From positions 310,001 through 374,000 of the forward strand of contig NZ_JAFIDC010000001.1 in the NCBI RefSeq assembly GCF_017052655.1: 64,000 nt of DNA. The letters are read 5' to 3'. How positions within the stretch are numbered: position 1 is the stretch's first letter; each line of letters opens with the position of its first letter. Made by a program: the position numbers and the translations under genes. A model generated the notes under the pieces. That model made no database searches. It saw only the letters and a list, made by a program, of their open reading frames with translations, and was not told the DNA's origin. This stretch comes from Acholeplasma equirhinis (lineage in GTDB: Bacteria > Bacillota_I > Bacilli_A > Acholeplasmatales > Acholeplasmataceae). Of the stretch, positions 1 to 64,000 are shown in pieces.

Positions 1-42
1 TTACCACAAACTGTAGTACTAGTTTACTACGGAACGTGGTAA
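1..42. promoter_or_regulatory. Two-step inverted repeat upstream of the XRE gene
   Basis: TTACCAC (1-7) pairs with GTGGTAA (36-42), and GTAGTA (13-18) pairs with TACTAC (25-30) inside it. This forms a hairpin with a symmetrical internal loop, 17 bp before the XRE start. No T-tract follows on the plus strand, so it is not an obvious terminator. An operator for the adjacent regulator or an RNA leader structure are both possible. The left edge of the window may cut it. Confidence 0.4.
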
Positions 43-58
43 CAGTCAAGGAAAGTGA

Positions 59-316
59 GTGATTTTTATGCTAAAATTACGTGAGTTTAGACTAATTAAA
101 GGTCTAACACAAACAAAATTGGCAGAAATGTTGGGTATTTCGCAACAAGCTATAGCAGCTTATGAGAATGGTGTTAGAAAACTAGATCAAGATTTAATTA
201 TTAAATTTTGTCTGGTTTTAGAAGTTTCACCAGATGATCTTCTTGGTTACAAAGATGCTTATAGTAAATATACGAAATATCTAATGAGTCTAGAAGAAAA
301 CGATAAGGTAAAATGA
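59..316 (+). CDS. XRE-family helix-turn-helix regulator
   Basis: An 85-residue protein consisting of one Cro/C1-type HTH domain: residues 7-40 contain TQTKLAEMLGISQQAIAAYE, the typical recognition region, followed by LLGY typical of the end of the fold. The GTG at 59 has AAGGA six bases upstream; an internal ATG at 68 is an alternative start. It lies alone on the plus strand, divergent from the element's operons, and is followed by an intrinsic terminator. It probably acts as an element repressor or controls the protease gene downstream. Target sites are not known; the inverted repeat at 1-42 is a candidate. Confidence 0.85.
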   Translation: MIFMLKLREFRLIKGLTQTKLAEMLGISQQAIAAYENGVRKLDQDLIIKFCLVLEVSPDDLLGYKDAYSKYTKYLMSLEENDKVK

Positions 317-318
317 AG

Positions 319-344
319 ACCACATTTTTTTTAGTGTGGTTTTT
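319..344 (+). terminator. Intrinsic terminator after the XRE gene
   Basis: ACCACA (319-324) and TGTGGT (335-340) form a stem followed directly by four Ts. An in-frame GTG at 336 upstream of the next gene lies inside this stem, which supports choosing the later TTG start at 366 for that gene. Confidence 0.75.
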
Positions 345-365
345 CTATTATTAAGAGGTGATTTA

Positions 366-1355
366 TTGAAGAAAATATTGCTTATATTTAATCTACTATT
401 ATTATCTGTGTTAAGTGGTTGTATTCATAATTTAAATGAAATCATTGATCATACAGAAGATCATGTTATTTTAACTTACTCAGTACAATTTTATGTGGAG
501 AATTCTGTTTATTATGAGTACAATGAAAAATTCAATAGTTATGTAAAAGTTCCTAAAAATCCTGAAAAGTTATATTATATATTCGATGGTTGGTTTGATT
601 CTTTAGGCTCTAAGTTAGATCCGAAAAAGAGTTATAATTCGAACATTAAATTTTATGCTAAATTCAGTTTTGATTATGTACTTGCAAATAATACTATTCA
701 AACCAAGATAATAAGTTCAAATGTAAAGATAAATACATATGTATATGATCTCGGGTTTTTAGGTTGGTCACACATTAATCAAGGTTATGGCAGTGGGAGT
801 GGGGTAATAATTGATTTGTTTCAAGATTACTTCATTGTTTTAACTAATGCACATGTAACTTATAATCATGGTAGAAGTCATATTATCATTGATGTAATTG
901 ACTATAAAGGTAATGCATACAAAGCTTATAAAATGGAAGATTCAGAATTATTAGAATATGACCTATCATTGATATATTTCAAAAAAACTTCAATCTCATA
1001 TAATATTATCCAAATTGCACAAGACAATCCAAATATTGGAGAAATAGCAATTTCAATTGGTCAACCTGGTGGTCAAAATAATAGCGTAACATACGGTACA
1101 ATAATGAAATATACAAAAATAAATGAGTATAAAGAAGGTTCAAGTTTTGAGCCACCTGAATTTAATGTAATGCAGCATAATGCACCAACAGCTCCAGGTT
1201 CAAGTGGTGGAGTGATTTTAAATGATAAATTAATGTTAATAGGATTGCATTTTGCAGGATCAACAGATTCTTTTGGTAATTTTGCTTTTGGTTATGCTAT
1301 TCCTGTGGGTAAAATTCGAGAATATTTGAAGTTGTTCAATTTCATCCCTGAATAA
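366..1355 (+). CDS. Trypsin-like serine protease lipoprotein with an InlB-type repeat
   Basis: Starts at TTG 366, preceded by AGAGGTG. It has a lipoprotein signal peptide ending in the lipobox LSGC, so it should be a lipid-anchored extracellular protein. A bacterial InlB B-repeat-like segment follows (roughly residues 45-95, with the diagnostic FDGWFDS). The C-terminal half is a chymotrypsin/HtrA-fold protease: GSGSGVII opens the domain, the catalytic His is in LTNAHV, the Asp in EYDLSLIYF, and the nucleophile Ser in APGSSGG. All three catalytic residues are present. It lies alone on the plus strand between the XRE gene and the integrase, so it is probably lysogenic cargo expressed from the prophage. 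The substrate is unknown. Confidence 0.85.
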   Translation: MKKILLIFNLLLLSVLSGCIHNLNEIIDHTEDHVILTYSVQFYVENSVYYEYNEKFNSYVKVPKNPEKLYYIFDGWFDSLGSKLDPKKSYNSNIKFYAKFSFDYVLANNTIQTKIISSNVKINTYVYDLGFLGWSHINQGYGSGSGVIIDLFQDYFIVLTNAHVTYNHGRSHIIIDVIDYKGNAYKAYKMEDSELLEYDLSLIYFKKTSISYNIIQIAQDNPNIGEIAISIGQPGGQNNSVTYGTIMKYTKINEYKEGSSFEPPEFNVMQHNAPTAPGSSGGVILNDKLMLIGLHFAGSTDSFGNFAFGYAIPVGKIREYLKLFNFIPE

Positions 1356-1405
1356 TTCAAAAACTTTTATTGTACAATTTTGGGGTTATTAATATAAATT
1401 TAAAA

Positions 1406-1427
1406 GGGGAACGTTAATCAATTCCCC
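1406..1427 (-). terminator. Terminator of the integrase gene
   Basis: On the minus strand GGGGAA and TTCCCC (1427-1406) form a stem followed by TTTTAAATTT. The stem overlaps the integrase stop codon. Confidence 0.65.
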
Positions 1428-2283
1428 AGTTTGAATGTTTTTTATATTCGTCTAGTGATCTTTTTTCACTATGTTGAACATACTTGATTGTGGTTTCAAT
1501 ACGCGAATGATTAAATAGTCTTTGAAGATCCTCGATATTTAATCCATTCTCTGTAAGTTTAGAGGCAAATGTTTTTCTGAATCGATGTGTATGAATTCTA
1601 TCGATTGAGAGTTTACTCTTTAAATACCTATAAAAAAGTTTTATATCATTTTTGTTCATTGGTCTATTACGTAAAAAATTAAAGAATAAGTGCTCTTTTG
1701 TTAGAGAGTTGTTCATCAACTCTAGTATATATGGCCTACTGAATTCTGAAAATGGTGCATACCTAGACTTTCTTGTTTTTCCTGACCAGATATTTATTAA
1801 ATTATTTGTGAAATCAATGTCTGTTAATTTGATGCTCAATGCTTCTGATACTCGTAGACCTGAATCCAACAGAAGTCTTACAAATGCTTTATAAACAATA
1901 CTGTTTTTGCTTGTATTCAAGTCCTTTGTATAATTCATGATACGTCTGATGTCATCATCAAAAAAACGCTGAAATGGTCGCGTATCTTTCGGTAATTTAG
2001 GTAACTCAAAAAAAGTAGTTATGATCTTATAATGAGTCATAACTTTTTTTAAGTAATTTAAAATCTTGTTAATGCTGTTATTACCATTTTTAGTGTGGTC
2101 TTTTAAGTAGTTAATTAGTTTATAACCAACTTCTAAATTAACTTGTTTAATTGATTTAACATTCAGTGAATGAAATGCATTCCCCAAATGCATGATCATT
2201 CTCTTATGGTAATTATTTGTACTTGCCTCAAAACTCCCCTTTGTCAGCTCGTAGTAATCATTGAGTGTTTTAACAATACTCAT
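1414..2283 (-). CDS. int: Tyrosine recombinase / phage integrase
   Basis: A 289-residue integrase starting at ATG 2283 (GGGTG just upstream; a GTG at 2292 is less likely). The N-terminal SAM-like core-binding domain covers about residues 1-105. The catalytic domain shows the first Arg in DSGLRVSEAL, the HxxR box in HRFRKTFASKL, the second His in FNHSRIETT and the Tyr nucleophile in IKYVQHS. The set is complete, so the enzyme should be active. It would integrate and excise the element at the tRNA 3' end seen at 14277-14311. It is transcribed separately from the morphogenesis operon, which ends in a terminator at 2350-2374. Confidence 0.92.
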   Translation of the reverse strand: MSIVKTLNDYYELTKGSFEASTNNYHKRMIMHLGNAFHSLNVKSIKQVNLEVGYKLINYLKDHTKNGNNSINKILNYLKKVMTHYKIITTFFELPKLPKDTRPFQRFFDDDIRRIMNYTKDLNTSKNSIVYKAFVRLLLDSGLRVSEALSIKLTDIDFTNNLINIWSGKTRKSRYAPFSEFSRPYILELMNNSLTKEHLFFNFLRNRPMNKNDIKLFYRYLKSKLSIDRIHTHRFRKTFASKLTENGLNIEDLQRLFNHSRIETTIKYVQHSEKRSLDEYKKHSNWGID

Positions 2284-2311
2284 AACGTTCACCCTTTCAA
2301 TTTAATATGAA

Positions 2312-2323
2312 AGGTGGCCACCT
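2312..2323. promoter_or_regulatory. 12-bp perfect palindrome upstream of the integrase
   Basis: AGGTGGCCACCT is a perfect palindrome 29 bp upstream of the integrase ATG and is GC-rich against a very AT-rich background. It could be an operator for integrase control or an excisionase/arm-type binding site. No second copy was noticed in the window. Confidence 0.4.
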
Positions 2324-2349
2324 AAGGATGATTATAAATCAAACAGGTT

Positions 2350-2374
2350 AAAAAAATTCCCACAATTTTTGTGG
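2350..2374 (-). terminator. Terminator of the morphogenesis operon
   Basis: On the minus strand CCACAA-AAA-TTGTGG is followed by GAATTTTTTT. It lies downstream of the last morphogenesis gene (2524) and upstream of the integrase, separating the two transcription units. Confidence 0.7.
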
Positions 2375-2379
2375 AAAAA

Positions 2380-2401
2380 TTGACCCCTTTAGATAGGTCA
2401 A
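2380..2401. repeat. Inverted repeat TTGACC...GGTCAA
   Basis: TTGACC (2380-2385) and GGTCAA (2396-2401) are separated by 10 bp in the integrase upstream region. This is a possible operator. There is no evidence beyond symmetry and position. Confidence 0.3.
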
Positions 2402-2453
2402 ACCATTTTCAAATACAGTGTGCGAATAAGCATATAGTATTTATAATATATAT

Positions 2454-2477
2454 GTATATATAGTAAACTATATATAC
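2454..2477. repeat. 24-bp AT palindrome in the integrase-operon gap
   Basis: GTATATATAGT (2454-2464) and ACTATATATAC (2467-2477) are perfect arms around AA. The flanks repeat a TATA-TAT-TTATAAT pattern on both sides (about 2435-2447 and 2473-2488). Such a sequence can extrude a cruciform or unwind easily. Together with 2312-2401 it fills the 240 bp between the integrase and the morphogenesis operon. Confidence 0.45.
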
Positions 2478-2523
2478 TATATTTATAATCTAGTGATTTT
2501 TGCTACTTTTTGATAGGTTAGAA

Positions 2524-2919
2524 CTAAGTTTTAGCTTCCACAGAAGTTTTTTTAGCCTCTACAGGTAATTGCTTTTTAAGTTGATTATTAAGTTTACCCA
2601 TTTTCTCTAATTCAACTTCATTCTGAGTTAATTTCTTTTCTAGATCCTTATTCTTTTTAATGAGTTCTATCTGTTCTTTTCGCAATGAATCATTTTCATC
2701 AATTATTTTTTGATAGCCTTTCCATTCGGATGCTATTTGAATATCGATTTCATCTAATTGAGTTTTTTTCTCAGCAAGAAGTTTATCGAGTTCATTCTTT
2801 TTATATACTGGATATAAAATTGTATTCCAAACAACGAAGGCAATCAAAAATGCAACCACTGCAATTGCTAGGATTAATAATAATATGTAAAGTACGTTAA
2901 TTAGTATATCTAAACTCAT
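2524..2919 (-). CDS. Membrane-anchored coiled-coil protein of the morphogenesis operon
   Basis: 131 residues. An N-terminal membrane helix (about residues 5-35) is followed by a long charged amphipathic segment (about 40-120), rich in E, K and L with heptad-like spacing (KNKDLEKKLTQNEVELEKM), that probably forms a coiled coil. It is the last gene of the morphogenesis operon; its ATG overlaps the stop of the Zot-like gene. It may be an assembly-site partner of the ATPase or a minor virion protein. No family was recognised. Confidence 0.65.
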   Translation of the reverse strand: MSLDILINVLYILLLILAIAVVAFLIAFVVWNTILYPVYKKNELDKLLAEKKTQLDEIDIQIASEWKGYQKIIDENDSLRKEQIELIKKNKDLEKKLTQNEVELEKMGKLNNQLKKQLPVEAKKTSVEAKT

Positions 2920-3890
2920 GACATTGTCACTCCTTTCATAGTTTCAAGTGAATCAAAATTCTTTTTAAGATTAAATTGTTCAAAGAATTCCATATCATCA
3001 TGTAATGTACATGGATAGAAGTAGGTCTTATATGGAATGATTTCGTAATCAGCTGCACCAGTTAGGACAATTTCGTAGGTTTTAATTTTCCAACCTTTTA
3101 TCGTAAATCTGAATTTACCTGTTTGAAGCCAATGAACATAATCAAATTTCTTTTTAATCTTTGGTCTGTGATAATAAGTTAACATCTGCATAATTTGAAT
3201 ATCTGTCTTAGGTAGTTGAGAAATAAAGTCAAAAATCTCAATACCTTGATGACGTTGAGCACTCATTGATGCAATCATTGGAATAACGATATCTTTATAT
3301 GAACTTTGATTGTTAAGTCGATGATTAAAACCTTGAGTAAGGATTTCTTCAAAAACGACTTTATTAAATCTTTTGTCCCACGCTTTTATTTGTTTACCCT
3401 CTACAAAGAGTTCATTTGGATCAAAAACCTGGTTATAAACAAATTTCGTTCCATCTCTTCTAGTTCTTGGTCTCTCCATTTGAACAGTAGTATAAGCTGC
3501 TTTACCAGTTAGGTATGCATGTTCCATGTTTTTATGAAATACACAAGTTGATTTCCCCTCACCAGGTTTAGCGTACCAATAATGAGCACCGTTTTTATTA
3601 AACGGTAAATCCATGAAATCTGGTTGATCTTCAACCATTTTTCTGAGTGTAATGAAAATCCATAACCAGTGTAAAGGTATGGTTGAATATCTTGCTATTT
3701 TGTAAAGCTTGTTTATCAAATTTGCAGCCGTTCTAAAGAATATATCGATGATTGCTATGAAACGAAAAATTGCCTTGCGGTAACAGACAATGATTGAGAT
3801 TAATTTTTTCTCGTATCTATCAAGCAAATTAAAAACTTTTGTTTCATATTGCTGATAAATATGAATATTTTTATCATTATCAATTTCCAT
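2916..3890 (-). CDS. Zot/pI-type filamentous phage assembly ATPase
   Basis: About 324 residues, starting at ATG 3890 with AGGTGG upstream (a GTG at 3899 is the longer alternative). The N-terminal third is hydrophobic with probable membrane segments (about residues 30-80). A Walker A motif follows, YAKPGEGKST (near residue 105), then a Walker B-like stretch KVVFEEI with Glu in place of the usual Asp, and the Zot/pI signature SAQRHQGIEIFDFISQLPK, where an Arg-His-x-Gly strand precedes the Gln sensor region. In the family these ATPases drive extrusion of ssDNA and coat proteins through the membrane. This gene is the main evidence that the element is a filamentous phage. Its position after two-TM and surface-protein genes matches inovirus gene order. 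Confidence 0.85.
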   Translation of the reverse strand: MEIDNDKNIHIYQQYETKVFNLLDRYEKKLISIIVCYRKAIFRFIAIIDIFFRTAANLINKLYKIARYSTIPLHWLWIFITLRKMVEDQPDFMDLPFNKNGAHYWYAKPGEGKSTCVFHKNMEHAYLTGKAAYTTVQMERPRTRRDGTKFVYNQVFDPNELFVEGKQIKAWDKRFNKVVFEEILTQGFNHRLNNQSSYKDIVIPMIASMSAQRHQGIEIFDFISQLPKTDIQIMQMLTYYHRPKIKKKFDYVHWLQTGKFRFTIKGWKIKTYEIVLTGAADYEIIPYKTYFYPCTLHDDMEFFEQFNLKKNFDSLETMKGVTMS

Positions 3891-3891
3891 T

Positions 3892-4119
3892 TCATCCACC
3901 TAACCCTAAATTAAATCCAAGTAATGTGAAAACTAGCACCAAAAGCAGAAACAAGAAAAATCCACTCCAAGTGAATAATTCTCTTACTCCTGCAAAAAAT
4001 TCATTGATTTTTAATTTTAAAGGTTTAAGCCAAAAGATAATCAATAACACAATACCAATAGCAGTATAAATTTGCCAATATTGAATAACATTACCAATGA
4101 TATTTGATATATGTTCCAT
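3892..4119 (-). CDS. Small two-TM protein, candidate minor coat protein
   Basis: 75 residues with two membrane helices (about 15-34 and 50-70) joined by a short charged loop (KPLKLKINEF). RBS GAGG precedes the ATG at 4119. The stop codon meets the start of the Zot-like gene. In inoviruses a small hydrophobic protein of the pVI type often sits between the adsorption protein and the assembly ATPase; this gene occupies that place. It could also be the major coat protein. The sequence itself was not recognised. Confidence 0.6.
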   Translation of the reverse strand: MEHISNIIGNVIQYWQIYTAIGIVLLIIFWLKPLKLKINEFFAGVRELFTWSGFFLFLLLVLVFTLLGFNLGLGG

Positions 4120-4121
4120 GA

Positions 4122-6152
4122 TTAAATCCTCAAGATTAATCTAATTGAATTAACTGTGACTATATTGCTGAATACTTGTGCTGCAATAAAGTATGCGATA
4201 AATCCAAACATGACACCATAAAACATCAGCCTGAGGAATTCACCCAATTTAATACGAGTGATTCCACCTTTATGATTTAATGCACCAATCACCATTACAA
4301 CTCCAAATACGATTAATCCAATTGAATATTCCAGGTTAAAATTAATCGTTGGGAATTGTGGCCAAAATGGTTCATCATTGGTTCCGAATCCAAGTGTTGT
4401 ATCAACTTGAATTTGTTCACCAGCAATTGTGTATAATTGCCCTTGGGTAATATACGTCATTTCAATGATGTTAATACCTTTTTGCTGATCAATTGCAGAG
4501 AACTCATTATTAATCTCAAATCCAGAAGCCCAAGGATCATTATATTGGCCAAGGAATAGTTTATAAACACTCATACCAGATGTAATTGTAACTGGATTTA
4601 CTCCACCATAAGCTTTAGAATAAGCTTGTTCAAGTGTAGTCTTGAATTGTCCTGTAGGTGTAATCTTTTGGATTTCTTGAACGGAGGTAATAAATAAATC
4701 ACCGGTTGAATATCCATTTGTTCTTAGTAATGAAACGTAAGTACCGTATTGGAAAACTGGCATTAAAATCAATGGATTTAGAGTCAATGCACCACCAACC
4801 AATAACCATGACTCTTGCCAACCAAAAGTATTGATATATTGATTATTTGTATCCTCTAGGACAACATCTTGTTGAATCCATGGCCCACTAGGGTTAAATG
4901 GATTCCAATAGTGATATCTGTACTCAAATCGAAGAGATATAGATAACAATCTTTCAATGATGAATTCATCCGTATAAAAATATGCATACACTGCATTGTT
5001 TAACTCTCTAACAGTAAACATATATGATCTAAAACGATTTACTACATGAATCTCATCCGAATTCAAATGCCATAGTACATATGGTTGAAAGGTCGAACGA
5101 ATTTCACCTGTCGAATTATACATCGTTTCATCACCGATATTGATCAGTAAAAACTTTTGGTCATCGTCTGTAAAATAAAACGATTCAATTTCATCAGTGA
5201 ACATACTCATATCTGTTCCAGCTTGCATACTGTAAACCAGTCGATAAGCTTCACCATCAACTTGAATTAGCACATCTAAATTTAAGTTATCTACTTCAAA
5301 ATCTACAATACCCATCTCACTTATTTTTGCGTTTTCGAAGAATGATTTATCCGTATTAGGTAATTGATCATAAGTTGTAGTTTCTGCAGGAATATCAACA
5401 ACGGTCGTTCTCTCACCTTTAATCGATGATTTGTAATAATTGTAAGCAACTTCAGTATCAAGACGTGTATCAAAGTAAGTCAAACCATATCCAAACTGAT
5501 TCACTTTTTGAAGCAAGATTTCAGGTTTAAAGGATCCTCGCATTTCATAGAACAATGTATCCATAGCCGCTTTTTGATTAGGAGTAGAAGCCCAATTGAT
5601 ACCGACCGGAACCGTTTGATTTAAAAGCATGTTTGCAAAGTCCATATTTATTCTGAATTCAAATTGAATATATGCATCACTTGAAAGAGAAACAGGTGTG
5701 TTTAGATATGCAAAATCCACCCAGTTTCCACCGGATGTAACTTTCAAATTCACCGTTTGATATGGTATAGATGAAATCACTGAGTGATAGAGTTTCATAT
5801 CAATTGAATAAATATATGGATCTACATATTGGCTATTATAAAATCCTAGGGGAACCATGTCCTGAGTCAATAAGAATGTTGGGATTTCAACGTGCGTAAT
5901 TTTGTCTACATTCGATTTAATTTTCTTTGTTCGAATTCGATAACCGAATGGGTCAGAACCAATCGTGTAATCCCAACCAGATGATGAATCTTTAGTTGCA
6001 GTATAATTTGACAATGGGTCATCAACAAATAAAGGTGTTAAATTAACTTCATCAACAATTGTGGTTGTTGCTGCATACGTTTCCACATTTGATGAAGCAA
6101 TAATTCCTAATAAACTGAGAGCAACCAACAAAAGTAAAAATGCTTTTTTCAT
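4122..6152 (-). CDS. Large secreted protein with C-terminal membrane helices, pIII-like position
   Basis: 676 residues: a Sec signal peptide (KKAFLLLLVALSLLGIIASS), a long extracellular region of about 590 residues without recognised domains, and two C-terminal membrane helices (about residues 605-625 and 640-662). RBS AAGGAG precedes the ATG, which overlaps the previous gene's stop. Filamentous-phage adsorption proteins have this layout, with a large exported N-terminal part and a C-terminal membrane anchor, and precede pVI and pI, as here. Its size is well above the 400-odd residues of Ff pIII. Role as the receptor-binding tip protein is inferred from position. Confidence 0.6.
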   Translation of the reverse strand: MKKAFLLLLVALSLLGIIASSNVETYAATTTIVDEVNLTPLFVDDPLSNYTATKDSSSGWDYTIGSDPFGYRIRTKKIKSNVDKITHVEIPTFLLTQDMVPLGFYNSQYVDPYIYSIDMKLYHSVISSIPYQTVNLKVTSGGNWVDFAYLNTPVSLSSDAYIQFEFRINMDFANMLLNQTVPVGINWASTPNQKAAMDTLFYEMRGSFKPEILLQKVNQFGYGLTYFDTRLDTEVAYNYYKSSIKGERTTVVDIPAETTTYDQLPNTDKSFFENAKISEMGIVDFEVDNLNLDVLIQVDGEAYRLVYSMQAGTDMSMFTDEIESFYFTDDDQKFLLINIGDETMYNSTGEIRSTFQPYVLWHLNSDEIHVVNRFRSYMFTVRELNNAVYAYFYTDEFIIERLLSISLRFEYRYHYWNPFNPSGPWIQQDVVLEDTNNQYINTFGWQESWLLVGGALTLNPLILMPVFQYGTYVSLLRTNGYSTGDLFITSVQEIQKITPTGQFKTTLEQAYSKAYGGVNPVTITSGMSVYKLFLGQYNDPWASGFEINNEFSAIDQQKGINIIEMTYITQGQLYTIAGEQIQVDTTLGFGTNDEPFWPQFPTINFNLEYSIGLIVFGVVMVIGALNHKGGITRIKLGEFLRLMFYGVMFGFIAYFIAAQVFSNIVTVNSIRLILRI

Positions 6153-6880
6153 CTTGGTACTCCTTTCTTAATCTTTTTAGATACTTTATATCCAACGTAT
6201 AATAGGATCCCTACAATACCGATGGTTATAATAAATAAAATCGCGTTCCAAACCATACTACCAAATGCTAGAAGTGGATTAGGATCTGGTGGAATGATAT
6301 CACCAGGTTCAAAGGAGGTGAAATCTTCTGTGACATAAATTTTAATTGATACATTTTGAATTGCACCAGATGATGAGATTAATCTAAAACCATAGTTATA
6401 ATTACCCTCCTCAGTTTCATGCCCTGTATATTCATCAATTAAAATTTGGTAACCAGTACCTACACTGATTGAGATTAAATTTACATTCCTTAAAACATTT
6501 CTAATTTTTGTAAAGTCTAGTGTTTGGTCTGGTCTCACATAGATATTGCCTAGATTATCTACAAGGGTTACGTCACCGATACTTAATAGGACTTTTACTT
6601 GAATGGTCCTTAGAATCTCTGTTAACCCATCTGAAGCTGCAATTGTAACATTGTATGAGCCAACGACAGCACCGTTGCCTGTATAACCATCATTTGAGAT
6701 GCTTAAGACACGACCATCTGATTCATAAAGTAATAAGATATCGTAAATTGTAACAATTGCAGAAACTTCTTTAAAAACCACATCCGGTCCATGAATGACA
6801 CTGTCAACTGCATGAACCGGTTTAATGGTTGCGATTATCATTGTAAGAACCAGGAATAACACAGCAAATATTTTTTTCAT
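6149..6880 (-). CDS. Secreted single-TM surface protein
   Basis: 243 residues with a signal peptide (residues 1-24, ending PVHA), a beta-rich ectodomain whose segments (SYNVTIAASDG, YNYGFRLISSSG) suggest one or two Ig-like folds, and a C-terminal membrane helix (about 208-232) followed by a basic tail KKIKKG. RBS GAGAGGG precedes the ATG. It lies between two larger surface proteins of the same architecture and is translationally coupled to the next gene. It may be a minor virion component or adhesin. Confidence 0.6.
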   Translation of the reverse strand: MKKIFAVLFLVLTMIIATIKPVHAVDSVIHGPDVVFKEVSAIVTIYDILLLYESDGRVLSISNDGYTGNGAVVGSYNVTIAASDGLTEILRTIQVKVLLSIGDVTLVDNLGNIYVRPDQTLDFTKIRNVLRNVNLISISVGTGYQILIDEYTGHETEEGNYNYGFRLISSSGAIQNVSIKIYVTEDFTSFEPGDIIPPDPNPLLAFGSMVWNAILFIITIGIVGILLYVGYKVSKKIKKGVPR

Positions 6881-6901
6881 AGTTATTCCCTCTCTTTCGT
6901 A

Positions 6902-8818
6902 TTATTTCTTTTTAGTAACAAAGTAAACAGCTAATGTAAGAACAACAAAAGTGGTCACTAATAAATACACCCAAGTATCATTAGATGCAGGTTCTTCAGG
7001 AATTACAGGGATTGGTAATTGAGGATCATTCACGCCAAGAACTGTAATTGAATATGTTTTTGGAATTCCCATGTGATTTAAAGATAATGTATAAACACCT
7101 GGAACACCTGCTTGATAATTGGTAGATACATTCTCGTAGTCATCAGTGATTTCAAGAACTGCTAAGATTTGTTCAATAGTTAAAGTTGCACCAGGTAGTA
7201 ATCTAACAGATGCACCATCGACTACAAAGAAACCTGGAGGTGATGAAACGATTGTTACTTCAACCTCATGGAATGTTTGATTACCTGCAGAGTCTTCAGC
7301 CTTAAAGATGACTGTATATTCACCAGGTGTTGTTTCATTACCTGTTAAATCATCTGAATCAACAGTAATCGAAGCTGAAACATTACCATCTTTAGCATCA
7401 ATAGCTGCAAGTGCAGCTTTAATTTGATCTACTGTAAGATTTTCATTAATAGAAGCAGTAATTGTTGAGACACCTGTGAATACTGGTCCAACTCCGTCAA
7501 CAACAGTGATGTTTCTTGTTAACGTTCCAACATTACCTGAACCATCTGTGGATTTGACAGTAATTGAATAACTACCGACAGTAGTCTTATTAGCTGAGTA
7601 AGTATTCGTTTGAATTGAAATTGTAAGACCGGTGTAATAGTTATCTGAAACTGAAAGTCCAGCAACCCAGGATGTAACATTAAACTCTTCATGATAAGAA
7701 ATTGTGACTGGAGTAGTTGTTCCTGTGATGACTGGTGCTTCAATATCTACAACGTGAATAGACGCTTCCAGGTATGAAATATTACCTTCAGAATCTTCAA
7801 CAGCAAATGTAACATCATAAACACCAACTACATCAGGTTCGTACCCACCATCATCATCAATATATACTTGATCAGAAATATCACCATAAATATCATCCCA
7901 AGCTGTAATATATTGTAAGAAATCTTCCAGTGGTGTTAAATTGTCAACATTAGCAATAAAATTTTCGCTGGAGCTAATTGCAGGAACTAAACCACCATGG
8001 AATTGAACTTGTAAATTAGAAGATTGTGCTGTGGTTAGATTCTCATTTTTACCACCGGTATGAAGCTTAACTTCTCCACCATCCCAATAATATGCATCAA
8101 CGCTCATCTTGTAAGGACTGAGACCAGCAATTTTAGTGAATTCAATCTCAACAATTGCAACATTTGATTTAGCATAGATATTCGCAGACCTTGATACTTT
8201 AAAGTCTTTATAAGGTGCTTGGAATACAACTTTAAATGATTCATCGTTTTCTAGGTCAAATTGAGTTAAATCAAGTTTTCCTGATGTTTGACCCTCATTT
8301 ACTAAATAGACAGCACCATTTGTTGTATCATGCCATAAATCTAAACCCGGAGTTTCTGATCTAAAACGTCCATAAGAATATGATTGAGTCCACGACTTGC
8401 TTAATCTAAGTGTGTAACGCCATACATCACCAACTAAAAGACTTGTAGGACTACCATCATCTTCTATAACACTACCTGGTTTAATCATAGCGTTATAATC
8501 TGCACCACCAATAGCATAGTAACCTTCATGACTAATAATATTAGCAGGTTCGTCAACATCGTTAACTGTTAATGAAAAAGGTTGATCCATATTACCGAAT
8601 TCATCAAATGTCATATTTTCAGAAATCCAAGTATAGACATCAATGTCAGTAGTACCAATACCATCACTAAATGTTGTAATTTCAAACTCTAAAACTATTT
8701 CTTCATAAAACAAATCATAATAATCATCCTCAGTTGTTGCATACACTGACTGAATAGATGTAAGTAACAAGCCAAAAGATGCTGTTGCCAGCATCAAAAA
8801 CGATAGTAGTTTTTTCAT
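6902..8818 (-). CDS. Surface protein with tandem Ig-like (DUF5011-type) domains
   Basis: 638 residues from ATG 8818 (AGGTGG upstream; GTG 8827 is the longer alternative). Signal peptide, a unique N-terminal domain of about 280 residues rich in aromatic and acidic residues, then at least three Ig-like/HYR-type repeats marked by DVVGVYDVTFAVEDSEGN, TVGSYSITVKSTDGSGN and TPGEYTVIFKAEDSAGNQ, then a fourth diverged copy, a Pro-rich stalk and a C-terminal helix ending KKK. There is no sortase motif, so it is membrane-anchored. Such domains serve adhesion; phage structural proteins also use them for weak carbohydrate binding. Finding them in this operon suggests a host-surface binding role. Confidence 0.7.
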   Translation of the reverse strand: MKKLLSFLMLATASFGLLLTSIQSVYATTEDDYYDLFYEEIVLEFEITTFSDGIGTTDIDVYTWISENMTFDEFGNMDQPFSLTVNDVDEPANIISHEGYYAIGGADYNAMIKPGSVIEDDGSPTSLLVGDVWRYTLRLSKSWTQSYSYGRFRSETPGLDLWHDTTNGAVYLVNEGQTSGKLDLTQFDLENDESFKVVFQAPYKDFKVSRSANIYAKSNVAIVEIEFTKIAGLSPYKMSVDAYYWDGGEVKLHTGGKNENLTTAQSSNLQVQFHGGLVPAISSSENFIANVDNLTPLEDFLQYITAWDDIYGDISDQVYIDDDGGYEPDVVGVYDVTFAVEDSEGNISYLEASIHVVDIEAPVITGTTTPVTISYHEEFNVTSWVAGLSVSDNYYTGLTISIQTNTYSANKTTVGSYSITVKSTDGSGNVGTLTRNITVVDGVGPVFTGVSTITASINENLTVDQIKAALAAIDAKDGNVSASITVDSDDLTGNETTPGEYTVIFKAEDSAGNQTFHEVEVTIVSSPPGFFVVDGASVRLLPGATLTIEQILAVLEITDDYENVSTNYQAGVPGVYTLSLNHMGIPKTYSITVLGVNDPQLPIPVIPEEPASNDTWVYLLVTTFVVLTLAVYFVTKKK

Positions 8819-8830
8819 ATTCGCCACCTC

Positions 8831-9319
8831 TTACTTGTTTCTAAGTAATGAACGGTAGTAAATGACACCTGAAACTACTAAAGCAATAGCAAAGAACAAT
8901 GCACCTTGGAAGTCAGCAATAAATCCATGAACATCATGTGCATGAGTTGAGAAATCTACTAACCATGCTTGATCACTGAATACTTCTGCAAGACCTGGCA
9001 TTAATAAGATGTATAAACCATAGAGAATTAATGCAGCTAGTGCTAATAAGAAGAATGGTTTATTTTCTTTGTTTTGATAGCTCTTGTAGAGTAATAGGCC
9101 ACCAATACCAGCAATAAATACTAAAATAACTACCATTGGATCAAACATTTCATTGAATGCTGTCGTATTGGTAATTAAATCAGCTAACCATTCTGGTGTG
9201 TTCGCATCTATTGTAAGATTTGGAATCACAAGTAACCCAATTGCTACTAGACCTAATAATGCTAAGCCAAGAGTAGCCCAAAACTTATTTTTATTTACAG
9301 ATTTTTTCTTTTTGCTCAT
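8831..9319 (-). CDS. Four-TM protein, first gene of the morphogenesis operon
   Basis: 162 residues from ATG 9319, preceded by CAGGAGG. A lysine-rich N-terminus (SKKKKSVNKNK) leads into four membrane helices (about residues 16-38, 62-82, 92-115 and 137-157). Being promoter-proximal behind the strongest ribosome site of the operon suggests high expression, so it may be the major coat or a membrane scaffold. Plectrovirus and inovirus major coats are usually smaller with one or two helices, so this is uncertain. No family was recognised. Confidence 0.6.
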   Translation of the reverse strand: MSKKKKSVNKNKFWATLGLALLGLVAIGLLVIPNLTIDANTPEWLADLITNTTAFNEMFDPMVVILVFIAGIGGLLLYKSYQNKENKPFFLLALAALILYGLYILLMPGLAEVFSDQAWLVDFSTHAHDVHGFIADFQGALFFAIALVVSGVIYYRSLLRNK

Positions 9320-9341
9320 AACAAGCCTCCTGAAATATATT

Positions 9342-9358
9342 TGATGCATAATGCATCA
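9342..9358. promoter_or_regulatory. 17-bp palindromic operator upstream of the morphogenesis operon
   Basis: TGATGCAT-A-ATGCATCA is a perfect inverted repeat in the divergent promoter region between the minus-strand morphogenesis operon and the plus-strand cargo gene at 9455. It lies just upstream of the CAGGAGG ribosome site of the operon, within the likely promoter. The symmetry and size fit an HTH dimer, for example the element's XRE regulator. Confidence 0.55.
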
Positions 9359-9427
9359 TACTCTCAACTTAACTAAGTCTAAAACGTTAATCAAATTAGG
9401 TAACGTACTTTTGTAAGAAAATATTGA

Positions 9428-9433
9428 TATAAT
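9428..9433 (+). promoter_or_regulatory. -10 box of the cargo gene promoter
   Basis: TATAAT lies 27 bp before the ATG at 9455. The -35 region is poor. A strong AAGGGG ribosome site follows. Confidence 0.45.
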
Positions 9434-9454
9434 TAATCAAAAAGGGGTTATATT

Positions 9455-10075
9455 ATGGGAAGAAAATCAAAACAAAACAAAGATGATCAAAATCAAATAA
9501 AAAAGAAAATAGAACCTGATCAAACTACTCAATTCATTCGCAAATTAAGCATATATTTCATCGTTATGCTTGTGCTTTATTTCTTATCTAGATGGGCTAT
9601 TCAAAAATCAACACCAAATGAAACAATATGGGCAGTTACCACAGACTTTTTAGTTTTTGGTGCTACGATAATAAATCTGAGTATTGTTGCAATTCAGTTT
9701 AATATTTTTGCAAATAAAGAAATGGAAAGCAAGAAAGCAATATTGAGGGCAAATATAACATCTATTGAGAAAGAGCCAAGTACATATTTTCGATCATTTA
9801 TGAAATCATATTCCTTAGAAGTATTCAATTTAGGTATGTCTGGTGCGTATGATATATCATGTGTTGTGCATTGTTCGAAAATGAATGTTGAAGGGGTATC
9901 AGAAGGATTGAGAATTTTCTTGCATGAAATAAAAGTGGTAATGGCTCAATCAAGTGTTAAATGCACATTTAATTCATCCGTTTTTAATCTAGAAAATATG
10001 GAACGTATAGAAATAAAATTCAAAGATTCAAGCACAAATGATTTTCAAACAGTGTTCATTGAAATTGGCAAGTGA
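9455..10075 (+). CDS. Two-TM protein carried against the direction of the prophage genes
   Basis: 206 residues: a highly charged N-terminus (residues 1-25), two membrane helices (about 31-50 and 63-83), then a soluble beta-rich C-terminal domain of about 110 residues. It has its own promoter and terminator and lies between the early and morphogenesis operons on the opposite strand. That is typical of genes expressed in the lysogen, such as superinfection exclusion or defence proteins, but no family was recognised and no catalytic motif is visible. Confidence 0.65.
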   Translation: MGRKSKQNKDDQNQIKKKIEPDQTTQFIRKLSIYFIVMLVLYFLSRWAIQKSTPNETIWAVTTDFLVFGATIINLSIVAIQFNIFANKEMESKKAILRANITSIEKEPSTYFRSFMKSYSLEVFNLGMSGAYDISCVVHCSKMNVEGVSEGLRIFLHEIKVVMAQSSVKCTFNSSVFNLENMERIEIKFKDSSTNDFQTVFIEIGK

Positions 10076-10090
10076 AAACTTGCTTTTTAT
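10068..10090 (+). terminator. Terminator of the two-TM cargo gene
   Basis: GCAAGT-GAAA-ACTTGC (10068-10083), with a stable GNRA-like loop, is followed by TTTTTATTT. The stem overlaps the stop codon. Confidence 0.8.
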
Positions 10091-10460
10091 TTGGATCTAA
10101 ATCTGTGACAATCGGCAGACGTGAGGACTCCAACAGAGTCCGTTTAAACTCCAACTGACAAAGGTCAGGCAGGAGTTAATTTACCCGCATTGTTTTTAAA
10201 TAGGCCAATGTCGCATGAACAGATGGATTAATTAGAACATGATTTGCAAGTTTAATTAGTCTATCCATCTGTGAATATCGAACGGCCAGAAGCATGGTTT
10301 TTATGCTTCTTCACTGAGGCGACTACCTTCTTTAATAGGATGATAATTTTTATTTATAAAAATTAGAAGCCAATACTATGGTACGAACGGATTTAAAACA
10401 AGGAGTACGATTTAACTAAATCACCTAAAAATGAGGTACGAACGAAAATAGTTTCCATGC
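10091..10460. other. Structured non-coding region, candidate origin or packaging signal
   Basis: No ORF is supported here. Hairpins read on the plus strand: GGACTC/GAGTCC (10125-10141); AACTCC/GGAGTT enclosing CTGAC/GTCAG (10147-10177); ACAGATGGAT/ATCCATCTGT, a 10-bp stem (10219-10272) with an inner TAATTA pair; AGAAGCAT/ATGCTTCT (10288-10310); and an AT palindrome (10344-10365). Converging terminators flank it (10068-10090 plus, 10493-10461 minus), so neither neighbouring operon should transcribe it. It lies next to the winged-helix replication-like gene. Ff phages have a hairpin-rich intergenic region of similar size holding the replication origins and packaging signal. An independent non-coding RNA is the alternative. 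Confidence 0.55.
10380..10444. repeat. Three GTACGA repeats, iteron-like
   Basis: GGTACGAACG occurs at 10380-10389 and 10435-10444, and a partial copy GAGTACGATT at 10403-10412. The shared core GTACGA starts at 10381, 10405 and 10437. Between them GATTTA-AC-TAAATC (10409-10422) is an inverted repeat. Direct repeats beside a gene for a winged-helix DNA-binding protein resemble iterons bound by a replication initiator. Confidence 0.5.
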
Positions 10461-10493
10461 AAAAAAATAACTCCTTCAGGTAATAGAAGGAGT
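10461..10493 (-). terminator. Terminator of the early operon
   Basis: On the minus strand ACTCCTTC (10493-10486) and GAAGGAGT (10477-10470) form an 8-bp stem followed by TATTTTTTT. It ends the operon after the winged-helix gene. Confidence 0.8.
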
Positions 10494-10564
10494 CATGATC
10501 ATAATTTTGATGTTTTTTATGAATTCGAAATAGGAACCATTCCTGGTATCCTAACTTCAGTTGA

Positions 10565-11218
10565 TTAAATTGAATAATTCTCTGGTGGAACATAACCAAA
10601 TGAACGAAGCATGTCAGCGAATGTTTGTACGACTTGGCTTCGTCTAATAGATTTATGTTTCTTAGAATTGATTTCTTGTTGTTTCATGCTGCGTCTTTCT
10701 AGGTGCTTAATATATTTATCGTATAATTTGTTGCTGCGTTCAGCAATGGCTTTTACACGTGCGTTTCTATCTTCAGTCTTACGATTACCTAATGCTTGAA
10801 TAACGCGTGATTTTACATCTTTAATGATAAGAAGAGTTTGTCTTACTACAGCTCTAAATAATGATCGCTTATCAGCTTTTAGATACATCTCATCATAGAT
10901 AGTAGTGCTTAACCATTTAATAGCTTTATCAACATCAAGTTTGAATTCTCCACGGATACGCTTCTTAGTGTCTTTAAATGTACGTACAATGATGCCATCA
11001 GATTCAAGTATTTTAAATGCACTGTGAAGGCTTGAAAGACGTTTAATTCCTAATTTTTCGACCAAGTCATTATTAGAATAAGTCAATAGCTGTTTATTAG
11101 CATAAGTTTGAATAAATAACACGATTATTTTTACAGCAATAAACATACCTGATTGACGTAAAGATTCAGATATGTTTTTTGTTATATAGATGAAGTTTTG
11201 ATGTAACTTCGCTCGCAT
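10565..11218 (-). CDS. Winged-helix DNA-binding protein, candidate replication initiator
   Basis: 217 residues, RBS GAGGG before ATG 11218. Residues 20-95 form a winged-helix domain (LTYSNNDLVEKLGIKRLSSL and HSAFKILESDGIIVRTF are typical of the recognition helix and wing of RepA/RepL-like initiators). The C-terminal half is basic and helical. It is the last gene of the early operon, immediately before the GTACGA repeats and the structured region. No HUH (rolling-circle) motif is present, which is unusual for a filamentous phage. Initiator function is inferred from the fold and location; a transcription factor is the alternative. Confidence 0.6.
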   Translation of the reverse strand: MRAKLHQNFIYITKNISESLRQSGMFIAVKIIVLFIQTYANKQLLTYSNNDLVEKLGIKRLSSLHSAFKILESDGIIVRTFKDTKKRIRGEFKLDVDKAIKWLSTTIYDEMYLKADKRSLFRAVVRQTLLIIKDVKSRVIQALGNRKTEDRNARVKAIAERSNKLYDKYIKHLERRSMKQQEINSKKHKSIRRSQVVQTFADMLRSFGYVPPENYSI

Positions 11219-11229
11219 TACTTACCCTC

Positions 11230-11772
11230 TTATAATTCGTCTTCTTGATTATCTAGTTCATCCAGGTAGTCATTTAACCACGGTGGATTATTTGCTCGTT
11301 TTGGATCATGTGCATATCTAGCATCAATTTCATATCCTGGTAATTCATCCACATACTGTTTAACCCAATCAGGACTGTTATCTTTTTTGTTCTTACGCAT
11401 CGATCTTAACATTTCGATATCTTTTGTTAGTTTATTGATTGCTTGTTCTGCAGTGTTGATAATTATCTTTTTGTTCTCATCCAGGACAAACGATTCAAAC
11501 GTAAGTCTAAGATAGGCTTCATTAATTGTTTGATGCTCACCATGTACTCGCTTAGCTGTGATTACTGCTTTAACCAGGACTGCATTCAATACACCTTGAT
11601 TCACTCTATGTTTTCTATTCATGAAGGTTTTGATTGTATCGTGCATCAGAGTGAGTTCTTTTGTTGAAAGAAGAAGTTTAGCAAGATCTTCCCATGAAAT
11701 TAATTCTAAAGCATCTGCATAGGTTAGTTTAATACCTGCAGTTTTTGAAAGTGTCAATGTTTCAGTCATCAT
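11230..11772 (-). CDS. Early protein, possibly DnaD/DnaB-like replication accessory
   Basis: About 180 residues, taken from the ATG pair at 11772/11769 because the TTG at 11781 has no better ribosome site. The region from about residue 50 to 95 (NQGVLNAVLVKAVITAKR...NEAYLRLTFESFV) resembles the helical DnaD/DnaB_2 fold in rhythm only. The C-terminus carries two copies of a short acidic peptide, PDWVKQYVDEL and PPWLNDYLDEL, separated by about 33 residues, which may be docking peptides. It lies directly upstream of the winged-helix gene. The function is uncertain. Confidence 0.5.
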   Translation of the reverse strand: MMTETLTLSKTAGIKLTYADALELISWEDLAKLLLSTKELTLMHDTIKTFMNRKHRVNQGVLNAVLVKAVITAKRVHGEHQTINEAYLRLTFESFVLDENKKIIINTAEQAINKLTKDIEMLRSMRKNKKDNSPDWVKQYVDELPGYEIDARYAHDPKRANNPPWLNDYLDELDNQEDEL

Positions 11773-11881
11773 ATTCACCAAGTTTCTTATCCAGATAAAG
11801 CACAGTTAAAGATATCGTTATTCCCATTAACATCATTAATACCAGGATGATAATTAAAGCTGCCGCAATTAATTCAAACAC
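11762..11881 (-). CDS. 39-residue single-TM peptide
   Basis: Starts at GTG 11881, overlapping the stop of the upstream 61-residue gene, and ends at 11762 overlapping the start of the next gene. It reads as a short N-terminus, one long hydrophobic helix (LIAAALIIILVLMMLMGI) and a charged tail LDKKLGEYDD. Start and stop overlaps with both neighbours and the clean membrane helix support a real gene. The role is unknown; candidates are a holin-like peptide, a minor coat or a membrane regulator. Confidence 0.5.
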   Translation of the reverse strand: MFELIAAALIIILVLMMLMGITISLTVLYLDKKLGEYDD

Positions 11882-12059
11882 GTTCTTTACCTTCTTCCTT
11901 AAGACTCAACGTTACATAAGGTAATTGAACCAGATGTTTTCCTTTTTCATCAGTAAATTCACAACCTACAAAATGTTTATCCATCGAAGGATCTTCAGCA
12001 ATTACAATATTTAATAAATTCAAAATCTTACAAGTTACTTTGTCACCTTTTTTAATCAT
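11874..12059 (-). CDS. Small early protein, beta-barrel-like
   Basis: 61 residues from ATG 12059 with AGGT upstream (a GTG at 12071 overlaps the previous ORF and is less likely). The sequence opens IKKGDKVTCKILNLLNIVIAED and is rich in alternating hydrophobic residues, as in small SH3-like or KOW-like barrels. It resembles the preceding 53-residue protein in that opening (GDLVNHPNLG), suggesting related folds. No function is assigned. Confidence 0.5.
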   Translation of the reverse strand: MIKKGDKVTCKILNLLNIVIAEDPSMDKHFVGCEFTDEKGKHLVQLPYVTLSLKEEGKERV

Positions 12060-12067
12060 AATGTACC

Positions 12068-12229
12068 TCACATGATTGAAATCAAGTTACCTGATACTTC
12101 ATGTCTAGTGGGTGATAATTTGTCTTGTCTTTGTATTAGATATCTCTTTTCATTCTCGATAGTTTCAATACTAATTACTTTACATAACCCTAGGTTGGGA
12201 TGATTAACTAAGTCACCAACGTTTATCAT
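12068..12229 (-). CDS. 53-residue early protein with a CarD/SH3-like opening
   Basis: Starts at ATG 12229, overlapping the stop of the upstream 166-residue gene, and ends at 12068. The opening INVGDLVNHPNLGLCKVISI matches the pattern of small RNA-polymerase-interacting or SH3-like barrels (G-D-x-V-x-H-P-x-x-G), although that fold is too general to give a function. It fills what would otherwise be a 140-bp gap in a tightly packed operon. Confidence 0.5.
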   Translation of the reverse strand: MINVGDLVNHPNLGLCKVISIETIENEKRYLIQRQDKLSPTRHEVSGNLISIM

Positions 12230-12713
12230 CTAATGTCTCGTTAAATTTTCGTTGAATTACTTTTGGAGAACCTAGGAGATTTCTAGCTACATTCATAGCG
12301 GCTTCTCTGGTTTCATACAATGTTGCTTCAATCGGAGTTGAAACCAAATAAGGTTTGTCTTCATTAAAAAACATGATTGACTTGTCCTTAAATTTGTATT
12401 TAATAATAAACTTAATTTTAGAAACTACCATTTCATTCTTCCTTTCTTCAAGAAGAACATTGATATAGTTAATGATTTCAGTCATACAACCGGTGTCTAA
12501 CCACACTTCAGCAAAGTTAGGTGATTTATAGGTGTATGTTCGCCATGATGGTAACCAACTTATAGTCCCTAAACTTCCAGATGTGTCATCATGGTCTTTA
12601 TCGAATTGATCAATAAGAACATCAAAAGTTTTCTTGTTTTTATACTTGATTTTAGTAAGCTTCATGAATTTTGTAATTTTAATATCAATTATGTCATAAT
12701 CATAAATTCTCAT
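12213..12713 (-). CDS. Hypothetical early protein
   Basis: 166 residues from ATG 12713, preceded by AAGGAG. The N-terminal half is mixed alpha/beta (DYDIIDIKITKFMKLTKIKYKNKK); the C-terminal half contains ATLYETREAAMNVARNLLG, a helix pattern seen in small phage proteins. There is no signal peptide or membrane helix. It is not recognised. It is coupled to the methylase-like gene upstream and the 53-residue gene downstream. Confidence 0.5.
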   Translation of the reverse strand: MRIYDYDIIDIKITKFMKLTKIKYKNKKTFDVLIDQFDKDHDDTSGSLGTISWLPSWRTYTYKSPNFAEVWLDTGCMTEIINYINVLLEERKNEMVVSKIKFIIKYKFKDKSIMFFNEDKPYLVSTPIEATLYETREAAMNVARNLLGSPKVIQRKFNETLDDKRW

Positions 12714-12724
12714 AATTACTCCTT

Positions 12725-13276
12725 CTATAACCAATTGAATGGATCTAAACCATCAATGTTATAGCAAATCCAACAACATCCTTTATTAAATGATTTAGAT
12801 TTGCCTAGAAACTTAATTCGTTTCTTGAAAATCAATATTGATAATTTATCCTTGTGCTTTTCAAATAATTCAGCTCTGGTTTTAGTCTCTAGAGTTGAGA
12901 GTGGAAGCAAAAGAGCGAAAGCTTTAATTTTTCCAGATGCTATTAAATCAAAGGATCTTCTGATAATATCATTTTGCTGTTCGAATGGTGGGTTACTAAT
13001 CATAAGTTCACAGTTTTTCGGTGGTTCTGTTGTGAAAAAATCGTTACCAATATCATCAAACAAATGAGTGGCTTTATATTTCAATTTCAACTCATCAGCT
13101 TTAAGCTTAAACTCCGAGTCGTAATTATTGAATGGAAACCAAATGTTTTCATATCGGTCAATTTTAATTATCTGATAAATCTGTTCTACAACATATCGAG
13201 GTGTAGCAACATGATTTTTATCCAATAAACAATTTTGCTCGTAAGTTAATGGAAATAAACTAACTGATTGCATCAT
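12725..13276 (-). CDS. N6-adenine DNA methyltransferase-like protein
   Basis: 183 residues, start overlapping the previous stop (ATGATG; first codon at 13276). It carries the motif IV tetrapeptide NPPF (in ELMISNPPFEQQND), with a following helix and FALLLPLSTLETKTRAELF, typical of adenine methylases where the post-NPPF helix leads to motif VI. The N-terminal part has ATPRYVVEQI, a common methylase opening (TPxxV), and WFPFNNYDSEF at the place of motif I without a clear glycine-rich loop. It is short, with no target-recognition domain. It may protect phage DNA or be a methylase-derived protein. Confidence 0.65.
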   Translation of the reverse strand: MMQSVSLFPLTYEQNCLLDKNHVATPRYVVEQIYQIIKIDRYENIWFPFNNYDSEFKLKADELKLKYKATHLFDDIGNDFFTTEPPKNCELMISNPPFEQQNDIIRRSFDLIASGKIKAFALLLPLSTLETKTRAELFEKHKDKLSILIFKKRIKFLGKSKSFNKGCCWICYNIDGLDPFNWL

Positions 13277-13488
13277 GAGATTTCCTTAATTTTGAAATGA
13301 AGTCTGCCATCAATAATTCTACTTTCACACCATGAACTTTCAAAAATTGTTAGTGCATTTCTAATGCCAGATTTAGCGTTAGAATAATGATTTCTAACAC
13401 CTTCACAGCCTTGAATTATATTATTGATTGATAACCAATTAGTACCGAGATTATGATGATACTTCATGTATTCAATAACCTTTTTCAT
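13273..13488 (-). CDS. Small early protein
   Basis: 71 residues starting at ATG 13488, overlapping both the 31-residue gene upstream and the methylase-like gene downstream (stop overlaps ATG). The sequence contains NWLSINNIIQGCEGVRNHYSNAKSGIRNALTIFE, helical and possibly winged-helix-like (the DGRLHFKI end could be a wing). A small DNA-binding regulator is possible but unproven. Confidence 0.45.
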   Translation of the reverse strand: MKKVIEYMKYHHNLGTNWLSINNIIQGCEGVRNHYSNAKSGIRNALTIFESSWCESRIIDGRLHFKIKEIS

Positions 13489-13567
13489 AACACCATTTTC
13501 TTAACGAAATTCCATCTACAAAAAATTTTACGTTGTTAGCTTTGGAATAGTCTTTTGTCTCATTCAT
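13472..13567 (-). CDS. 31-residue early peptide
   Basis: Starts at ATG 13567 within the ATGA overlap with the 62-residue gene and ends at 13472, overlapping the start of the 71-residue gene. It contains DGISLRKWCYEKGY, which follows the S-L-R-x-W-C-x-x-x-G pattern of short helix-turn-helix segments in phage-borne small proteins. It may be a minimal DNA-binding peptide or only a coupling ORF. Confidence 0.4.
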   Translation of the reverse strand: MNETKDYSKANNVKFFVDGISLRKWCYEKGY

Positions 13568-13752
13568 GGATTATCACCATCCACACATACAACTTGATAA
13601 ACAGTATCAATTGACCAAGATCGTTTACAAGTTGCACTTCCTGTTTCAACGATTTCAGCAATTAGATCATCTGTATATACTTCACGTCCAACTGCATCAA
13701 AGAATTCATCTATTGTTACAGTTCGATTGTTAATCTTAAATTCGTATTTCAT
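13564..13752 (-). CDS. 62-residue early protein preceded by a structured leader
   Basis: The start is ATG 13752, chosen because AGGAGG lies 6 bp upstream. A longer reading from 13851 would run through the structured leader and its inverted repeats. The protein (MKYEFKINNRTVTIDEFF...ATCKRSWSIDTVYQVV) is beta-rich and acidic with one Cys and is not recognised. Its expression may depend on the RNA structures at 13769-13875, whose last stem ends 4 bases before the ribosome site. Confidence 0.5.
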   Translation of the reverse strand: MKYEFKINNRTVTIDEFFDAVGREVYTDDLIAEIVETGSATCKRSWSIDTVYQVVCVDGDNP

Positions 13753-13768
13753 TTTTATCCTCCTGAAT

Positions 13769-13875
13769 CCCATCTTTAGATTCTGGGTACCACTCGTATC
13801 ATGTTCGCTAAAGATGGGAACTAGGAGATTCGAGTGATACTCAGAATCCACTAAACAAGGGGATAGAGTTTAGTG
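13769..13875 (-). ncRNA. Interlocked inverted repeats in a leader, candidate pseudoknot or switch
   Basis: On the minus strand: arm b' (13848-13827, 22 nt), arm a' CCCATCTTTAG (13818-13808), arm b (13800-13779), arm a CTAAAGATGGG (13779-13769). The b arms match at 19 of 22 Watson-Crick positions, with G-U pairs available; the a arms match at 11 of 11. The order b' a' b a interlocks, so the two helices either form an H-type pseudoknot or exclude each other. Arm a ends 4 bases before AGGAGG of the 62-residue gene. A further hairpin CACTAAAC/GTTTAGTG (13849-13875) precedes it. The layout suggests translational or transcriptional control, or a DNA-level site such as an origin. Confidence 0.55.
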
Positions 13876-13916
13876 AATTCAGAGAGGTAATAAATACTAG
13901 TGCTCTTAAAACACAT

Positions 13917-13987
13917 AAAAGTAATTGATAGATTGAGCGACCCAGAAAAATGCTCAAAAAATCAATTACTTTTATCTATTCTGGGTC
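13917..13987 (-). ncRNA. Second interlocked inverted-repeat set
   Basis: On the minus strand: GACCCAGAA (13987-13979), AAAAGTAATTGAT (13973-13961), TGAGC (13956-13952, plus strand GCTCA), TTCTGGGTC (13947-13939), GCTCA (13938-13934), ATCAATTACTTTT (13929-13917). The 9-bp and 13-bp helices interlock in the same hairpin-then-downstream-arm order as the set at 13769-13848, and both sets share ACCCAGAAT. It overlaps the stop of the 83-residue gene. Confidence 0.55.
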
Positions 13988-14213
13988 TATTAAGTTTTTC
14001 TAATTGATATCTTTTTTTACGATACTCAATCTTATATTTTGCATCGCTAACTTCATGTCGTTTCCACCCACAAATCTTAACAAAGAAGTTGAGTACTTGG
14101 TCATGTGACCCTAAACAGTTTAATACAAACTTATAAAGTCTATTCTTCCCCATATGATTCATTTGTAACTCAGCATTAAGCTTTGCACTTACTGTTTCAA
14201 ATAAATCCGGCAT
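13962..14213 (-). CDS. First gene of the early operon, hypothetical
   Basis: 83 residues from ATG 14213, preceded by GGGGTGA. The longer reading from TTG 14252 starts inside a terminator hairpin and is rejected. The sequence MPDLFETVSAKLNAELQMNH is followed by a helical, strongly basic C-terminal part (KYKIEYRKKRYQLEKLNRPR), suggesting nucleic acid binding. Being the promoter-proximal early gene next to the attachment site, it could be an excisionase or repressor, but no family was recognised. Confidence 0.5.
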   Translation of the reverse strand: MPDLFETVSAKLNAELQMNHMGKNRLYKFVLNCLGSHDQVLNFFVKICGWKRHEVSDAKYKIEYRKKRYQLEKLNRPRIDKSN

Positions 14214-14225
14214 TGAATCACCCCA

Positions 14226-14256
14226 AATAAAAACCCGTTGAATGCAATCCAACGGG
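14226..14256 (-). terminator. Terminator hairpin between the attachment site and the early operon
   Basis: On the minus strand CCCGTTG (14256-14250) and CAACGGG (14240-14234) form a 7-bp stem followed by TTTTTATTT. It would stop transcripts entering the prophage from the host side. The early-gene ribosome site GGGGTGA lies right behind its T-tract. Confidence 0.65.
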
Positions 14257-14276
14257 GACTATTTAATTGACGTGCA

Positions 14277-14311
14277 GGGGGTCATAGGTTCAATCCCTAT
14301 ACTGTGCACCA
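14277..14311 (+). other. tRNA 3'-end fragment, right attachment site (att)
   Basis: T-arm ATAGG-TTCAATC-CCTAT (14284-14300), acceptor strand ACTGTGC (14301-14307), discriminator A and encoded CCA (14309-14311). No matching 5' acceptor strand GCACAGT or anticodon arm lies upstream, so only the 3' end is present. This is the expected product of integration into a tRNA gene: the intact tRNA is rebuilt at the other end, left of the window. The crossover lies at or before the T-arm. Confidence 0.75.
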
Positions 14312-14360
14312 TTTTTTATTTATGTAAAAGTCAATTGTTTATAAAAACAATTATTTAAGT

Positions 14361-14366
14361 TATAAT
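14361..14366 (+). promoter_or_regulatory. -10 box upstream of the giant gene
   Basis: TATAAT lies 31 bp before the start at 14398; GGGGGA serves as ribosome site. Just upstream AATTGTTT-ATAA-AAACAATT (14333-14352) is an inverted repeat where the -35 should be, possibly an operator. Confidence 0.45.
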
Positions 14367-14397
14367 AAAATTAGATAATTTTGGGGGAATACATAAT

Positions 14398-17300
14398 ATG
14401 AACGGTTTAGATATGTCACAAATTCCTATGTACTTTTTGATTTTTGAGTGTGCAGTCGTAGGTCTTTTTGTCTTATTCCACTTTTTATTAGGCATAAGAA
14501 GAGGATTTTTTAAAACTACTTGGAACTTTTTTGGCCAAGTTTTATTAGTCTTAGCATTATTCTATGGACTTGGATTTTTCCAACTAAATGAGTTTGTAGA
14601 TGAAAGTACTCTGAGAGATATCGTGAACATGATTGGTAATGTCGGAATTGACCTCAATCTATATCTCGATAAAATCATTGAAGCTGGTGCATTACCTTTA
14701 GTTTTAGCGCTTGCTGATTTAGGATTTAAGATAAGTATTTTCTTCTCCTTTTATTTCATATTAAAATTTATTTTCCAATGGATTATCATTGGTATACCTT
14801 GGTTATTTATAAAACCGATGGTTAAAAATCTACCTAAGAATCGATTATTTGGTGGATTAATGGGTGCTGCACGTGGTGCATTCTCAGGATTTATTTTAAT
14901 TTTCCCCGTTCTTGTTCTAATTAATACAATTGTTGGACAAGGTGTAGAAATTGAAGACCCTCAATATAAAGCTTATGCTGAAGCAATCAGTGCTTCAAAT
15001 GAATACAATTTTGTAAAAGTTATAAACGATGCAGTTCAATATGAAGATAAAGGTTTAGCTGACTGGTTCTTTGACCTTGCATTCCATTCTAAAGTTAATG
15101 ATGATGAAGTAATTACTTGGAGAGCAGAACTTGCTTGGATTGGTGAAGGTGCAAAAGCAGCATTACCATATGTTGTTGGTGGTGAACAATTCAATCCAGA
15201 AACATTTACTGCAGAAGAATTAGGCAGATTTGAAGGATTCTTTACAGCCTTTGCAAAATCTCAGCTTTTAAACTCAATCTTAAAACCTGGTATTAAACTA
15301 GGTATAGCATTCGCACCTGAATTTGGTGTAGAACTTCCATTAACTGATTCAGAAATCCAAACTTTGATGGCAAGACTTGATGCAACTGAAATTAGTTTAA
15401 CAGATGATTTTAATGAAATTTATTTAGCAGTGAGTGAATTACTACAAGTTCAAAGTTTTGGACAGTGGCAAGTCCTTGCTGAAGACTTTGGTGCAATTGG
15501 AAACTTTACTGAAGATCAACAAGAACTCTTCAAGAGCGCACTTTCTCGTATTGCATCACTCGACTTATTAAAGGTTGGGGATATTGCACTTGAAGTTGGT
15601 ATGTATAACCAAGCAGTACTAGATCAAATCACTTGGATAGATTCAACTGAAGCTAAGATTGATATGCTTGATAAAATACGTCAACAAATTTCAGCTTTCA
15701 ATGGTACATTTATTTCAACAACTTTAAATGAACTCGTAGGTATCTTAGACACTGTTCTGTATGCGTTCCCTGGAATTGACTTAAATGGTGACGGTCAAGC
15801 AGATGTTTCACTATCAGAATTCATTTCTGGTATTCAAGAAATTACAATATTATTAAACTCTGATCCTACTTATCATGCGTGGTTCCAAGAAACATTAGGC
15901 AAAGTTGCGGACCTTTCAATCATCGAAGTAATGTTGGATCCAATCATTTCATTCGGCGTCAACATGTTGACTAACACTGAAACTGGTTGGACAGAAGAAG
16001 AAATGGAAATGCTCCTTTCAATCATTGACACTAATTTCGAAGATTCCGCTGATTTGAAACGTGAATTATTATGGATTGCCTCAGTTTATCAAAAACTTGG
16101 TGAACTTGAAATTGCTGAACCTCTTGTAAATGAAGAGGATATGCTCGTTATTTTAGATAATTTACTATCATCAGCTGATGGTAGAGACTTATTTAAATCA
16201 GCAATTGATACATTCTTAGATGGTCAATTGATATCTTCACTGACAACTCAAATGAGTAATGTGTTAATTAAAAAGTATATCACTGAACCGTTAGAACTCG
16301 TTCAACCGTTATATAAAGCAGTTGATCTTCCAGACTTTAATTTCAACGATGAAATTGAAGTTGTTGTAAATGTTGTCTTCGGTTTATATGAAAACGGACT
16401 CCTCTTACAAGAAGCACTTGCTGAAGATTCAGATATGATCTCAGTTCTTTTACCAGTACTAGTTAACTTTGTTGCAGATGATGACAACATGGCTACCGTT
16501 TTAAACTCAAATATTTTATACGCATTTATTGACGATAGTTTAGGTAACCTAGGTGATTTTTCAATTCCTGATGTTGCTAAAGTGAGTGATCCTGATTCAC
16601 CATACAATGGCTGGATTAAGAAGACTGAACTTTCTACAGTCTTAGAAATCTTAGGTGGATTAATTGAAATCATGGATGAAGAAGGAATTGATTTCGGTCA
16701 AATCTTAAATTCTTCAAATATGCTAAATGATTTATTCCCAATTATTAAAAAATATGTTGCTGACCCAGATAACCGCGAACTCTTATTATCAAGTGATGTT
16801 TTATACTCAACAGTATCTGATATGTTAGGAACTGTTGAAGGTATTACTGTTCCAGATTCTGCATTAGTTACTGATGAAAATTCTCCGTATCATGGTTGGA
16901 TTGCTAGAGAAGAACTTTCTAAATTATTAGAAGCACTTGTTATCCTCGATTTAAATTTACCTGGTGAAGGTGAATCAATTAATTTAGATACCATTACAAC
17001 GGAAGTTTTAGTTGAAGTTATTCAATTAGAATCTGCAATATTAAGAAAGATGATTACAGATCAACTTGTAAGTGCGAATCTATTTGATATTCCAGTTGAA
17101 GCATTCACGAATGAAACTAAAGAAGAATTAAGACAAGTTGAATTAAATAAACTTGCTGAAATGTTACAGCATTTAGAAATTGAAGTTTCATTATTACTTT
17201 CTGGTGATGGTTCAATGGATGCCATCCTTGATGAGATATTAGTTTCTAAATTAACTACAATTGATTTTAAAGACTCATTTATTATTAAAGGATTTATTAC

Positions 17301-20300
17301 AAAAGGTATTACAGATAACTTAGGTGAACCACATCCACTTGCTATGGATGCAGAATACCCAAGTCTACTTTCAGAAGATGAATTAGATGAAATCTTCAAA
17401 ATTTTAGGTTCACTTGACACAACAGGTGAAATGTCACTGAACGAATTAATGGAAAGTTTCATTGATGTTGACAGCATTACTTTTGCAACTGTGAATACTA
17501 TGGTTGCAGCTGGTGATTCTATCCTCATTAGATCAGTTATCAGTGACAATATGTTAACTGTTGACATGATTGCTGAGCTTGACCTTAAAGATGATGTTTA
17601 CCATGTTCATAATGGTGTCCCACAATACGATCTCATTTCACAAGATGAATTAATCAAATTAGTTGGTGCATTAAATCAATTATCAGATGATGAAAATGAT
17701 GCAATTCTTGACGTTGTAAACAATTTAGACATTAATACAATAACTATCAATGATATTGAATTGATGGTTTCAAAAGACTCTTCAATTATTAGAACGCTAG
17801 TTTCAGAAAAGATTCTAGAAATGGATGACTTTGAAGTACATCCTGATGCCATTGTTGATAGTGAAATTACTCAAATAGAATTAGAAAACTTATTTGGAGC
17901 ACTCTCTGAAGGTTTAGGTCAAGATAGTAATATTGATGCACTTTCATCAATTGCAGATACTATTTCTATTGGTAACTTAAAAGCTATGCAAAGCAAAAAA
18001 TCTAAAATTGTCAACTACATGATGACAAATATGATCGTTGATAATATTGGTGAAGCATACGATAGAGAAGCAGCAAGAAGCGAAGATGATTCACTGCTCT
18101 TATCAGATGATGAGTTTACTGCAATCTTTAACTCACTTGCAGTTATCGACCCAACAGAAGAACAACCGATTGTTAATGTTGCTGATGAATTAACTGAATT
18201 AACTATCGTTAAGATTGGTGCAATAGTTGAACAAGGTTCTCATATCCTTCGTGCTCGTTTATCATTTGAATTAATTGATAACTTAGGTGAAAATAAAGTT
18301 CACCCAGATTCAATCGATGAAAATGAAGATATTTATCAAGATGATTTAGATGCATTGTTTAAAGCATTGGTTCATGTTGGTGGAGAAAAACCAGTTACAG
18401 AATTATCAACGCTTGCAGATGAAATTAATATTGCACAACTTGAAGCAATGAATGATAAAGAATCTAGAATGGTATCATTCCTAATGACTTCAATGATTAT
18501 TGAAAACATTGGTGAAGAATATGATAGACCTGCTGCAAGAGATAATAACGATCCACTTGTAATTTCTAATATTGAATTTGACAAGATTTTTGATTCACTT
18601 TCAGTAATTGATCCGACAAAAGTCGAACCTATTATGGACGTTGCTGGACAATTAACAGACTTAAAACTTGGTCAAGTTGCTGATATTGTCGATAAAGAAT
18701 CTATTCTATTACGTGCAAGACTTTCTAAAGAATTAAAAGACAATTTAGGTATGGATAAGATTCATCCGAATTCAATTGAGCCTGAATTTGGTGATATCTA
18801 TCAAGCAGATTTAAGTGACTTATTTGAAGCATTAAGCACACTTGATGAAGAAAAACCTGTCACAGAGTTATCAAGTTTGGCAAATGACATTACAATTAGT
18901 GATTTAAGAAATATGAACGATGTTGAATCATCTATGGTATCTTTCTTAATGACTAAGATGATCTTAGAAAAAATTGGTGAAGAATATGATAGAGAAGAAG
19001 CAAGAGATATGGATGAAGATCCACTTGTATTCTCAAATCTCGAATTTGTAAGAATATTCGATGCATTAAATGTTCTTGATCCAGAAGAAGATGATCCTAT
19101 ATCAACTGTAGCAGGTAAATTAACCAATGTAAATGTTGGTGAAGTTAAAGATATCGTTGATGCTGGATCAGTCATCTTAAGAGCAAGATTATCTAAAGAA
19201 ATTATTGAAAATCTTGGTGAAGAAAAGATTTACCCAACAACAATTGATGAAAATGGTGATATTTTCCAAGGTGATCTAGAAGATTTATTTGCAGCATTAA
19301 TTCATGTCGGTGAAGAAAAACCAGTCACCAGTCTTGGGTCAATTGCTACTGACCTAACAGTTAAAGAAGCTAACGATATGAATTCAGAAGGTTCATTAAT
19401 TGTACGTGGTTTAGTTTCAAATATGGTTATTGAAAATATAGGTGTGGATGAAATTAGATCGCACGCATACGATGCAGCTGATTTAGTATTACCAGTTGAA
19501 GAAAGATTTGGTTTATTAGATGAAAATGAACTTAATCGTTTATTCGCTGCATTAACTGCAGTTGCAGAAGATGAAGAAGATAAGATTATTGACTTAACAA
19601 ATAGTCTTACAGATACTAACAATATTACAATTGGTAAGATTAGTGCTGCGATGGATAGTCAGTCAATTATTATTAACTCGTTAGTTTCAAAAGAAATGAT
19701 TCCGATTTTAACAATTGAAGATATTCATCCAGAATCTTTAGAAGAAAACACAACTCCAAATCCAATTAATAACGTTGTCCTTGAAATTAAACGTGAAGAT
19801 ATGGCTGACTTCTTTGTTGCAATGTTAGTATTAGGACCAAATCTTGCAATTGGACAACTTGCAACTGAATTATCTGACGATTTAAATATATTAACGATTA
19901 AAGCAATGCGTGATGAACAATCTAAACTGTTTGAAGGTAAGATTTCAAGAGTTATTGGTGGTTCAATTGGTGAAACATATACAATCCGTGACGCTGCATA
20001 CTTCGATGTAGATGATGCAGTTTTAGGTAAAGATAAATTTGCGTTATTAGACCCAGTTGAAATCACGAAGCTACTTAATGCAATGCAAGTCATTGACGGA
20101 GATAGAAATACTGCAATTTCAAATTTAATTTCGGAATTTGAACCTTCAATCGTTACAACTTCTAAGGTGATTGGTGCAATTGAACAAGACTCAATTATCA
20201 TTAGAACAATGATGTCAGAAGTTATTACTTCAGCAGTGACTGTGGATAGAATTGTACCTGATGCTTACGATGTAATAAATAACCCTGATTTAACTCAAGA

Positions 20301-21369
20301 TGAACTTGAAAAATTCGCATTAAGTATTAAAGCAGTCGATCCATCTGCAAATGATGAAGATCCGGATAATGACCAAAGTATGATGTTATTCGCAACAAAT
20401 TTAGGTAACGATGTGGATCAATTCACATTAGCAATGTTATATGATCTTGAAGCGATTGATTCGCTTATCGTGCGTAAGTTTATTTCTGAAGGTATTATTT
20501 CAGCTGTTGGTAGCAATAACATTAGAGAAGACGTTTACGAAATTATCTCAATGGAATTCATAAAACGTACTCAAATCGTGACATTGCTCGATACGTTAGA
20601 AATCGTTGCGACTGCGAACGGTTCTGAGGATCCGTTATTAGAACCATTAACAAATGTTGTAAATAACATTAGTGCAGAAGGCGTTACACCTCAATTATTA
20701 AGAGATATCGCAACTGCAGACTCAACGATTGTTATCCGTATGGTAACTGATGTCATTGATAAATTTGGCACAGCTATGATTCCAAATGCTGCACTTGAGG
20801 TACATGCTTACTCAGGTAAAGACTTAGATAAAGCTGAGTTCTATAGATTAGCGGATGCATTAGAATCTCTAGGTATCGTAAACCTTGATCTTGGTGCAGT
20901 TGATACTGGTGATATGGATCTTGAAGCAATTCAAAATGCAATCCAAGAAGAATCATATATTGTAAACCGTATGATCTCAAGAGCAATTATTGCTGCTAGT
21001 CTTTCAACTGATGAATCTAGAACAGATGTCGAAGATGAAAACTATGATGTACAAGTTGATGAAATGGAAAATCTAGTTGCTGCATTTAGACATTTAGGTA
21101 TTGAATCAATTGATACAGCTTCTGCGAAAGATCCTTATGAACTAGCTCTTGCCGCACAAGCTATTGGTGATGAACAATTTGATATTTATATTGGTTATGA
21201 ACAACCATATGATGAATTAACTGAAGATTTAGGTATGACAATCGTTAAAGACTTCTTAATCGAAATGCTTGATGATACATTCCCAAATCCATTTGATCCA
21301 CTTAATAATATATCTGTATCAAATAGACAAGAATTACATGATTTAGTCTTTGTGTTCTTAAACATTTAA
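14398..21369 (+). CDS. 2323-residue membrane protein: CvpA-like head, repetitive acidic tail
   Basis: Residues 1-190 form a membrane domain with four or five helices. GIRRGFFKTTWNFFGQVL and NRLFGGLMGAARGAFSGF match the CvpA/colicin-V-production family pattern. About 2100 acidic residues follow, built from repeats averaging 155 residues, each pairing an LxxxEFxxIFxxL helix unit with an RLSxELxxNLGE unit. A DLNGDGQAD loop near residue 460 resembles a Ca-binding loop. There is no C-terminal membrane segment and no sortase or enzyme motif. It is the first host-side gene after the prophage, with its own promoter and terminator. Candidates are a cell-surface or cytoskeletal scaffold. Only the CvpA resemblance ties it to a known family. 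Confidence 0.75.
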   Translation: MNGLDMSQIPMYFLIFECAVVGLFVLFHFLLGIRRGFFKTTWNFFGQVLLVLALFYGLGFFQLNEFVDESTLRDIVNMIGNVGIDLNLYLDKIIEAGALPLVLALADLGFKISIFFSFYFILKFIFQWIIIGIPWLFIKPMVKNLPKNRLFGGLMGAARGAFSGFILIFPVLVLINTIVGQGVEIEDPQYKAYAEAISASNEYNFVKVINDAVQYEDKGLADWFFDLAFHSKVNDDEVITWRAELAWIGEGAKAALPYVVGGEQFNPETFTAEELGRFEGFFTAFAKSQLLNSILKPGIKLGIAFAPEFGVELPLTDSEIQTLMARLDATEISLTDDFNEIYLAVSELLQVQSFGQWQVLAEDFGAIGNFTEDQQELFKSALSRIASLDLLKVGDIALEVGMYNQAVLDQITWIDSTEAKIDMLDKIRQQISAFNGTFISTTLNELVGILDTVLYAFPGIDLNGDGQADVSLSEFISGIQEITILLNSDPTYHAWFQETLGKVADLSIIEVMLDPIISFGVNMLTNTETGWTEEEMEMLLSIIDTNFEDSADLKRELLWIASVYQKLGELEIAEPLVNEEDMLVILDNLLSSADGRDLFKSAIDTFLDGQLISSLTTQMSNVLIKKYITEPLELVQPLYKAVDLPDFNFNDEIEVVVNVVFGLYENGLLLQEALAEDSDMISVLLPVLVNFVADDDNMATVLNSNILYAFIDDSLGNLGDFSIPDVAKVSDPDSPYNGWIKKTELSTVLEILGGLIEIMDEEGIDFGQILNSSNMLNDLFPIIKKYVADPDNRELLLSSDVLYSTVSDMLGTVEGITVPDSALVTDENSPYHGWIAREELSKLLEALVILDLNLPGEGESINLDTITTEVLVEVIQLESAILRKMITDQLVSANLFDIPVEAFTNETKEELRQVELNKLAEMLQHLEIEVSLLLSGDGSMDAILDEILVSKLTTIDFKDSFIIKGFITKGITDNLGEPHPLAMDAEYPSLLSEDELDEIFKILGSLDTTGEMSLNELMESFIDVDSITFATVNTMVAAGDSILIRSVISDNMLTVDMIAELDLKDDVYHVHNGVPQYDLISQDELIKLVGALNQLSDDENDAILDVVNNLDINTITINDIELMVSKDSSIIRTLVSEKILEMDDFEVHPDAIVDSEITQIELENLFGALSEGLGQDSNIDALSSIADTISIGNLKAMQSKKSKIVNYMMTNMIVDNIGEAYDREAARSEDDSLLLSDDEFTAIFNSLAVIDPTEEQPIVNVADELTELTIVKIGAIVEQGSHILRARLSFELIDNLGENKVHPDSIDENEDIYQDDLDALFKALVHVGGEKPVTELSTLADEINIAQLEAMNDKESRMVSFLMTSMIIENIGEEYDRPAARDNNDPLVISNIEFDKIFDSLSVIDPTKVEPIMDVAGQLTDLKLGQVADIVDKESILLRARLSKELKDNLGMDKIHPNSIEPEFGDIYQADLSDLFEALSTLDEEKPVTELSSLANDITISDLRNMNDVESSMVSFLMTKMILEKIGEEYDREEARDMDEDPLVFSNLEFVRIFDALNVLDPEEDDPISTVAGKLTNVNVGEVKDIVDAGSVILRARLSKEIIENLGEEKIYPTTIDENGDIFQGDLEDLFAALIHVGEEKPVTSLGSIATDLTVKEANDMNSEGSLIVRGLVSNMVIENIGVDEIRSHAYDAADLVLPVEERFGLLDENELNRLFAALTAVAEDEEDKIIDLTNSLTDTNNITIGKISAAMDSQSIIINSLVSKEMIPILTIEDIHPESLEENTTPNPINNVVLEIKREDMADFFVAMLVLGPNLAIGQLATELSDDLNILTIKAMRDEQSKLFEGKISRVIGGSIGETYTIRDAAYFDVDDAVLGKDKFALLDPVEITKLLNAMQVIDGDRNTAISNLISEFEPSIVTTSKVIGAIEQDSIIIRTMMSEVITSAVTVDRIVPDAYDVINNPDLTQDELEKFALSIKAVDPSANDEDPDNDQSMMLFATNLGNDVDQFTLAMLYDLEAIDSLIVRKFISEGIISAVGSNNIREDVYEIISMEFIKRTQIVTLLDTLEIVATANGSEDPLLEPLTNVVNNISAEGVTPQLLRDIATADSTIVIRMVTDVIDKFGTAMIPNAALEVHAYSGKDLDKAEFYRLADALESLGIVNLDLGAVDTGDMDLEAIQNAIQEESYIVNRMISRAIIAASLSTDESRTDVEDENYDVQVDEMENLVAAFRHLGIESIDTASAKDPYELALAAQAIGDEQFDIYIGYEQPYDELTEDLGMTIVKDFLIEMLDDTFPNPFDPLNNISVSNRQELHDLVFVFLNI
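18040..19440 (+). repeat. Best-conserved tandem repeats of the giant protein
   Basis: The landmark N-I-G-E-x-Y-D-R occurs near 18042, 18505 and 18970, with a diverged copy near 19432. Spacing is 462-465 bp, or about 155 codons. The even spacing and protein-level similarity point to internal duplication. Copies outside this block are more diverged. Confidence 0.75.
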
Positions 21370-21385
21370 TTAAGATTTATGATTT

Positions 21386-21413
21386 AGCCCAACCAACTCG
21401 GTTGGGCTATTTT
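21386..21413 (+). terminator. Terminator after the giant gene
   Basis: AGCCCAACC (21386-21394) and GGTTGGGCT (21400-21408) form a 9-bp stem followed by ATTTTCTTTTT. Confidence 0.85.
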
Positions 21414-21528
21414 CTTTTTATTAATCAAAGATTAAATTTTAAATTATAAGTCGTATCGGTTGAAATTATAAAAAGATAAGTGTATTGTATTAGATATGAT
21501 ATTTTGAAGTTCAAAGAAAGTGGCTACA

Positions 21529-22725
21529 ATGGAAAATTTAACAACTAGAAGAAAACTAACGATACTTATCTCGGGATTATTCATAGAACTGACTGTAGGT
21601 ATTGTTTATGCATACACAGTTTTAAGAGTTTATTTAGAAAATGAACTAGGTTTAAATCAAGTCCAATCATCGATACCTTATTTACTATCCCTTTTCTTTT
21701 TTGCATTCTTTGTTATGATTGCTGGAAGAATGATCCATGAAAAAACCTTTAAACTTTGGATTGTTGTAGGTATCACGTCTGTCGTATTAGGTTATATGCT
21801 TGCAAGTATTGCTAAGGATATTACTTTAATTTCAACATCTATTGGTGTCTTTTTAGGCAGCGGAGTAGGAATTTTATATGGGATACCAGTAAAAATATCT
21901 CAAAATCTTTTTAAGAAACGAAGAGGTTTGACCGTCGGTCTAACAATTGGTGGGTTTGGCATGTCTAGTGTTATTACAGCACCTTTATTACAGTTTTCAT
22001 TGGATCAATTTGGGCTTCAACAAACATTTATTATATTTGGTATTATTTCAGGTATTATTTTAATTACAGCATCAGTTTTAATGACTTATAAGGTAGAATT
22101 AAATCAGATGTATCGAAAAATACTGAAAAAGGAAATAGAAAAACCAGGAAAGTTATTTCCGGTATTTTTTGTTGTCTTCATGATAGGTATAATGTTTGGG
22201 TTATCTATGATAGGATTAACATCTTATATTGGTATTAAAGATTATAATTTATCGATCGAATCAATCAGTTTATGGATTATTTTATACTCAACTTGTAATG
22301 GACTTTCACGACCTTTATTTGGATATATCTATGATAGGTTTCACCTTAAACCCACAATATATTTATTATCTGGTATGACTTTACTTGTTTCTTTATTTTA
22401 TTTATTTATTGATTTTAGGAGTGAAAGTTTCTTTATATTAACTATGGGGCTAAGTTGGGCTACAGTTGGTGGATATTTATCTTTAATGCCTAATTTAACT
22501 AGAGATTTATTTGGTGAAAAATCTTTTACCAGAAATTACGGTACGATGTATTTTAGTTATGGTATAGCAGCAATCATCGGTAATTTATATACAAGTTTTA
22601 TGATTGATCAACAAATTGATTTTGGACTTATTTTTATTCCTGTTATTATTTTAAATCTTGGATTAGTTATTTTTATGAGTTATAAAAAAATAAAATATTA
22701 CGATGTGAATCAAAATGCAGTCTAA
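21529..22725 (+). CDS. MFS transporter, OFA (oxalate/formate antiporter-like) family
   Basis: 398 residues from ATG 21529 (GAAAG upstream; GTG 21520 also possible). Twelve hydrophobic helices with a cytoplasmic loop near the middle. The N-terminal GIVYAYTVLRVYLENELGLNQ and GSGVGILYGIPVKI are typical of the OFA family, which exchanges or imports monocarboxylates such as oxalate, formate or lactate. The MFS loop 2-3 signature is degenerate. The substrate cannot be assigned. It is a single gene between two unrelated membrane proteins. Confidence 0.8.
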   Translation: MENLTTRRKLTILISGLFIELTVGIVYAYTVLRVYLENELGLNQVQSSIPYLLSLFFFAFFVMIAGRMIHEKTFKLWIVVGITSVVLGYMLASIAKDITLISTSIGVFLGSGVGILYGIPVKISQNLFKKRRGLTVGLTIGGFGMSSVITAPLLQFSLDQFGLQQTFIIFGIISGIILITASVLMTYKVELNQMYRKILKKEIEKPGKLFPVFFVVFMIGIMFGLSMIGLTSYIGIKDYNLSIESISLWIILYSTCNGLSRPLFGYIYDRFHLKPTIYLLSGMTLLVSLFYLFIDFRSESFFILTMGLSWATVGGYLSLMPNLTRDLFGEKSFTRNYGTMYFSYGIAAIIGNLYTSFMIDQQIDFGLIFIPVIILNLGLVIFMSYKKIKYYDVNQNAV

Positions 22726-22782
22726 GATATTTAACTCATGTAAATATAGTGTATAATTAAGATATTAAAGGGGGATTTACCT

Positions 22783-23451
22783 ATGCAAAAACCTTCATAT
22801 GGATGGCTTCTTAAATGGATTTTAGCTGCAATTTTAATTGCAGTTGGTGTTACAATGTTCTTTGCACAATCTGTTGTCTTTATGGTAACAGGGATGGCGA
22901 TTGTTATTTTCAGTTTATTTAGAGTCGTTCCACTCTTAAAAACTTTAAATAAAGAGGTTTTAAGAACGTTAAATTTAGTTGAAATTTTATTTGATATTAT
23001 ACTTGGTGGCATTATGATTTGGGCTGGTGTGGATGCTTATAATACCGGTCAATTAGATCCAGTTTGGGGTCAAGTATATAAGTATACATTAGTCTTTGTA
23101 TTAGTGTTAAGAGCACTTGTATTCCTATATTCAGTTGTGTTTCTTGGAGAAAAAACAGAGCAACCTAAATATTGGGCTCATATCATCGTATTAATTTTAG
23201 GTGCGATGATTGTCCCGATTGAAAACTTTGATCATGCATGGGTCGCTTGGTTATTACTGATTATTTCTGTACTTGGTGGTGGATACCTGATTTATGATGG
23301 TGCAAAAGGGTATGGAACTTATCGTCGTTATAGCGCTGAATTAAATCAAACAAAACAAGTTGGAAAAGATAAAAAGATAGAAAAAGAGTTGCCAAAGACA
23401 GATCAACCAGTCATTGAAAAAGATGACCAAGATCGTCCGTTTGTAAGTTAA
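22783..23451 (+). CDS. Membrane protein, HdeD/DUF308-like
   Basis: 222 residues with a strong ribosome site (AAAGGGGGA). Six helices (about residues 10-28, 30-48, 62-82, 100-120, 130-147 and 152-170) are followed by a hydrophilic, charged C-terminal tail of about 45 residues (KQVGKDKKIEKELPK). The pairs of helices with GVTMFF, GIMIWAGV and GGGYLIYDGAKG resemble HdeD/DUF308 repeats. The function is not known. A terminator follows. Confidence 0.6.
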   Translation: MQKPSYGWLLKWILAAILIAVGVTMFFAQSVVFMVTGMAIVIFSLFRVVPLLKTLNKEVLRTLNLVEILFDIILGGIMIWAGVDAYNTGQLDPVWGQVYKYTLVFVLVLRALVFLYSVVFLGEKTEQPKYWAHIIVLILGAMIVPIENFDHAWVAWLLLIISVLGGGYLIYDGAKGYGTYRRYSAELNQTKQVGKDKKIEKELPKTDQPVIEKDDQDRPFVS

Positions 23452-23476
23452 TTTAGAGATAAAAATGGAAAACTAA

Positions 23477-23513
23477 ATAGATAGTTCCTTTATAAGGAAC
23501 ATCTATTTTTTTA
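23477..23513 (+). terminator. Terminator before the fatty-acid operon
   Basis: AGATAGTTCCTT and AAGGAACATCT form a long stem with one mismatch around TAT, followed by ATTTTTTTATTTTTTT. Confidence 0.85.
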
Positions 23514-23543
23514 TTTTTTTAACTTTGTAAACGTTTGCAATAA

Positions 23544-23619
23544 TTTGAATATCAAAGTATTTGACAAATAAGAAAATAGTGATAGAATGTTAATATATTT
23601 GAACATCAAAACATTTGAT
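23544..23619 (+). promoter_or_regulatory. Fatty-acid operon promoter with two FabT-like operators
   Basis: -35 TTGACA (23561-23566), 16-bp spacer, -10 TAGAAT (23583-23588). TTTGAATATCAAA (23544-23556) ends 4 bp before the -35, and TTTGAACATCAAA (23598-23610) starts 9 bp after the -10, over the likely start site. Each is followed by a third half-site (TTTGAC, TTTGAT), so a unit of about 22 bp is repeated. The palindrome matches the form TTTGA-nnn-TCAAA of the MarR-family repressor FabT of streptococci and relatives. No FabT gene is in the window. Confidence 0.75.
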
Positions 23620-23754
23620 GAATTTCCATATATGCTTTCACACCAATTTATACCTTGCCAAAATTATGAAAACTTGAAGAAATGGTATAATAATATCAAA
23701 GTTTCCTCTGGCGGGAAAATACGATCACAAAAAAATATTAATAGAGAGATAAAT
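23620..23754 (+). other. Leader of the fatty-acid operon
   Basis: About 135 untranslated bases before accB. It contains a weak hairpin (TTTCC/GGAAA near 23703-23718) and a second TATAAT near 23685 that could be an internal promoter. An in-frame reading extends accB upstream through the operator to 23587, but it has no ribosome site and would start at the -10 box. Confidence 0.4.
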
Positions 23755-24195
23755 ATGAAATATAACGAAATAAAAAGCATAATTAAGGATTTCGAAGCAT
23801 CCTCGTTAACTGTGCTTGAATTAGAATCTAACGACGTTAAATTACGCCTTTCAAAAAACAAAGAACAAGCATTAGAAACTAAAGTAGTTGTTCAATCAAA
23901 TGATCAACTCATTTCCGATACAACAGGACAAAAACCAACTGTAACAGAAGCAAAAGCACCGTCCCAAACAATCAAATCACCACTCGTAGGTACTTTCTAT
24001 GAAAGTTCAACACCAAATGGGAAACCATTAGTTAAAGCTGGTGATAAAGTTAAGAAAGGACAAGTGGTTTGCATTGTTGAAGCTATGAAGATCATGAATG
24101 AAATCACCTCTCCAGTTGATGGAACAATCGACCAGGTGATGTTTAAAAATGGTGCTGTCGTAGGTTTTGATGATGTGCTGTTCACTGTGGTGTAA
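23755..24195 (+). CDS. accB: Biotin carboxyl carrier protein of acetyl-CoA carboxylase
   Basis: 146 residues from ATG 23755 (GAGAG upstream). The N-terminal helical region (KYNEIKSIIKDFEASSLTVLELE) joins through a Pro/Ala/Lys linker to the biotinyl domain. The biotin-accepting lysine is in EAMKIMNE. It carries carboxybiotin between AccC and the AccAD transferase for malonyl-CoA synthesis. First gene of the operon, 3 bp from accC. The biotin ligase and BioY at the end of the cluster would load it. Confidence 0.95.
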   Translation: MKYNEIKSIIKDFEASSLTVLELESNDVKLRLSKNKEQALETKVVVQSNDQLISDTTGQKPTVTEAKAPSQTIKSPLVGTFYESSTPNGKPLVKAGDKVKKGQVVCIVEAMKIMNEITSPVDGTIDQVMFKNGAVVGFDDVLFTVV

Positions 24196-24198
24196 ATA

Positions 24199-25578
24199 AT
24201 GGCTCAAAATAAAATTTTAGTTGCCAATAGAGGAGAGATTGCTGTACGTGTAATCCGTGCTTGTAAAGAGTTAGGGATTCCAGTTGTAGCAGTCTATTCT
24301 ACTGCAGATGCAACTTCACTTCATGCAAAATTAGCCGATGAGGCTGTATGTATCGGGCCTGCTTCATCTAAGAGCAGTTATTTAAATATGCAAGCGGTTT
24401 TATCAGCAGCTATAGCAACAGGATGTAATGCAATACATCCGGGCTATGGTTTTTTGTCTGAGAATCCAAAATTCATTGAAATGGTCGAAGCGACTGGTAT
24501 AAAATTTATTGGAGCCTCATCTAACGTTGTTAGTCAATTGGGAGATAAGGCAACTGCTAAAATGATTGCTAAACAAAATAATGTACCTGTCGTAGAAGGA
24601 TCTGATGGTATTATTCAATCCGTTGAAGAAGGATTGAAAGTTGCAAATCGAATTGGTTATCCAATTATGATTAAAGCAACCGCTGGTGGTGGTGGTCGTG
24701 GGATTGCCATTGCATATAATAATCAAGAGTTTGAGAAATCATTTGAACTAACATCGTTAGAAGCAGAAACATCATTTGGTGATAAATCAGTTTATATCGA
24801 AAAGTTTGTTGAAAATCCAAGACATATCGAAATTCAAATCATGGGTGACTCTAAAGGTAATGTTGTTCATCTTTTTGAGCGTGATTGTTCTATGCAACGT
24901 CGTAATCAAAAATTAATTGAAGAAGCACCTTCTGCAATCTTAGATGAAGATTTAAGACTTAAGATGGGGGAAGCTGCAGTCCGACTTGCTAAAGGTGTCG
25001 GTTATGAAGGTGCAGGAACGATTGAATTCTTAGTAGATAAGAGAAAGAATTTTTATTTTATTGAAATGAATACGAGAATTCAAGTAGAACATCCAGTAAC
25101 AGAAATGATTACGGGTGTTGATTTAGTTAAAGAACAAATTAAAGTAGCATACGGTAAAGAATTATCATTCAAACAGTCTGATCTTAAAATTATGGGTCAT
25201 GCGATTGAATGTCGTATTAACGCTGAAAATCCTTTAAAGAATTTCATGCCAACACCTGGTCATATTCAAAGAATTTTATTCCCAGGTGGTTTTAACGTGC
25301 GTTTTGATAGTCATATTTACCCAGATTATGATGTTCCACCATTTTATGATTCCATGTTAGGTAAATTAATTGTATTTGCACCAACAAGAAAAGAAGCGAT
25401 TCGTAAAATGAGAATAGCTTTAGAACAATTAGTCATTGAAGGTATTACAACAAATATTGAATATCAATATGCAATTATGCACGCACCTGATTTTATCAAA
25501 GGTACATATGATACAGGATTTGTTGCTAAATTTAATGGATTAATCCAAGGTGAATATAATGAAGAACTTGTTGGATGA
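24199..25578 (+). CDS. accC: Biotin carboxylase of acetyl-CoA carboxylase
   Basis: 459 residues, normal length. The N-terminal biotin-carboxylase fold begins KILVANRGEIAVRVIRACKELG; the ATP-grasp domain has the Gly-rich loop ATAGGGGRGIAIA and the catalytic stretch FIEMNTRIQVEHPVTE. The C-terminal domain has CRINAE. It catalyses ATP- and bicarbonate-dependent carboxylation of biotin on AccB. It overlaps accD by 20 bp, so the products are made together. Confidence 0.96.
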   Translation: MAQNKILVANRGEIAVRVIRACKELGIPVVAVYSTADATSLHAKLADEAVCIGPASSKSSYLNMQAVLSAAIATGCNAIHPGYGFLSENPKFIEMVEATGIKFIGASSNVVSQLGDKATAKMIAKQNNVPVVEGSDGIIQSVEEGLKVANRIGYPIMIKATAGGGGRGIAIAYNNQEFEKSFELTSLEAETSFGDKSVYIEKFVENPRHIEIQIMGDSKGNVVHLFERDCSMQRRNQKLIEEAPSAILDEDLRLKMGEAAVRLAKGVGYEGAGTIEFLVDKRKNFYFIEMNTRIQVEHPVTEMITGVDLVKEQIKVAYGKELSFKQSDLKIMGHAIECRINAENPLKNFMPTPGHIQRILFPGGFNVRFDSHIYPDYDVPPFYDSMLGKLIVFAPTRKEAIRKMRIALEQLVIEGITTNIEYQYAIMHAPDFIKGTYDTGFVAKFNGLIQGEYNEELVG

Positions 25579-26437
25579 AAGAAAAATTAAATTAGCTAAA
25601 TTTCAAGAATTATTAAAGAAAACACCTGTTGAAACAAAACCAGTAGATATTCCAGATGGTGTATTTACTCAATGTGAACAATGTAATTCAGCAATTTATA
25701 ATAAAGACTTAGAAACTAATTTAGATGTATGTCCATACTGTGGATATCACTTTAGAATTAATGCTAAAAAACGCATTTCTTTTACTTTGGATGAAGGTAG
25801 TTTTAAAGAATTAGATCAACATATTCGTTCAAAAAATCCACTTGGAATGCCTGATTATGAAGATAAACTCATTAAAGGTGAAAGAGCTGCAAAAATGAAT
25901 GAAGCTTTCATTTCAGGAACCGGTAAAATTTATGGTGCTGATGTCGCATTCGGTGTTTTAGATTCATATTTTATGATGGGTTCGATGGGTTCTGCTGTAG
26001 GTGAAAAAGTTACAAGACTGATTGAATTTGCAGCAGATAGTAAATTACCACTCATCATTTTTTCAGCATCTGGAGGTGCACGTATGCAAGAAGGTATTTT
26101 ATCTTTAATGCAAATGGCTAAGACTTCTGGTGCATTAAATTTACTTGATTTAAACGGTGTTTTATATATTTCAGTTATGACAAATCCTACGACTGGTGGG
26201 GTAGCTGCAAGTTTTGCAAGTTTAGGTGATATCAATATTGCAGAACGTTCATCCTTAATTGGATTTGCTGGTGCACGCGTTATTAAACAAACGATTGGTC
26301 AAGATTTACCTTCAGGATTTCAAACAGATGTTTTCCAACTTGCAAAAGGTCAAGTTGACATGGTTATATCAAGAAAACACATGAAAGAAACATTAGGTCA
26401 AATCTTAAAATTACACGGAAGCAAGGTGAAATTATGA
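25559..26437 (+). CDS. accD: Acetyl-CoA carboxylase carboxyltransferase beta subunit
   Basis: 292 residues from ATG 25559, preceded by AAGGTG (GTG 25550 lacks a ribosome site). The four-cysteine zinc ribbon is at residues 37-60 (CEQCNSAIYN...CPYCGY). The crotonase-fold transferase domain has SASGGARMQEG and TNPTTGGVAASFA, which build the oxyanion holes. It works as a heterotetramer with AccA to move carboxyl from biotin to acetyl-CoA. The stop overlaps the accA ATG. Confidence 0.96.
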   Translation: MKNLLDERKIKLAKFQELLKKTPVETKPVDIPDGVFTQCEQCNSAIYNKDLETNLDVCPYCGYHFRINAKKRISFTLDEGSFKELDQHIRSKNPLGMPDYEDKLIKGERAAKMNEAFISGTGKIYGADVAFGVLDSYFMMGSMGSAVGEKVTRLIEFAADSKLPLIIFSASGGARMQEGILSLMQMAKTSGALNLLDLNGVLYISVMTNPTTGGVAASFASLGDINIAERSSLIGFAGARVIKQTIGQDLPSGFQTDVFQLAKGQVDMVISRKHMKETLGQILKLHGSKVKL

Positions 26438-27255
26438 GTAATATAAATCTTGTATGGGAACGTGTAAAACAAGCAAGAAGCACGGATCGTCCAACTGCAT
26501 CTAAAGTCATTGAGAAACTTTTCCCTGATTTCATTGAATTACATGGGGATAGATTATTTGGTGATGATGCTGCAATTATTGGTGGTATTGCAACGCTCAA
26601 TAATATTCCTGTAACAATTATTGCAGAAGAAAAAGGAACAAATACTGAAGACAAAATTAAACGTAACTTTGGGATGCCACATCCAGAAGGTTATAGAAAA
26701 GCATTACGTTTAATGAAACAAGCTGAAAAATTTAAACGTCCAATTATTACGATTATTGACACGCCTGGTGCATATCCAGGTCTTGGTGCAGAAGAACGTG
26801 GTCAAGCGCAAGCAATTGCATTAAACTTAAAAGAACTTATGGAATTAAAAACACCAATTATTGTAGTTATTCTTGGTGAAGGTGGTTCTGGTGGAGCACT
26901 TGCAATTGGCGTAGGTGACGAAATATTAATGTTTGAAAATTCAATTTATTCAATTTTATCACCTGAAGGATTTGCATCGATTTTATTTAAAGACAGTACT
27001 AAAGCAAAAGAAGCTGCAGTTCATATGAAATTAACAGCAGATGATTTGAAGTCATTACATGTCATTGATGAAATCATTTTAGAAGGAAAGGGCTTAAATG
27101 TTGAGCCTGATTTAGGACTAAAGAATTTAAAGAATGCTTTAGTCAAACACGTAACTAAATTAAAAAAGGAATCTTTAACAACACTACTCTCTAAACGTTA
27201 TAAAAAGTTTAGAAGAATGGGTGAATTTGAAGATAGTGTGACTCTCGATGAATAA
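26434..27255 (+). CDS. accA: Acetyl-CoA carboxylase carboxyltransferase alpha subunit
   Basis: 273 residues, shorter than the enterobacterial form (about 319) mainly at the N-terminus; the conserved start VWERVKQARSTDRPTA is present. The core shows FGMPHPEGYRKALR, TPGAYPGLGAEERGQ and GEGGSGGALAIGVGD. Coupled to accD by ATGA and overlapping fabH by 8 bp. It supplies malonyl-CoA to the fab enzymes that follow. Confidence 0.95.
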   Translation: MSNINLVWERVKQARSTDRPTASKVIEKLFPDFIELHGDRLFGDDAAIIGGIATLNNIPVTIIAEEKGTNTEDKIKRNFGMPHPEGYRKALRLMKQAEKFKRPIITIIDTPGAYPGLGAEERGQAQAIALNLKELMELKTPIIVVILGEGGSGGALAIGVGDEILMFENSIYSILSPEGFASILFKDSTKAKEAAVHMKLTADDLKSLHVIDEIILEGKGLNVEPDLGLKNLKNALVKHVTKLKKESLTTLLSKRYKKFRRMGEFEDSVTLDE

Positions 27256-28183
27256 AAACTATATAAAACTTGTCACAACAGGACGTTATGTTCCAGAAAA
27301 GGTTATGACAAATGATGATTTTGCAGCATTTTTAGACACAAATGATGAATGGATTACAACCCGTACAGGGATTAAACGTCGTCATGTTGCAGCAGATGAT
27401 GAATCAGCAATTGATTTAGCTTATAAAGCAGCATTAAATGCGATTGATAATGCAAAATATGATGTGAATAAGATTGATTTAATTGTGGTAGCTACAATCA
27501 CCAACCCAATGAAATCGCCATCTATAGCGAATCTTGTACAAGCAAAGCTTGGTTTAAATGAACATCATGTCATGACATTTGATATTAATGCAGCATGTTC
27601 AGGATTTGTTTATGCACTTGAAATTGCATCTTCAATGATTGGATCTGGTAACTACAAATCAGCACTTGTTATAGGTGCAGAAGAAATGACTTCAATTTTA
27701 GATTATAAAGATAGAGGTACATGTATTCTCTTTGGTGATGGAGCTGGTGCTGCGATATTAGAACCAACAGATGATCCTAATTATCAAGTACATTTCTATA
27801 ATGGATCTCGTGGTGATGATACTGGTATCCTATGGATAGATCCTTTAGTCAAAATGGATGGACGTGAAGTATATAAATTCGCAACCGATATTATGCCTAA
27901 AGCAATAGATCAAGTTCTAAAGAAAGCTAATCTTACTTTAGAAGATATTGATCTTATCATTCCACATCAAGCAAATATTCGTATTATTCAATCAGTTGCA
28001 AAAGATATGAATCTTCCAATCGAAAGATTCCTAGTGAATATTGATGAATATGGTAATACGTCATCAGCAAGTATTCCAATTTTACTTGATGAATTCAAAC
28101 AAAAAAATAAGGCACCTAAACGTGCATTAATGATTGGTTTTGGTGGTGGCTTTACTTGGGGTGCAGCCATCTTAATGGTGTAA
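27248..28183 (+). CDS. fabH: Beta-ketoacyl-ACP synthase III
   Basis: 311 residues. Catalytic triad visible: Cys in DINAACSGFVYALE, His in IIPHQANIRI and Asn in EYGNTSSASIP. WITTRTGIKRRH is the usual N-terminal signature. It condenses acyl-CoA with malonyl-ACP to start each chain, so its primer preference decides straight or branched lipids; that preference cannot be read from the sequence. Confidence 0.95.
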   Translation: MNKNYIKLVTTGRYVPEKVMTNDDFAAFLDTNDEWITTRTGIKRRHVAADDESAIDLAYKAALNAIDNAKYDVNKIDLIVVATITNPMKSPSIANLVQAKLGLNEHHVMTFDINAACSGFVYALEIASSMIGSGNYKSALVIGAEEMTSILDYKDRGTCILFGDGAGAAILEPTDDPNYQVHFYNGSRGDDTGILWIDPLVKMDGREVYKFATDIMPKAIDQVLKKANLTLEDIDLIIPHQANIRIIQSVAKDMNLPIERFLVNIDEYGNTSSASIPILLDEFKQKNKAPKRALMIGFGGGFTWGAAILMV

Positions 28184-28187
28184 GTAT

Positions 28188-29111
28188 ATGAAATTAGCAG
28201 TTTTATTTTCAGGTCAAGGTGCCCAATTCGTTGGCATGGGTTTGGATTTTATTGAGAATGTACCTGAGCTTAAAAAAAGAATGGATACATTTTCAAAAGC
28301 AACGAATTTACACCTTCAAAGTTTATTGGTTGATGAAACAAAGATAAATGATACAAGATATACACAACCATTGATGGTTGCAGTAGAAATATTAATTCAT
28401 GATTATTTAAAAGAAGCTTATGGATTAAAAGTAGATGGTTATCTTGGTTTCTCACTTGGTGAGTTTTCAGCACTTTATGCAGCCGGTTATTTTAGTGACA
28501 TTGAAATCATGAAAATCATTAAAATGCGTGCAGAGTTGATGGCAGATGCAGGCCAAAATACATTTGGTAAAATGGCAGCAATCCTAGGTCTATCTGATCA
28601 AGATGTTGAAGTAGTTTGTGAAGAAGCATCATTGAAAGATTCAATTGTTGTTGCTGCGAACTACAACTCTCCTGGACAACTTGTCATCTCTGGAGAATCA
28701 GATGCAGTCTTGCGTGCTGTTGAGCTTGCAAAGTCAAAAGGTGCTCGTAGAGCGATTTTGCTTAACGTATCTGGAGCATTCCATTCACCTTATATGAAAG
28801 ATGCGGGTAAAAAGTTAAGACAATTTGCAACTGGTGCAAATATTCAAGTTGCAGATAAACCAGTTTACGCAAACTCAAATGCTAGAGTTTTGAAACAATC
28901 TGAAATTTTAGATGAACTTGAAACTCAAATTAAATCACCTGTTTACTTTAAACAATCTATTGAGAAAATGGTTCAAGATGGATATTCACACTTTTTAGAA
29001 GTTGGTCCAGGTACTGTTTTATCTAACTTAGTTAAGAAAATTAATCCGGAATTAAAAGTTTATAACGTATCTTCCTATGAAGATATCCAAAATATAAAGG
29101 AGATATTATGA
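28188..29111 (+). CDS. fabD: Malonyl-CoA:ACP transacylase
   Basis: 307 residues. FSGQGAQFVGMG at the N-terminus, the nucleophile Ser in GFSLGEFSAL (the usual GHSLGE has Phe for His here), the catalytic His in SGAFHSPYM and Gln in PGQLVISGE. It moves malonyl groups to ACP. The His-to-Phe change beside the nucleophile is notable; the catalytic Ser-His pair itself is intact. Overlaps fabG. Confidence 0.93.
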   Translation: MKLAVLFSGQGAQFVGMGLDFIENVPELKKRMDTFSKATNLHLQSLLVDETKINDTRYTQPLMVAVEILIHDYLKEAYGLKVDGYLGFSLGEFSALYAAGYFSDIEIMKIIKMRAELMADAGQNTFGKMAAILGLSDQDVEVVCEEASLKDSIVVAANYNSPGQLVISGESDAVLRAVELAKSKGARRAILLNVSGAFHSPYMKDAGKKLRQFATGANIQVADKPVYANSNARVLKQSEILDELETQIKSPVYFKQSIEKMVQDGYSHFLEVGPGTVLSNLVKKINPELKVYNVSSYEDIQNIKEIL

Positions 29112-29857
29112 TGAATTTAAAAGGTAAAGTCGCTTTAGTTACAGGTGGTTCAACCGGTATTGGTAAAGCAATTGCAACAAAACTAGCATCTATGGGAGCA
29201 CACATTGTGGTCAACTATTTTGTTGGACCAGAAGAAGCTGAGGCTGTTGCAAAAGAGCTTGAAACTACTTATGGAGTTGAAGCAATTGCATTACATGCAG
29301 ACGTTTCCAATTTTGAGTCTGCACAACAACTTATTGATAAAACCGTTGAAAGATTTGGTACTTTAAATATTGTTGTAAATAATGCAGGTATTACAGATGA
29401 TGCACTTATCTTACGTATGACTGAAAATCAATTTGATAGAGTTATAAATACAAATTTAAAAGGCGTCTTTAATGTTTCTAAACATTCAGCAAGAACTCTT
29501 TTAAAATCAGGTTATGGACGCATTATTAACATTGCATCAGTTATTGGTGAATATGGTAATGTTGGACAAGTTAACTATGGTGCTGCAAAAGCGGGTGTCA
29601 TCGGTATTACTAAAACACTCGCAAAAGAATTCGCATCTCGTGGTGTAACAGTAAACGCAGTTGCACCAGGGTTTATTGAAACTGCAATGACAAAGAAATT
29701 ACCAGATGAAGTTAGGCAAGAAATGTTAAAACATATTGCAATGGGTAGTTATGGTCAACCAGAAGATATTGCAAATTTAGTTGCTTTCCTAGCAAGTGAA
29801 GATGCAAGATATATTACAGGTGTTGTTGTTGATATCGATGGTGGGCTAACCATATAA
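29108..29857 (+). CDS. fabG: 3-oxoacyl-ACP reductase
   Basis: 249 residues, short-chain dehydrogenase. NADPH-binding TGGSTGIGKAIA, the NNAG motif, and catalytic Ser in ASVIGEYGN with YxxxK in VNYGAAKAG. RBS AAGGAG. It reduces the keto group after each condensation. Start is ATG 29108 in the ATGATG pair, overlapping the fabD stop. Confidence 0.95.
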   Translation: MMNLKGKVALVTGGSTGIGKAIATKLASMGAHIVVNYFVGPEEAEAVAKELETTYGVEAIALHADVSNFESAQQLIDKTVERFGTLNIVVNNAGITDDALILRMTENQFDRVINTNLKGVFNVSKHSARTLLKSGYGRIINIASVIGEYGNVGQVNYGAAKAGVIGITKTLAKEFASRGVTVNAVAPGFIETAMTKKLPDEVRQEMLKHIAMGSYGQPEDIANLVAFLASEDARYITGVVVDIDGGLTI

Positions 29858-29880
29858 TTTAAAAAGAAAGAGGGAAAACC

Positions 29881-31119
29881 ATGAAAAAACGAGTGGTGAT
29901 CACCGGGTTAGGTGCTATTTCACCTGTGGGTAACACAGTTGAAGAGACATTTACTAACCTTGTCAATGGTGTAGGTGGTATAGACTACATTAAAAATTTT
30001 GACACATCTAGATCTAAGATTAAAATCGCAGGTGAACTTAAAAATTTAGATTTTGAACAATATCTAGATAAAAAAGATATCAAAAGAAGTGATCGCTTAA
30101 TGGTACTTGGTACGATTGCAGCGATACAAGCATACGAAGACTCAGGTTTAAAGGATACAGACTATAATCCATATCGTTTTGGTATCTTTGTAACGAGTGG
30201 AATTGGTGGTTTAAATACGATTGAAGAAGGTGTTACTGCAAGTGCATTGCGCGGTCCAGATCGTGTTTCACCATTCTTCATCCCTAACTCTATTATTAAT
30301 ATGGTTGGTGGCATGATTTCAATGAAATTTAAAGTGAAGGGTCCGAATATTCCAGTTGTTACAGCATGTTCTGCTGCAACTAATTCAATTGGTGAAGCAT
30401 TTAGAAATATTCGTGATGGTTATATTGATTTAGCTTTTGCAGGTGGTGCAGAGGCATCAATTAATGAGATTGGTATTGCAGGTTTTACTTCAATTAAAGC
30501 TTTATCTACAGAAGAAGATCCAAGAATTGCATCACGTCCATTTGATAAAGAAAGAAGTGGATTTGTCATGGGCGAAGGTTCTGGCGTCTTAATTTTAGAA
30601 GCATATGATCATGCCGTTGCACGCGGTGCAAAAATTTACGGTGAGATAGTAGGATATGGTTCTACATCTGATGCATTCCATATGACTGCACCAGATGATG
30701 AAGCAGAAGGATTAACTGAAGCAATTAAAATTGCATTAAATGATGCAAAAGTTGAACCATCACAAATTGGATATATTAATGCCCATGGTACTTCAACTTA
30801 CTTAAATGATAAGATTGAAACCTTAGGTATTAAAAAAGCATTTGGTGAACATGCTTATAAATTAAATATTTCATCAACAAAAGGTGCAACTGGACATATG
30901 TTAGGTGCAACCGGAGCAGTAGAATCGATTGTATGTGTTAAAGCTCTTCAAACGTCTTTAATTCCACCAACGATCAACTATAAAACTCCAGACCCTGAGT
31001 GTGATTTAAATTACACTCCAAATAAAGCTGTTTCTAAACCAATTGAATATGCAGTGAATATCAATGTTGGATTTGGTGGACAAAATGCAGTTTTAATCTT
31101 TAAGAAATATGAGGCGTAA
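29881..31119 (+). CDS. fabF: Beta-ketoacyl-ACP synthase II
   Basis: 412 residues, full length. Catalytic Cys in VTACSAATNSIGEA, His in INAHGTSTYLND and His in GATGHMLGATGA. It carries out elongation condensations. The only elongation synthase seen in the cluster. Own ribosome site AGAGGG 23 bp after fabG. Confidence 0.96.
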   Translation: MKKRVVITGLGAISPVGNTVEETFTNLVNGVGGIDYIKNFDTSRSKIKIAGELKNLDFEQYLDKKDIKRSDRLMVLGTIAAIQAYEDSGLKDTDYNPYRFGIFVTSGIGGLNTIEEGVTASALRGPDRVSPFFIPNSIINMVGGMISMKFKVKGPNIPVVTACSAATNSIGEAFRNIRDGYIDLAFAGGAEASINEIGIAGFTSIKALSTEEDPRIASRPFDKERSGFVMGEGSGVLILEAYDHAVARGAKIYGEIVGYGSTSDAFHMTAPDDEAEGLTEAIKIALNDAKVEPSQIGYINAHGTSTYLNDKIETLGIKKAFGEHAYKLNISSTKGATGHMLGATGAVESIVCVKALQTSLIPPTINYKTPDPECDLNYTPNKAVSKPIEYAVNINVGFGGQNAVLIFKKYEA

Positions 31120-31121
31120 TT

Positions 31122-31550
31122 ATGGCGTTAATGAATCGTGAACAAATTATGGCAGTGCTTCCTCATCGTGATCCATTTTTAATGGTTGATGAGGTTTTAG
31201 AACTTGATGATAAAGAGCGTTGCCTTGCAGTAAAATATGTGAGACCTGAAGAATATTATTTCAAAGGTCATTTTCCTGAGTATCCAGTGATGCCAGGCGT
31301 ATTAATTTTAGAAACGATGGCTCAAGTAGGTGCAATTGCATTACTTAGAATTCCAGAGTTCCAAGGTAAAATTGGTTTCTTCACTGGAGCTAATAATGTT
31401 AAGTGGCGTAGACAAGTTCGCCCAGGTGAAACTTTAACAGTTGAAACAAAATTAACTAAGATTCGTGGACCGTTTGTTTTTGGTGAAGCGAAAGCTTGGG
31501 TTGATGGTCAACTTGCTTGTGAAGCTGAAATTAGTTTTGCAGTTCAGTAA
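31122..31550 (+). CDS. fabZ: 3-hydroxyacyl-ACP dehydratase
   Basis: 142 residues, hot-dog fold. LPHRDPFLMVDEVLEL, the catalytic His in GHFPEYPVMPGVLILE with the Glu in the central helix, and KWRRQVRPGETL. It dehydrates 3-hydroxyacyl-ACP. Two bases after the fabF stop, so cotranslated. Confidence 0.95.
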   Translation: MALMNREQIMAVLPHRDPFLMVDEVLELDDKERCLAVKYVRPEEYYFKGHFPEYPVMPGVLILETMAQVGAIALLRIPEFQGKIGFFTGANNVKWRRQVRPGETLTVETKLTKIRGPFVFGEAKAWVDGQLACEAEISFAVQ

Positions 31551-31556
31551 AAACAT

Positions 31557-32072
31557 ATGGCAAAGTTAAAGATTGTTGAGTTGAAACAGGTTGATTCCAC
31601 CAACGATTATTTAAAAAAACATTATCAAGAACTACCTTCTTTTACAGTTGTGAGAACGGATTACCAAACTGCTGGTCGTGGTCAATTTGAAAGAAGATGG
31701 AATTCAGCAAGAGGTAAAAATTTATTATTCTCATTACTGTTAAAAGATGTCCCATTTGATCAAATCATTACGATTAAAGAATGGGTTAAAAGTTCAATTT
31801 TTTCACTCCTTGGTTCATATGGACTGGATGTCTATTTCAAGGAACCGAATGATGTTTACGTTGATGATAAAAAAATCTGTGGTATATTAATTGAAACAAA
31901 GAGTACAGAAAAAAACTTTGAGTATGTCATTGTAGGTATTGGCCTTAATGTAAATCAATTATTATTCTCTGGCTTTAAAGCAACATCATTAACAATTCTT
32001 ACAAAGAAGATGTTAAATGTGCGTAGTGTGTTTTCTAAGTTAATTGCAAATCTCTTAGAAAGCTACTTTTAA
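31557..32072 (+). CDS. birA: Biotin-protein ligase, catalytic domain only
   Basis: 171 residues, much shorter than the two- or three-domain ligases (about 235-320). It starts at the catalytic domain: DSTNDYLK, the adenylate loop as GRGQFERRWNSARGKNLLFSL, and the lysine region FKEPNDVYVDDKKICGILIE. The N-terminal DNA-binding domain is absent, so it should not be a repressor; the C-terminal SH3-like domain is reduced or missing. It biotinylates AccB of the same operon. Confidence 0.85.
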   Translation: MAKLKIVELKQVDSTNDYLKKHYQELPSFTVVRTDYQTAGRGQFERRWNSARGKNLLFSLLLKDVPFDQIITIKEWVKSSIFSLLGSYGLDVYFKEPNDVYVDDKKICGILIETKSTEKNFEYVIVGIGLNVNQLLFSGFKATSLTILTKKMLNVRSVFSKLIANLLESYF

Positions 32073-32089
32073 TAGGGGAGGTCACTCAA

Positions 32090-32629
32090 ATGACCATTCG
32101 TAGGATGACAATGATTTCAATGTTTGCTGCTATACTTTGTGTATCAGCACTCGTATCTATTCCAGTCGGGGTTGTTAATTATACTTTTCAAACCTTAATC
32201 ATTATCCTAATTGGATTGTTGCTTCGCCCTTTAGATGCTTTTTTAACCGTGTTGATTTATTTAATGATTGGTACACTTGGTGTACCTGTCTTTACAACAG
32301 GTGGTGGATTTCAAGCATTAATCGGTCCAACAGGTGGATTTCTATTAGGATTTTTAGTAGCAGCAGTTGGTATCTCATTATTTAAGTCAAAAAATAAGAA
32401 CTTTATTATCGATATACCAATTGTTTTACTTTTTGGATTTGTTGTAATTTATTTGTTGGGTATACTTTATTACAGCCTAAATACTGAAACTGAAGTGAGT
32501 TATGTTGCTTTTACTGTCTTTATCCCATATTATTTTTGGGATTTAGTTAAGTTAGTTTTAGCTTATAGTACTTATTTCATCCTACCTAAAGAGATTCAAG
32601 ATCGTTATTTAAACTTTGATAAACGATAA
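32090..32629 (+). CDS. bioY: Biotin transporter substrate-binding subunit
   Basis: 179 residues with five or six helices. BioY signature GVPVFTTGGGFQALIGPTGGFLLGF. It is the S component of an ECF-type biotin importer, which needs energising subunits EcfA/A'/T encoded elsewhere. No biotin synthesis genes are seen, so import to serve AccB is the likely supply. Ends the operon; no strong terminator follows. Confidence 0.93.
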   Translation: MTIRRMTMISMFAAILCVSALVSIPVGVVNYTFQTLIIILIGLLLRPLDAFLTVLIYLMIGTLGVPVFTTGGGFQALIGPTGGFLLGFLVAAVGISLFKSKNKNFIIDIPIVLLFGFVVIYLLGILYYSLNTETEVSYVAFTVFIPYYFWDLVKLVLAYSTYFILPKEIQDRYLNFDKR

Positions 32630-32719
32630 TTTAACATCATTTATGATGATAAAAGCAAGACGGTTTTATAAAAAATATACGCATGTTATACTTAATAGAG
32701 ATTAGAAGAGGTGCATAAC

Positions 32720-33685
32720 ATGTTAGAAGTATTAATCATTGGTGCGGGTCCAACAGGACTTTATGCAGCATTTTTAGCGGGGCTAAGAAAATTAAACGCA
32801 GCTGTTATTGAATCAGCTGGTGAACCAGGTGGACAATTAACCGCTGTTTATAAAGATAAGTTCATTTATGATATTCCAGGTTTTCCAAAGGTAACTGCAA
32901 AATTATATATTGATGAACAAGTTAAACAATTAGAAAGATTCAAATCTGATATTCCTGTTTATTATGGTGAAGAAGCAATGGAGATCACAAAAGTTGAGGA
33001 TTACTTCATTGTTAAAACTGAAAAAAGTGTGTACGAGACAAAAACAATCTTAATTGCCCATGGTGGTGGTGGATTTGTTCCACAAAAATTAAAGATTGAT
33101 AAACATTTTGAAAACATTTTATATTTTGTTAAAGATTTAAATGTGTTTAAAGATAAGCATGTCGCAGTTTTAGGTGGAGGCGACTCTGCACTTGACTGGG
33201 CAGTGTCCTTACTTGATTATGCAAAAGATGTAACTTTAGTACATAGAAGAAATGAATTCAGAGCATTACCAACAACGGTTGATGAATTTAAGGAAAGAGG
33301 AACTATCCTAACGCCTTACTTAATCGATGGTGTAAATGGTGAAAAGTTAGCAACTGAACTTGTTTTAAAAAATGTACAAACAGGAGAACAACTCACATTA
33401 AATGTTGATTATATATTAGTCAACTACGGATTCTTACTTTCTAAATCAAAATTAGAAGAATGGGGAATCAAAGGTGAAAAAGGTTTAATTGAAGTCGATT
33501 ACTTAATGCAAACAAATGTCGAAGGCATTTATGCAGCAGGTAATGGTGTTTCATATCCAGGTAAAGTTAAATTGATTTCAACAGGTCAAGGTGAAGCTGC
33601 AACAGCAATCCAATCGATTACGACAAAACTCTATCCAGAACGCAATAAAAACTTTGAACATTCAACTTCACTCATTAAAGAATAA
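32720..33685 (+). CDS. Ferredoxin/flavodoxin-NADP reductase, thioredoxin-reductase-like
   Basis: 321 residues from ATG 32720 with AGAGGTG upstream (a GTG at 32711 overlaps that site). FAD-binding GAGPTGLYAAFLAG and GEPGGQL; NADP-binding GGGDSALDWAV; C-terminal FAD contact NVEGIYAAGNGV. The CxxC of thioredoxin reductase is replaced: position DSALDW carries no cysteines. That points to the YumC-type ferredoxin-NADP reductase. It may supply reducing power to lipid enzymes. Confidence 0.85.
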   Translation: MLEVLIIGAGPTGLYAAFLAGLRKLNAAVIESAGEPGGQLTAVYKDKFIYDIPGFPKVTAKLYIDEQVKQLERFKSDIPVYYGEEAMEITKVEDYFIVKTEKSVYETKTILIAHGGGGFVPQKLKIDKHFENILYFVKDLNVFKDKHVAVLGGGDSALDWAVSLLDYAKDVTLVHRRNEFRALPTTVDEFKERGTILTPYLIDGVNGEKLATELVLKNVQTGEQLTLNVDYILVNYGFLLSKSKLEEWGIKGEKGLIEVDYLMQTNVEGIYAAGNGVSYPGKVKLISTGQGEAATAIQSITTKLYPERNKNFEHSTSLIKE

Positions 33686-33720
33686 AGGATCAAATTACTT
33701 TATATATAAGGAGAAGTTTT

Positions 33721-34932
33721 ATGATTATCAAACCTTCAATTCGTAGTAACTTTTTTACAAATTCACATCCACTAGGTATCAAAAAAATGATGGATACTTA
33801 TGTTGCTGAAGTAAAAAAACTGGACAAATTTCAAGGACCTAAAAATGTTTTAATCATTGGTGGTTCCAGTGGTTATGGTCTTGCAACAAGATTAACACTC
33901 GCATTCTCTGCTGGTGCAAACACAATTAATGTGTCATTTGAAAATCAAGGGTCAGCTTCAAAAACTGGTTCTGCTGGATATTGGAATAATTTATTCTTCC
34001 AAGATGCAGTTAAAGATTTCAATCAAACCCATTTAGATTTTAATGGGGATGCTTTTAGTCCTGAAATGAAACAAAAAGTCTTAGAAACTATTCAAGAAAA
34101 GTTTGGTAAAATTGACCTACTTGTATATAGTCTTGCAAGTGGCGCAAGAAAGAATTTTGAAACAGGAGATTTAATTCGTTCTGCAATTAAACCAATTGGT
34201 AAACCTGCAGAAGGTAAAACAATTGATATTAAATCATTAACAGTTGAACCATTAACAGTTGAACCTGCTACTGAAGAAGAAGTTAAAAACACCGTATTTG
34301 TTATGGGTGGTTCTGATTGGTATGACTGGGTAATGACGCTTGAACAAGCTGGTGTTTTAAATGAAGGATTTAAAACAATCTCATATACCTATGTCGGTGG
34401 AAAAAATACTGATAATATTTATCGCTCAGGAACAATTGGTAAAGCAAAAGAAGATTTAGAAGCTGCAGTGATTAAAATGGACCAAGTACTTAAACCTAAG
34501 TATCATGGTGAAGCTCTAATCTCATCTTCAAAAGCAATCGTTTCAAAAGCTTCAGTATTTATTCCTCAAATGCCAATTTATGTTTCTTATTTATTTGATG
34601 TAATGACTAAAAACCATACACATGAAACAACACTAGAGCATAAACATAGATTATTTAAAGATATGGTTTATGGCAACAAACGTTTATTAGATGATCTTGG
34701 AAGAATTAGAATTGACCATAAAGAAATGGAAGCATCTACTCAAAAGATTGTTGCAGATTTAATGCACCAACCAGAAGATGAAAATTTCTTAGAATTACCG
34801 GGTACTAAACTATTCTTAACAGAGTTTTATCAAATTAACGGCTTTTCTGTTCCTGGTGTTGATGAAGAACAAGAAGTAGATTTAGAAACCTTAATTACTA
34901 AATATCACAACGAAAAGTATCAAAACGTATAA
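33721..34932 (+). CDS. fabV: Enoyl-ACP/CoA reductase of the FabV type
   Basis: 403 residues, the size of FabV/TER. N-terminal IIKPSIRSNFFTNSHPLG, NAD-binding IIGGSSGYGLATRLTLAF, and the extended Y-x8-K active site region TYVGGKNTDNIYRSGTIGKAKEDL. It reduces trans-2-enoyl thioesters, the last step of each elongation cycle. No FabI, FabK or FabL is visible, so this is the likely enoyl reductase for the fab operon. RBS AAGGAG, 35 bp after the reductase gene. Confidence 0.9.
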   Translation: MIIKPSIRSNFFTNSHPLGIKKMMDTYVAEVKKLDKFQGPKNVLIIGGSSGYGLATRLTLAFSAGANTINVSFENQGSASKTGSAGYWNNLFFQDAVKDFNQTHLDFNGDAFSPEMKQKVLETIQEKFGKIDLLVYSLASGARKNFETGDLIRSAIKPIGKPAEGKTIDIKSLTVEPLTVEPATEEEVKNTVFVMGGSDWYDWVMTLEQAGVLNEGFKTISYTYVGGKNTDNIYRSGTIGKAKEDLEAAVIKMDQVLKPKYHGEALISSSKAIVSKASVFIPQMPIYVSYLFDVMTKNHTHETTLEHKHRLFKDMVYGNKRLLDDLGRIRIDHKEMEASTQKIVADLMHQPEDENFLELPGTKLFLTEFYQINGFSVPGVDEEQEVDLETLITKYHNEKYQNV

Positions 34933-34946
34933 AATATTAAACTAAG

Positions 34947-34973
34947 CTAGAACATTCATGTTCTAGTTTTTTT
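34947..34973 (+). terminator. Terminator after fabV
   Basis: CTAGAACA-TTCA-TGTTCTAG followed by TTTTTTT. Confidence 0.88.
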
Positions 34974-35018
34974 ATGACTTAATTGAAAATATTTTCTTTT
35001 AAAAAAGTTTTAGCAAAG

Positions 35019-35074
35019 GTATTGCGTAATACACAGTACCTATGATAATATAGTAGTGTGCAATACACAATACA
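35019..35074 (+). promoter_or_regulatory. Promoter region with PadR-type inverted repeats
   Basis: GTATT-GCGT-AATAC (35019-35032) and GTGT-GCAAT-ACAC (35056-35068, followed by AATACAC) flank a -10-like TATGATAATAT. AATACACA occurs in both. PadR repressors usually control their own operon through such symmetrical sites. Confidence 0.5.
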
Positions 35075-35095
35075 CTAAAAAAAGAGGGTGAAATA

Positions 35096-35413
35096 TTGAA
35101 CACACAATTTAAAAAAGGGGTTATTGAGATTTGTATTCTAAAAATTGTAAGTGAAGAAGATATGTATGGATTTGAAATCATTGATAAGTTAAGTCATTTA
35201 CTAGACGTCAATGAAAATACGATTTATCCAATCTTAAGAAGACTCACAGAACAAAATATGTTTGAAACGTATTTAAGAGAAAGTTCAATGGGAGCAGCAC
35301 GTAAATATTATAGAATCACAGATCAAGGTAAAAAGAGTTTAAAAGAGTACCAAGATGAATGGCAATCATTTATTGAAAATGTAATGAAGATACTAAAAGG
35401 AGAGATAAAATGA
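35096..35413 (+). CDS. PadR-family transcriptional regulator
   Basis: 105 residues, TTG start with AGAGGGTGA upstream. Winged helix with the PadR pattern: FKKGVIEICILKIVSEEDMYGFEI, ENTIYPILRRLTEQ and AARKYYRITDQGKKSL. Small PadR-s1 type without the long C-terminal dimer domain. Overlaps the membrane protein gene by 4 bp, the usual pairing with a HAAS/DUF1700 protein. Confidence 0.92.
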   Translation: MNTQFKKGVIEICILKIVSEEDMYGFEIIDKLSHLLDVNENTIYPILRRLTEQNMFETYLRESSMGAARKYYRITDQGKKSLKEYQDEWQSFIENVMKILKGEIK

Positions 35414-36534
35414 AAAATACTTATTTAAGTGAATTATATTTATATTTGAAAAAACAAAATGTTACAAAAGAAGATGTTTCAAAAGTCTTAGAAGATTATG
35501 ATTTATTATATGAAGAAGCAAAAGATGCGGGTTTGACACACAATCAGATTGTAGAAAGATTAGGAACCCCAGAATCAATCTACAAAGGATTAAAAGGTGA
35601 TTTAAATCACACAGATAAAGGATTAAATAAACTAACTGCAATTTCTCCATTTGTTGCATTAGTGATTTTCTTCCTTATTGGTAATTTAGTACCAGGTGGT
35701 TATCAATATAGTTGGATGGCATTCTTATTAATTCCAATTGTGGCAATACTAATTAATGTTGAAGGGTTAAATAAATTTGTTGCACTGATGCCTTTCTTAT
35801 CAATTATTACATTTATGCTCGTTGGATTTACAACCGATCTTTGGCATCCAATGTGGTTAGTATTCTTATCTATTCCAATGGTAGCTATTACTTTAAATGT
35901 ATCTGCTAAAGATGGTAAGTTTGTCGCATTAAGCCCATTTGTTGTAACAATTACGTATATTTTAATTAGTTACTTCAATCAATCATTCTTCGCATATGGC
36001 TATGCATTATATGCACTTGTTCCATTACTTGCAATCTTTACGCATAAACTAACAACATCTAGAGTTTTAACTGCACTACTCATCATTCTAGCTGTTATTG
36101 CACATCAAGTTTTATTCCACTTAACAACATATGGTCAAAATGCATATTTAGTTTATTTAGTTCCAGTTGCATTCGGTATTTTAACGAATCAAATTAAGAT
36201 CTCTGTAAATGACTTAGATGTATGGAAAAAACATCCAATGCTTGCATTTAGTATTTTATTAGTCATCATGGCATATGGCCTTGTTGTCCTATTCTTTCCT
36301 GAATCAATCGCTTGGAGTTGGGTCATCTTACTTTTAATTCCAATGATGTCAATCTATGTTACAAACAAGTTTAAGTATTTAGTTGCATATACACCATTTA
36401 TTGCACTGGCAGCATTTATCTTACTTGGAAACTTCGTTCCTGGTGCATGGCAATATGCTTGGACATTCTTCTTATTAATTCCAGTAACCGCAATTCTTAC
36501 AAACAACGAAACATTTAAAAAATCAGATGAATAA
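35410..36534 (+). CDS. HAAS-domain (DUF1700-like) multi-TM protein
   Basis: 374 residues. Residues 1-65 form a HAAS alpha-helical domain (YLSELYLYLKKQNVTKEDVSKVLEDYDLLYEEA...LGTPESIYKGL). About ten hydrophobic helices follow, made of repeated pairs around VP..W.AFLLIPI. In this family the helical domain senses or binds partners at the membrane and is regulated by PadR. It is probably an envelope-stress or self-protection unit. Confidence 0.8.
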   Translation: MKNTYLSELYLYLKKQNVTKEDVSKVLEDYDLLYEEAKDAGLTHNQIVERLGTPESIYKGLKGDLNHTDKGLNKLTAISPFVALVIFFLIGNLVPGGYQYSWMAFLLIPIVAILINVEGLNKFVALMPFLSIITFMLVGFTTDLWHPMWLVFLSIPMVAITLNVSAKDGKFVALSPFVVTITYILISYFNQSFFAYGYALYALVPLLAIFTHKLTTSRVLTALLIILAVIAHQVLFHLTTYGQNAYLVYLVPVAFGILTNQIKISVNDLDVWKKHPMLAFSILLVIMAYGLVVLFFPESIAWSWVILLLIPMMSIYVTNKFKYLVAYTPFIALAAFILLGNFVPGAWQYAWTFFLLIPVTAILTNNETFKKSDE

Positions 36535-36541
36535 TATAAAT

Positions 36542-36573
36542 GAGAGTTATACGAAAGTATAGCTCTCTTTTTT
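36542..36573 (+). terminator. Terminator after the PadR operon
   Basis: GAGAGTTATAC-GAAA-GTATAGCTCTC, one mismatch, followed by TTTTTT. Confidence 0.85.
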
Positions 36574-36601
36574 GTTATAATAACTTTATGGAGGTAAAAC
36601 G

Positions 36602-37891
36602 ATGATCGACCGCTATACAGATATTAAATTTAAAAAACTCTGGAGTGACCAAAATAAGTTTGAGACTTATTTAAAAGTAGAATTAGCAGCTAGCTTTGCA
36701 CACCATAAGATTGGTTTATTTGATCAAGCAACTTTAGATAAACTTTCTAAAGCAAATTTTAATTTAAATAGAATTTATGAAATTGAAGAAGAAACAAAAC
36801 ATGATGTGATAGCTTTTACAAAAGCATGCATGGAAACATTAGGTGAAGAAGCTAAGTGGTTTCATTATGGTTTAACCTCAAATGATGTCGTTGATACAGC
36901 ATATGGTTTGTTAATAAAAGAAGCAAACCAGTACATTGAAACTGAAATTATTGAATTTTTGTCGACGCTCAAAGCGATGGCATTAAAGTATAAAGATACA
37001 ATCATGATGGGTAGAACACATGGAATGCATGCAGATTTAACTACATTTGGTTTAAAGTTTGCTTTATATTATGATGAGTTTAATCGTCATTTAAAACGTT
37101 TTAGATTAGCAAGAAAAGATATTGAGATTGGTAAAATTTCAGGTGCAGTTGGTAACTTTGCACATGTTGATCCAATGATTCAAAAATTAGCACTAGAAAA
37201 ACTAGGTCTTAATGAGGCAAATATTTCAACTCAAATTTTACAAAGAGATCTGCATGCATTTTACATACAAGTATTGTCTTTAATTGCCTCTTCGATAGAA
37301 AAGATTGCGGTTGAAATTAGACATTTATCTCGAACAGAAGTCAATGAGGTTGAAGAAGGTTTTTCTAAAAATCAAAAAGGTTCATCTGCCATGCCGCATA
37401 AAAAGAATCCGATTGCCTCAGAAAACATGGCAGGTATTGCAAGAGTCATTCGCGGTTATGTTGTCACTGCAAATGAAAATATTGCGCTTTGGCATGAACG
37501 TGATATCTCACACTCATCTGCAGAACGCATCATCATTCCTGATGCAACAAGCTTAATTTATTATATGTTGAATCGTTATCGAAATGTCTTAAAAAACCTT
37601 GTTGTCAAAGAAGACCAAATGCTTAAGAATTTATCTTTGAACTATGGTGTATTTTTTAGTCAAAAGTTATTGAAAGCTTTAATTGATAAGAATTTAGATC
37701 GAGATCAAGCTTATGACATCGTTCAAAAATTGACTTTTGATGCGTTAAAAAATAAAGTCCAATTTGAAGATGTGGTTTCAAAAGATGAAATAATCCTAAA
37801 CGTATTGAAAAAAGAAGAAATTAAAACTGTATTTAAACTAGAAGGCTATTTAAATCATTTAGATGAAATCTATAAAAGTGTGGGAATATAA
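36602..37891 (+). CDS. purB: Adenylosuccinate lyase
   Basis: 429 residues, full length. Fumarase-superfamily signature GSSAMPHKKNPIASEN, with TSNDVVDTA and GRTHGMHA supplying the catalytic His. It splits adenylosuccinate to AMP and SAICAR to AICAR. RBS AGGT 7 bp before ATG. No other purine gene is adjacent; in this host it may serve AMP salvage from IMP. Confidence 0.95.
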   Translation: MIDRYTDIKFKKLWSDQNKFETYLKVELAASFAHHKIGLFDQATLDKLSKANFNLNRIYEIEEETKHDVIAFTKACMETLGEEAKWFHYGLTSNDVVDTAYGLLIKEANQYIETEIIEFLSTLKAMALKYKDTIMMGRTHGMHADLTTFGLKFALYYDEFNRHLKRFRLARKDIEIGKISGAVGNFAHVDPMIQKLALEKLGLNEANISTQILQRDLHAFYIQVLSLIASSIEKIAVEIRHLSRTEVNEVEEGFSKNQKGSSAMPHKKNPIASENMAGIARVIRGYVVTANENIALWHERDISHSSAERIIIPDATSLIYYMLNRYRNVLKNLVVKEDQMLKNLSLNYGVFFSQKLLKALIDKNLDRDQAYDIVQKLTFDALKNKVQFEDVVSKDEIILNVLKKEEIKTVFKLEGYLNHLDEIYKSVGI

Positions 37892-37894
37892 GCC

Positions 37895-37912
37895 TTATTT
37901 ATTAATAAATAA
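37895..37912. repeat. 18-bp AT palindrome after purB
   Basis: TTATTTATTAATAAATAA is a perfect palindrome 4 bp after the purB stop. It lacks a GC-rich stem, so it is a weak terminator at most. Confidence 0.4.
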
Positions 37913-37953
37913 AGTTCAAGTGTTAAAATGAAGACATAAGGGAGGTATTTAGT

Positions 37954-38142
37954 ATGACAGTTAAACAATATTTGGAAACTGAAAAACCAAAAAAATATAT
38001 TATCACCGACCGTATGCGTACACCATTTTCTGATGAGCAACTCAAATGGTTAGATCTTGCAGAAATAGACATTAGAAATGTTGATAAAGTTGATGCTGAA
38101 ACAATACGCATTCAAACTGATTATATGCCTGATGCTTGTTAA
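37954..38142 (+). CDS. Small conserved-looking protein, unknown
   Basis: 62 residues with ribosome site GGGAGG 9 bp upstream and a strong terminator behind. Soluble and acidic (KQYLETEKPKKYIITDRMRTPFSDEQLKWLDLAEIDIRNV), no Cys pair, membrane or signal segment. The terminal DAC is the only cysteine. It is a clean monocistronic unit; the function is not recognised. Confidence 0.65.
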   Translation: MTVKQYLETEKPKKYIITDRMRTPFSDEQLKWLDLAEIDIRNVDKVDAETIRIQTDYMPDAC

Positions 38143-38148
38143 TGAATA

Positions 38149-38174
38149 AACAACCTTTAATGGTTGTTTTTTTT
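38149..38174 (+). terminator. Terminator after the 62-residue gene
   Basis: AACAACC (38149-38155) and GGTTGTT (38162-38168) followed by TTTTTT. Confidence 0.85.
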
Positions 38175-38200
38175 ATGCAAATTTTCGTCAAAATAATGTG

Positions 38201-38228
38201 TTGACATTTTGAAATTATTCTATATAAT
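38201..38228 (+). promoter_or_regulatory. Promoter of the pot operon
   Basis: TTGACA (38201-38206), 16-bp spacer, TATAAT (38223-38228). An untranslated leader of about 110 bases follows before the potA ATG, without clear strong hairpins. Confidence 0.75.
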
Positions 38229-38342
38229 ATATGCAGTTTCAGTTTATTATTGTTTAACCAATAGTTAATATATACTAAACATTTGAAAGTTAAATTCTTT
38301 TTAAAAATTACTGTGAGTAAACTCATAAAGAAAGGAACTAAG

Positions 38343-39530
38343 ATGGCAGCATTAATTCAACTAAAAGACGTAACAAAAGAATACAACGGGCAAGTTGTAT
38401 TAAGAGGTATCGACTTAGAAATTAAAAGTAACGAATTTGTTACATTCTTAGGGCCATCTGGCTGCGGTAAGACAACTACTCTACGTATTATCGGTGGTTT
38501 TGTTGAACCTACAAGTGGTGAGGTCCTATTTGACGGGGAAGATATTTTAAAACTTCCAGCATATAAGAGACCAACAAATACTGTATTTCAACGTTATGCT
38601 TTATTTCCACATTTAAATGTTTTTGAAAATGTTGCATTCGGTCTACGTGTAAAGGGTAGAAATGCTCAACAAAGAACTGAAATTGAAGAATTGAAGAAAG
38701 AACTAAAGACTAAACTAGCTCAACTTGACAATAAATCAGAAAAATCAGATTTAATTAATTCAAATAATGAAAAGATTGAAGCAATCAAAAAGACTTTCAT
38801 CACTAAAAAAGAATTTGAAAAGATGATTGATCAAAAAGTTGCTAAATATTTAAAACTTGTTGGACTAGAAGGATATGAAGATCGCCACATTAATAAGCTA
38901 TCTGGTGGTCAAATGCAAAGAGTTGCTATCGCAAGAGCGTTAATTAATGAACCAAAGGTTTTACTACTTGATGAACCACTTGCTGCACTTGACTTAAAAC
39001 TTCGTCAAGAAATGCAATATGAATTAAAAGAAATTCAAAAGAGTGCAGGTATTACCTTCATCTTTGTAACACATGACCAAGAGGAAGCTTTAACAATGAG
39101 TGATAAAATTGTGGTTATGAACAAAGGTGAAATTCAACAAGTTGGTACACCAATTGATATTTATAATGAACCAGTGAACCGTTTTGTTGCAAACTTTATT
39201 GGTGAGTCTAATATTGTTCCTGGTATTATGAAGAAAGATTTCTTAGTGAGTTTTGATGGTAATGATTTTGAATGTGTTGATAAGGGATTCAATGATAATC
39301 AAGAAATTGAAGTTGTCTTACGTCCTGAAGATTTAGATATTGTTGAACGCGGTAAAGGAAAAATCCCTGGTGTTGTCGATTCAGTAATCTTTAAAGGGGT
39401 ACACTTTGAAATTGATGTAAAAACTGCACATAGAACTTATACAGTTCATACCACTGACTATAGAGCAGAAGGTAGTGAAATTGATTTAGATTGGTGGCCT
39501 GAGGACATCCATGTCATGGAGGTCTGGTAA
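38343..39530 (+). CDS. potA: Spermidine/putrescine ABC transporter ATP-binding protein
   Basis: 395 residues from ATG 38343 with AAGGAA upstream; an earlier in-frame ATG at 38283 lacks a ribosome site. Walker [10 protein letters not shown], signature [15 protein letters not shown], Walker [13 protein letters not shown], switch His in VTHDQEEA, C-terminal TOBE domain. Residues about 105-160 hold a charged helical insertion between the Q-loop and the signature that standard PotA lacks. It energises polyamine uptake with PotB, PotC and PotD. Confidence 0.93.
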
Positions 39531-40411
39531 TGGAACAATTGATTCGAAATAAACAAACAAATTCTAAAGAAAAAATTAAATTTGAAACCGTACTTGGTAT
39601 TCCTTATTACATTGCACTCGTCGTATTTGTTATCGTACCATTATTAATTATGGCATTATATGCATTCACGACAAATGAAACAAGATCCATTTTCAATATC
39701 AAATTTACAACAGATAATTTTTTAAGATTTGTGAATACACCTTCATTTGTTAACTCAATGTGGGAATCCATTTGGATTGCAATTCAATCAACTTTCTTTT
39801 GTTTATTAATTTGCTATCCACTTGCATATATCGTTTCTCTTATGAAAAAGAGAACACAAACAATTCTTGTCTTGTTACTTACTGCTACAATGTGGATTAA
39901 TTCATTGATTTTAATTCATTCAATGAAAAACGTATTTCTAATTGCAGGATCATTTTTTGTTGGTGGTAATGCACCATTTCTACAACAAGCAATTTTCCTT
40001 GGTCATGATTACTCAATCATTATTGGTATGATCTTCTTGTATTTTCCATATATGTTCTTACCAATCTATACACAGATGACTAAAATTGACCACCATTTAT
40101 TAGAAGGTGCAGCTGACCTTGGTGCAAATAAGTTCCAAACAATTATTCGAGTTGTTGTACCACTTACGATGTCATCAGTGATTGCAAGTTGCCTTGTCGT
40201 GTTGCTTCCTGCAACAACAACCTTAGTTGTACCTGAAATCATGGCATATGGTAATCGACCAATGATTGGTAACTTAATTGAACGAAGAGGTGGCTCTGGT
40301 AACTTTGGTGAGATGGCAGCAATTGCATTAATCTTAACATTAGTCTTACTTGTCATTGTCTTTGTTATGAAAAAGTTAAATCGATATGAGGAGGTACTTT
40401 CAAATGATTAA
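39530..40411 (+). CDS. potB: Spermidine/putrescine ABC transporter permease
   Basis: 293 residues, six helices. The EAA motif is LLEGAADLGANKFQTIIRVVVPLTMS, which contacts PotA. Start shares its A with the potA stop. N-terminal polar segment of about 25 residues. Partner of PotC in the membrane channel. Confidence 0.92.
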   Translation: MEQLIRNKQTNSKEKIKFETVLGIPYYIALVVFVIVPLLIMALYAFTTNETRSIFNIKFTTDNFLRFVNTPSFVNSMWESIWIAIQSTFFCLLICYPLAYIVSLMKKRTQTILVLLLTATMWINSLILIHSMKNVFLIAGSFFVGGNAPFLQQAIFLGHDYSIIIGMIFLYFPYMFLPIYTQMTKIDHHLLEGAADLGANKFQTIIRVVVPLTMSSVIASCLVVLLPATTTLVVPEIMAYGNRPMIGNLIERRGGSGNFGEMAAIALILTLVLLVIVFVMKKLNRYEEVLSND

Positions 40412-41186
40412 GAAAGTTTCCATCTACTCATATATATTTATTGGATTAGTACTAGCATTTATTTATATCCCATTAATAGTTATGGTTATCTTCTCATTTA
40501 ATGAATTAGGTAGTCAAACAGTTTATCAAGGATTTAGTTTTAAATGGTATGGTGATATCTTTAAAAATCCAGAACTTTCTAAAGCAATCACAAATACATT
40601 AATGATTTCAATCATTTCTACAGTCATTGCAACCATACTTGCAACACTTGCAGCACTTGGACTTTCTAAACAAAAGAAAATCTTTAGAGAAATTGTCTTA
40701 GGTGTAAATAATATTCCAATTTTATCACCGGATATTCTAACTGCAGTTGCATTCTTATTATTCTTTATTGCATTATCAATTGAACCAAACATGATGACAA
40801 TGATCATCGGTCATGTTACAATTTCTGCACCATATGCATTTGTGACAATTTATCCTAAAGTAAGAGGTCTTGACCCAAATATTCAAGAAGCTGCTTACGA
40901 TTTAGGTGCAACGCCAATCAAAGCACTCTTTAAGGTAATCCTTCCACAATTAAGTGGTGTAATCTTAGCTGGTGCTGCAATGGCTTTTACGATTTCATTT
41001 GATGATTATATCGTAAGCCAACTTGCAGGTGGTGGCGTTTCAAATATCTCGATTTACTTATATAGTTTAAATCGTGGTATCGAACCAAGTGTTAACGCAT
41101 TATCAACAATTATTATATTAGCAATTGGTATTAAGGTTGTTTATGATTTAGTAAAATCAAAAAATGAGAGAGAAGGAGAAGAATAA
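40404..41186 (+). CDS. potC: Spermidine/putrescine ABC transporter permease
   Basis: 260 residues from ATG 40404 behind GAGGAGG. Six helices; EAA motif NIQEAAYDLGATPIKALFKVILPQLS; YxxxSFDDYIVSQ typical of PotC. Overlaps potB by 8 bp. Confidence 0.92.
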   Translation: MIKKVSIYSYIFIGLVLAFIYIPLIVMVIFSFNELGSQTVYQGFSFKWYGDIFKNPELSKAITNTLMISIISTVIATILATLAALGLSKQKKIFREIVLGVNNIPILSPDILTAVAFLLFFIALSIEPNMMTMIIGHVTISAPYAFVTIYPKVRGLDPNIQEAAYDLGATPIKALFKVILPQLSGVILAGAAMAFTISFDDYIVSQLAGGGVSNISIYLYSLNRGIEPSVNALSTIIILAIGIKVVYDLVKSKNEREGEE

Positions 41187-41188
41187 CA

Positions 41189-42262
41189 ATGAAAAAAATG
41201 TGGGCTTTAGCCTTTGTTGCATTCGCAACATTCATGATGACTGCATGTACATCAAGTGATTTAATTATTTACATGCCAAAAGAATATATTGCTGATGGTA
41301 TCGTTCAAGCTTTTGAAGAAGAATACGGTATCAAAGTAGATTTAAGAACTTTTGATTCAAACGAAATCGCATTAACTCAAGCTAGAATTAGCCGTTATGA
41401 CTTAATCATCCCATCTGATTATGCTATCGAAGAATTTGCTGATGCGGGTCTTATCCAAGAATTAGACTGGGATAAAATTGAATTTGATCCAGCTGATTTC
41501 TCAGAAGCGCTAGTTGATACACTTGCAGAATTAGAAGAAGCAGGTTTTGATTTATTAAAATATGCAATGCCTTATTTCTGGGGTACTATCGGTTTAATCT
41601 ACGATAATACTAAAGAAGGTTTAGCTGAACAATTAGAAGAAGAAGGTTGGGGTATTCTTGCAGATCAATCATTAACTAAAATGATTTATGATTCTCCAAG
41701 AGATGCTTTCATGGCTGCTCTATATGCTCAAGATCCAGTTGTATATATGAGTGATGCAACTCAATCTGATGTTGAAGCTGCTAGAGATTGGTTAATTTCA
41801 ACTAAAGGTACAAATACAGTATTACTTTCAGATGAAATCTTAGACCAAGCAATTGGTGGAAATGTTCCATATGATATCGCAATGGTTTACTCAGGAGATG
41901 CAGTTTACATCTTACAAGAAACTGATGATTATTCATTCTTCATTCCTGAATACTCAAACGTTTGGGTAGATGGTATGGTTATTCCAAAAAATGCAGTAAA
42001 TGTTGATATGGCTTACAACTTCATCAACTTCATTTCTTCGTACGAAGTTTCATTAGAAAATACTTGGGGAATGGGTTATTCACCAGTACGTCAAGATGTT
42101 TTAGATGAACTTATGGCTGATGAAGAATTTAACTGGGATGATGAAAGAATCGGATATGCATTCGCTTTAGATACAACATTATTCTCATATGAATTCTATC
42201 GTTTCAACAACGAACTTAAAAAGTGGATTGACGATAGTTACGACGAATTCTATTACGCTTAA
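41189..42262 (+). CDS. potD: Spermidine/putrescine-binding lipoprotein
   Basis: 357 residues. Lipoprotein signal ending MTACTSS, so anchored to the outer face of the membrane. Periplasmic-binding-protein fold with SDLIIYMPKEYIADGIVQAFEEEYGIKV, YDLIIPSDYAIEE and WGTIGLIYD, matching PotD/PotF. Acidic, as expected for a polyamine binder. Last gene of the operon, closed by a strong terminator. Confidence 0.92.
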   Translation: MKKMWALAFVAFATFMMTACTSSDLIIYMPKEYIADGIVQAFEEEYGIKVDLRTFDSNEIALTQARISRYDLIIPSDYAIEEFADAGLIQELDWDKIEFDPADFSEALVDTLAELEEAGFDLLKYAMPYFWGTIGLIYDNTKEGLAEQLEEEGWGILADQSLTKMIYDSPRDAFMAALYAQDPVVYMSDATQSDVEAARDWLISTKGTNTVLLSDEILDQAIGGNVPYDIAMVYSGDAVYILQETDDYSFFIPEYSNVWVDGMVIPKNAVNVDMAYNFINFISSYEVSLENTWGMGYSPVRQDVLDELMADEEFNWDDERIGYAFALDTTLFSYEFYRFNNELKKWIDDSYDEFYYA

Positions 42263-42267
42263 CATAT

Positions 42268-42296
42268 AGGACCTTTTCGAAGGTCCTTTCTTTTTT
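42268..42296 (+). terminator. Terminator of the pot operon
   Basis: AGGACCTT-TTCG-AAGGTCCT, a UUCG tetraloop hairpin, followed by TTCTTTTTTC. Confidence 0.92.
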
Positions 42297-42335
42297 CTTA
42301 TAAAGAAAAGTGTTATAATGATTTCGAGGTATTTT

Positions 42336-42722
42336 ATGACAAAAGAATTATTGTTCGAATCTTATACAAAGTTAATGGAAGTTATGTATCAATATGCATT
42401 TTTTGGTGATATCAGTTTTAATGATTTTGAAAAACTGGATACAGATTTAAAATTAAAAGCTATTGATATCATTAAAAGAAAAGATGAAGTAGATGCATTA
42501 ATTTCCAAGAATCTTACAAACTATACAATTGATCGCTTAAATTTAGTTGATTTAGCGATTATTAGAATTTCAGTCTATGAGCTTTTAATTGGTGAATTAG
42601 ACCCAGTTAAAGTTATCAATTTAGGCATTGACCTTTCAAAAGAATTTAGTGACTTAGATGATGAAAAACAACATAAGTTTACAAATCGTTTATTAGATAA
42701 CATTTATAAAGGACTGAAGTAA
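42336..42722 (+). CDS. nusB: Transcription antitermination protein NusB
   Basis: 128 residues from ATG 42336 (GAGGT upstream). All-helical NusB fold with the C-terminal pattern IDRLNLVDLAIIRISVYELL...DPVKVINLGIDLSKEFSD...KFTNRLLDNIYK. It joins NusE, NusA and NusG in rRNA antitermination. A TATAAT lies shortly upstream. First gene of nusB-xseA-xseB-tlyA-recN. Confidence 0.9.
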   Translation: MTKELLFESYTKLMEVMYQYAFFGDISFNDFEKLDTDLKLKAIDIIKRKDEVDALISKNLTNYTIDRLNLVDLAIIRISVYELLIGELDPVKVINLGIDLSKEFSDLDDEKQHKFTNRLLDNIYKGLK

Positions 42723-42724
42723 GT

Positions 42725-44068
42725 TTGAACCAACCACAATATTTATCGGTTACGGCTCTAACTCAATACTTAAAAGCAAAACTAGAAAATGATCCCCATT
42801 TAAAGAAGATACTTCTTAAAGGGGAAATTTCTAATTTTAAGGCACATTCAAGTGGCCATTTTTACTTTAGTTTAAAAGATGATAAAGCTCAAATCTCTGC
42901 CATGATGTTTTCAACATATGCAAAGAATATAAACTTTATGCCTAAAGATGGTGATAAAGTTCTAGTTGAAGGTTATATCTCGCTATATGAAGCTAGAGGT
43001 AGTTATTCAATTTCTGTTTACCAAATGACACTCGATGGTATTGGTGAACTTTTCCTAAAATATGAAAATCTAAGAAAAGAATTTGAAGCATTAGGTTATT
43101 TTGATCCTAGTTTAAAGAAACCAATTCCAAAGTTTCCAAGAGCAATTGGTGTCATTACATCACCTACTGGTGCTGTAATTCAAGATATCAAAAATACAGT
43201 ATCCAGAAGATATTTACTGACTAAAATTGTGCTTTATCCAGCACTTGTCCAAGGTGAAGGTTCTAAAGACGATTTAGTCAAAAAGATTAAAAAAGCCAAT
43301 GAAGATAATTTAGTCGATGTCATTATTCTTGGTCGTGGTGGTGGTTCAATCGAAGATTTATGGAGTTTTAATGAAGCTGAGGTTGTTGTTGCAATCCATG
43401 AATCAAAAATTCCAATCATTACAGCAATTGGACATGAAACAGATACAACCCTTTCGGATTTTGTTTCAGATTTAAGAGCACCAACACCAACAGCAGCTGC
43501 AGAGCTTGCAACACCGAATGTCTTAGATTTAAAACAAGATATAAAAGAAAATACGAGACTATTAAACTACTATATTAATGAGAAGATTAAACAGATTAAA
43601 ACAAATCTTCTCAATTTAGATGAAAGATTAGTCTTATCAAGTCCAAAAGCAAAACTTGATCAAGAAAAGAAAAATACGGTAAATTTAGTTTCTAAACTGA
43701 ATCAAGTATATCAAGTTAAACTTCTAGATTTAAATTATCAAACAAATCTTTATCGTCAACGTTTAATCTCACCAAAGGATAAAATTGAACGTTTAAATGA
43801 AAGATTAGTCGATCTAAGATATAAACTCAATCAAAATTATCAAAATAAATTAACATTGAGTACATATCAGTTTAATACATTAAGAGAAGCTTTAAAATCA
43901 ATCAATCCACTATCAGTAATGGAACGTGGGTTTGCATTAACGATGAAAGATGATAAAGTATTAACTTCTATCAAAGATGTTAAAGAAAATGATTTAATTA
44001 CAGTTGAATTAAAAGATGGTAAATTAAAAACCAAAGTTATAGAAAAAGAGGTAAAGTCGCATGAGTGA
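42725..44068 (+). CDS. xseA: Exodeoxyribonuclease VII large subunit
   Basis: 447 residues, TTG start 2 bp after nusB. OB-fold N-terminus ([23 protein letters not shown]), catalytic core [15 protein letters not shown] and [32 protein letters not shown], then a long coiled coil. It degrades ssDNA to oligonucleotides with XseB. Confidence 0.94.
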
Positions 44069-44246
44069 AAAACTATCGTTTGAAGAAACAATGAAAAAGT
44101 TAGAAACAGTTGTTAAAGCACTTGAAAGTAAAGAAATTTCTTTAGAAGATTCTATTAAGAAATATAAAGAAGGTTTAGAACTTTCTAAAGCACTTTACGA
44201 TATGATTGAAAAAGCACAAAGTTTAATCGTAGAAACTAAAGAATAA
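44061..44246 (+). CDS. xseB: Exodeoxyribonuclease VII small subunit
   Basis: 61 residues. [36 protein letters not shown] is the family signature. Two-helix protein that coats the XseA coiled coil. Overlaps xseA by 8 bp. Confidence 0.94.
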
Positions 44247-44251
44247 TTAAA

Positions 44252-44953
44252 ATGAGACTTGATGTATTTTTAGCAGAACAAAATAAAGACTTATCACGTT
44301 CTAGAATCAGTGATTTAATTAAACGCGGATTTGTCTTAGTTGATGATAAACCAGTGACTAAACCTGGTTTTTCAGTGCTAGAAAATCATAAAGTAGAAAT
44401 CATTAAAACGGATCTTTTAGCATCACGTGCTGGTGAAAAACTAGAACATGCTATCGATTTATTTCAAATATCATTAAAGGATTTAACAATCATTGATGTT
44501 GGTGCATCGACGGGTGGATTTACAGATCTTGCGATTAAATCCGGAGCAAAGCATGTTTATGCTTATGATGTAGGTCGTGACCAAATGGTTGATTACCTTA
44601 AATCGCATCCCCAAGTTTCATCGTATGAAGAAACGAATATTTTGGATGTGAAGGTACCTGAAAATGATTTATGTTTAATCGATGTTTCATTTACATCAGT
44701 ATTTCCAATTTTAAAACATTTAAAAAACCAAACGGATACCATTTTATTTCTTTTAAAACCTCAATTTGAAAGTGAAGGTCAAGGACTTAAAAAAGGTATC
44801 TTAAAAGATGAAAAAGTTTTAAAACGTATTATGGCAAAAACTACACAAACAATTATTGAAATTGGATTCAATATTAAAGGTTTTACCCCATCACCAATTA
44901 AAGGTAAAGATGGCAATCAAGAATTCTTATTCCTAATTCAAAAGGGGTCATAA
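44252..44953 (+). CDS. tlyA: TlyA-family rRNA 2'-O-methyltransferase
   Basis: 233 residues. S4 RNA-binding domain at 1-60 (RLDVFLAEQNKDLSRSRISDLIKRG), then an FtsJ-like Rossmann methyltransferase with SAM loop DVGASTGGFTD and KPQFES near the catalytic lysine. In other bacteria TlyA modifies 16S and 23S rRNA and affects capreomycin sensitivity. It is followed by recN, a common arrangement. Confidence 0.9.
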   Translation: MRLDVFLAEQNKDLSRSRISDLIKRGFVLVDDKPVTKPGFSVLENHKVEIIKTDLLASRAGEKLEHAIDLFQISLKDLTIIDVGASTGGFTDLAIKSGAKHVYAYDVGRDQMVDYLKSHPQVSSYEETNILDVKVPENDLCLIDVSFTSVFPILKHLKNQTDTILFLLKPQFESEGQGLKKGILKDEKVLKRIMAKTTQTIIEIGFNIKGFTPSPIKGKDGNQEFLFLIQKGS

Positions 44954-44954
44954 A

Positions 44955-46601
44955 ATGCTTTCGAAATTACTGGTTAAAAATTTCGCATTAATTGATGATT
45001 TAGAGATTGAATTTAAAAATGGACTCACTGCACTTACAGGAGAAACTGGAAGTGGTAAGTCCATTCTTTTAGAATCTTTATCGCTTTTATTTGGTAAAAG
45101 AAGTGATGCTGAATACATCAGACACGGAAAATCAAAAGCTGAAGTCACAGGTCAATTTTTATTAAACCAAGTTCAACAAAAAGCTTTAGAATTACCTGAA
45201 GAAATTACATTGCATCGTGAAATTGATGAGTCAGGTCGACACACCATTCGTTTAAATGGTGAAATTATCACACTTGCCAGACTTAAATCAATTACATCCT
45301 TAATTGGGTTAATACATGGACAAAATGATACATATATGTTGTTTGATAAAGCGTCTTATGTTACCTTTATCGACCAAATGGATTTAAATAAAGCAACAGA
45401 TCTATTGCAAAAGTACTTAATTAAAAGAAGTAAATATCAAGAAGCAAAAGCGCACCTTGAATCTTTAAAATCTAAAAAGCAAGAAAGTTTAGAACGTATT
45501 GATTATTTAACTTTCCAAGTAAAAGAACTAGAAGGATTAAATCTACTTCTAAACGAAAAAGAAGAACTTGAAGATAAAATCGAAAAATTAAAAAACTTTG
45601 ACCTTATTCAATCTGCTTTAAAACAAGCAAATGAAGCTTTAAATAGTCAAACTTTTCAATTAGATGACCTATATCTTGCATATAAACAAATCGCTAAAAT
45701 TGCTGAGTATGATAAATCATATGAAATGTTATCTAAGAATCTTGAAGATTCATATTATACATTAGAAGATTCGATTAAAACTAGTTCTAACCTATTAAAG
45801 AATTTAGATTTTGATGATGAAGCATTTAATATGTATCAACAAAGAGTATTTGAATTGAATAAAATCGAAGTTAAATATGGTAAAACAGTCAATGATTTGA
45901 TTGAGTATTTAGATAAAATTAAAGAAGAACTTGCGTTATCAAGCGATTATGAAGGTTACTTGAAAGAAGTTAAACAAAAATGCGATAAGTTATATGATGA
46001 AGCTTATCAAGATGCAACTAAACTTCATGAGTTACGTTTAAAGCTTGCTAAACGCTTAGAAGATGATTTAACGAAAAACCTTCGTGAACTCGATTTAGAA
46101 AAAGCAGAATTTAAAATTGAATTTGATGAAATTAAACATGGTATGACTTTAGACGAAACTGGTGTCGATGCTGTTGAGTTTATGATTTCACTCAATGAAG
46201 GTGAACCTAAGAAACCTTTAAGTAAGGTAGCATCTGGTGGTGAAAAAGCTCGATTTATGTTTAGTCTAAAATCACTCTTTGCCAAAAACTCAGGATTATC
46301 TATGTTAGTATTTGACGAAATTGACATCGGTATTTCGGGGAAAACTGCAGCGAAAGTTGCAACTAAGATGAAGGAAATCTCAACAGAACTTCAAACACTA
46401 GTTATCACGCATTTACCACAAGTTGCTGCAAAAGCAGATTATCATTATTCAATTTATAAAACTAAAGTGGATGATCGCATGCAAACCTTCATTGAACTAC
46501 TTTCACAAGACGATAGAGTACTTTCAATTGCAGGTATGTTAAGTGATGATTCAATTTCACCTTACGCAATAGAACAAGCAAAAGCATTATTATCAAAATA
46601 G
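44955..46601 (+). CDS. recN: DNA repair protein RecN
   Basis: 548 residues. SMC-like ATPase with Walker A LTGETGSGKSILLESL, two coiled-coil arms (about 150-360), signature SKVASGGEKARFMFSL and Walker B MLVFDEIDIGISGKTA. It handles double-strand breaks. One base after tlyA. The stop codon overlaps the terminator stem. Confidence 0.94.
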   Translation: MLSKLLVKNFALIDDLEIEFKNGLTALTGETGSGKSILLESLSLLFGKRSDAEYIRHGKSKAEVTGQFLLNQVQQKALELPEEITLHREIDESGRHTIRLNGEIITLARLKSITSLIGLIHGQNDTYMLFDKASYVTFIDQMDLNKATDLLQKYLIKRSKYQEAKAHLESLKSKKQESLERIDYLTFQVKELEGLNLLLNEKEELEDKIEKLKNFDLIQSALKQANEALNSQTFQLDDLYLAYKQIAKIAEYDKSYEMLSKNLEDSYYTLEDSIKTSSNLLKNLDFDDEAFNMYQQRVFELNKIEVKYGKTVNDLIEYLDKIKEELALSSDYEGYLKEVKQKCDKLYDEAYQDATKLHELRLKLAKRLEDDLTKNLRELDLEKAEFKIEFDEIKHGMTLDETGVDAVEFMISLNEGEPKKPLSKVASGGEKARFMFSLKSLFAKNSGLSMLVFDEIDIGISGKTAAKVATKMKEISTELQTLVITHLPQVAAKADYHYSIYKTKVDDRMQTFIELLSQDDRVLSIAGMLSDDSISPYAIEQAKALLSK

Positions 46602-46623
46602 AGCCTAACGAGGCTCTTTTTTT
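46601..46623 (+). terminator. Terminator after recN
   Basis: GAGCC-TAACGA-GGCTC followed by seven Ts. Confidence 0.85.
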
Positions 46624-46706
46624 AATCAAATGCATAATTTTGTATGGAAAATACATATTAATAAATGTTATCATAAATTAACTTAATTATAAAAGAGGTT
46701 TCAATC

Positions 46707-47561
46707 ATGATACATTATAAAAATGCAGTAGAATTATCAAATGAGCAAATCATTAAAGGATTTAATAGAGGTTTTATTGATTACATAATCAAGCTCACTT
46801 TAGACGAAGAAAAATATTTAAAACATTTTATGGGACTTGAAGGTAATCAACCTGAGAATTCTTTTGTTGCTTTTGATGATGAAGAACCTATCGGTGTGAT
46901 TTTTGGTGGGTTAAAACAGTATGAAGGAAAGAAAGTACTTCGTTGTGGTGCTTTAAGTGTTGCACCAGAATATAGAAAACTTGGTGTTGCATCTAAGCTT
47001 TTTGAACTGCATAAAGAAAAAGCGATTGAACTGGGTTGTGATGAACTTTATTTAGAAGTAATTTCAGGTAATGTAAAAGCAATCAATTTTTATTTCAAGA
47101 ATGGGTATAAGATTTTATCAGATTTAAACTACTATCAATTAGATTCAACTTCAAAACTCAAAGAACTTGACTTAACTCAATATGATATCAAAGAACTGAG
47201 TTTAGACTCAGTTAGAGAGATTCATGAAAATGAGGCTAAAACACATATGAACTGGCAAGGTGAATTTGATTACATTAGTAAATTTCCAGTATTAAAATCA
47301 TTTGGTTTATATGAAGATGGAAAACTTGCAAGTGTCATTTCAACCTTACCTTCTGGTAGATTATTCTATCTATATACGAAAGAAGAAATGAGAAGAAAAG
47401 GTTATGTAAAAGCATTACTTGCATATGTTACAAAAACATTTAATTTAGAAAGAATGAGTATTGCATTTCCATATAATGAAAGTTTGAAGGATCTACTTAC
47501 ATCGCTTTCTTTCATTAAATCAGCGATTCAACAATATGATATGGTTTTTAAATTAGAGTAA
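46707..47561 (+). CDS. GNAT acetyltransferase with two domains
   Basis: 284 residues. The N-terminal GNAT domain has the acetyl-CoA loop VAPEYRKLGVASKLFELHKEKA and GNVKAINFYFKNGYK. The C-terminal half has a second, weaker GNAT-like pattern (YTKEEMRRKGYVKALLAYVTK). Own ribosome site AGAGG and own terminator. The acetylated substrate cannot be inferred. Confidence 0.85.
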   Translation: MIHYKNAVELSNEQIIKGFNRGFIDYIIKLTLDEEKYLKHFMGLEGNQPENSFVAFDDEEPIGVIFGGLKQYEGKKVLRCGALSVAPEYRKLGVASKLFELHKEKAIELGCDELYLEVISGNVKAINFYFKNGYKILSDLNYYQLDSTSKLKELDLTQYDIKELSLDSVREIHENEAKTHMNWQGEFDYISKFPVLKSFGLYEDGKLASVISTLPSGRLFYLYTKEEMRRKGYVKALLAYVTKTFNLERMSIAFPYNESLKDLLTSLSFIKSAIQQYDMVFKLE

Positions 47562-47562
47562 G

Positions 47563-47587
47563 AAGATGTATTTAATACATCTTTTTT
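47563..47587 (+). terminator. Terminator after the acetyltransferase
   Basis: AAGATGTAT (47563-47571) and ATACATCTT (47575-47583) followed by TTTT. Confidence 0.8.
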
Positions 47588-47611
47588 ATGAGAAATTTAA
47601 TGATTAAGTGA

Positions 47612-47676
47612 ATGAAAACATTATCATGAAAATATTTACATGAAAACTTTCATTTTCTTTCATAGTATGTTATAAT
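47612..47676 (+). promoter_or_regulatory. Phased ATGAAAA repeats and promoter of the 27-codon gene
   Basis: ATGAAAA occurs at 47612, 47626 and 47640, exactly 14 bp apart, followed by inverted TTTCAT at 47648 and 47658, 10 bp apart. The -10 TATAAT is at 47671-47676; there is no good -35, as expected for an activated promoter. The array looks like an operator for a regulator binding cooperatively. Confidence 0.6.
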
Positions 47677-47788
47677 GTATTTACCTAAAAGGGATAGGTA
47701 CTTAAAAATTCGATCGGTTTTAAGAAATTATCTTGAGTAAGGGAGAGTCTTTTTGACTCTATATATGTTTTAATAGGAGGTATGCGTT
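47677..47788 (+). ncRNA. Structured leader of the 27-codon gene
   Basis: Three hairpins: TACCT/AGGTA near 47681-47700, CTTAAAA/TTTTAAG near 47701-47725, and AGAGTC-TTTTT-GACTCT near 47745-47761, then ribosome site AGGAGG. No known riboswitch consensus was recognised. Confidence 0.45.
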
Positions 47789-47872
47789 ATGGAAAAACGT
47801 CAAAAGAAAAGCATCTTAAAATTGCTTGGTGATATGTTGCTTACAGCATTTTTGATGGTACAAGGTAACTAA
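47789..47872 (+). CDS. 27-residue amphipathic peptide
   Basis: Starts at ATG 47789, 6 bases after AGGAGG, a strong ribosome site. The peptide has a basic start (EKRQKKSILKLL) and a hydrophobic end (GDMLLTAFLMVQGN), as in small membrane-active peptides. It is the only coding sequence between its promoter and terminator. Candidates: type I toxin-like peptide, small membrane regulator or secreted signal. No antisense RNA promoter was recognised. Confidence 0.55.
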   Translation: MEKRQKKSILKLLGDMLLTAFLMVQGN

Positions 47873-47910
47873 CACATGAATACAATTGAATGTAGTTATC
47901 CAAAATAAAA

Positions 47911-47948
47911 AATGAACTTTAGAATTAAGCTCTAGAGTTCATTTTTTT
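47911..47948 (+). terminator. Terminator of the 27-codon unit
   Basis: AATGAACT (47911-47918) and AGTTCATT (47936-47943), with inner TAGA/TCTA, followed by a T-run. It faces the convergent 60-residue gene. Confidence 0.85.
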
Positions 47949-47968
47949 ATATATAAAATTATTAAATT

Positions 47969-48148
47969 TTACTTAAAGAAATCGTAAATAGCGATACCTG
48001 CACCAATTAAGATGACTGCGATTGTACCGAAAAGAATAATACCTACAACGATTTTTCCCCAAATAGATTCAGTTGGATCGGTGAAAACATCATATGATTT
48101 TTTTTCAGTTTTTTGTACCGGTTTTTTAGAAGTTTGTTTTTTTGCCAT
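47969..48148 (-). CDS. Small single-TM protein
   Basis: 59 residues from ATG 48148 (GGAG 8 bp upstream; ATG 48154 and GTG 48157 are alternatives). A Lys/Gln-rich N-terminus (AKKQTSKKPVQKTEKKSYDVF) is followed by one membrane helix (WGKIVVGIILFGTIAVILIGAGIAIYDFF, residues about 31-58). It resembles small DUF4044-type proteins of Gram-positives, but that match is weak. Confidence 0.6.
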   Translation of the reverse strand: MAKKQTSKKPVQKTEKKSYDVFTDPTESIWGKIVVGIILFGTIAVILIGAGIAIYDFFK

Positions 48149-48216
48149 TTTCATCACTCCAAATTTTTTCGACTGTAAATATTATACTATATAATAGAGT
48201 TTAAAGGAAGATAAAC

Positions 48217-49320
48217 ATGCAAAAAAAAGTTAAAATCATTTTCCATATAGATATGAATGCATTTTATGCATCATGTGCAATGATTAAAGAACCTTATTTA
48301 AAGCATAAGGTCTTTGTTGTTGGAGGTCAATTATCATCAAATCGTGGTGTGATTTCAACTGCATCTTATAAAGCTAGAAAACTAGGTATTAAGGCTGCTA
48401 TGGGTCTTGCTGAAGCTTTAAAGATCTATCCTAGACTTTTAGTTGTTCCAACGGATTTTAATCTATACCGAGAAAAATCTGAATTATTTATGAATTTACT
48501 TTCTGAATATAGTAATTTAATGTTACCAGCATCGATAGATGAGGCATATTTAGATGTCACTGAGTTAGTAGAAACACGTCATCCTTTAGAAATTGCAAAA
48601 GAAATTCAAACAAGACTTTATAAAGATCATCAATTACCATGCAGTATAGGTATTGCACCGACACTCTTTTTAGCTAAAATGGCAAGTGATTTAAAAAAAC
48701 CATTAGGTATTACAGTGCTTCGTAAAAGAGATGTTAAAAAAATATTATATCCTTTAGATGTGGCAGATATTCATGGGATTGGTAAACAGACGTATCCAAA
48801 ACTACATAAACTAGGGATACAAACGATTGGTGATTTCATGAATCCGGATAATTACTCAAAAATATTAACAGTCATGAAACCAGAAACGTATCAGGTACAT
48901 AGAAGTGATGTATTAGGTGAAAGTTCTAATATCATTGAACCAGAAAAATATAGTATCCCAAAATCAATTTCAAGTGAAAATACATTTAATTATGATGTTT
49001 TAGAATCAAGTGTCATTTTAAATGAAATATTTAATCAATTAAAAGAATGCGTTAGACGTTTAAATAAACATGAAATGTATGCGAAAACTGTATCGATAAA
49101 ACTAAAAAAAGCAAAAGATTTCAGTTTAATAACGAGGTCTTTAACTTTAGATGACTACACGGATGATTTTATATTATTTAAAGATAAAATTGAGACTTTA
49201 TTTGAAACACATTTTGATGGTGATCCAGTTAGACTTGCTGGTGCAGGTTTAAGTAACTTATTACTTAAGAAGGATAGAAAGATTCCATACAATCTTTTCA
49301 CATATCAGAAATTCATGTAG
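48217..49320 (+). CDS. dinB: DNA polymerase IV (Y family)
   Basis: 367 residues. Metal-binding FHIDMNAFYASCAM and the second acidic motif ASIDEAYLDVTE; helix-hairpin-helix IHGIGKQTYPKLHKLGI. Translesion polymerase without proofreading. RBS AAGGAAG. Followed by a helicase gene 33 bp on. Confidence 0.94.
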   Translation: MQKKVKIIFHIDMNAFYASCAMIKEPYLKHKVFVVGGQLSSNRGVISTASYKARKLGIKAAMGLAEALKIYPRLLVVPTDFNLYREKSELFMNLLSEYSNLMLPASIDEAYLDVTELVETRHPLEIAKEIQTRLYKDHQLPCSIGIAPTLFLAKMASDLKKPLGITVLRKRDVKKILYPLDVADIHGIGKQTYPKLHKLGIQTIGDFMNPDNYSKILTVMKPETYQVHRSDVLGESSNIIEPEKYSIPKSISSENTFNYDVLESSVILNEIFNQLKECVRRLNKHEMYAKTVSIKLKKAKDFSLITRSLTLDDYTDDFILFKDKIETLFETHFDGDPVRLAGAGLSNLLLKKDRKIPYNLFTYQKFM

Positions 49321-49352
49321 TTTTCATGTTATAATGCTATGGGTGATGAAAT

Positions 49353-50612
49353 ATGTTAGTTAAAGAAATGTTAGAAAAATTAGGTTTTAAGAATTTATCA
49401 CCAATTCAAGAGAGTGTGATCCAAAATTTTGACAAACCAGGTCATATTGTTGGGCTTGCACCAACTGGAACAGGTAAGACACATGCTTACCTTTTACCGT
49501 TGTTAGAAAAGTTGAACCGTGAGAGTGAATTCACTCAAGCGGTTATTTTACTGCCTACGAATGAACTTGTCTTACAAGTTGATAAAATGTTGGCTGAAAC
49601 TGATGATACTGTATCATATAAGAGTTATTATGGTTCAGTTGATATGGAAAAAGAAGCAGGTAAATTAAAGAGAAATCAACCAAGTATTGTCATTACAACA
49701 CCTGCAAAATTAATTGATATCGTCGTTAACCGTAATGCATTAAATTTAAAACACATTAAATATTTTATTTTAGATGAAGCAGACATGATGTTTGATGAAG
49801 ATTTCTTAGGGTTAATTGATCCAGTCGTTGCGAATTTAGAAGTCGATAAATTCTTACTTATGAGTGCCACGATTACTAAACAAATGGCTCCATTTATTCA
49901 AAAATATTTTGGTACACATCAATTATTTGATACAACCAAGGATACCAAATTAAATATTACGTATCCAATGATTCCAGTAAGTGGGACAAGATTAAATACG
50001 CTTTTCCATATTATGAAAGCAATCAATCCATATTTAGGTATTATTTTCGTATCTAAAAATGAAGATATTGAAGCAGTTTATAACTTTGTATTAGAACAAG
50101 GATATAGCGCAATTTCATATTCTTCAACAGTTGGTGTTAAACAAAGAAAGAAAATATTAGAAGATATTCATAATTTAAAATATCAGTATGTTGTTTCATC
50201 TGATTTACTATCACGTGGTATTGATTTTAAAGCAAGTCATATTATCCATTATGATTTACCATATAAACTTGAATTCTTTAAGCACAGAAGTGGTAGAACA
50301 GGTCGTATGGGTGATGAAGGTGTCGTTATTACCATTTTTGATGAAAACGATCAAAGAAAAATGGATAAACTACGTGTTCAAGGGATACCATTTGAACCAT
50401 ATACAATTTCAAAAGGTGAATTAAAGCCAATTGAAAAGAAATCAAAAACTTATGATAAGAAGATTGCAAATGCAATTAAGAAAATACCAAAACCAAAGAA
50501 AGTAGCACCTAACTATAAAAAGAAACACGAAGAAAAAGTTAAAGCTGCTATAAAAAAAGTAAAGAAAGCGAGATATAGAAATGCTAGTTTTAGGAAGTCA
50601 CGTAGCGCTTAG
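49353..50612 (+). CDS. DEAD-box RNA helicase
   Basis: 419 residues. Q motif with LGFKNLSPIQE, Walker A APTGTGKTHAYLLPLL, PTNELVLQV, DEAD in FILDEADMMFDEDF, SAT in LMSATIT, and C-terminal HRSGRTGRMG. The tail (about 365-419) is Lys-rich, for RNA contact. It probably acts in RNA decay or ribosome assembly. The last 32 bp overlap nfo. Confidence 0.92.
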   Translation: MLVKEMLEKLGFKNLSPIQESVIQNFDKPGHIVGLAPTGTGKTHAYLLPLLEKLNRESEFTQAVILLPTNELVLQVDKMLAETDDTVSYKSYYGSVDMEKEAGKLKRNQPSIVITTPAKLIDIVVNRNALNLKHIKYFILDEADMMFDEDFLGLIDPVVANLEVDKFLLMSATITKQMAPFIQKYFGTHQLFDTTKDTKLNITYPMIPVSGTRLNTLFHIMKAINPYLGIIFVSKNEDIEAVYNFVLEQGYSAISYSSTVGVKQRKKILEDIHNLKYQYVVSSDLLSRGIDFKASHIIHYDLPYKLEFFKHRSGRTGRMGDEGVVITIFDENDQRKMDKLRVQGIPFEPYTISKGELKPIEKKSKTYDKKIANAIKKIPKPKKVAPNYKKKHEEKVKAAIKKVKKARYRNASFRKSRSA

Positions 50613-51474
50613 CGGTGATGAAATGTATTTAGGTAGTGTTAAAGAAGCTTTAAGTTATAACGCTACAACCATGATGGTTTATACTGGCGCACCTCAAAAT
50701 ACAATCCGCAAACCTCTATCTTCAATGCGAATTGAAGAAGCTCAAGCTTTAATGAAAGAAAAAGGCATCGACATTAAAAATGTTGTTGTCCATGCACCGT
50801 ATATAATTAATTTATGTAATCCAGACTCTGAACGTCGTGCTTTTGCAGTAGAGTTCTTAACTAAAGAAGTTGAAAGAACAGAAGCAATGGGGGTTACTCA
50901 AATGGTACTCCATCCTGGTTCAGCAGTTGGTGGCGATAGAGAACAAGCTGCTAAATGGATTTCAGAAGGTTTAAATCAAATCATTGCAAATACACCGAAT
51001 GCAAGTGTTAGAATTGCACTTGAAACAATGGCTGGTAAAGGTAATGAAATGGGGAAAACCTTTGAAGAATTAAGAGATATTATTGCAGGTGTAGATAATA
51101 AATCTCGCGTTTCAGTCTGTTTTGATACATGTCACACACATGATGCAGGATATGATGTCAAAAATGACTTTGATAGTGTCATCAAACACTTTGATGAAGT
51201 TGTTGGTAAAGAAAAGATTTCAGTAATACACGTTAATGATTCTAAGAATGAAATTGGTGCACATAAAGACCGTCACGAAAACATCGGATTTGGTTATTTA
51301 GGATTTGATGCACTCATTCATATCATCTATCATAAAGACTTTCAAAACATTCCAAAGATCTTAGAAACACCTTATGTTGAAGAAAAAGCACCATATAAAT
51401 TTGAGATAGAAATGATTAAACAAAAAGCTTTTAATGCGTCTTTAAAGGACCTCGTTAAAAATAGCGTTGAATAA
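50581..51474 (+). CDS. nfo: Endonuclease IV (AP endonuclease)
   Basis: 297 residues, TIM-barrel. Metal ligands in VVHAPYIINL, VLHPGS, ALETMAGKGNEMG, CFDTCHTHDAGYD and HVNDSKNEIGAHKDRHENIGFG are all present. It cuts at abasic sites. Start codon is inside the helicase gene, in another frame. Confidence 0.95.
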   Translation: MLVLGSHVALSGDEMYLGSVKEALSYNATTMMVYTGAPQNTIRKPLSSMRIEEAQALMKEKGIDIKNVVVHAPYIINLCNPDSERRAFAVEFLTKEVERTEAMGVTQMVLHPGSAVGGDREQAAKWISEGLNQIIANTPNASVRIALETMAGKGNEMGKTFEELRDIIAGVDNKSRVSVCFDTCHTHDAGYDVKNDFDSVIKHFDEVVGKEKISVIHVNDSKNEIGAHKDRHENIGFGYLGFDALIHIIYHKDFQNIPKILETPYVEEKAPYKFEIEMIKQKAFNASLKDLVKNSVE

Positions 51475-51527
51475 TATAATTATTCGTGTTATAATTATAC
51501 TCGCGAATTACAGAAGGAGTTATTTAA

Positions 51528-52181
51528 ATGGCTAAAAAATATCAGGCAATAGAAACAAAAATTCATTGGGCTACATGGACAGCAATTGCTGCAATCGTAG
51601 TTTTAATGATTACAACTTTAATCCTTGTACAACCTTCACAAGAAGAAATCTTCTACACCAATTTCCAAGCAGCAACAACTGATGTTAATTTTGATAAGAA
51701 ATTACCACGTGATAACAAGTTCCAATTTGTTAACAGTTTAGATGATCAATGGTTAGGTTTAGAAAAAGGTGTTTACTCACTTGCTTCTAGAGAAAATCAT
51801 GTTACCTTTGTATTCTTTGGAAATGTAACAAATCAAGCAACAGTAGCAAATGTTGCAAATGTTTATGCTAGACTTTATGGTTCAACTAAGACTTCTCCAG
51901 CAATTTCAGCTGCTGAAATCTACACTAAATTAGGTGATGACCAAGTTTCATTATTCTATTATGAAGTTAAAGATAATCAAGTTGAAGGTATTGTAAATGC
52001 ATTAAATGATAAATACGAAGATGCTGAAATGGTTATTGCAACAATGCCATTTGTAATAGCATTCTTAGACGGTAATATCGTTGATTATGCAGTATTAACT
52101 GAAGCAAATGTTCCATTACAACTTGTAAACTTCTATCAAGCAGTGTTTGATAGTGAAGCAGTTCAAAAATTAGTTCCTTAA
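51528..52181 (+). CDS. Membrane-anchored protein, possibly thioredoxin-fold
   Basis: 217 residues, RBS AAGGAG. An N-terminal membrane helix (about 15-35) is followed by an extracellular domain with a thioredoxin-like rhythm (HVTFVFFGNVTNQATVANVANVYARL...VSLFYYEVKD...TMPFVIAFLDGNIVDYAV). There is no CxxC, so no redox role is expected. A TATAAT lies at about 51491. The function is unknown. Confidence 0.6.
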   Translation: MAKKYQAIETKIHWATWTAIAAIVVLMITTLILVQPSQEEIFYTNFQAATTDVNFDKKLPRDNKFQFVNSLDDQWLGLEKGVYSLASRENHVTFVFFGNVTNQATVANVANVYARLYGSTKTSPAISAAEIYTKLGDDQVSLFYYEVKDNQVEGIVNALNDKYEDAEMVIATMPFVIAFLDGNIVDYAVLTEANVPLQLVNFYQAVFDSEAVQKLVP

Positions 52182-52194
52182 TCTAGTCAAAAAC

Positions 52195-52224
52195 AAATGG
52201 TAGTCAATCGACTACCATTTTTTT
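52195..52224. terminator. Bidirectional terminator
   Basis: AAATGGTAGTC-AATC-GACTACCATTT with a T-run on the plus strand and a T-rich run (TTTGTTTTTG) on the minus strand. It serves both the 51528 gene and the convergent copper ATPase gene. Confidence 0.85.
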
Positions 52225-52228
52225 ACGT

Positions 52229-54805
52229 TTATTTTTTAATTTTTAAGAATTGTGCATTAATACTTACAACAATTGTTGAAAGACTCATTAAAATTGCACC
52301 AACTGCAGGGGAAATAACAAATCCTGTAAATGCCAGTACACCAGCAGCAAGCGGTAATGTAAGAACATTATACGCAAGTGCCCAAATTAAGTTTTCAACC
52401 ATTTTACGATACGTAGATTTTGATAACTCAATTAAGTTAAGAACATCTTTTGGTTCTGATCTTACAAGAATAATATCCGCAGTATTTATTGCAACATCTG
52501 TTCCCGCACCGATTGCAATACCTAAATCAGATTTAGCAAGCGCAGGTGCATCATTGATACCATCACCTGTCATCATGATAAATGATCCGGGTTGTTTAAT
52601 TGAATCAATATATGCACTCTTTTCGTGTGGTAACATTGAATGTTTGAAAGTTGTGATACCAAGTTCATTTGCAACTTTTTCTGCAACAGATTTATTATCA
52701 CCGGTTAACATATGTGTACGAATACCAAGTGCATTAAGCTTTTTAATCGCATCTATTGCTGATGGTTTAATTTGATCTTGTAGAGTGATTAATCCAAGGA
52801 CTTTTTGATCTTCTATAACATATACAAGCGTTTGTCCTTTATCAACAAGCTCTTGATGTAGTTTTTGATCATATTTAATGTTTTCTTTATCAAGATAAGC
52901 AACAGAAACTGCACCAGAGTTTAAACCATTAATCGTTGCAGTTACACCATAACCGGGTAAGTTTTTGTAATTAGCAACTTTAAGGTTAGATTCATTAATT
53001 TGTGAATAAGCAAGTATACCTTTGGCAATTGGATGTGTTGATGGTTTTTCAAGTACATATGCTAAATCTAGTACATATTCAATATCTTTTGAAATAGCAT
53101 AAACATTTGTTACTGAGAATTTACCATCTGTTAATGTACCAGTTTTATCAAAGATTACATCTGTAACTTTTCGTGCATTTTCAAATTGACTGCGATTTTT
53201 AATAAGTAAACCATTTTTAGCTGCAAGTGTTGTTGAAATTGATGTTACAAGTGGAATTGCAACCCCTAGTGCATGTGGACATGCAATAACAATAACAGTA
53301 ACTACTTTTTCTAGAATAAATTCTTGAGATTCACCGACAAGACCCCATGCTAACCAAGTAAGAAGTGCGACTGTAATTGAAACATAGAATAAATATTTAG
53401 CAGCGATATCAGCAAGACGTTGAGTTTTTGATTTATTACCTAATGAATCATTGACAAGTTTAACAACTTGAGAAAGATAAGTTTCTTCACCAAGTTTAGA
53501 AATTTTAACTTCAAGTAAACCATCTCCATTAATTGTTCCACCAATCACTTGATCATTAATTGTTTTAACGACTGGATTTGATTCACCCGTAACCATGGAT
53601 TCATCAATAGCAGATTCACCTTTTACAATGTCACCATCAACCGGTACTTTTTCACCTGGTTTAACTAAAACAATTTGATGTTTTTTAAGTTCGGATAATG
53701 GAACATCTTTTGTTTCATTATCGTTAATAATTAAATGCGCTTCACTTGGTAAAAGTTTAGTAAGTGATTGAAGTGCATCTGAAGCAACCATACTTGATTT
53801 CATTTCTAGGAAGTGACCAAGTAACATAATATCAATTAAAGTTACAAGTTCCCAATAAAAATCCATACCACTTAAACCGAATGTAACTAAAACTGAATAT
53901 ACATAAGAAATTGTAATACTTAATGCAACAAGTGACATCATTGCAGGTTCTTTAGCTTTTAATTCATAATATGATGCACTAAAGAATGGCCAACCACCAT
54001 ATGCAAATATAGCAGTTGCAAAAATTAAAACGACATACTCTTGATATTGGAAAGTAATTGAGTAGTTTAACCAATTTTGAATCATTGGTGATAAAAGAAG
54101 AACCGGGATTGAAAGAATTGAAGAAACTACAAATCTAATTAAATAATCTTTAATATGCGCAGAATGATCATGTCCGCCATGTCCATGATGTCCATGATGA
54201 CTGTGATCGTGATGAGAATGATTATGATGTGAATGATTATGTGTATGATGGTGATGGCTATGATCCTCTCCATCGTGATTGCAACTTTTTTCACTGTCTA
54301 AACAACCACAATTACATTCAGATTTCCTTTCGCCTTTACAACCAGGACATGTACAAACTTTTTCTTCTTGGTTGGCTTCATGTTCGCATTTACCGCAACA
54401 TTCATGATTTTCTTCATGATGATGTTCATGGTGTGAATGTTGGTGTTCATCATGGCTACAACTCTTATCTCCAGTTAAGCAACCACAAGTACATGAATCC
54501 GTTCCTTCACCCTTACAACCAGGGCAGGTACAAACTTTTTTTTCTGCTTCATGATGATGTTCGTGTTTTTCATCTAAACAATCACATTCACAAGTAGAAG
54601 TTCCTGCATCTTCACAGCCGAGACAAGTACATACTTTTTTAGTTTCTTTATGGTGATTTTCATGATTACATGAAACATTACCTTCTAAGCAACCACAACT
54701 ACAGTTTTCAGTGCCTTCACCTTTACAACCAGGACAAGTACAAACTTTCTTTTCATCTGAACCATGATTGTGGTCATGATGTTTAAATACATATATTTTT
54801 TTCAT
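52229..54805 (-). CDS. copB: Copper-exporting P-type ATPase of the CopB type with a Cys/His-rich N-terminus
   Basis: 858 residues. P1B ATPase core: six to eight helices, metal site CPH in IVIACPHALGVAIPL (CPH marks CopB-type P1B-3), actuator loop GESNP, phosphorylation Asp in FDKTGTLTDG, hinge TGDGINDAPALAKSD. Residues 1-220 are unusual: four copies of a motif beginning CTCPGCKG and ending CxCGCL (about 21-40, 58-77, 91-110 and 150-169), interleaved with His clusters and followed by a 40-residue His run. There is no ordinary HMA domain. It probably exports Cu, with the N-terminus buffering or sensing metal. It lies 9 bp downstream of csoR. Confidence 0.92.
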   Translation of the reverse strand: MKKIYVFKHHDHNHGSDEKKVCTCPGCKGEGTENCSCGCLEGNVSCNHENHHKETKKVCTCLGCEDAGTSTCECDCLDEKHEHHHEAEKKVCTCPGCKGEGTDSCTCGCLTGDKSCSHDEHQHSHHEHHHEENHECCGKCEHEANQEEKVCTCPGCKGERKSECNCGCLDSEKSCNHDGEDHSHHHHTHNHSHHNHSHHDHSHHGHHGHGGHDHSAHIKDYLIRFVVSSILSIPVLLLSPMIQNWLNYSITFQYQEYVVLIFATAIFAYGGWPFFSASYYELKAKEPAMMSLVALSITISYVYSVLVTFGLSGMDFYWELVTLIDIMLLGHFLEMKSSMVASDALQSLTKLLPSEAHLIINDNETKDVPLSELKKHQIVLVKPGEKVPVDGDIVKGESAIDESMVTGESNPVVKTINDQVIGGTINGDGLLEVKISKLGEETYLSQVVKLVNDSLGNKSKTQRLADIAAKYLFYVSITVALLTWLAWGLVGESQEFILEKVVTVIVIACPHALGVAIPLVTSISTTLAAKNGLLIKNRSQFENARKVTDVIFDKTGTLTDGKFSVTNVYAISKDIEYVLDLAYVLEKPSTHPIAKGILAYSQINESNLKVANYKNLPGYGVTATINGLNSGAVSVAYLDKENIKYDQKLHQELVDKGQTLVYVIEDQKVLGLITLQDQIKPSAIDAIKKLNALGIRTHMLTGDNKSVAEKVANELGITTFKHSMLPHEKSAYIDSIKQPGSFIMMTGDGINDAPALAKSDLGIAIGAGTDVAINTADIILVRSEPKDVLNLIELSKSTYRKMVENLIWALAYNVLTLPLAAGVLAFTGFVISPAVGAILMSLSTIVVSINAQFLKIKK
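54145..54805 (-). repeat. Four Cys-rich repeats and His clusters in the ATPase N-terminus
   Basis: Each unit of about 20 residues has Cys at spacings CxCxxC then CxCxC, the second unit diverging (CLGC, CDCL). Spacing between units is 37, 33 and 59 residues. Between them HHDHNH- and HHEHHH-type clusters occur. The clusters encode metal-binding ligands at very high density. Confidence 0.85.
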
Positions 54806-54814
54806 TGTATGCTC

Positions 54815-55072
54815 CTATACTAATTTCTTTAATAGTGTATTAATTTCTTCTAATTTGTCTTCAACATTACCTTGTTCAATTGATTCTTTAACACATGAAT
54901 GAATGTGGTTGGAAAGAATTTCAGATTGAGCTTTTTTGAGTAATGCGATTGCAGCTGATATTTGAGTTGAAATATCAATGCAATAACGATCTTCCTCAGT
55001 CATTTTGATTACAGCTTCAACTTGACCAAGTGCATTTTTTAATGTTTTTAATGATGATTGATGATTATGCAT
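54815..55072 (-). CDS. csoR: Copper-sensing repressor CsoR
   Basis: 85 residues, DUF156 fold. Copper ligands: Cys in DRYCIDIS, then His and Cys in NHIHSCV. It represses its operon until Cu(I) binds. First gene of csoR-copB, RBS GAGG before ATG 55072. Its predicted operator lies right upstream (55088-55106). Confidence 0.93.
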   Translation of the reverse strand: MHNHQSSLKTLKNALGQVEAVIKMTEEDRYCIDISTQISAAIALLKKAQSEILSNHIHSCVKESIEQGNVEDKLEEINTLLKKLV

Positions 55073-55087
55073 AATTACCTCGCTTCC

Positions 55088-55145
55088 TACCCCTATATAG
55101 GGGGTATATCATAAACATTATAGCACTACATCATATCGGTGTCAA
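55088..55145 (-). promoter_or_regulatory. csoR-copB promoter and CsoR operator
   Basis: On the minus strand -35 TTGACA (55145-55140), 17-bp spacer, -10 TATAAT (55122-55117). The palindrome TACCCCTATATAGGGGGTA (55088-55106) lies just downstream of the -10, over the transcript start, and matches the G/C-run palindrome typical of CsoR sites. Confidence 0.88.
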
Positions 55146-55220
55146 TTTCAACATCAATATTATTGATATAGGCTGAAATTTTGAAAAATTTGTTATAATA
55201 TAATGAATGAGGATGATAAC

Positions 55221-56891
55221 ATGATTGTAAATATTAAAGAAAATATTAAATCACAACTTATGAATAACTTTGGACTTGACCAAGTAGCGGTTGAGGTACC
55301 AAAACGAGGTGATGCAGATTTAGCAATTCCACTTTTTGGATTTGTTAAGTCAATGAGTATCCCTGTAACTGAAGTATTTGAGAAATTCAAGGTTGTATTA
55401 GAAAATTTACCTGAAATTGACAAAGTCGTATTTATTGCTGGCTTTTTAAACATTTATTTAAAACGAAAAGATTTATCATACGCTATATTAAAATCTATTT
55501 ATAATGAAAAACAAAACTATGGTTCTAAACCATCAAATGGTCAAACTGTAGTAATGGATTATTCATCACCAAATATTGCTAAAAGTTTCTCAGTTGGTCA
55601 CTTAAGATCAACTGTTATTGGTAACTCATTAAAACAAATTTATCAAAAGAATGGTTTTAATGTTGTTGGTATTAATTATTTAGGTGACTGGGGAACTCAA
55701 TTTGGTCGCATGATTGTTGCTTATCAAAAATGGGGTAACAAAGAAGAAATCGCTAAAAACCCAATTGCTGAACTACAAAAACTCTATGTAAGATTCCATG
55801 AAGAAGAGCAACTTGATCCATCACTTGATCAATTAGGTCGCGATGCATTCTTAAAATTAGAACAAGGTGACCCTGAATATATTGCACTATGGCAGTATTT
55901 CCGCGATGAATCATTAAAAGAATTCATGCAAATGTATGAATTATTAGATGTGACATTTGATTCTTATAATGGTGAAGCATTCTATAATGATAAAATGGAT
56001 GCCGTTGTTGAAGAACTTGAAGCTAAAGGTTTATTAAAAGAAGACCAAGGGGCTAAAGTAGTTTATGTGGGTGATGAACAACCACCCGTCTTAATTAAGA
56101 GAAGCGACGGTGCAACATTATACACTACACGTGATTTAGCAGCACTTTTCTACCGTAAAAAGACATATGATTTTGTAAAAGCTTTATACATTGTTGGTAA
56201 TGAACAAAAACTTCACTTTGAAAATATTAAAAAAGTAACTAAACTTATGGGTTATGATTTTGATATCGAACATGTGAATTTTGGATTTGTTTTACAAGAT
56301 GGTAAAAAGATGTCTACTAGAAAAGGTAAGACAGCTAAACTCATTGATGTTATCAATGAAGCAGTTGATAATGCAAAAACTGCAATATTAACTAAAAACC
56401 CAGATTTGCCAAATAAAGATGAAGTTGCAAGAGCAGTAGGTGTTGGTGCAGTCATCTTTAACGACCTTAAAAACGAACGTCATTTAGACTATGAATTTAA
56501 TTTACAACAAATGGTTGCTTTTGAAGGTCAAACAGGTCCATATCTACAATATTCTATCGTTAGAATATTCTCAATTTTAAAACAATCTCAATTTGATTTA
56601 AGTAAAGTAAATACTTCATTATTCCAAGAAGACGTTTACTTCAATTTAGTTAAAGTGTTAGATCAATTTCCAAGTGTGATTGAAAGAGCATGTGCAGATA
56701 ATACACCATCAACAATCGCGAGATACTTATTATCTCTAGCTCAAGAATTTAATTCATTCTATGCAAAGGTGAAAATAAATACACCAGAGGAAGATGTTAG
56801 AAATACCAACCTATTATTAGTACAAGGTATTTTAACTGTGTTAATTGAAGGCTTAAGATTATTAGGCATCAAACATTTAGAATCAATGTAA
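55221..56891 (+). CDS. argS: Arginyl-tRNA synthetase
   Basis: 556 residues from ATG 55221 (GAGGATGAT upstream); ATG 55203 has no ribosome site. Class I signature as SVGHLRST (HIGH box) and KKMSTRKG (KMSKS box), N-terminal Add-1 domain, C-terminal DALR anticodon domain. It charges tRNA-Arg. Confidence 0.95.
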   Translation: MIVNIKENIKSQLMNNFGLDQVAVEVPKRGDADLAIPLFGFVKSMSIPVTEVFEKFKVVLENLPEIDKVVFIAGFLNIYLKRKDLSYAILKSIYNEKQNYGSKPSNGQTVVMDYSSPNIAKSFSVGHLRSTVIGNSLKQIYQKNGFNVVGINYLGDWGTQFGRMIVAYQKWGNKEEIAKNPIAELQKLYVRFHEEEQLDPSLDQLGRDAFLKLEQGDPEYIALWQYFRDESLKEFMQMYELLDVTFDSYNGEAFYNDKMDAVVEELEAKGLLKEDQGAKVVYVGDEQPPVLIKRSDGATLYTTRDLAALFYRKKTYDFVKALYIVGNEQKLHFENIKKVTKLMGYDFDIEHVNFGFVLQDGKKMSTRKGKTAKLIDVINEAVDNAKTAILTKNPDLPNKDEVARAVGVGAVIFNDLKNERHLDYEFNLQQMVAFEGQTGPYLQYSIVRIFSILKQSQFDLSKVNTSLFQEDVYFNLVKVLDQFPSVIERACADNTPSTIARYLLSLAQEFNSFYAKVKINTPEEDVRNTNLLLVQGILTVLIEGLRLLGIKHLESM

Positions 56892-56892
56892 T

Positions 56893-57930
56893 ATGGAAAA
56901 ACAAAAGAAGATTGGCTTAAACATTATTTTAGTCCTCATTATTCTACTTGTAATGATCACAATTATTGGTAGTTTAAATGATATGACTGAAGTAATGTCG
57001 ATTATTGGAAAAATAGACTTACCATTCTTTTTACTTGCTTTAGTTTTAGGCTTATTAAGTTTTATCTTAATGTCTTTATCAAGTCAATTTGTTTTATCTG
57101 CATTAAGTAAAGATTTACCATTTTTAACTGGATTTTTAATTCAAGCTACGGAACCCTTTTTTAATGGTATTACACCATTTTCATCCGGTGCGCAGCCTTT
57201 TCAAATTTATTATTACCATAAACATAACGTAGACAGTAAAAATGCAACCAGTGTAATTGTTGTAAACTTTATTCTATTTCAAATTGTTTCTGTTGCACTT
57301 TCACTCATAGGATTAATTATTTTTTGGCCAAATATTTATGATGCAATGGGAATGAATGTCGTATATATTTTGATTGGATTTTCTATAAATGCAGTTATTC
57401 TCGTCGGATTATTCTTGATTGCATATGTCAAAAAAGTATATCGACTCTTTGAAAAGTTATTTGTATTCCTTCAAAAATTTAAACTTACAAAGAATTTAGC
57501 AACTAAACTTCTTTCAAAAACAGCCAATTTTGTTGGAGAATTCCAAGAAGGTGTTAAGTTCTTATTTACGAAGAAAAGAGTTTTTATTTTAAGTACAACA
57601 TTTAAACTCTTATCACTATTATCAGTTTATGCAACAACAGTTTTGATTTCAATTTCTTTAGGATTCTACTTTAGTATTGAACAGAATTTCTACATGATTT
57701 TTGCAGGTATTCTTGCTACAACAACCATGATGTTTGTACCACTACCTGGTGCATCAGGTGGAACTGAAGCTGCGTTTACAGGGCTTGTTTCATTGTTATT
57801 TATTACTGCAAGTCAAGCAGCAACTGCAGTTACAATTATGTTGCTCTGGCGTGTTGCTACATATTATTTTGGAATGTTATATGGATTTATAGGTTATATC
57901 ATACTTAAACAAAGGAAGGTCAAATTATGA
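56893..57930 (+). CDS. Flippase-like membrane protein (UPF0104/LPG-synthase TM family)
   Basis: 345 residues with eight or nine helices. GINFLxxS-like segments and PLPGASGGTEAAF near the C-terminus match the lysylphosphatidylglycerol synthase TM/UPF0104 family. It lies directly upstream of, and overlaps, a glycolipid synthase gene, suggesting a glycolipid translocation or synthesis role. No catalytic C-terminal transferase domain is attached. Confidence 0.8.
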   Translation: MEKQKKIGLNIILVLIILLVMITIIGSLNDMTEVMSIIGKIDLPFFLLALVLGLLSFILMSLSSQFVLSALSKDLPFLTGFLIQATEPFFNGITPFSSGAQPFQIYYYHKHNVDSKNATSVIVVNFILFQIVSVALSLIGLIIFWPNIYDAMGMNVVYILIGFSINAVILVGLFLIAYVKKVYRLFEKLFVFLQKFKLTKNLATKLLSKTANFVGEFQEGVKFLFTKKRVFILSTTFKLLSLLSVYATTVLISISLGFYFSIEQNFYMIFAGILATTTMMFVPLPGASGGTEAAFTGLVSLLFITASQAATAVTIMLLWRVATYYFGMLYGFIGYIILKQRKVKL

Positions 57931-59132
57931 GAATTGGTATTTTCACTGATGCTTATAAACCACTCATCTCCGGCGTTGTAACATCAGTCGTCACATTAAA
58001 AGAAGGACTAGAAAAAGAAGGCCATGAGGTATATATCATCGCACCTTCAGCTCCTCGTCACTACAAAGAACTTGATCCTAAAGTCTTAAGACTTAAGGGT
58101 TTTATCATTCCAAGAAGATCTTTGAAAGGATTTAGATGGATTCCACTCTCAAGAATCTTTACAAAACGTGTACGAGATTTAAAACTTGATGTCATCCATA
58201 TTCATACTGAGTTTTCAGCAGGTGATCTTGGATTACATGTGGGTAAGAAGTTTAAAATACCAATGGTATATACACTCCATACAAGTTATCAAGATTATAC
58301 ACATTATATTTCTAAATTCTTAACTAAGTTTGCACCAAGTTTAGCAAAAAGAGGTGCATTCATTATTAACAATCGCTATACTAAAAATTGTCAAATGACA
58401 ATTGTACCTACTAAGAAAATCTATGATAAGATGATTCGCTTAAAACATGATGGCCGCTTTACAGTGATTCCATCGGGTATTGATTTAAAACCATTTTATA
58501 AATCCAGTCATGACCCAAAAGATGTTGAGGCTTTAAGAGAGAAACTGGGTATCAAACAAGGTGAATTTGTCGCAATGGTTGTTGCACGTGTTGCTAAAGA
58601 AAAATCTTTACCTGATTTAGTAGATGGTTTTATCGAGTTCCATAAACACTATCCAAACTCAAGATTTATCATCATTGGTGATGGTCCAGATAGACCTGCA
58701 CTAGAACACCACATTGACAAACTTGATGCAAGAGATTTTATCCAAACAACTGGATTTGTTAAACATGAAGAGGTTGGTATTTATTACCAAGTCGCTGATG
58801 TTTTCTTAAATGCATCTACAACTGAAACTCAAGGATTAACATATGTTGAAGCACTTGCTGCATCATTACCAATTATTGTAAGATATGATGAAGTCTTTGA
58901 TGCGTTTGTAACAGATGGTGAAAATGGATTATTCTTTAATAAAACAGAAGAACTGACTGAATTACTAATTAAAGTACAAGAAGATAAAGTATTGCTTGAA
59001 AAACTAAGAAAGAATGCTGAAGCAAGTGTTATTAATTATTCTCAAGAACAATATGCTAAAAATGTTACAAAACTATATGAAGAATTAATAAAAGAAAACA
59101 ATGAAAAATTAGCATTGAAGAATAAAAAGTAA
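57927..59132 (+). CDS. GT4 glycosyltransferase, likely 1,2-diacylglycerol 3-glucosyltransferase
   Basis: 401 residues, GT-B fold. N-terminus RIGIFTDAYKPLISGVVTSVV, acceptor-domain THTSYQDYTHY-like segment (TLHTSYQDYTHYISKF), and donor-site EX7E as ETQGLTYVE. Basic patches in the N-terminal half suit interfacial binding. The layout is that of Acholeplasma monoglucosyldiacylglycerol synthase (alMGS), which makes the main non-bilayer lipid. RBS AAGGAAGG; overlaps the flippase-like gene. Confidence 0.85.
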   Translation: MRIGIFTDAYKPLISGVVTSVVTLKEGLEKEGHEVYIIAPSAPRHYKELDPKVLRLKGFIIPRRSLKGFRWIPLSRIFTKRVRDLKLDVIHIHTEFSAGDLGLHVGKKFKIPMVYTLHTSYQDYTHYISKFLTKFAPSLAKRGAFIINNRYTKNCQMTIVPTKKIYDKMIRLKHDGRFTVIPSGIDLKPFYKSSHDPKDVEALREKLGIKQGEFVAMVVARVAKEKSLPDLVDGFIEFHKHYPNSRFIIIGDGPDRPALEHHIDKLDARDFIQTTGFVKHEEVGIYYQVADVFLNASTTETQGLTYVEALAASLPIIVRYDEVFDAFVTDGENGLFFNKTEELTELLIKVQEDKVLLEKLRKNAEASVINYSQEQYAKNVTKLYEELIKENNEKLALKNKK

Positions 59133-59154
59133 GATGTTATAATCTTACTTGCAC

Positions 59155-59238
59155 CCCCGCTTGGTGAAATGGTAGACACGCTTGACTCAAAATCAAGTAT
59201 CGAGAGATGTGCTGGTTCGAGTCCGGTAGCGGGGACCA
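59155..59238 (+). tRNA. tRNA-Leu (anticodon CAA)
   Basis: Acceptor CCCCGCT/AGCGGGG, D-arm GTG..CAC, anticodon stem CTTGA/TCAAG with loop CTCAAAA (anticodon CAA at 59188-59190), long variable arm with ATC/GAT stem, T-arm GCTGG-TTCGAGT-CCGGT, and encoded CCA. Reads the leucine codon UUG. TATAAT lies at about 59137-59142. Confidence 0.96.
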
Positions 59239-59257
59239 CATTAAATGCGTAAAAAAG

Positions 59258-59284
59258 CTCCAATTTAATTATTGGAGTTTTTTT
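59258..59284 (+). terminator. Terminator after tRNA-Leu
   Basis: CTCCAAT-TTAATT-ATTGGAG followed by seven Ts. Confidence 0.88.
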
Positions 59285-59354
59285 ATTTTATACGGAAGAA
59301 AATAGACCTAAATATCTTCGCACTTGATAGCATTATGACGAAAATATACAAGTG

Positions 59355-59495
59355 ATGATTAAAAGATTTAAAATGTTTGATAGTGAAGCAATGAGGATGG
59401 GCGTAAGGGAATTTAAGGCATATTATTGTCCAAATTGTATGAAAATAATCTTAAATGTTTCAAAGATATTGAATAAAGGCAAAAAAGATTTATAA
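59355..59495 (+). CDS. Possible 46-residue Cys-pair peptide or gene remnant
   Basis: ATG 59355 to TAA 59495 reads IKRFKMFDSEAMRMGVREF followed by KAYYCPNCMKIILNV. The CPNC half of a zinc ribbon is present but the second Cys pair is missing. The ribosome site is weak (AAGTG). It ends inside the riboswitch promoter. It may be a degraded zinc-ribbon gene. Confidence 0.3.
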   Translation: MIKRFKMFDSEAMRMGVREFKAYYCPNCMKIILNVSKILNKGKKDL

Positions 59496-59594
59496 TAATT
59501 AAAGGGAATGATGTTCTCCCTTGTAGAAATCTACAAAACCGCAAACAAATTTGCTGATGACGTCTAACTCTTTTTGAGTTAGGCGTTTTATTTT
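59469..59594 (+). promoter_or_regulatory. Fluoride riboswitch (crcB motif) with promoter and terminator
   Basis: TTGAAT (59469) and TATAAT (59491-59496) precede the aptamer at about 59501-59565. Seen in order: GGGAATG-ATGTTC-TCCC, an extra hairpin TTGTAGA/TCTACAA, AACCGC, stem GCAAA/TTTGC, and GCTGATGACGTCTAAC. These match the conserved crcB elements. The 3' side overlaps a terminator: ACGTCTAACTC (59560-59570) with GAGTTAGGCGT (59576-59586), one G-U pair, then TTTATTTT. Fluoride binding should prevent the terminator and switch on the antiporter at 59612. Confidence 0.88.
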
Positions 59595-59611
59595 AACGAT
59601 GAGGTGTAATT

Positions 59612-60820
59612 ATGGTTTATAGTATAGGTTTAGTTTTAATTCTTGGCTTCATTCTTGGCTTTCTTTTTGAAAGGATTAAGTTACCTAAAATTATCGGAAT
59701 GATTTTTATTGGTATTCTAATGAGTCCTTCACTTTTCGACTTACTAGATCCAAGTTTGCTCAACATTTCAGCATCCTTAAGACAGATTGCACTTGTCATT
59801 GTTTTAACAAGAGCTGGACTCTCTTTAGACCTTGACAGATTAAAAGCAATCGGTCGACCTGCAATCTTATTATCTTTTCTACCAGCAACTTTTGAAATCA
59901 TTGGAATCGTAATTTTCGGACCATTATTGTTTGGTATTTCATTACCTGAAGCAATTCTTTTAGGATCTGTTATTGCAGCAGTATCTCCGGCAATTATTGT
60001 TCCTAGAATGATTGATTTAAAGAAGAAGCGTTTTGGTGAAGAAAAGAAAATTCCGGAGATGATTTTAGCTGGTGCATCACTTGATGATATTTATGTCATT
60101 ATCATCTTTTATGCAACACTGGGTTTAGTGCAATCTAATAGTTTTAATGCACTCGCTTTACTGAATATTCCAACATCCATTATCTTAGGTATCACACTAG
60201 GGTTTTTAGTAAGTTTATATATTATTTTTATCTTTAAAAAATTCAAGTTTTCAATACCTATCCAAGTACTTTGGCTAGTAGGTGTTTCATTCCTTATGAT
60301 TGGCTTAGAAGAGGCATTAAAGCCTTATCTTGAAGTTTCTGCACTACTTGGTGTCATGACAATGGGTATGATGGTATTATTCAAATTAAAAGATGAAGCA
60401 ATCAAACTTGAAATTGGATATCAAAAAATGTGGGTATTCTTTGAAATTATTCTATTTGTTTTAGTTGGTGCATCTGTTGACATCAATTATATTTGGAATT
60501 TTGGTTTACTTGCAGTATTACTAATTTTTGGTGCGCTATCATTTAGAATTTTTGGTGTCTATTTAGCACTTATAAAGACAGGTTTAGATTTTAAAGAAAA
60601 ACTATTTGTTGCAATATCGTACTTACCAAAAGCAACCGTTCAAGCAGCGATTGGTGGCATTGCATTATCAAATGGATTAGCAATTGGTAACTTAATTTTA
60701 ACAATGGCCGTTTTATCGATTGTCATTACAGCTCCTATTGGGGCAATCCTAATTGATAATACATATAATAAATTATTAATTTTGGAATCTATTCATGAAG
60801 ATAATCACCTTATAAATTAG
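59612..60820 (+). CDS. Cation/proton antiporter (CPA type) under riboswitch control
   Basis: 402 residues, about twelve helices. Monovalent cation:proton antiporter fold with the ion-site Asp pair in GASLDDIYVIIIF and unwound-helix segment SPAIIVPRMIDLK. No C-terminal RCK domain. Known: Na+/H+-type antiporters are among the genes found under fluoride riboswitches. It probably exports F- indirectly, or corrects ion/pH stress during fluoride exposure. RBS GAGGTG. Confidence 0.88.
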   Translation: MVYSIGLVLILGFILGFLFERIKLPKIIGMIFIGILMSPSLFDLLDPSLLNISASLRQIALVIVLTRAGLSLDLDRLKAIGRPAILLSFLPATFEIIGIVIFGPLLFGISLPEAILLGSVIAAVSPAIIVPRMIDLKKKRFGEEKKIPEMILAGASLDDIYVIIIFYATLGLVQSNSFNALALLNIPTSIILGITLGFLVSLYIIFIFKKFKFSIPIQVLWLVGVSFLMIGLEEALKPYLEVSALLGVMTMGMMVLFKLKDEAIKLEIGYQKMWVFFEIILFVLVGASVDINYIWNFGLLAVLLIFGALSFRIFGVYLALIKTGLDFKEKLFVAISYLPKATVQAAIGGIALSNGLAIGNLILTMAVLSIVITAPIGAILIDNTYNKLLILESIHEDNHLIN

Positions 60821-60873
60821 ACTTATTTGTGATATGCTAGAAGTACATAAACGATTCTAGGAAGAGGTATATC

Positions 60874-61209
60874 ATGTATAAAAACATAGATAAATCAGAA
60901 ATTTTAATATTAAAAGAACAAGTGACTTACCAAGCACATCAAGTATCAAGTAAAACGATTGCTCAAAATAAACATGTCAGTATTACTTTATTCTCATTTG
61001 ATAAAGACGAAGAAATTGGATTGCATAAATCAAATGGTGATGCAATGGTTACAATTCTTGATGGTAAAGCAAAAATTACAATTGATCAAACAGAGTATTT
61101 CTTAACTGAAGGTGAGACAATAGTTATGCCTGCAAAAATCAACCATGCACTTTATGCACTTGAACCATTTAAAATGATTTTAACCGTTGTATTCCCGATT
61201 GAAAATTAA
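60874..61209 (+). CDS. Single-domain cupin protein
   Basis: 111 residues. Double-stranded beta-helix with IGLHKSNGDAMVTILDGKAKI and EGETIVMPAKINHALYAL. Two metal-site His are present in part (IGLHKS, KINHAL); the Glu is not in its usual place. A cupin without a clear substrate, probably binding a small molecule or metal. RBS AGAGG. Confidence 0.85.
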   Translation: MYKNIDKSEILILKEQVTYQAHQVSSKTIAQNKHVSITLFSFDKDEEIGLHKSNGDAMVTILDGKAKITIDQTEYFLTEGETIVMPAKINHALYALEPFKMILTVVFPIEN

Positions 61210-61224
61210 TTCAAAATCATTTAG

Positions 61225-61248
61225 GACACCTAAAGGTGTCTTTTTTTT
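61225..61248 (+). terminator. Terminator after the cupin gene
   Basis: GACACCT-AA-AGGTGTC with a long T-run. Confidence 0.85.
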
Positions 61249-61319
61249 GCTTTTTTCATGTAAAGTTTTCTGAAAAATGATATATTTAGATTTGTCATAA
61301 TAAATCAGAAGGAAAGAAG

Positions 61320-62480
61320 ATGAACACAATGAATAATGAAAAAAAAATGGGTGTTGACTCGGCATCATCAACACCGACATTCTGGCAAAAGACAAGACAA
61401 TTTTTATACACAACATTAAACGCGATGACGTTTGGTATTTTTGGGACAATCGTTGTTGGTGCAATTGTACAAACATTAGGTCTTGTAATAGGGATTGAAG
61501 TTTTCAATCGTGTATCCCAAATCCTAACGTCTTTACTTGGTATGGGTATTGGTTTAAGTATTGGTTTATCACTTAAGTTAAATGGACTTAAGCTTGTTAT
61601 GATTTCTGTAGCAGGTGGTATCGCAAGTTTACTTAAAGTTGACTTTACATTACCTGGTTGGTATGTTCCTGGTGCATCATCAAACAATCCAATTACTGTG
61701 TATTTAGTAGTAATTGCAGTTTATTTCTTGATTGAGCTTGTATTTAAAAAGAAAACTGTTTATGACTTATTCTTTATTCCATTACTTGCTTCGCTTGGGG
61801 CTGTTTTAGCAGTATATGTTGTATCGTGGCCAATTGATCGCTTGATGGAATTAATTTATGCAACGATTAAATTCTTCATGACAGCAGAACCGTATTCTAC
61901 AAGTGCATTTATTTCATTAATCTTCGGTATTTTATTAACATTACCATTTATTTCAAGTGCTGGGGTTGCTATTGCAGTCTTTACAACGCCTTTCTTACAA
62001 GGTGATCCAATTGCGATTACCGCAATGTGTGCAGCGGTTGTTGGATGTACTGCACAAATGATTGGTTTCTCTGTCCAAACAGTGCGTAAGAATGATGTTG
62101 GTACCATCTTTACAGTAGGTCTTGCATCTAGTATGTTCCAATTTAAAAACGTTATGAAGAAACCAATGACTTGGGTTCCAACTTTAGTTGCATCATTTGT
62201 ACTTGCTCCGGTAGCATATCTATTATTTGATGGTTATCAATGGTTTATCAATGCAATACCAGATAATCATGCATTCACTGCAGCATGGCCTGGTATGGGA
62301 AGTAGTGGACTGGTTGGGCAACTTCAAACTTTAACAATTTCTGGATTTTCATTCCAAGGATGGTTATTTGTTGCCTATCAGATCATGGCACCTTTAATTT
62401 TAGTCTTATTTTTAGATGTATTATTCATCAAGATGTCTTGGTATAAAGATACAGATTTAATTTTAGACGCAACATTGTAA
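61320..62480 (+). CDS. PTS EIIC-like permease (PTS_EIIC_2 family)
   Basis: 386 residues, RBS AAGGAAAG. Ten or so helices: FGIFGTIVVGAIVQTLGL, LGMGIGLSIGLSLKLNG, SSAGVAIAVFTTPFLQGDPIAI and LASSMFQFKNVMKKPMTWVPTLVASFVLAPVAYLLF. It belongs to the stand-alone EIIC-like family without EIIA or EIIB domains, whose substrate is not known. Own promoter region and terminator. Confidence 0.75.
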   Translation: MNTMNNEKKMGVDSASSTPTFWQKTRQFLYTTLNAMTFGIFGTIVVGAIVQTLGLVIGIEVFNRVSQILTSLLGMGIGLSIGLSLKLNGLKLVMISVAGGIASLLKVDFTLPGWYVPGASSNNPITVYLVVIAVYFLIELVFKKKTVYDLFFIPLLASLGAVLAVYVVSWPIDRLMELIYATIKFFMTAEPYSTSAFISLIFGILLTLPFISSAGVAIAVFTTPFLQGDPIAITAMCAAVVGCTAQMIGFSVQTVRKNDVGTIFTVGLASSMFQFKNVMKKPMTWVPTLVASFVLAPVAYLLFDGYQWFINAIPDNHAFTAAWPGMGSSGLVGQLQTLTISGFSFQGWLFVAYQIMAPLILVLFLDVLFIKMSWYKDTDLILDATL

Positions 62481-62512
62481 AATAAATCCCATGAATTGGG
62501 ATTTATTTTCTT
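62481..62512 (+). terminator. Terminator after the EIIC-like gene
   Basis: AATAAATCCCA-TGAAT-TGGGATTTATT followed by TTCTTA. Confidence 0.82.
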
Positions 62513-62564
62513 ATAAAGAAAGTTTCAAAAAAATGATGTTAAAATAAAGAAAGGTGATAATAAT

Positions 62565-64000
62565 ATGGATTCAAGAAATCTAACACTTTTAATGGATTTT
62601 TATGAACTAACTATGGCACATGGTTATTTCAAAGATAATAGACATGAAGATGTTGCAGTGTTTGACGTATTTTTTAGATCAGTACCTGATCAAGGTGGTT
62701 ATGCTATACTAGCAGGGCTAGAGTCAATTATTGACTATATTGAAAATCTTAAATTCGATAAAAGTGATATCGATTTTTTACGGAGTAAGCACATTTTTTC
62801 AGATGAATTTTTAACCTATCTTAAAAATTTTAAATTTACATCAGATGTATATGCAATACCAGAAGGCACACCAATTTTTCCAAATGAACCACTTTTAATT
62901 ATTAAAGGTCCATTAATTGAGTGTCAACTTGTAGAAACTATGGTTTTACTTTCAATTAATCATCAATCTTTAATTGCTACTAAAGCATCTAGAATTGTAA
63001 GAGAAGCTAAAGGCCGTACTGTTTTAGAATTTGGTGCAAGAAGAGCACACTCATATGATGCTGCTAATTTAGGTGCAAGAAGTGCATATATTGGTGGTGT
63101 CACAGGTACTTCAAACACATTGGCAGAAAAGCTTTATGGTATTCCAGCACTTGGAACTATGGCACATTCTTATGTCCAAAGTTTTGATACAGAATATGAA
63201 GCATTCAAAAGTTATGCTTTAAATTATCCTGACAATTGTTTATTACTTGTTGATACTTACGACACTCTAAATCAAGGCGTTCCTAATGCGATTAAGATTC
63301 ATAATGAAGTTTTAAAACCAATGGGTAAATACTTAAAAGGTGTCAGAATTGACTCCGGTGACTTAGCTTATCTTTCAAATAAAGTTAGAGAAATGCTAGA
63401 TGAAGCTGGTTTAACAGAAACAAAAATTACAGTTTCTAATTCGCTAGATGAATTCTTGATTAGAGACTTAATCGTACATCAAAATGCTAAGATTGATTCA
63501 TTTGGTGTTGGTGAACGATTGATTACTGCAAGAAGTGAAGCAGTTTTTGGTGGTGTATTTAAATTAAGTGCACTTGAAGTTAATGGCAAATTAGTTCCTA
63601 AAATCAAAATTAGTGATAATGTTGCAAAAACAACTATCCCAGGATTTAAACAAGTCTATCGTTTTTATGATGAAACTGGGATGGCTATTGCAGATTTATT
63701 AACATTGAATGATGAAGTGATTGATCAATCGAAGCCTTATACACTTTTCGACCCTGAACATCCATGGAAAGAAAAAGTTGTTGAAAACTTTAAAGCTGTT
63801 CCATTATTAGAAAAGATCTATGAAAAAGGTCAGTTAATTTATCAACTACCAACCTTAAAAGAAATTCGCGAAAGAAAGCAAAAATTATTTTCAACACTAT
63901 GGCAAGAAGTTATTCGCTTAAATAACCCACACCAATACTATGTGGATTTATCTAAACCACTTTGGGATTTAAGACAAGAACTTATGACAAAACATAAAAA
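62565..64000 (+). CDS. pncB: Nicotinate phosphoribosyltransferase (cut by the window edge)
   Basis: ATG 62565 with AAGGTGA upstream; open for 478 codons to the end of the window, close to the family length of 480-490, so only the last few codons are missing. NLTLLMDFYELTMAHGYF, FGARRAHSYDAAN, the PRPP/His region GTMAHSYVQSF and VRIDSGDLAYLS are present. It makes nicotinate mononucleotide from nicotinate and PRPP for NAD salvage. Confidence 0.94.
   Translation, partial: MDSRNLTLLMDFYELTMAHGYFKDNRHEDVAVFDVFFRSVPDQGGYAILAGLESIIDYIENLKFDKSDIDFLRSKHIFSDEFLTYLKNFKFTSDVYAIPEGTPIFPNEPLLIIKGPLIECQLVETMVLLSINHQSLIATKASRIVREAKGRTVLEFGARRAHSYDAANLGARSAYIGGVTGTSNTLAEKLYGIPALGTMAHSYVQSFDTEYEAFKSYALNYPDNCLLLVDTYDTLNQGVPNAIKIHNEVLKPMGKYLKGVRIDSGDLAYLSNKVREMLDEAGLTETKITVSNSLDEFLIRDLIVHQNAKIDSFGVGERLITARSEAVFGGVFKLSALEVNGKLVPKIKISDNVAKTTIPGFKQVYRFYDETGMAIADLLTLNDEVIDQSKPYTLFDPEHPWKEKVVENFKAVPLLEKIYEKGQLIYQLPTLKEIRERKQKLFSTLWQEVIRLNNPHQYYVDLSKPLWDLRQELMTKHK

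What the first reader, a model, noticed from the sequence alone, without database searches (positions are those of the whole stretch)
47612..47948. Regulated transcription unit encoding only a 27-residue peptide
Three ATGAAAA sites exactly 14 bp apart and two inverted TTTCAT sites precede a TATAAT; a leader with three hairpins, AGGAGG, a 27-codon amphipathic ORF and a strong terminator follow. So much control for so small a product suggests a membrane-active peptide, a toxin, or a regulatory RNA for which the ORF is a passenger.
Basis: partly seen in the sequence, partly recalled or inferred. Interest (0 to 1): 0.58.

Follow-up and report, generated by a model that had tools for sequence, protein, structure and literature searches.

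The report
Conserved 27-residue peptide gene, acholeplasma
A tiny stand-alone gene for a 27-residue, probably membrane-binding peptide is kept in three related acholeplasma-like bacteria, and its switch carries the same kind of DNA signal as the switch of the carbon-control gene ccpA; what the peptide does is still unknown.

Summary
Three ATGAAAA sites lie exactly 14 bp apart (47612, 47626, 47640), two TTTCAT sites (47648, 47658) precede TATAAT (47671), AGGAGG precedes a 27-codon ORF (47789-47872), and terminators stand on both sides. Two of seven other genus members keep the peptide at the same place, recN - peptide - TM protein - dinB (27 and 26 aa); four lack it there, one contig is cut. 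A search of 160 genomes of the order finds only these three convincing copies. Peptide similarity far exceeds shuffles (0/2000 in each pair) and changes are fewest at codon position 2. The leader fold is ordinary (z -1.1) and not shared by the third species, so the product is the peptide, not an RNA. The operator array resembles one conserved upstream of ccpA in 8 of 8 genus genomes; a half-site model trained on ccpA alone (spacings set after seeing the peptide promoters) scores all three peptide promoters above 1000 of 1000 shuffles and makes the window's own the best of 639 100-mers. Most likely: a cationic, hydrophobic membrane peptide under a ccpA-linked regulator. Regulator identity and peptide function are inferred; toxin and pheromone readings remain open.

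The parts
47562..47588 (+). Terminator hairpin of the upstream GNAT gene; insulates the peptide unit
   Evidence: Sequence; hairpin of 10 pairs then T-run. recN terminators stand at the matching place in G001 and G007 (sequences, read by eye).
47612..47627 (+). Operator-like dyad 1, ATGAAAACATTATCAT
   Evidence: one mismatch to ATGAAA-N4-TTTCAT.
47626..47641 (+). Operator-like dyad 2, ATGAAAATATTTACAT
   Evidence: one mismatch to ATGAAA-N4-TTTCAT.
47640..47663 (+). Core three-half-site operator ATGAAA-N2-TTTCAT-N4-TTTCAT, of the type found in the ccpA promoters
   Evidence: score 29.3 under a ccpA-trained model, 0/1000 shuffles reach it; next best of the 639 window 100-mers scores 14.3.
47648..47653 (+). 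Position of the -35 hexamer (TTTCAT, poor match), overlapped by the operator
   Evidence: 17 nt from the -10; read. Inference.
47671..47676 (+). -10 box TATAAT, with TG upstream (TATGTTATAAT)
47683..47788 (+). Leader (5' UTR); start inferred about 7 nt after the -10
   Evidence: Fold z -1.08; not alignable with the G007 leader (220/500 shuffles as good), partly alignable with G001 (2/500).
47775..47780 (+). Ribosome-binding site AGGAGG, 8 nt before ATG
47789..47872 (+). 27-codon ORF MEKRQKKSILKLLGDMLLTAFLMVQGN
   Evidence: syntenic orthologs in G001 and G007.
47907..47947 (+). Intrinsic terminator, inverted repeat of 17 pairs; could serve both strands
   Evidence: z -5.7; equivalents in G001 (z -7.0) and G007 (z -4.1).

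Best explanation
This is a real monocistronic gene for a 27-residue cationic, hydrophobic peptide. Shown by sequence comparison: the encoded peptide, with intact start, stop and the pattern LG-x2-[FL]L-x2-FL-x4-N, is what is conserved, not the leader RNA. Shown as sequence, function inferred: its promoter is overlapped by an array of TTWCAT half-sites of the kind found upstream of ccpA in every genus genome held, so the two probably share a transcription factor. Inferred: because the array covers the -35 region and the spacer here, while it lies further upstream at ccpA, the factor probably acts differently on the two, most simply repressing the peptide gene. Inferred: the peptide stays in the cell, binds or crosses the membrane with its K-rich N-terminus inside, and modulates a membrane protein (a transporter, kinase or protease) under the condition sensed by that factor, as other regulated small membrane proteins do.
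For: Synteny recN-peptide-TM protein-dinB in three genomes (with a GNAT gene between recN and peptide in the window), found by single-sequence search (G001, 44% identity, E 0.083) and by scanning the stretch before dinB (G001 and G007, same place, ribosome site, 27 and 26 aa). Pairwise peptide scores 7.7 to 9.0 sd above shuffles, 0/2000 each. Differences at codon positions 1/2/3 are 11/7/17 of 27, 12/6/17 of 26 and 11/7/13 of 26; pN 0.30-0.39 against pS 0.71-0.85. Terminators conserved in all three. Operator: ccpA array in 8 of 8; 0/1000 shuffles for each of three peptide promoters; top of 639 100-mers; the only other exact ATGAAAA-N7-ATGAAAA in the genome is upstream of ccpA. Net charge +3 in all three. 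No known RNA family here.
Against: Only 3 of 160 genomes in the order carry a convincing copy, so the function is dispensable. The ccpA model's spacings (2-5 and 3-6) were set after seeing the peptide promoters. Outside the ccpA and peptide sites the genus pattern shows no excess over its reversed control (14 further matches against 13). The hydrophobic moment is not above shuffles in two of three orthologs. dS is saturated, so the selection estimate is rough. The G000 and G001 leaders share some similarity (2/500). No transcript or peptide has been seen here, and no binder of the array is known.
Confidence: 0.45

Rival explanations
1. Secreted signalling peptide: a short precursor with K-rich N-region and hydrophobic core whose last 7-8 residues (VFLQNERN, VFLLHERN, AFLMVQGN) are released as a pheromone for a cytoplasmic RNPP/Rgg-type receptor.
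For: Layout resembles short streptococcal and enterococcal precursors (recalled). The same genome has an HTH regulator with a weak TPR hint beside a 58-aa putative precursor (L003; HTH_3 E 0.0012, below its cut-off).
Against: No regulator beside the peptide. The hydrophobic stretch itself is conserved, unusual for a mere signal sequence; the last residues differ in the window copy.
Confidence: 0.2
2. Membrane-damaging peptide: a type I toxin or a modulin-like secreted lytic peptide, kept silent by the operator array.
For: Small, cationic, hydrophobic in all three; tight-looking control; patchy distribution.
Against: Only weak minus-strand promoter candidates for an antisense RNA (9 of 12 at 47988, with the terminator between it and the ORF, and 8 of 12 at 47756); no immunity, antitoxin or exporter gene beside it; orthologous position rather than mobile spread.
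Confidence: 0.2
3. Regulatory RNA with the ORF as passenger.
For: Leader with predicted hairpins; some leader similarity between G000 and G001 (2/500).
Against: Leader fold ordinary in G000 and G001 (z -1.08 and -0.83), absent in G007 (z +0.83); ORF conserved by codon position; no Rfam match.
Confidence: 0.05
4. Chance ORF in a leader, or a decayed gene.
For: Very short; only three genomes.
Against: Same start, stop, near-identical length and conserved residues at the same place in three species.
Confidence: 0.05

Closest known systems
Regulated small membrane proteins of bacteria (for example MgrB, SgrT, MntS; recalled as a kind)
   Same: Very short ORF with its own regulated promoter and terminator, charged end, hydrophobic core.
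   Different: No sequence relation found; partner unknown; shorter than MgrB (recalled).
Phenol-soluble modulins (recalled)
   Same: Hydrophobic peptide of 20-27 residues without an obvious cleavage site.
   Different: Amphipathicity not significant in two of three orthologs; no dedicated exporter beside it.
SHP/PapR-type pheromone precursors (recalled)
   Same: Short K-rich, hydrophobic precursor-like layout.
   Different: No adjacent Rgg/PlcR-type gene; conserved hydrophobic core.
CcpA regulon of Acholeplasma laidlawii (PMC5138195: outline, found passages and section 15 seen)
   Same: The paper gives CcpA (ACL_RS05870) a regulon of three operons for carbohydrate transport and metabolism.
   Different: The half-site dyads here lack the central CG of a cre site (consensus recalled) and at ccpA they stand beside the cre-like site, so CcpA itself is probably not the binder.

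Membership tests
Type I toxin-antitoxin | Small hydrophobic toxin ORF | tested here: met
   27 aa, hydrophobic core.
Type I toxin-antitoxin | Overlapping or adjacent antisense RNA with its own promoter | tested here: inconclusive
   Only weak minus-strand promoter candidates (9 of 12 at 47988, 8 of 12 at 47756); no RNA data.
Type I toxin-antitoxin | Toxic on expression | not testable with these tools
   Needs an expression test.
Phenol-soluble modulin | Strongly amphipathic helix | tested here: inconclusive
   P 0.02 in the window peptide, 0.21 and 0.11 in the orthologs.
Phenol-soluble modulin | Exported by a dedicated ABC transporter | not tested
   No transporter directly beside it; genome not searched for one.
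RNPP/Rgg pheromone | Receptor gene adjacent | tested here: not met
   Neighbours are a GNAT gene, a small TM protein and dinB.
Structured regulatory RNA | Conserved RNA fold in homologs | tested here: not met
   folds ordinary in G000 and G001, none in G007; no Rfam family.
SOS-induced small protein | LexA box in the promoter | tested here: not met
   No GAAC-N4-GTTC in 47600-47690, read by eye; motif recalled. Considered because the neighbours recN and dinB are SOS genes in other bacteria.
Operator type of the ccpA promoters | ATGWAA-N2..4-TTWCAT-N4..6-TTWCAT (G001: CTGAAA as first half-site) | tested here: met
   8 of 8 ccpA promoters; three of three peptide promoters; spacings allowed were set after seeing them.

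The most novel reading that the evidence does not exclude
The peptide is the feedback arm, or the secreted signal, of an undescribed regulon of acholeplasmas that also governs ccpA: a membrane or extracellular peptide that tells a minimal wall-less cell about its carbon or redox state by acting on the sensor that controls ccpA.
Probability: 0.17. Interest if true: 0.65.

Novelty: new member of a known kind. Interest (0 to 1): 0.4.

Why it matters
Genes this short are usually missed by annotation. A selected, regulated 27-residue peptide in reduced, wall-less bacteria, tied by its operator to the master carbon regulator's own promoter, would give a concrete entry to an unmapped layer of control in acholeplasmas and a defined motif with which to trace the regulator.

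Tried and rejected
Phage and plasmid records: no match; viral contigs: 158 pattern matches, none confirmed. PDB by profile: no match. Pfam and NCBIfam: nothing for the peptide. The weak family-wide peptide hits that I read (L071, L073, L082) are not orthologs by size, place or start; the other weak hits were not read one by one. The remaining blast hit elsewhere in the own genome (C1:697926) is an AT-rich promoter-like stretch upstream of a NUDIX-like gene and was dropped; the other (C1:357907, minus strand) is the terminator's own inverted repeat.

The palindrome TTTTCATGAAAA alone is a poor guide: 47 sites per strand against 23 for the reversed control with one mismatch, several of those read lying inside genes. 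A ZIP-transporter-like gene carries ATGAAAATTTTCAT in this genome only, not in the seven relatives, so it was not counted as a regulon member. A first look at the ccpA and ZIP promoters used the wrong side for minus-strand matches and was redone. I first took TATAAC behind the arrays of the 60-aa gene and the lipoprotein gene as their -10; the longer sequence shows that the likely promoter lies further downstream, so that reading was dropped.

The genome-contig scan with DinB gave 47 named loci, none close (50% identity at best), and was used only for the name of the order. Structure prediction was not run: the peptide is below the tool's 30-residue limit. Paper searches listed nothing on this peptide or operator; only the two papers named in the report were opened.

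Full report
Setting. The window is bases 310001-374000 of contig 1 of a 1.45 Mb genome in 7 contigs. By gene content, genome size, standard code and the names of more distant DinB relatives (Acholeplasmatales, Anaeroplasma, Haloplasma) I take it to be an acholeplasma; no call names the species. The unit lies between a GNAT gene (46707-47561, Pfam Acetyltransf_1 E 2.8e-21), itself downstream of a recN-like gene (44955-46601), and a convergent small gene (47969-48157, minus strand) followed by dinB (48217-49320) (the names recN, dinB and, below, ccpA are recalled from the sequences).

Observation. The equally spaced ATGAAAA triple is unique in the window and is not expected by chance (0.07 expected even with three mismatches). 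In the whole genome the exact pair at 14-bp spacing occurs at this promoter twice and once elsewhere, upstream of ccpA. The final terminator is strong. The leader hairpins are predicted but are no stronger than in shuffled sequence.

Homologs. A single-sequence search of 101 genomes gave a weak hit in G001 (E 0.083, 44% identity) which turned out to lie in the same place: recN, peptide, convergent TM protein, dinB. Scanning the stretch before dinB in the 30 loci held, out of 51 genomes with a dinB match among 88 searched, found the peptide also in G007. In four genus members (G002, G003, G005, G006) recN is followed directly by the TM protein with no peptide; in G004 the contig begins too late to tell. 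A profile of the three peptides (its own members match by construction) searched in 160 genomes of the order gave the three plus one weak match (G033, E 0.0035, residues 2-20) that is not a similar ORF. The CcpA tree puts the three carriers together with weak support (74/82, midpoint root) and the DinB tree does not resolve them, so one gain or one loss is possible and not shown.

What is under selection. The peptides are MEKRQKKSILKLLGDMLLTAFLMVQGN, MEKKKKASFLSRLGELFLAVFLQNERN and MNKSRKNVFYYLGQMFLTVFLLHERN; M1, K3, K6, L13, G14, L18, F21, L22 and N27 are invariant. Alignment scores are 7.7-9.0 sd above shuffles, 0 of 2000 in each pair. Changes are fewest at codon position 2 and most at position 3. 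Leaders differ: 106, 134 and 70 nt as taken; G000-G001 retain some similarity (2 of 500 shuffles as good), G000-G007 none (220 of 500), G001-G007 marginal (34 of 500). The G007 leader has no fold to speak of (z +0.83). The peptide, not the RNA, is therefore the conserved product. In all three the unit is flanked by terminators (upstream ones read by eye).

Promoter. The triple resolves into two dyads of 16 bp (ATGAAA-N4-TATCAT and ATGAAA-N4-TTACAT) overlapping by two bases, and a core ATGAAA-N2-TTTCAT-N4-TTTCAT. The ccpA promoter of all eight genus genomes held carries ATGAAA-N3/4-TTWCAT-N4-TTWCAT, upstream of a cre-like site and the -10. A half-site model built from the eight ccpA arrays alone scored the best site of each peptide promoter at 29.3, 23.2 and 26.3; none of 1000 dinucleotide shuffles of each reached this, and the next best of the 639 window 100-mers scored 14.3. 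Two cautions. The allowed spacings were set after seeing the peptide promoters. And a looser genus-wide pattern gave 25 matches against 13 for its reversed control, of which 8 are ccpA and 3 lie in the peptide promoters, so the other 14 show no excess as a group. Among those, a 60-aa protein gene (G000, G001) and a lipoprotein gene (G002, G003, G005) recur with similar arrays well upstream of the start codon and deserve a look. At the peptide gene the array overlaps the -35 region and the spacer; at ccpA it lies upstream of the -35. This suggests repression of the first and perhaps activation of the second by one factor, which is inference. The binder is unknown; CcpA itself is unlikely because the half-site dyads lack the CG centre of a cre site (recalled).

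Function. The peptide is cationic (+3 in all three) with a hydrophobic core and modest amphipathicity. I rank a membrane-associated regulator first, then a pheromone and a toxin or modulin; the evidence does not separate these well. A published promoter map of A. laidlawii (PMC5138195; outline, found passages and section 15 read) reports 53 conserved transcription factors with 34 predicted binding sites, and a CcpA regulon of three carbohydrate operons; its supplementary site tables could not be opened here, so whether this operator is among its predictions is not known. In the A. oculi genome paper (PMC4221730; six terms looked for) I found nothing on this locus. My paper searches listed nothing on this peptide.

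Noticed in passing
47969-48157 (minus strand): Small single-TM protein gene beside dinB; a relative is found in 49 of 88 family genomes, with a conserved WGK motif before the TM stretch. Only weak, sub-threshold CrgA-like matches in Pfam for a relative (E 0.0046).
   Followed up: partly
L179-L186, upstream of ccpA: Conserved half-site array plus a cre-like TTGTAAGCRCTTCCAT-type site in the ccpA promoter of all 8 genus genomes, suggesting autoregulation and a second regulator.
   Followed up: yes
L003:1802-2990: A 58-aa putative peptide precursor (minus strand) divergent from a 334-aa HTH regulator with a weak TPR hint; resembles an RNPP-type peptide/receptor pair.
   Followed up: partly
L203, L213, L204, L214, L215: A 60-aa protein gene (G000, G001) and a lipoprotein gene (G002, G003, G005) share an upstream stretch with TTTCAC/TTWCAT half-sites followed by TTATAACTTTCTTTG.
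   Followed up: partly
52229-54805 (minus strand): P-type ATPase-like protein with an N-terminal run of repeated KVCTCPGCKGEGT...CGCL Cys motifs and His-rich stretches.
   Followed up: no
59495-59573: Fluoride riboswitch (Rfam RF01734, 43.3 bits); gene behind it not examined.
   Followed up: no
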